The translations under genes and the position numbers were made by a program. From NCBI GenBank assembly GCA_030040175.1, contig JASHUF010000031.1, forward strand, positions 1 through 10,323: DNA of 10,323 bases, in the 5' to 3' direction. Each line of letters begins with the position of its first letter. The first letter of the stretch is position 1. Source of the stretch: Acidobacteriaceae bacterium (GTDB lineage Bacteria > Acidobacteriota > Terriglobia > Terriglobales > Acidobacteriaceae). Shown here one piece after another: positions 1 to 10,323 of this stretch. The notes under the pieces are model-generated. The model made no database searches, had not been told where the DNA came from, and worked only from the letters and a program-made list of their open reading frames with translations.

Positions 1-648
1 CAGATCTTCATGAATGCGGAGAAGGATTACGATCTGCACGTGGAGCACGACTGGCACACGATGGCCGGCAATGAGCAGCATATCACCATCACCTCGAATC
101 GGTTCGACCAGGTGGGCGGGGATTCTCATCTTCAGATCACGGGCAAGCATCTGGAGCAGATCAACGGCGAAGAAGACCTCAACGTGCAGGGCAATCAGAT
201 TGTCCAGGTGGGCGGCGATCGCAGCCATGCCGTCAGCGGCAACATCAAGGAAAGCGTGGGTGGAGACTACGGCATGAACGTGAGCGGGAACCTGGTGCAA
301 CAGGTCGGCTCGAACCATTCCCTGCTCGCGGGCCAGAATCAGAATGTTCAGACGGGACAGAACTCGAACATCACCGCCGGACAAACCATTAACCTGATGG
401 GCGGAATGAGCGTAAATATCACCGGTGGATCGGAGGGGGTCAGCATCGTGGGTCCGGGCGGCTTTATCTCCATCACCGCCGAAGGCGTGGCCATCATGGG
501 CACCATGGTGATGATCAACAGCGGCGGAGCTCCCACGCCGGCCGATCCCGCCGAAACCGAGAGCCCCGATTCGCCAGCCAGTCCGACGGCGCCCACCGCG
601 CCCAAATTCCCCGGGGATACGCCGTATTCCAAGCCGTCAGGCAGTTAA
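1..648 (+). CDS. vgrG: VgrG type VI secretion spike protein, C-terminal part
   Basis: The reading frame is open from the first base (CAG ATC TTC ATG), so the gene begins upstream of the window and only the C-terminus of VgrG is visible. It opens with IFMNAEKDYDLHVEHD, the conserved VgrG segment at the base of the gp5-like needle. About 110 residues of short beta-helix repeats follow, with recurring G-D/N-x-x-x-x-V-x-G-N units (VGGDRSHAVSGN, VGGDYGMNVSGN). In known VgrG trimers this part forms the triangular spike that is tipped by PAAR and pushed into target cells. The end is a Pro/Ala/Thr/Ser-rich low-complexity tail from about residue 175, probably a flexible linker. No effector domain follows. 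The next gene, 12 nt downstream, is a PAAR protein, as expected for a vgrG-PAAR operon. The fold call is secure; cargo is unknown. Confidence 0.9.
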   Translation, partial: QIFMNAEKDYDLHVEHDWHTMAGNEQHITITSNRFDQVGGDSHLQITGKHLEQINGEEDLNVQGNQIVQVGGDRSHAVSGNIKESVGGDYGMNVSGNLVQQVGSNHSLLAGQNQNVQTGQNSNITAGQTINLMGGMSVNITGGSEGVSIVGPGGFISITAEGVAIMGTMVMINSGGAPTPADPAETESPDSPASPTAPTAPKFPGDTPYSKPSGS

Positions 649-660
649 GGAGAGCGAACC

Positions 661-1926
661 ATGGGAATGCCCGCAGCCACCATCACCAGCATGACCGCGC
701 ATGGCGGCGTCGTCATGGTGGGTTTCCCGCAGGTGCTCATCAATTTCATGCCCGCTTCGCGCATCGGCGACATGCACGTGTGCCCCATGGTGACCGGCGT
801 GGTGCCCCACGTCGGCGGGCCATTTGTTCTGGGCTCGACGACGGTGCTTGTGGGCATGATGCCGCAGTCGCGCGTCACCGACCAACTGGTCTGCGTGGGG
901 CCGCCGGATATCTGCGCCATGGGCGCGGAAACCGTGCTGGTGGGGATGGCGGGCGGAGGCGGCGCAGGCGGCGCCGTGACCGGCATCTCGGCCATGGGCG
1001 CATCCGTGCCCACGCAGCCGCCGGCCACATCCAGTTCACCGCAGCCCACAGCAGAGCTGCAGCAGGACGGCACCATCAAGACGTCGGCGCCGCCGGGTGG
1101 GGCACTGCCGCCGATTCCACTTTCCTCGCCGGGATTTCCCACGCTGCCGCCCACGGACACGCCGAGCTTTGAGAGCGTACAGCCGGTCACGGTTCCCGCC
1201 GGCACTCCGCTCTACAGCGTGATCGACGATCCCTCCAGCGCCGCCGGCAGCTACTGGAGTCCGGATGTCCCGTCAAGCGGCGCCGGCAGCTTGCTTGCGG
1301 TTGCGCAGGCGCCCGCCGGAGGATTGCAGGCGTGGATGGGCGCGGCCTCGAGCGCTGCGGGACTGCCCGGAGGCGCAACGCAGCTATGGGCTCCGCCGGG
1401 CAGTCTCGTCCCCAGCGCCATCGCGCAGGCGCCTTGGAGCGGTCCCGTGCAACAGGCGCAGCAGGCGGCGCAACAGGCCGCGCAGGGAGCGCAGCAGGCT
1501 GCCAACCAGGCGCAGCAGGCTGTTGCCCAGGCACAACAACAGGCGCAACAGGCTGCGCAGGACGCCGCACAAGGTGCACAGCAGGCGGCTCAGCAAGCGG
1601 CGCAACAGGCCCAGCAGGCTGCCGGCCAGGCACAACAGGCCGCGCAGCAAGCCGAGCAACGGGCGCAGCAGGCACAGCAGGCCGCCGCCCAGGCACAACA
1701 GCAGGCGCAACAGGCCGGAGCGCAGGCGCAACAAGCCGCCCAGCTGGCGCAACAGCGGGCCCAACAAGCGGCGCAAGAGGCGCAGCAGGCGGCACAGCAA
1801 GCCCAGCAGGCCGCCCAGAAGGCGCAACAGTCGGCCCAGCAGGCGCAGCAGTCAGCCCAACAAGCCGCGCAAACGGCCCAGCAACAAGTGCAACAGGCAT
1901 CGCAGGGCCTGCCGAAGGGGTTATGA
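661..1926 (+). CDS. PAAR-domain T6SS tip protein with long Gln/Ala-rich tail
   Basis: The ATG at 661 is preceded by AAGGAG (647-652), which overlaps the vgrG stop codon. Residues 1-95 are a PAAR domain: PAATITSMTAHGG, then MPASRIGDMHVCPMVTG and repeated G-S/A-x-T-V-L-V-G strands, with His and Cys residues suited to zinc binding. In the family this domain caps the VgrG trimer as a sharp cone. Residues about 100-260 are a Gly/Pro/Ser-rich linker with no motif I recognise. Residues 264-415 are almost only Gln and Ala, with scattered E, R, K, D, V and S, in QQAQQAA-like units that should form a very long helix or alanine coiled coil. There is no evident nuclease, lipase or other toxin domain. The stop overlaps the next start (ATGA at 1923-1926), so translation is coupled. 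PAAR identity is firm; the role of the tail is unknown. Confidence 0.88.
   Translation: MGMPAATITSMTAHGGVVMVGFPQVLINFMPASRIGDMHVCPMVTGVVPHVGGPFVLGSTTVLVGMMPQSRVTDQLVCVGPPDICAMGAETVLVGMAGGGGAGGAVTGISAMGASVPTQPPATSSSPQPTAELQQDGTIKTSAPPGGALPPIPLSSPGFPTLPPTDTPSFESVQPVTVPAGTPLYSVIDDPSSAAGSYWSPDVPSSGAGSLLAVAQAPAGGLQAWMGAASSAAGLPGGATQLWAPPGSLVPSAIAQAPWSGPVQQAQQAAQQAAQGAQQAANQAQQAVAQAQQQAQQAAQDAAQGAQQAAQQAAQQAQQAAGQAQQAAQQAEQRAQQAQQAAAQAQQQAQQAGAQAQQAAQLAQQRAQQAAQEAQQAAQQAQQAAQKAQQSAQQAQQSAQQAAQTAQQQVQQASQGLPKGL
1450..1905 (+). repeat. CAG/CAA-GCx low-complexity coding repeat
   Basis: About 456 nt consist almost entirely of CAG, CAA and GCN codons encoding residues 264-415 of the PAAR protein. The units are irregular, mostly 3-7 codons, and synonymous CAG/CAA and GCG/GCA/GCC/GCT choices vary. 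This argues for protein-level constraint on Gln/Ala rather than recent slippage of one nucleotide unit. The bias produces long open frames in other phases and on the opposite strand (Leu-rich or Ser/Arg-rich translations), which are not genes. Confidence 0.85.
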
Positions 1927-2321
1927 CTGCAATCAACTCACCACCGGCTTACCCGCAATATCTTGCTGAGCGTTTCGCCAAGACCTTTGGTGCGTTTGTT
2001 GATGCGGTACAACTCGCGGTCGGCGGTAATGTGCCCAATCCCGCGCTGGCCAACACGCCTGCCTTTCTGGCGTGGCAAACCAGGGCATTGCCGCGGCTGG
2101 TAAAGGAAAACGCATCGATTCAAAATGCGATGGCCCTGTTTTTGACAGGGGAGACGGGCACGATTCTCAAGCTGGCGGCAGAGAGCCGTGCACTGGGAAG
2201 AAAGCTGGACGGATTCGACCTGAATTTCGCCGGCGCGGAGTGTGCCCACAAACTCAATCAACTGGAGACAGCCGTTGCGGTGGCCGCATATCAGCTTTGT
2301 GCGGTTGCCGGGATTCCGTGA
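1923..2321 (+). CDS. Small helical protein translationally coupled to the PAAR gene, function unknown
   Basis: This 132-residue protein starts at the ATG at 1923, which overlaps the PAAR gene's TGA by 4 nt (ATGA), a common sign of translational coupling in a tightly co-expressed pair. The same frame is open far upstream, but that part is only a shadow of the Gln/Ala repeat. The start is MTAINSPPAYPQYLAERFAK. The sequence is predicted largely helical and has no signal peptide or transmembrane segment. It is well mixed in composition, with conserved-looking AFLAWQTRALPRLVKEN and FAGAECAHKLNQLE segments. I do not recognise a family. Its position between a PAAR gene and a DcrB-like gene fits a T6SS accessory role such as loading adaptor, chaperone or immunity protein; this is inference from context only. 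Confidence 0.75.
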   Translation: MTAINSPPAYPQYLAERFAKTFGAFVDAVQLAVGGNVPNPALANTPAFLAWQTRALPRLVKENASIQNAMALFLTGETGTILKLAAESRALGRKLDGFDLNFAGAECAHKLNQLETAVAVAAYQLCAVAGIP

Positions 2322-2385
2322 ACTGAGGGAGCGCCGACGCGGACAGGCAGCCAAAATGCCGCCGGCACCCCTCTAACCTGTTGCA

Positions 2386-2910
2386 ATGAGTATCGCCCCG
2401 GAGCTCGGAAAGGACGGTTGCGTCGCATCGCGTATGAGCGCCAACCCCGGACAATTCGCAAGCCCGTCTTCAGCTGCCCGCATCGGCCGTTGGATTATAC
2501 CGGCAATCCCTTTCGGTTGGACGTGGATTCCGGATTTCGGCATTCAGAAAAGGGAAGAGGGCGTTGTCCCGAGCAATGTTTATCTGCGCGAAGATCAGTT
2601 GCTGGCCGGGAATCAACTGGAACTTTACATCCAGGCGCAGATCGCCATCATGAAGCGAACATTTCTCGATCCGGTGATCGCCGGTCCTGCGCCGCTTACT
2701 TTTCCCGGCGCGGCTGAAGCAGCTCTGCTCATGCTCAAGCACAAATCCATGCACCAGGTCACCGTGTTTCAGGTGCAGCACTATATCCGCAGCGGCAACT
2801 GGATCGGTATCGCCACGCTCACCACGCTCGAGTCCGAACTGCTCAAGGTGCGCGCCGACTTCGATCAGTTCATGAAGCTTTTGCGCATCGAGCCGGAAGC
2901 CAGCGCCTAA
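2386..2910 (+). CDS. DcrB/DUF1795-like T6SS-associated protein
   Basis: This protein has up to 174 residues. From about residue 42 (PFGWTWIPDFGIQKREEG) it shows the pattern of the DcrB/DUF1795 (PsbP-like alpha/beta) family. That pattern is a GW..P start, VPSNVYLREDQL, an amphipathic helix (QLELYIQAQIAIMK), G-A-A-E-A-A, strands VFQVQHYIRSGNWIGIATLTT, and a final helix ending FDQFMKLLRIEP. Proteins of this kind are common next to VgrG/PAAR genes, where they are thought to act as T6SS accessory or effector-associated factors. The start is uncertain: no clear Shine-Dalgarno lies before the ATG at 2386 or the in-frame ATG at 2434, and the first ~40 residues look unlike the family. It follows the previous gene after 64 nt and is probably the last cistron. 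The family match is by eye and moderate. Confidence 0.72.
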   Translation: MSIAPELGKDGCVASRMSANPGQFASPSSAARIGRWIIPAIPFGWTWIPDFGIQKREEGVVPSNVYLREDQLLAGNQLELYIQAQIAIMKRTFLDPVIAGPAPLTFPGAAEAALLMLKHKSMHQVTVFQVQHYIRSGNWIGIATLTTLESELLKVRADFDQFMKLLRIEPEASA

Positions 2911-2911
2911 A

Positions 2912-3021
2912 GCATTTCTCCTTCTGCTGTACACCGAAGCCACCGAGGTCAAGTGCCGATTTCAACAAGAAATCGGCACTCTGGAACGGGCCGAAAACGG
3001 CTATATCCGAAGGAGAAATAC
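2912..3021. repeat. 110-bp intergenic element with inverted ends (element A)
   Basis: The ends are GCATTTCTCCTTC (2912-2924) and its near-perfect inverse GAAGGAGAAATAC (3009-3021), matching at 12 of 13 positions. It begins one base after the stop of the DcrB-like gene. Inside is a perfect 11-bp hairpin (2953-2979). No coding capacity is seen. The left end shares a block layout with the 119-bp elements next door: GCATTT, 8 different bases, GCTGTA, 2 bases, CCGAAG. A small non-autonomous palindromic element (MITE or REP/REPIN-like) or a structured 3' RNA element would both fit. Confidence 0.65.
2953..2979 (+). terminator. Strong hairpin after the T6SS genes, possible terminator
   Basis: GTGCCGATTTC and GAAATCGGCAC form a perfect 11-bp stem around a 5-nt AACAA loop, 42 nt after the last T6SS stop codon. 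There is no T-run after it, so it is not a canonical intrinsic terminator. It may instead be the core of element A, stall polymerase, or protect the mRNA 3' end. Confidence 0.4.
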
Positions 3022-3023
3022 CT

Positions 3024-3142
3024 TAACGCATTTTCTGAGTAGCTGTATCCCGAAGACGGAAGGCAGAGTCGACGCGACCAACAGGGAGCGGCGACCTTAC
3101 GAGGAAATGAAAAGGACACAGTAACTCAGAAAATGCCGTAAT
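3024..3142 (+). repeat. 119-bp palindromic-end element, copy 1 (element B)
   Basis: This 119-bp sequence recurs as its reverse complement at 3852-3970, with one mismatch (T at 3108). It has its own terminal inverted repeats: GCATTTTCTGAGTAGCTGT (3028-3046) and ACAGTAACTCAGAAAATGC (3118-3136), pairing at 17 of 19 positions. It sits 2 nt after element A. No transposase is encoded, so it would be a non-autonomous element or structured repeat. The match stops at the same point in both copies, so 119 bp is the real unit. It probably occurs elsewhere in the genome; that cannot be seen here. Confidence 0.85.
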
Positions 3143-3329
3143 CCCACGAAAGCGTAGGGATGCCCGAAATGCGCAGCTCCAGGCGGCCGCGATGGCGGGT
3201 CCGTGTCATTACATTTGTACCGTCACCACAGAGTAGCCGGGACGTGCGTGCAGTTTCGCACAAAAGTGCCATTCAAGGCGGGTTCGCCCTCGCCTATCTT
3301 GGACGATAGAGGCTATATAAAGGATCGCC

Positions 3330-3548
3330 GTGAAGCCCAGAGTCATCGCGCGGTTGTTGGACGAGTCAGACAAGCCCTACGACTTCTTTATCGGGGAGGC
3401 CTCGGAGTGCCCGCCGATTCCGAGGGTGGGCGAGCGTGTGCTCTATCGCTGCGGCATCGGCGAAGTGACCGAAGTGCTCTACGTCTATGAGGACATCCCC
3501 GTCTCCGACAGTTACAGAATCGCCGTGCGCCTGAAGCTGGTCGCGTGA
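3330..3548 (+). CDS. Small hypothetical protein, 72 aa
   Basis: The start is GTG at 3330, with AAGGA (3320-3324) 5 nt before it. The protein begins MKPRVIARLLDESDKPYDFF and continues into alternating strands (VGERVLYRCGIGEVTEVLYV, then YRIAVRLKLV), suggesting a small beta-rich cytosolic domain. It has two Cys, no signal peptide and no membrane segment. I do not recognise the family. The orderly mix of charged and hydrophobic residues and the good ribosome-binding site make it a believable gene. A TATATAAA stretch (3314-3321) just upstream could contribute a -10 element, but no matching -35 is evident. It lies alone between the two inverted 119-bp elements and upstream of a tRNA gene, so context gives no functional clue. 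It is followed by a hairpin at 3572-3594. Confidence 0.62.
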   Translation: MKPRVIARLLDESDKPYDFFIGEASECPPIPRVGERVLYRCGIGEVTEVLYVYEDIPVSDSYRIAVRLKLVA

Positions 3549-3571
3549 CCAAGCCGTCCTTCTGCAAGCAC

Positions 3572-3594
3572 CGGGAAATCCCAAAGGATTCCCG
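3572..3594 (+). terminator. Hairpin after the 72-aa gene, possible terminator
   Basis: CGGGAAATCC pairs with GGATTCCCG, with one bulged A and a CAAA loop, 23 nt after the stop codon. There is no run of T after the stem, so termination here would not be a textbook rho-independent event. Confidence 0.35.
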
Positions 3595-3685
3595 ATGAAA
3601 GTGTCAGTATTCGAAGCGGGGTTTTGCGGCCGGCCTGCAGATTGACCTTCCCGATTGCCGTCGCCGAGAGTCCGAATCTTCCGGT

Positions 3686-3715
3686 TTGCCCCCCTCGCCG
3701 GGCGCGCAGTAGAAT
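3686..3715 (+). promoter_or_regulatory. Sigma-70-type promoter for the tRNA-Pro gene
   Basis: TTGCCC (3686-3691) and TAGAAT (3710-3715) are separated by 18 nt. The -10 differs from TATAAT at one base and the -35 matches TTGACA at four of six. Expected transcription start is near 3722, about ten bases before the mature tRNA. No other plausible transcript leads into the tRNA, which supports the call. Confidence 0.6.
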
Positions 3716-3731
3716 GAAGAGGCCAACACGT

Positions 3732-3808
<77 letters not shown>

Positions 3809-3851
3809 TTTGTTTCAGTGGTTTACAAGAGAACGCGCCCAACCAGCTGGT

Positions 3852-3970
3852 ATTACGGCATTTTCTGAGTTACTGTGTCCTTTTCCTTTCCTCGTAAGGT
3901 CGCCGCTCCCTGTTGGTCGCGTCGACTCTGCCTTCCGTCTTCGGGATACAGCTACTCAGAAAATGCGTTA
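3852..3970 (-). repeat. 119-bp palindromic-end element, copy 2 (inverted)
   Basis: This is the reverse complement of the element at 3024-3142, identical at 118 of 119 positions. It lies 43 nt after the tRNA CCA end and is oriented opposite to copy 1, so the pair encloses 709 bp (3143-3851). Like copy 1 it carries imperfect terminal inverted repeats and no gene. The single difference implies recent spread or ongoing homogenisation between copies. Confidence 0.85.
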
Positions 3971-4245
3971 GCCCAGGTGTCCGAGTGCCGAAAGGTGCGT
4001 CGATATTGGGTTTCTCGCCGCGCTCCAGATCCAAGACCATTTACAAAAGCATCTACCGTCGGTTGAAGTGTTCCGCTCCTAGTCCAGGAGCCAAACGAAA
4101 TTCGCTATTCATCTGGTTGATTCTTCGCTAGATCGGTATTTTGGCGAAGCACAGGCAAGAAATCGGCGGTCCATTACGCAATTGTCAGCCCTGCGCACTG
4201 CAATTCCAAACGGGCGAGGAATTCACCGCTTGAAATTCTCGCGCT
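3971..4245. other. Non-coding stretch without recognisable genes
   Basis: I see no convincing gene, RNA or promoter in these 275 bases between element B copy 2 and the stop of the minus-strand regulator. Open frames here have no ribosome-binding site and no recognisable protein character. The only structure noted is a short hairpin, GCTCCT/AGGAGC with a 5-nt loop (4075-4091). It is too weak to call a terminator for either flank. Confidence 0.5.
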
Positions 4246-5610
4246 TCAAGGGAGCGACTCCAGTTTTAGCTGCCGTCTGACATCAAAGCGGAATCGGCCA
4301 CGGCCCGTTGAAACGATTTGGAGGAAGTCGCAACGCTCCTCGATGCGGCGTCGCAGCAGAATCAGCCTTGTTTCAAGGTTGTCCTTGAAGCCGGGCAGCT
4401 GCAAGGTCGAGTCCAGGCGGATTTCCTTATTTGTGAATTCGCTGCGGCCATCGGATAAATAGGTATACACGATCTTCCTCAGGATGCGGCCCGGCACACC
4501 CTTGACGAGGTAGGCATCGTCAATGAAGACACTGTTATCCGATTCATAGTGCTTGATCACCGAACGCGGTCCGGTCTGGTGCGCAATTCCAGGATGATCG
4601 GGACGGGGTGCGTCGGGCTCCCTGGCGGCTTCGAGCCGGATCATCGCCATGGTGGCCGCGATTTGGCGAGCAGCAACCAGTGCCAGACGCTCGTCAACCG
4701 CCGTGAATCGCCCAGTGTCTTCGCTCTGCAAACACAGCACCCCTAACAGATGATTGTGCGCGAGCAAGGGAACAGCGAGCTGGCTGCCGGCGTTCGCCAG
4801 TCCGGGCAGGGGGATCTCACGTCGAAGCGATGATTCATCGCCCAGGTTTTCGACGCCGCTGCGCACCAGGCGCGAATAGGCCATCTCCCGAGCCAAATTG
4901 GAGTTGCGGATTGGAGAACGTTGCGCGGCCGCAATGCCGATAATACCTTCGCCGATGGCCACTTCTGAGCCGACGCCCGAAGCCGGAAACCCCCGGCTGG
5001 CGATCGTGTAGAGGCGTCTTTCTTCCTCGTCTGGAACCAGAAGGAAGCTATGGTTATACCTGAAGAGAGAGGACAGTTGCTCAAGCGAAGCGTTCAGAAG
5101 GGCGTCAAGATCGCGGCAGGCGGTCAGACGTTCCGTAAGCGCATCCAGACCTTGCAAATGATCGGCCAAGGGCGGTTGAGTGCCTACTGGAAAGTTACCC
5201 GCCACGGGCCGGCAGCTGAGAACCTGAAAAATGTCGGCACCGCTCAATGAAAAGATCTGGGACATTCCGATCTGCGAGGCAACTGCGTCGAGATTGATGC
5301 GCAGGCGCTCAAAAATGGGGCCTTCTGTCAAAGTGGTTTCGTAGATCAGGTCGAGTTGAAACTGCCTGAATGTTGCAGGTTCAACCACGAGTACCTGGGC
5401 CTTTGGGTTTTCGAGCAGGTTCTTTCTGGACTTGTTGAAGAATTGGAACGATAGCGCGACGTGATTTGAATCCACTCGATGAACGATGGACAAATAGGTG
5501 ATGTTCGGCATTCCACTGGCCGAGCAGGTGCAGAAGGGGCTGGGGATGACGCCTTCAAAACATGTCTCTATGTTTTCGAGGGAAACGGGCAACGTTGGCG
5601 GCGCAGTCAC
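4246..5610 (-). CDS. Putative one-component regulator: split-barrel (PNPOx-like) + GAF + winged-helix-like C-terminus
   Basis: This 454-residue protein starts at GTG 5610, overlapping the upstream gene's stop as GTGA. The frame runs open to 5967, but that extension only shadows the neighbour. Residues 1-150 resemble a pyridoxamine 5'-phosphate oxidase-like FMN-binding split barrel (SPFCTCSASGMPNITYLSIV, then KNLLENPKAQVLVVEP). Residues about 165-320 are a GAF domain (LDALTERLTACRDLDALL, then SQLAVPLLAHNHLLGVLCLQ), a ligand or redox sensor fold. A linker follows, then residues about 345-454 with the outline of an OmpR-like winged helix: FIDDAYLVKGVPGRILRKIV, a recognition-helix-like DNLETRLILLRRRIEE and a GRGRFRFDV wing. 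There is no kinase or receiver domain and no membrane segment. I infer a cytosolic ligand-sensing transcription factor. The GAF call is strong, PNPOx good, winged helix moderate. Confidence 0.8.
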   Translation of the reverse strand: MTAPPTLPVSLENIETCFEGVIPSPFCTCSASGMPNITYLSIVHRVDSNHVALSFQFFNKSRKNLLENPKAQVLVVEPATFRQFQLDLIYETTLTEGPIFERLRINLDAVASQIGMSQIFSLSGADIFQVLSCRPVAGNFPVGTQPPLADHLQGLDALTERLTACRDLDALLNASLEQLSSLFRYNHSFLLVPDEEERRLYTIASRGFPASGVGSEVAIGEGIIGIAAAQRSPIRNSNLAREMAYSRLVRSGVENLGDESSLRREIPLPGLANAGSQLAVPLLAHNHLLGVLCLQSEDTGRFTAVDERLALVAARQIAATMAMIRLEAAREPDAPRPDHPGIAHQTGPRSVIKHYESDNSVFIDDAYLVKGVPGRILRKIVYTYLSDGRSEFTNKEIRLDSTLQLPGFKDNLETRLILLRRRIEERCDFLQIVSTGRGRFRFDVRRQLKLESLP

Positions 5611-6089
5611 AATGCGCTCCCAGCTCCCGGCCCCGGCGTCTGTTCGAATGCTTGTTGCACAGCGAACCGGATCCTGACGGGATCGAGAGCCAAGATCCTG
5701 AAGCCGATCTCCAGCGGGATGCCATGCTGCTTCGCCTGTTCCGTCAATACATTCTTCTGGCGCTCGAACGACTCCCAATCTTGCGGAGTGAGATCGCCGG
5801 ACTCGAGAAACCGCCCCTTCAGCTGCACAGTCTTGTAATTCACGGTCTGGTGGAATGTAACCGCGATTTCTTCGTGATCGCGGAGGTTCTCCAGCGTTTT
5901 CGCTCCGGCGGAAAGCGAAATGCACAAATCGATGGTACGGCGATCTGGCAGGATCGAGGGCCCCCAACCGCGCGTGATCTCGGGAGTCAGTTGGGCGTCG
6001 CGCGTGCCCACAAGGATGGTGCCCGTGTCCGCAATGATGTGGGCTCTGATTCTGTCGCTGATTTCAAGGAATGGGGAAGACCCAGCCAC
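5607..6089 (-). CDS. Pyridoxamine 5'-phosphate oxidase-like flavin split-barrel protein
   Basis: This 160-residue protein has the layout of the PNPOx-like split-barrel family. Early come IIADTGTILVGTRDAQLTPEITRGWG and DLCISLSAGAKTLENLRDHEEIAVTF, the outline of an FMN-binding barrel. Later come a charged helix and ALDPVRIRFA. Such proteins bind FMN, F420 or haem and act as small oxidoreductases or sensors; the substrate cannot be told. I start it at GTG 6089 because a perfect AGGAGG (6095-6100 on this strand) lies 5 nt before it. An in-frame GTG at 6143 would add 18 residues but has no such site and would run into the phased repeats. The stop overlaps the next start (GTGA), so this protein and the split-barrel/GAF regulator are made together, possibly as partners. 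Confidence 0.8.
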   Translation of the reverse strand: MAGSSPFLEISDRIRAHIIADTGTILVGTRDAQLTPEITRGWGPSILPDRRTIDLCISLSAGAKTLENLRDHEEIAVTFHQTVNYKTVQLKGRFLESGDLTPQDWESFERQKNVLTEQAKQHGIPLEIGFRILALDPVRIRFAVQQAFEQTPGPGAGSAL

Positions 6090-6144
6090 CTGGACCTCCT
6101 GGCGAATAATCCCAAAGCCGATGGTAGCACCGAGGATAGGCACC

Positions 6145-6185
6145 GTAGGAAAGATTTAAGAACACCTTAGGAAGTATTTAGGAAC
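6145..6185 (+). promoter_or_regulatory. Four heptamer direct repeats at exact 11-bp steps, candidate operator
   Basis: GTAGGAA (6145), TTAAGAA (6156), TTAGGAA (6167) and TTAGGAA (6178) begin exactly 11 bp apart. On the minus strand they read TTCCTAA-n4. Direct repeats of one helical turn are the usual binding pattern of OmpR/PhoB-type winged-helix regulators. The array lies between the divergent split-barrel operon and the cupin gene. A weak -10-like TACTTT (6205-6210) lies 19 nt past the last repeat, where an activator could replace the -35. No experiment supports this; the pattern itself is clear. Confidence 0.6.
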
Positions 6186-6231
6186 GCGCATTTCTGGCTT
6201 GGGCTACTTTGGGTACAGGAGAAAACAAATC

Positions 6232-6840
6232 ATGTCACTCACGCTCGTTGAAAACGCCCACGAAGGCCTGAAGCCAAATACGCAACAGGCAAGGAACCAC
6301 GATCAACGCAACGCTGTCGAAGCAGCCCGGGGTGCGGATGTAACCTCCGCGTCATTGGAGCAGAGCCAAGTCACTTACGTGCCGGCCGGGACCGGTCGAT
6401 CCTACAAGAGTCCCATCGATCAGGTCACAGTACTTCTCACCGGCGAACAAACCGGCGGCGCCTTTTTCATGGCAGAGGCGACTGTTCCGCCGGGCTGCGG
6501 CAACCCTCCGCACATTCATAGCCGCGAAGACGAAACCTTCTACCTCCAGGAGGGAACACTGACTATCCAGGTCGGCGACAAGACGCTGACTGCGTCGCCA
6601 GGCGACATGGTCAAGCTCCCTCGCGGCGTTATGCATTACTTCCAGAACACGGGGAACGTGGATGCAAAGTTTCTGGTTATGGCTGCACCGGCTGGCCTGG
6701 AGCAGTTCTTTGAAGAAGGATTCTATCCTGCCGCCGAATGGCCAGACGCGATGCCACCTATGAATGACGCGTTCATGGCTAGAGTGCTCACGGCCGCGGC
6801 CAAGTGCGGTTTGACGCTCCTTCCCCCGCATAGCAGCTAA
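6232..6840 (+). CDS. Cupin domain protein (quercetin dioxygenase-like)
   Basis: This 202-residue protein starts at ATG 6232, with AGGAG (6217-6221) upstream; an in-frame TTG at 6199 is not needed. Residues ~60-165 are a single cupin_2 barrel. Motif 1 is PPHIHSREDETFYLQEG, with His, His and Glu metal ligands. Motif 2 is GDMVKLPRGVMHYFQNTG, with the fourth ligand His. All four usual metal-binding residues are present, so it may be an active Fe or Mn dioxygenase, isomerase or ligand-binding protein; relatives are often named quercetin 2,3-dioxygenase-like. The first ~35 residues are polar and probably disordered, with no signal peptide. It is divergent from the split-barrel/GAF operon and sits next to the phased repeats, so I infer control by that regulator. 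The fold is near certain; the substrate is unknown. Confidence 0.9.
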   Translation: MSLTLVENAHEGLKPNTQQARNHDQRNAVEAARGADVTSASLEQSQVTYVPAGTGRSYKSPIDQVTVLLTGEQTGGAFFMAEATVPPGCGNPPHIHSREDETFYLQEGTLTIQVGDKTLTASPGDMVKLPRGVMHYFQNTGNVDAKFLVMAAPAGLEQFFEEGFYPAAEWPDAMPPMNDAFMARVLTAAAKCGLTLLPPHSS

Positions 6841-6905
6841 GAGTCGGGCCAAGTTGTCACTCGGCCTGGCGAACGATGAAGAAACAGTGAAAGAGGAGGC
6901 ATGCC

Positions 6906-7214
6906 ATGCAGGTAACTCATCCGCACCTGGTGGGCGATTGCGGCGCAAGAGCACGCCGCACAATTCGCGGGCGGGCGGCGCGAAGCAACCCGCCCACTGG
7001 AGGATCGATCATGCAGGACATGCCGCCGCTTCCTGAACTCAGTATTGACGATCTGATCGCCGCTCTCAACGTCGCCGTGTATCACTGCTGCTCCGGCGAC
7101 AGGACGACTTCACCAAGCGTGGAAGGTTTGGGACTGCGTTTGTTAAAACCTTGTCGGCATCGGAATTGCGACTCGATCTCGTTACCTGATGTCAATGATT
7201 CGTGGTCGGCTTAA
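6906..7214 (+). CDS. Small hypothetical ORF with two possible starts
   Basis: Two in-frame starts have good Shine-Dalgarno sites. ATG 6906 (102 aa) follows AGGAGG at 6894-6899. ATG 7011 (67 aa) follows GGAGG at 6999-7003. The 35-residue extension is Arg/Gly/His-rich and looks less protein-like than the shorter form, which begins MQDMPPLPELSIDDLIAALN. That part is an acidic amphipathic helix, followed by a Cys pair (YHCCSGD) and a basic segment. I do not recognise a family. The 3' end overlaps the convergent regulator's stop by 23 nt. It follows the cupin gene by 65 nt and could share its transcript. The reading frame may be real only from 7011. Confidence is modest because of its size and odd composition. 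Confidence 0.4.
   Translation: MQVTHPHLVGDCGARARRTIRGRAARSNPPTGGSIMQDMPPLPELSIDDLIAALNVAVYHCCSGDRTTSPSVEGLGLRLLKPCRHRNCDSISLPDVNDSWSA
6969..6995 (+). promoter_or_regulatory. GC-rich hairpin just before the internal ribosome-binding site
   Basis: GGGCGGG (6969-6975) pairs perfectly with CCCGCCC (6989-6995) around a 13-nt loop, ending 3 nt before the GGAGG that serves ATG 7011. It could influence which of the two starts is used. It could also simply be GC-rich coding sequence if the longer form is real. Confidence 0.35.
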
Positions 7215-8379
7215 GATGATTGCGACGATATTCCCCGGGACTCACCTTTGTGAGGCGCGAAAAAACCGTCCGGAAGCGTCGAAGTTCACTGAAGCCGCAT
7301 TCTGAAGCGATTCTTGTCAGCGTTCGTTTACGCGATTCAGTAAGCAGCATCTTTGCCCTTTCCACTCGAAGCTCGTTGAGAAACGCATAGGGCGAGCTTC
7401 CAACGCTCCTGCGAAATCGCTGTTCGAGTTGCCGGCGCGATAAAATACTCAATGGCAACATACGCTCCACACCAAACACTTGGTTCAAGTGATCTCGAAT
7501 CTGCTGCACTATAGTTGCGATCTCAGCGTCCTCGATCGCCAGAACGTCAGTGGATTGACGCGCCACTACACGGTCGGGAGGAATGAGAATCGGAAGCTTT
7601 GAAGCCCGTTTGCCCTCCAGCAGCTGAGAAAGCAGACTTGCCGCCTGCCAGCCCAATTCCCGATCATTGCGCGAGACGCTCGATAACTGCGGGATACAGA
7701 ACTCGCATGCGATTGGATCATTGTCCACGCCGATAATGGCTACGTCCTCCGGCACTCGAAGACCGATCATTCTGCACGCTTCGCTCAGCATCTGCGCGCG
7801 AAGATCCCAGCTGGCCAGGATACCGACCGGGGGCTGAAGTGGTCGCAGCCAGCGCGTGAGCTCTCCTGCCACGCGGCGCAGATCACGCGCCGATCGGGCC
7901 AAAGTGGTACCGCCGATGGAACTGCAGACATACCCGGCCTCCCGAATCGCGGACTCAAATCCAATCCTGCGTTGCTCGCTATACCAGAGGCCGCGGACTC
8001 CGTAATAGCCGAACCGGCGAAACCGCCGCGCCAGGAGATGCTCCGCTGCCAGGCGCCCAACCATCTGCTGATCCAGAGTGACAGTCGGAATCCGCTCGTC
8101 TCGGACGTACCCGCCTACATTCACAATTGGAATGTCGAGTGACCTCGCCACTTTGACATCGGCCTGGCTGCCGATCAACACAAAGGCTCCGTCGCCCTCC
8201 CAGTTCCGTAGCCATTCAAAGGAGGGTGTCAGACGCTCCGGAATCTGCGTGAATACCCATCCGCCCTGATTTCTGGCGAAGTCCAGGATGCCTGGCAACA
8301 GGCGCTCAACAAAGACCACGTCGAGGGGCAGCGCCAACGCGATGTGCCTGACTCTTTTTCGTTTTGCCTTTGTCCTCAT
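7192..8379 (-). CDS. XylR-like transcriptional regulator (LacI-type sugar-binding domain + AraC HTH)
   Basis: This 395-residue protein, close to the ~390 of E. coli XylR, starts at ATG 8379 with a weak GAAGAG upstream. Residues 1-270 are a periplasmic-binding/LacI-type ligand domain: HIALALPLDVVFVERLLPGI, then RRFGYYGVRGLWYSEQRR, VGILASWDLRAQ, and VPEDVAIIGVDNDPIACEF, the classical sugar-sensor signature. Residues ~290-390 are an AraC/XylS double helix-turn-helix: MLPLSILSRRQLEQRFRR, then IASECGFSELRRFRTVFSRL and SPGEYRR. In this family the sugar ligand changes DNA binding and activates a neighbouring catabolic operon. It is divergent from the TonB remnant and the GH38 gene, so I infer that it controls them. 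The ligand is unknown. It lacks a signal peptide, as expected for a cytosolic regulator. Confidence 0.92.
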   Translation of the reverse strand: MRTKAKRKRVRHIALALPLDVVFVERLLPGILDFARNQGGWVFTQIPERLTPSFEWLRNWEGDGAFVLIGSQADVKVARSLDIPIVNVGGYVRDERIPTVTLDQQMVGRLAAEHLLARRFRRFGYYGVRGLWYSEQRRIGFESAIREAGYVCSSIGGTTLARSARDLRRVAGELTRWLRPLQPPVGILASWDLRAQMLSEACRMIGLRVPEDVAIIGVDNDPIACEFCIPQLSSVSRNDRELGWQAASLLSQLLEGKRASKLPILIPPDRVVARQSTDVLAIEDAEIATIVQQIRDHLNQVFGVERMLPLSILSRRQLEQRFRRSVGSSPYAFLNELRVERAKMLLTESRKRTLTRIASECGFSELRRFRTVFSRLTKVSPGEYRRNHLKPTTNH

Positions 8380-8484
8380 TGCTCTTCACGGATGGAGCGG
8401 AAAATGTTCACTTGCAACTATACACGCAGAAAGAATGAAGGAGGCGATGCAGCGGACAAACCGCAAGTGCGCAAAAAGGTCTGT

Positions 8485-8518
8485 TTTGTACGCTAAAAGG
8501 CCCTTGCCAGCATACAAA
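8485..8518. promoter_or_regulatory. Interrupted palindrome, candidate operator of the XylR-like regulator
   Basis: TTTGTACGCT (8485-8494) and AGCATACAAA (8509-8518) are inverted copies matching at 9 of 10 positions, separated by 14 nt, so the half-site centres are 24 bp apart. The site lies 106 nt upstream of the regulator's start and on the side facing the glycoside hydrolase. Dimeric LacI/AraC hybrids can bind such paired half-sites. This is inference from position and symmetry. Confidence 0.4.
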
Positions 8519-8570
8519 TGGCCTTATTATGCTCATCCTGATCCAAAATGTCCGTCTTTGAGCAGTCCCA

Positions 8571-8813
8571 ATGCAGGGCCCCGTGTGCGGACGACGCGAC
8601 GGCTTGGTGACACAAAGGTGCGGTGAGGCGCTCAAAAAAAGCAGCTACGCGACGAGAGGCGTTTTGGGGAGGCAGGTTGGGAGATTGCGGTTATCGACAT
8701 TGATTGTGCCTGCTGCGTTGAGCATGATGGAAATGGGGCAAAGCACGAACGGACTCATTACCGGCACGGTTCTCGATCCAACCGGCGCCGTGCAGTGGGC
8801 ATTCGTCTTATGA
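8571..8813 (+). pseudogene. N-terminal remnant of a TonB-dependent receptor
   Basis: The frame ends with MGQSTNGLITGTVLDPTGAV, the start of the carboxypeptidase-regulatory-like plug extension found at the mature N-terminus of many Acidobacteriota TonB-dependent receptors. Before it stands a signal-peptide-like stretch: basic GRQVGRLR, then hydrophobic LSTLIVPAALSMM. Normally ~1000 residues follow. Here the match breaks after about 18 residues and a TGA stops it (8811-8813). The likely original start is a TTG at 8664 or 8685 rather than the ATG at 8571, whose first ~30 residues look random. The position between a sugar-responsive regulator and a secreted glycosidase is where a SusC-like receptor would be expected. 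I read it as a deletion remnant. A short functional secreted peptide is unlikely but not excluded. Confidence 0.6.
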
Positions 8814-8889
8814 CTGCACACTATAATCAACACCCAGTTCGTTGAGACAGTTTCAAGTCCGATTTCCATAGTGGAGATGGAGACCCAAA

Positions 8890-10323
8890 TTGCTCAAGTA
8901 TCGCAAAGTGGTCCTTGTATCAGCCGCTGGAACTTTTCTCTGCGCAATGTCATATGGAATTCAGCCGGCGCGACAGATGCCGGTTGGAGACTGCGTATTT
9001 CGCATTGGTGTATTTGATGGATCTTCTGCGGAGTTCTCGCACAGTCGACCAGACGCTGATGCACGCTATGTGATCGGACATAGTATTGCGGCGAAGGATT
9101 GGTACGCTTTTCAGCCCGCGATCCCAGCGGCACAGCTGGAGAATGTCAAGGATAATGCTGCCAGTTCCAGATCGATCGAGTTTCAGCTCCGTGAAACTCC
9201 TTGGCCCATCTATAAGCTCAAGGTCTCCTTGCTCTTCGAACAGACGAGCGTCCCCTCCCTGCGGGTTGCAATCAATAACAAGTCGGGGGTCTATTACCCA
9301 GAACCAAAGCTCGATTATCGCATGGGAGATACAACAGCAGCGTTCGACCCTGTCTATTCAAACGCCGACGTTGTAGCTGCCTTTCCCGGCTCATTCCTGC
9401 ATCAAGGCCTGAACACAATTACATTGCAGGCCGTTGAAGAAGCGGTTGAGACAATTCCAGATGCCGGTTTTACTTACGATGCGGTGGAGTTGGATCGTGT
9501 GGAAGGGAAATCCGTCGACAGTGACAATTCAACGCGAATCGAGCCCACGGTCTTTTTCCGAAAGCACGAAGGCGGAGTTGCGGAGCTCGTGAATGTAACC
9601 ATACGAAGCAGAGACGAAATCAGTGCAGAAGGCACCGTATCGTTACTCCTTGGCGGCCAGACATACAAGAAAACGATCGGAGTTTCCCGCGATTTCGGTG
9701 AAGCAAGGATCACGTTTGAAGTAAATGAGTTTCCTCCTCATTCAGTTGCCAAAGTGACCTGGCAAACCGGCGTCACGAATGTGGACGCGGAGCAAGAGAT
9801 TGCACCACAAAAGAAGTGGACGCTTTTCATGGTGCCACATATCCACTTGGACGTCGGCTTCACGGACTATCAGGCAAAGGTCGCGGCGAGGCAGGCGCGC
9901 GTCATTGACGAGGCAATGGAGTTCGTATCCAAGCATCCTGATTTTCGTTTCAGCATGGATGGCGAATGGTGCCTGGAACAGTTCATGAGCACTCGGAGCG
10001 CTGCAGATCGCGATCGCCTCATAACCGCGCTCCAGAAGCAGCAACTGTTTGTTCCTGCCGAGTTCGCCAATCTTCTTACCGGCTTTCCAACTGCAGAAAC
10101 GCTGATCCGATCACTCTATCCCGGCGCCAATTTCAGTCGCAAATACAATACCCCGTTTAACTACGCCAACATCACTGACGTCCCTTCATATTCCTGGTCT
10201 TATGCGTCCATACTAGCTGCAGCAGGTATTAAGGATTTGGCTGCCGCCGCCAATAATCATCGCGCACCAGTTTTGATCCAGGGCCGCTTGAATGAGAATT
10301 CGCCTTTCTGGTGGAGAGCGCCC
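8890..10323 (+). CDS. Secreted GH38-related glycoside hydrolase with N-terminal beta-sandwich (partial at window end)
   Basis: The frame is open from 8872 to the window edge. I choose TTG 8890: GGAGA (8879-8883) lies 6 nt before it, and it yields a signal peptide, basic LKYRK then VVLVSAAGTFLCAMSYG. The next ATG (8947) would cut this off. Residues ~35-190 are a beta-sandwich with FDGSSAEF, KSGVYYPEPKLDYRMGD and GLNTITLQAVEE. It resembles the carbohydrate-binding-like domain attached to PL4-type enzymes and is preserved as a full domain. A second beta region follows to ~310. GH38 begins at VPHIHLDVGFTDY (His317, His319, Asp321), with the zinc-site H-x-D pattern, and SMDGEWCLEQF (Glu359). After 478 residues the gene leaves the window. 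The region aligned to the usual nucleophile (386-394) shows no Asp. The product is probably periplasmic or exported and acts on alpha-mannosides or similar glycans; the substrate is not deducible. Confidence 0.85.
   Translation, partial: MLKYRKVVLVSAAGTFLCAMSYGIQPARQMPVGDCVFRIGVFDGSSAEFSHSRPDADARYVIGHSIAAKDWYAFQPAIPAAQLENVKDNAASSRSIEFQLRETPWPIYKLKVSLLFEQTSVPSLRVAINNKSGVYYPEPKLDYRMGDTTAAFDPVYSNADVVAAFPGSFLHQGLNTITLQAVEEAVETIPDAGFTYDAVELDRVEGKSVDSDNSTRIEPTVFFRKHEGGVAELVNVTIRSRDEISAEGTVSLLLGGQTYKKTIGVSRDFGEARITFEVNEFPPHSVAKVTWQTGVTNVDAEQEIAPQKKWTLFMVPHIHLDVGFTDYQAKVAARQARVIDEAMEFVSKHPDFRFSMDGEWCLEQFMSTRSAADRDRLITALQKQQLFVPAEFANLLTGFPTAETLIRSLYPGANFSRKYNTPFNYANITDVPSYSWSYASILAAAGIKDLAAAANNHRAPVLIQGRLNENSPFWWRAP

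What the first reader, a model, noticed from the sequence alone, without database searches (positions are those of the whole stretch)
4246..6231. Phased 11-bp repeats beside a split-barrel/GAF/winged-helix regulator: candidate new one-component system
Seen: four heptamers (TTCCTAA-n4 on the minus strand) begin at exact 11-bp steps (6145, 6156, 6167, 6178) in the short gap between a PNPOx/PNPOx-GAF operon and a cupin gene. Known: OmpR/PhoB-type winged helices bind head-to-tail repeats with this period, typically overlapping the -35. Inferred: the 454-aa protein, whose C-terminus resembles such a winged helix but lacks a receiver domain, binds this array and couples a flavin or small-molecule signal to the cupin gene and to itself.
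Basis: partly seen in the sequence, partly recalled or inferred. Interest (0 to 1): 0.72.

Follow-up and report, generated by a model that had tools for sequence, protein, structure and literature searches.

The report
Sensor-regulator with four-repeat DNA operator
An unnamed soil-bacterium protein that looks like a sensor joined to a DNA-binding arm very likely controls a neighbouring gene through four evenly spaced 11-letter DNA repeats, and the same protein-plus-repeats pairing recurs in distant bacteria, which points to a widespread gene-control system that seems not to have been described.

Summary
In detail: four heptamers (GTAGGAA, TTAAGAA, TTAGGAA, TTAGGAA) start at 6145, 6156, 6167, 6178; 0 of 500 shuffles match the array.

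Not shown: binding, activation, signal, autoregulation. Eight literature searches in an open-access library returned no description. New variant of a known kind (OmpR-type one-component regulators).

The parts
6145..6188 (+). operator array: four 11-bp units (GTAGGAAAGAT TTAAGAACACC TTAGGAAGTAT TTAGGAACGCG), reading towards the cupin gene
   Evidence: profile match G000:C121:6146-6211, E 1.7e-9, the only match in the own genome at E<=0.1 (this element was one of the 54 that trained the profile)
6205..6210 (+). putative -10 box TACTTT, starting 16 nt after the array
   Evidence: TANNNT at this offset in 52 of 67 type-1 loci; window letters
6217..6222 (+). likely ribosome-binding site AGGAGA of the cupin gene
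   Evidence: read from sequence
6232..6840 (+). cupin gene (202 aa), likely target
   Evidence: Pfam Cupin_2 E 3.1e-19
5607..6089 (-). small PNPOx-like protein (160 aa from GTG 6089; listed as 178 aa from GTG 6143), first gene of the regulator operon
   Evidence: PNPOx_N E 0.0066, 17.3 bits, below the cut-off of 28.1; AGGAGGT at 6094-6100
4246..5610 (-). regulator, 454 aa, GTG start overlapping the upstream stop by 4 bases (GTGA)
5353..5535 (-). split-barrel (PNPOx_N) match, residues 26-86
   Evidence: Pfam E 1.3e-6, 29.2 bits vs cut-off 28.1
4648..5115 (-). GAF domain, residues 166-321
   Evidence: Pfam GAF_2 E 6.9e-14
4249..4569 (-). OmpR/PhoB-type winged helix, residues 348-454; third helix 412-426

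Best explanation
The window holds a one-component transcription switch. The 454-aa split-barrel/GAF protein binds the four 11-bp repeats head to tail with its OmpR-type winged helix and activates the cupin promoter by occupying the -35 slot beside a -10-like box 16 nt away. Shown by computation: the array, its conservation, its co-occurrence with the regulator, the fixed -10 spacing and the predicted fold. Inferred: physical binding, activation rather than repression, one protomer per repeat, and a redox or cofactor signal read by the split barrel and GAF domains. In other lineages the same kind of regulator and element sit at cytochrome c, hemerythrin-like or E1-dehydrogenase genes.
For: With only the window's heptamer as yardstick, 59 of 80 GTDB relatives score 19 or more of 28 at period 11, against 0, 0, 3, 0, 0 and 1 of 80 at periods 8, 9, 10, 12, 13 and 14. 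A trained matrix finds it in 72 of 80; local-shuffle null 0 of 81, best 5.7 bits. The eight loci lacking it did not train profile R1, yet 7 of their 8 genomes have a site at E<=1.7e-6. Co-occurrence is 26 of 35 vs 1 of 165, Fisher p 6e-24, and includes 3 genomes whose site and regulator lie on different contigs. TANNNT sits at offset 16 in 52 of 67. Winged-helix model pLDDT 92.9, first 29 solved matches all OmpR-family regulators. Apart from regulator genomes, the only hits at E<=0.001 among 399 genomes of the class are two weak ones in kdp loci, look-alike OmpR-type sites.
Against: No experiment. The winged helix has no Pfam match at E<=1, no credible PDB sequence match and only a modest Foldseek E of 9e-3. 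15 of 67 loci lack TANNNT at offset 16. 9 of 35 regulator genomes had no element at E<=1e-4 under stricter filters, and G636 has the element but no regulator hit at E<=1e-60. In the window's class only 3 of the 7 genomes with a regulator relative gave a profile hit at E<=0.001: two more have a reversed array seen by the matrix (L015, L016), two 35-37% relatives show none (L017, L018). G486 (L033) has none. Of five plasmid loci fetched, none has the regular four-unit array: both Azospirillum loci show nothing, three have fewer or respaced units.
Confidence: 0.85

Rival explanations
1. The array is the site of another OmpR-family response regulator encoded elsewhere, and the split-barrel/GAF protein only sits beside it.
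For: OmpR-family proteins are known for such repeats (recalled); the two look-alike sites lie in kdp loci, one of them beside a gene with receiver and Trans_reg_C domains.
Against: Element and regulator co-occur 26 of 35 vs 1 of 165, also in 3 genomes where they lie on different contigs; the pairing holds across phyla while targets change. G675 has two regulators and two elements, though G688 has one regulator and two elements.
Confidence: 0.08
2. The regulator binds the array but represses the target gene, or mainly controls its own operon.
For: In the window and 20 of 73 loci in all the array lies next to the small PNPOx gene that heads the regulator operon.
Against: The -10-like box lies on the target side at one spacing, and the -35 slot holds no TTGACA (consensus CAACGC or AACGCG for a 17- or 16-bp spacer). 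In six type-2 loci the reversed array lies about two helical turns further from the -10 (38 nt in five, 37 in one), by eye with a -35-like hexamer in some: class I-like placing.
Confidence: 0.12
3. The repeats are a chance pattern without function.
For: The third unit is degenerate in many loci.
Against: 0 of 500 shuffles; conserved in 72 of 80 relatives.
Confidence: 0.01

Closest known systems
SARP activators (AfsR, Streptomyces)
   Same: Direct repeats at 11-bp steps and a box overlapping a weak -35, bound by the activator's DNA-binding domain (passages of PMC10936776); that this domain is OmpR-like is recalled.
   Different: Here the sensor part is split barrel + GAF; the last 11-bp unit ends 16 nt from the -10, where the SARP 3' repeat is 8 bp away; four units, extending upstream; targets are redox-type genes.
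OmpR/PhoB/KdpE-type response regulators
   Same: Fold of the DNA-binding domain; head-to-tail 11-bp units; sites in two kdp loci resemble the element.
   Different: No receiver domain and no Pfam Trans_reg_C match.
ToxR/CadC-type one-component regulators
   Different: Those are membrane proteins with the winged helix at the N-terminus (recalled); here it is C-terminal. Membrane segments were not tested for here.
PNPOx-like split-barrel flavin or heme proteins (FMN-binding protein 3in6, HutZ)
   Same: Pfam PNPOx_N; weak profile matches to an FMN-binding protein and HutZ (E 0.11 and 0.39, not significant).
   Different: Fused to GAF and winged helix; cofactor binding not tested.

Membership tests
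OmpR/PhoB-type winged-helix domain | N-terminal strands, three helices and C-terminal wing matching solved effector domains | tested here: met
OmpR/PhoB-type winged-helix domain | Match to Pfam Trans_reg_C (PF00486) | tested here: not met
   No match at E<=1; sequence is divergent, so membership rests on fold
OmpR/PhoB-type winged-helix domain | Head-to-tail sites with 11-bp period | tested here: met
   (the site; binding itself is not testable here)
Two-component response regulator | Receiver domain | tested here: not met
   Pfam finds PNPOx_N and GAF models only
SARP | Bacterial transcriptional activator (BTA) domain | tested here: not met
   No such Pfam match at E<=1
SARP | 3' repeat 8 bp from the -10 | tested here: not met
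   16 nt from the end of the fourth 11-mer in 52 of 67 loci; SARP value from PMC10936776 passages
PNPOx-like split barrel | Match to PF01243 above cut-off | tested here: met
   Regulator 29.2 vs 28.1 bits; the small partner, 17.3 bits, does not reach it
PNPOx-like split barrel | Binding of FMN, F420 or heme | not testable with these tools
   Needs purified protein
Class II-type activator promoter | Site over the -35 slot with -10 at fixed distance and no good -35 | tested here: met
   activation itself not tested

The most novel reading that the evidence does not exclude
A previously undescribed one-component system shared by several phyla, in which a split-barrel cofactor module, a GAF domain and an OmpR-type arm form a redox, heme or flavin switch devoted to very few promoters per genome. 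It would couple the state of a soluble cofactor to a small set of redox proteins: c-type cytochrome, hemerythrin-like protein, cupin, or a thiamine-dependent E1 dehydrogenase.
Probability: 0.4. Interest if true: 0.75.

Novelty: new variant of a known kind. Interest (0 to 1): 0.63.

Why it matters
It gives an unnamed protein family (called 'GAF domain-containing protein', or, apparently wrongly, 'adenylate cyclase' by its sources) a DNA site, a promoter architecture and a target list, testable together in cultured hosts such as Cupriavidus, Variovorax or Noviherbaspirillum (named records). Elements upstream of hemerythrin-like genes that are not linked to the regulator offer a way into genes of unknown role. 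It also shows an OmpR-type arm that Pfam does not report, so more such regulators may be hidden.

Tried and rejected
Chance array: rejected. Periods 8-10 and 12-14 as controls: no enrichment. The first genome-contig scan with the single protein confirmed no relative among 48 stretches; the alignment query worked. Foldseek with the full-length model: the 50 rows shown are GAF domains and GAF-bearing proteins such as phytochromes, so the winged helix was modelled alone. PDB sequence searches gave no winged-helix relative. My greedy ORF caller picked antisense ORFs in GC-rich loci, so gene neighbours were re-derived by clustering and by start codon near the array; the tallies differ. Detection of the small upstream gene by motif gave 42 'partner', 26 other ORF, 12 none of 80, but some of the 42 are plainly wrong frames, so I use no prevalence figure for it. 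Literature: eight searches; of PMC10936776 I saw passages, of the rest only listings. None of the listings named this regulator or element; subscription journals and preprints were not searched.

Independence: the matrix and profile R1 (trained on 54 of the 73 elements) find again the loci they were trained on. The untrained tests are and the part whose genomes gave no training element (some did, such as G479 and G627). L019, L020, L022 and L024 are GTDB copies of L010, L013, L011 and L014; L044/L050 and L062/L063 are near copies of each other. Most loci are MAG contigs, and one title (L051, 'Pedobacter sp.') may be a binning error. R1 was built from type-1 elements and did not report the reversed array of L057 in its own genome, so counts of sites per genome are lower bounds.

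Full report
1. Observation. The four heptamers start exactly at 6145, 6156, 6167 and 6178. Read on the + strand, towards the cupin gene, they are GTAGGAA, TTAAGAA, TTAGGAA and TTAGGAA. No four-word array of period 7 to 22 in the window scores higher, and 0 of 500 dinucleotide shuffles of 6101-6231 reach its score (26; best shuffle 24). In the own genome (3.37 Mb, 562 contigs, 80% complete) I found no second array: two-unit pattern hits elsewhere number five, within the control level, none extends to four units, and the profile gives one match at E<=0.1.

2. Genes. The operon on the minus strand is a small PNPOx-like gene (from the sequence, GTG 6089 behind AGGAGGT) and the 454-aa regulator, overlapping by GTGA. 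Pfam gives PNPOx_N (29.2 bits, cut-off 28.1) and GAF (E 6.9e-14) in the regulator, a sub-threshold PNPOx_N in the small protein, and Cupin_2 in the divergent gene. NCBIfam shows only far-below-cut-off GAF matches for the regulator. Homologues are plentiful: 4786 proteins at E<=0.001 among 7995 scored, probably many through GAF alone; the best relatives with an organism name are Terracidiphilus MAGs. With the last 109 residues as the scored region, 656 of 803 candidates match, and the 120 listed all carry GAF models.

4. Conservation of the array. In relatives the gap holds the same array although protein identity falls to 54% (L010, L011), and again in two other families of the class (L013, L014). 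A GTDB scan with alignment A1 gave 543 relatives among 556 stretches, best 80 kept. By record title they are Acidobacteria, Beta-, Gamma- and other Proteobacteria, Dehalococcoidia, Planctomycetota and one 'Pedobacter' MAG. Scored with the window's heptamer alone, 59 of 80 loci reach 19 or more of 28 at period 11; at periods 8, 9, 10, 12, 13, 14 the numbers are 0, 0, 3, 0, 0, 1. A trained matrix accepts 72 of 80 plus the window (21.9 to 59.7 bits, threshold 14); the 8 others score below 0. Nulls: reversed sequences, best 15.9 bits, the next 12.0, so 1 of 81 above threshold; locally shuffled sequences, best 5.7, 0 of 81. The majority element is close to TTAGGAAA-TT TTAGGATTCCC TTAGGGAACAT TTAGCAACGCG, and flanking columns carry little information.

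5. Promoter architecture. Counting from the end of the fourth 11-mer, TANNNT occurs at offset 16 in 52 of 67 type-1 loci (window included, TACTTT) and in 0 or 1 at each of 15 other offsets from 10 to 25. With that hexamer at -12 to -7, repeat 4 spans about -39 to -29 and repeats 3, 2, 1 step upstream. The -35 slot reads CAACGC or AACGCG (17- or 16-bp spacer), not TTGACA. In six loci (type 2) the array points the other way and the -10 is 38 nt away in five and 37 in one, about two turns further, beside -35-like hexamers in some (by eye). Two acidobacterial loci (L015, L016) have a similar reversed array before an E1-type gene.

6. Targets. Clustering of genes pointing away from the array put hemerythrin-like genes in 26 of 73 loci and cupins in 7, on the 3' side. 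Tagging the first gene after the array by crude motifs gave cytochrome c 27, hemerythrin-like 23, E1-alpha 6, cupin 4 and 13 unassigned of 73; by eye several of the unassigned are cupins or hemerythrin-like proteins, and others are unrelated genes, one of them transposase-like (L078). Pfam: E1_dh E 2.4e-62 and Transketolase_C E 2.4e-39 for the dehydrogenase pair; Cytochrom_C above cut-off in L138, below it in L036, none in L141; Hemerythrin below cut-off (16.5 to 24.8 vs 25.3 bits) in all three tested. Noviherbaspirillum (L057) has a reversed array at E1-alpha and a second element, outside that stretch, before a hemerythrin-like gene.

7. Genome-wide specificity. I chose 27 genomes with a regulator (7 of the class and 20 of the 80 loci): profile R1 finds one site in 24, two in 2 and none in 1 at E<=0.1. 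19 of the 27 contributed training elements, so for those only the lack of further sites is informative. In 399 genomes of the window's class five have a hit at E<=0.001: three strong ones (own genome included) in genomes with the regulator and two weak ones (E 2.6e-4, 8.3e-4) in kdp loci, with KdpA in one and KdpD plus a receiver/Trans_reg_C protein in the other. Four of the seven genomes of that sample with a regulator relative gave no such hit. In 200 genomes of one proteobacterial family (that of Variovorax L085), 35 have the regulator at E<=1e-60 and 27 the element at E<=1e-4, 26 shared (p 6e-24); 23 of 26 lie within 5 kb on one contig and 3 on different contigs. A few of these genomes gave training elements. 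G636 has an element with the -10 but no regulator hit.

8. Exceptions. Plasmid-borne relatives (38-44% identity, 19 records; five loci fetched) are looser. Rhizobium etli p42e has two units at 11 bp and a third 31 bp on, followed by TATAAA 16 nt after it, again beside a divergent cupin gene; Cupriavidus oxalaticus has two pairs with changed spacing; Sinorhizobium B11 has two units; both Azospirillum loci show none.

9. Mechanism and standing. The best-supported reading is a one-component activator lying over the -35 slot, as SARP boxes do. SARP boxes also step by 11 or 22 bp but end 8 bp from the -10 (PMC10936776 passages), so this is not a SARP, and without a receiver domain it is not a response regulator. 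The signal is unknown. Cys17 (77 of 81), Cys29 (70 of 81) and His50 (79 of 81) in the split barrel and redox-type targets make a redox, heme or flavin signal plausible, no more.

Noticed in passing
window 3854-3972 (+) and 3024-3142 (-): A roughly 119-bp repeat with inverted ends (GCATTTTCTGAGT ... ACTCAGAAAATGC, by eye); 40 matches at 98-100% identity listed in the 3.37-Mb own genome, the two in the window included, 40 being all that was scored. Looks like a recently spread MITE- or REP-like element.
   Followed up: partly
L128 (G323) and L129 (G121): Element-like 11-bp arrays in kdp loci of the window's class (KdpA in L129; KdpD and a receiver/Trans_reg_C protein in L128): possible KdpE sites that resemble this operator.
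   Followed up: partly
L041, L052, L077; L136, L138: Behind one element, a cytochrome c gene is followed by E1-alpha/E1-beta genes in the first three loci and by a hemerythrin-like gene in the last two. Whether E2/E3 genes are near was not looked at.
   Followed up: no
L012 (G029): A piece of the regulator (68% identity, residues 134-241, one in-frame TGA) is joined in frame to a stretch that by eye resembles a DyP-type peroxidase.
   Followed up: no
window 7192-8379: XylR-like chimera of a LacI-type sugar-binding domain and an AraC-type DNA-binding domain.
   Followed up: no
window 3732-3808: tRNA-Pro (CGG) just upstream of the repeat element.
   Followed up: no
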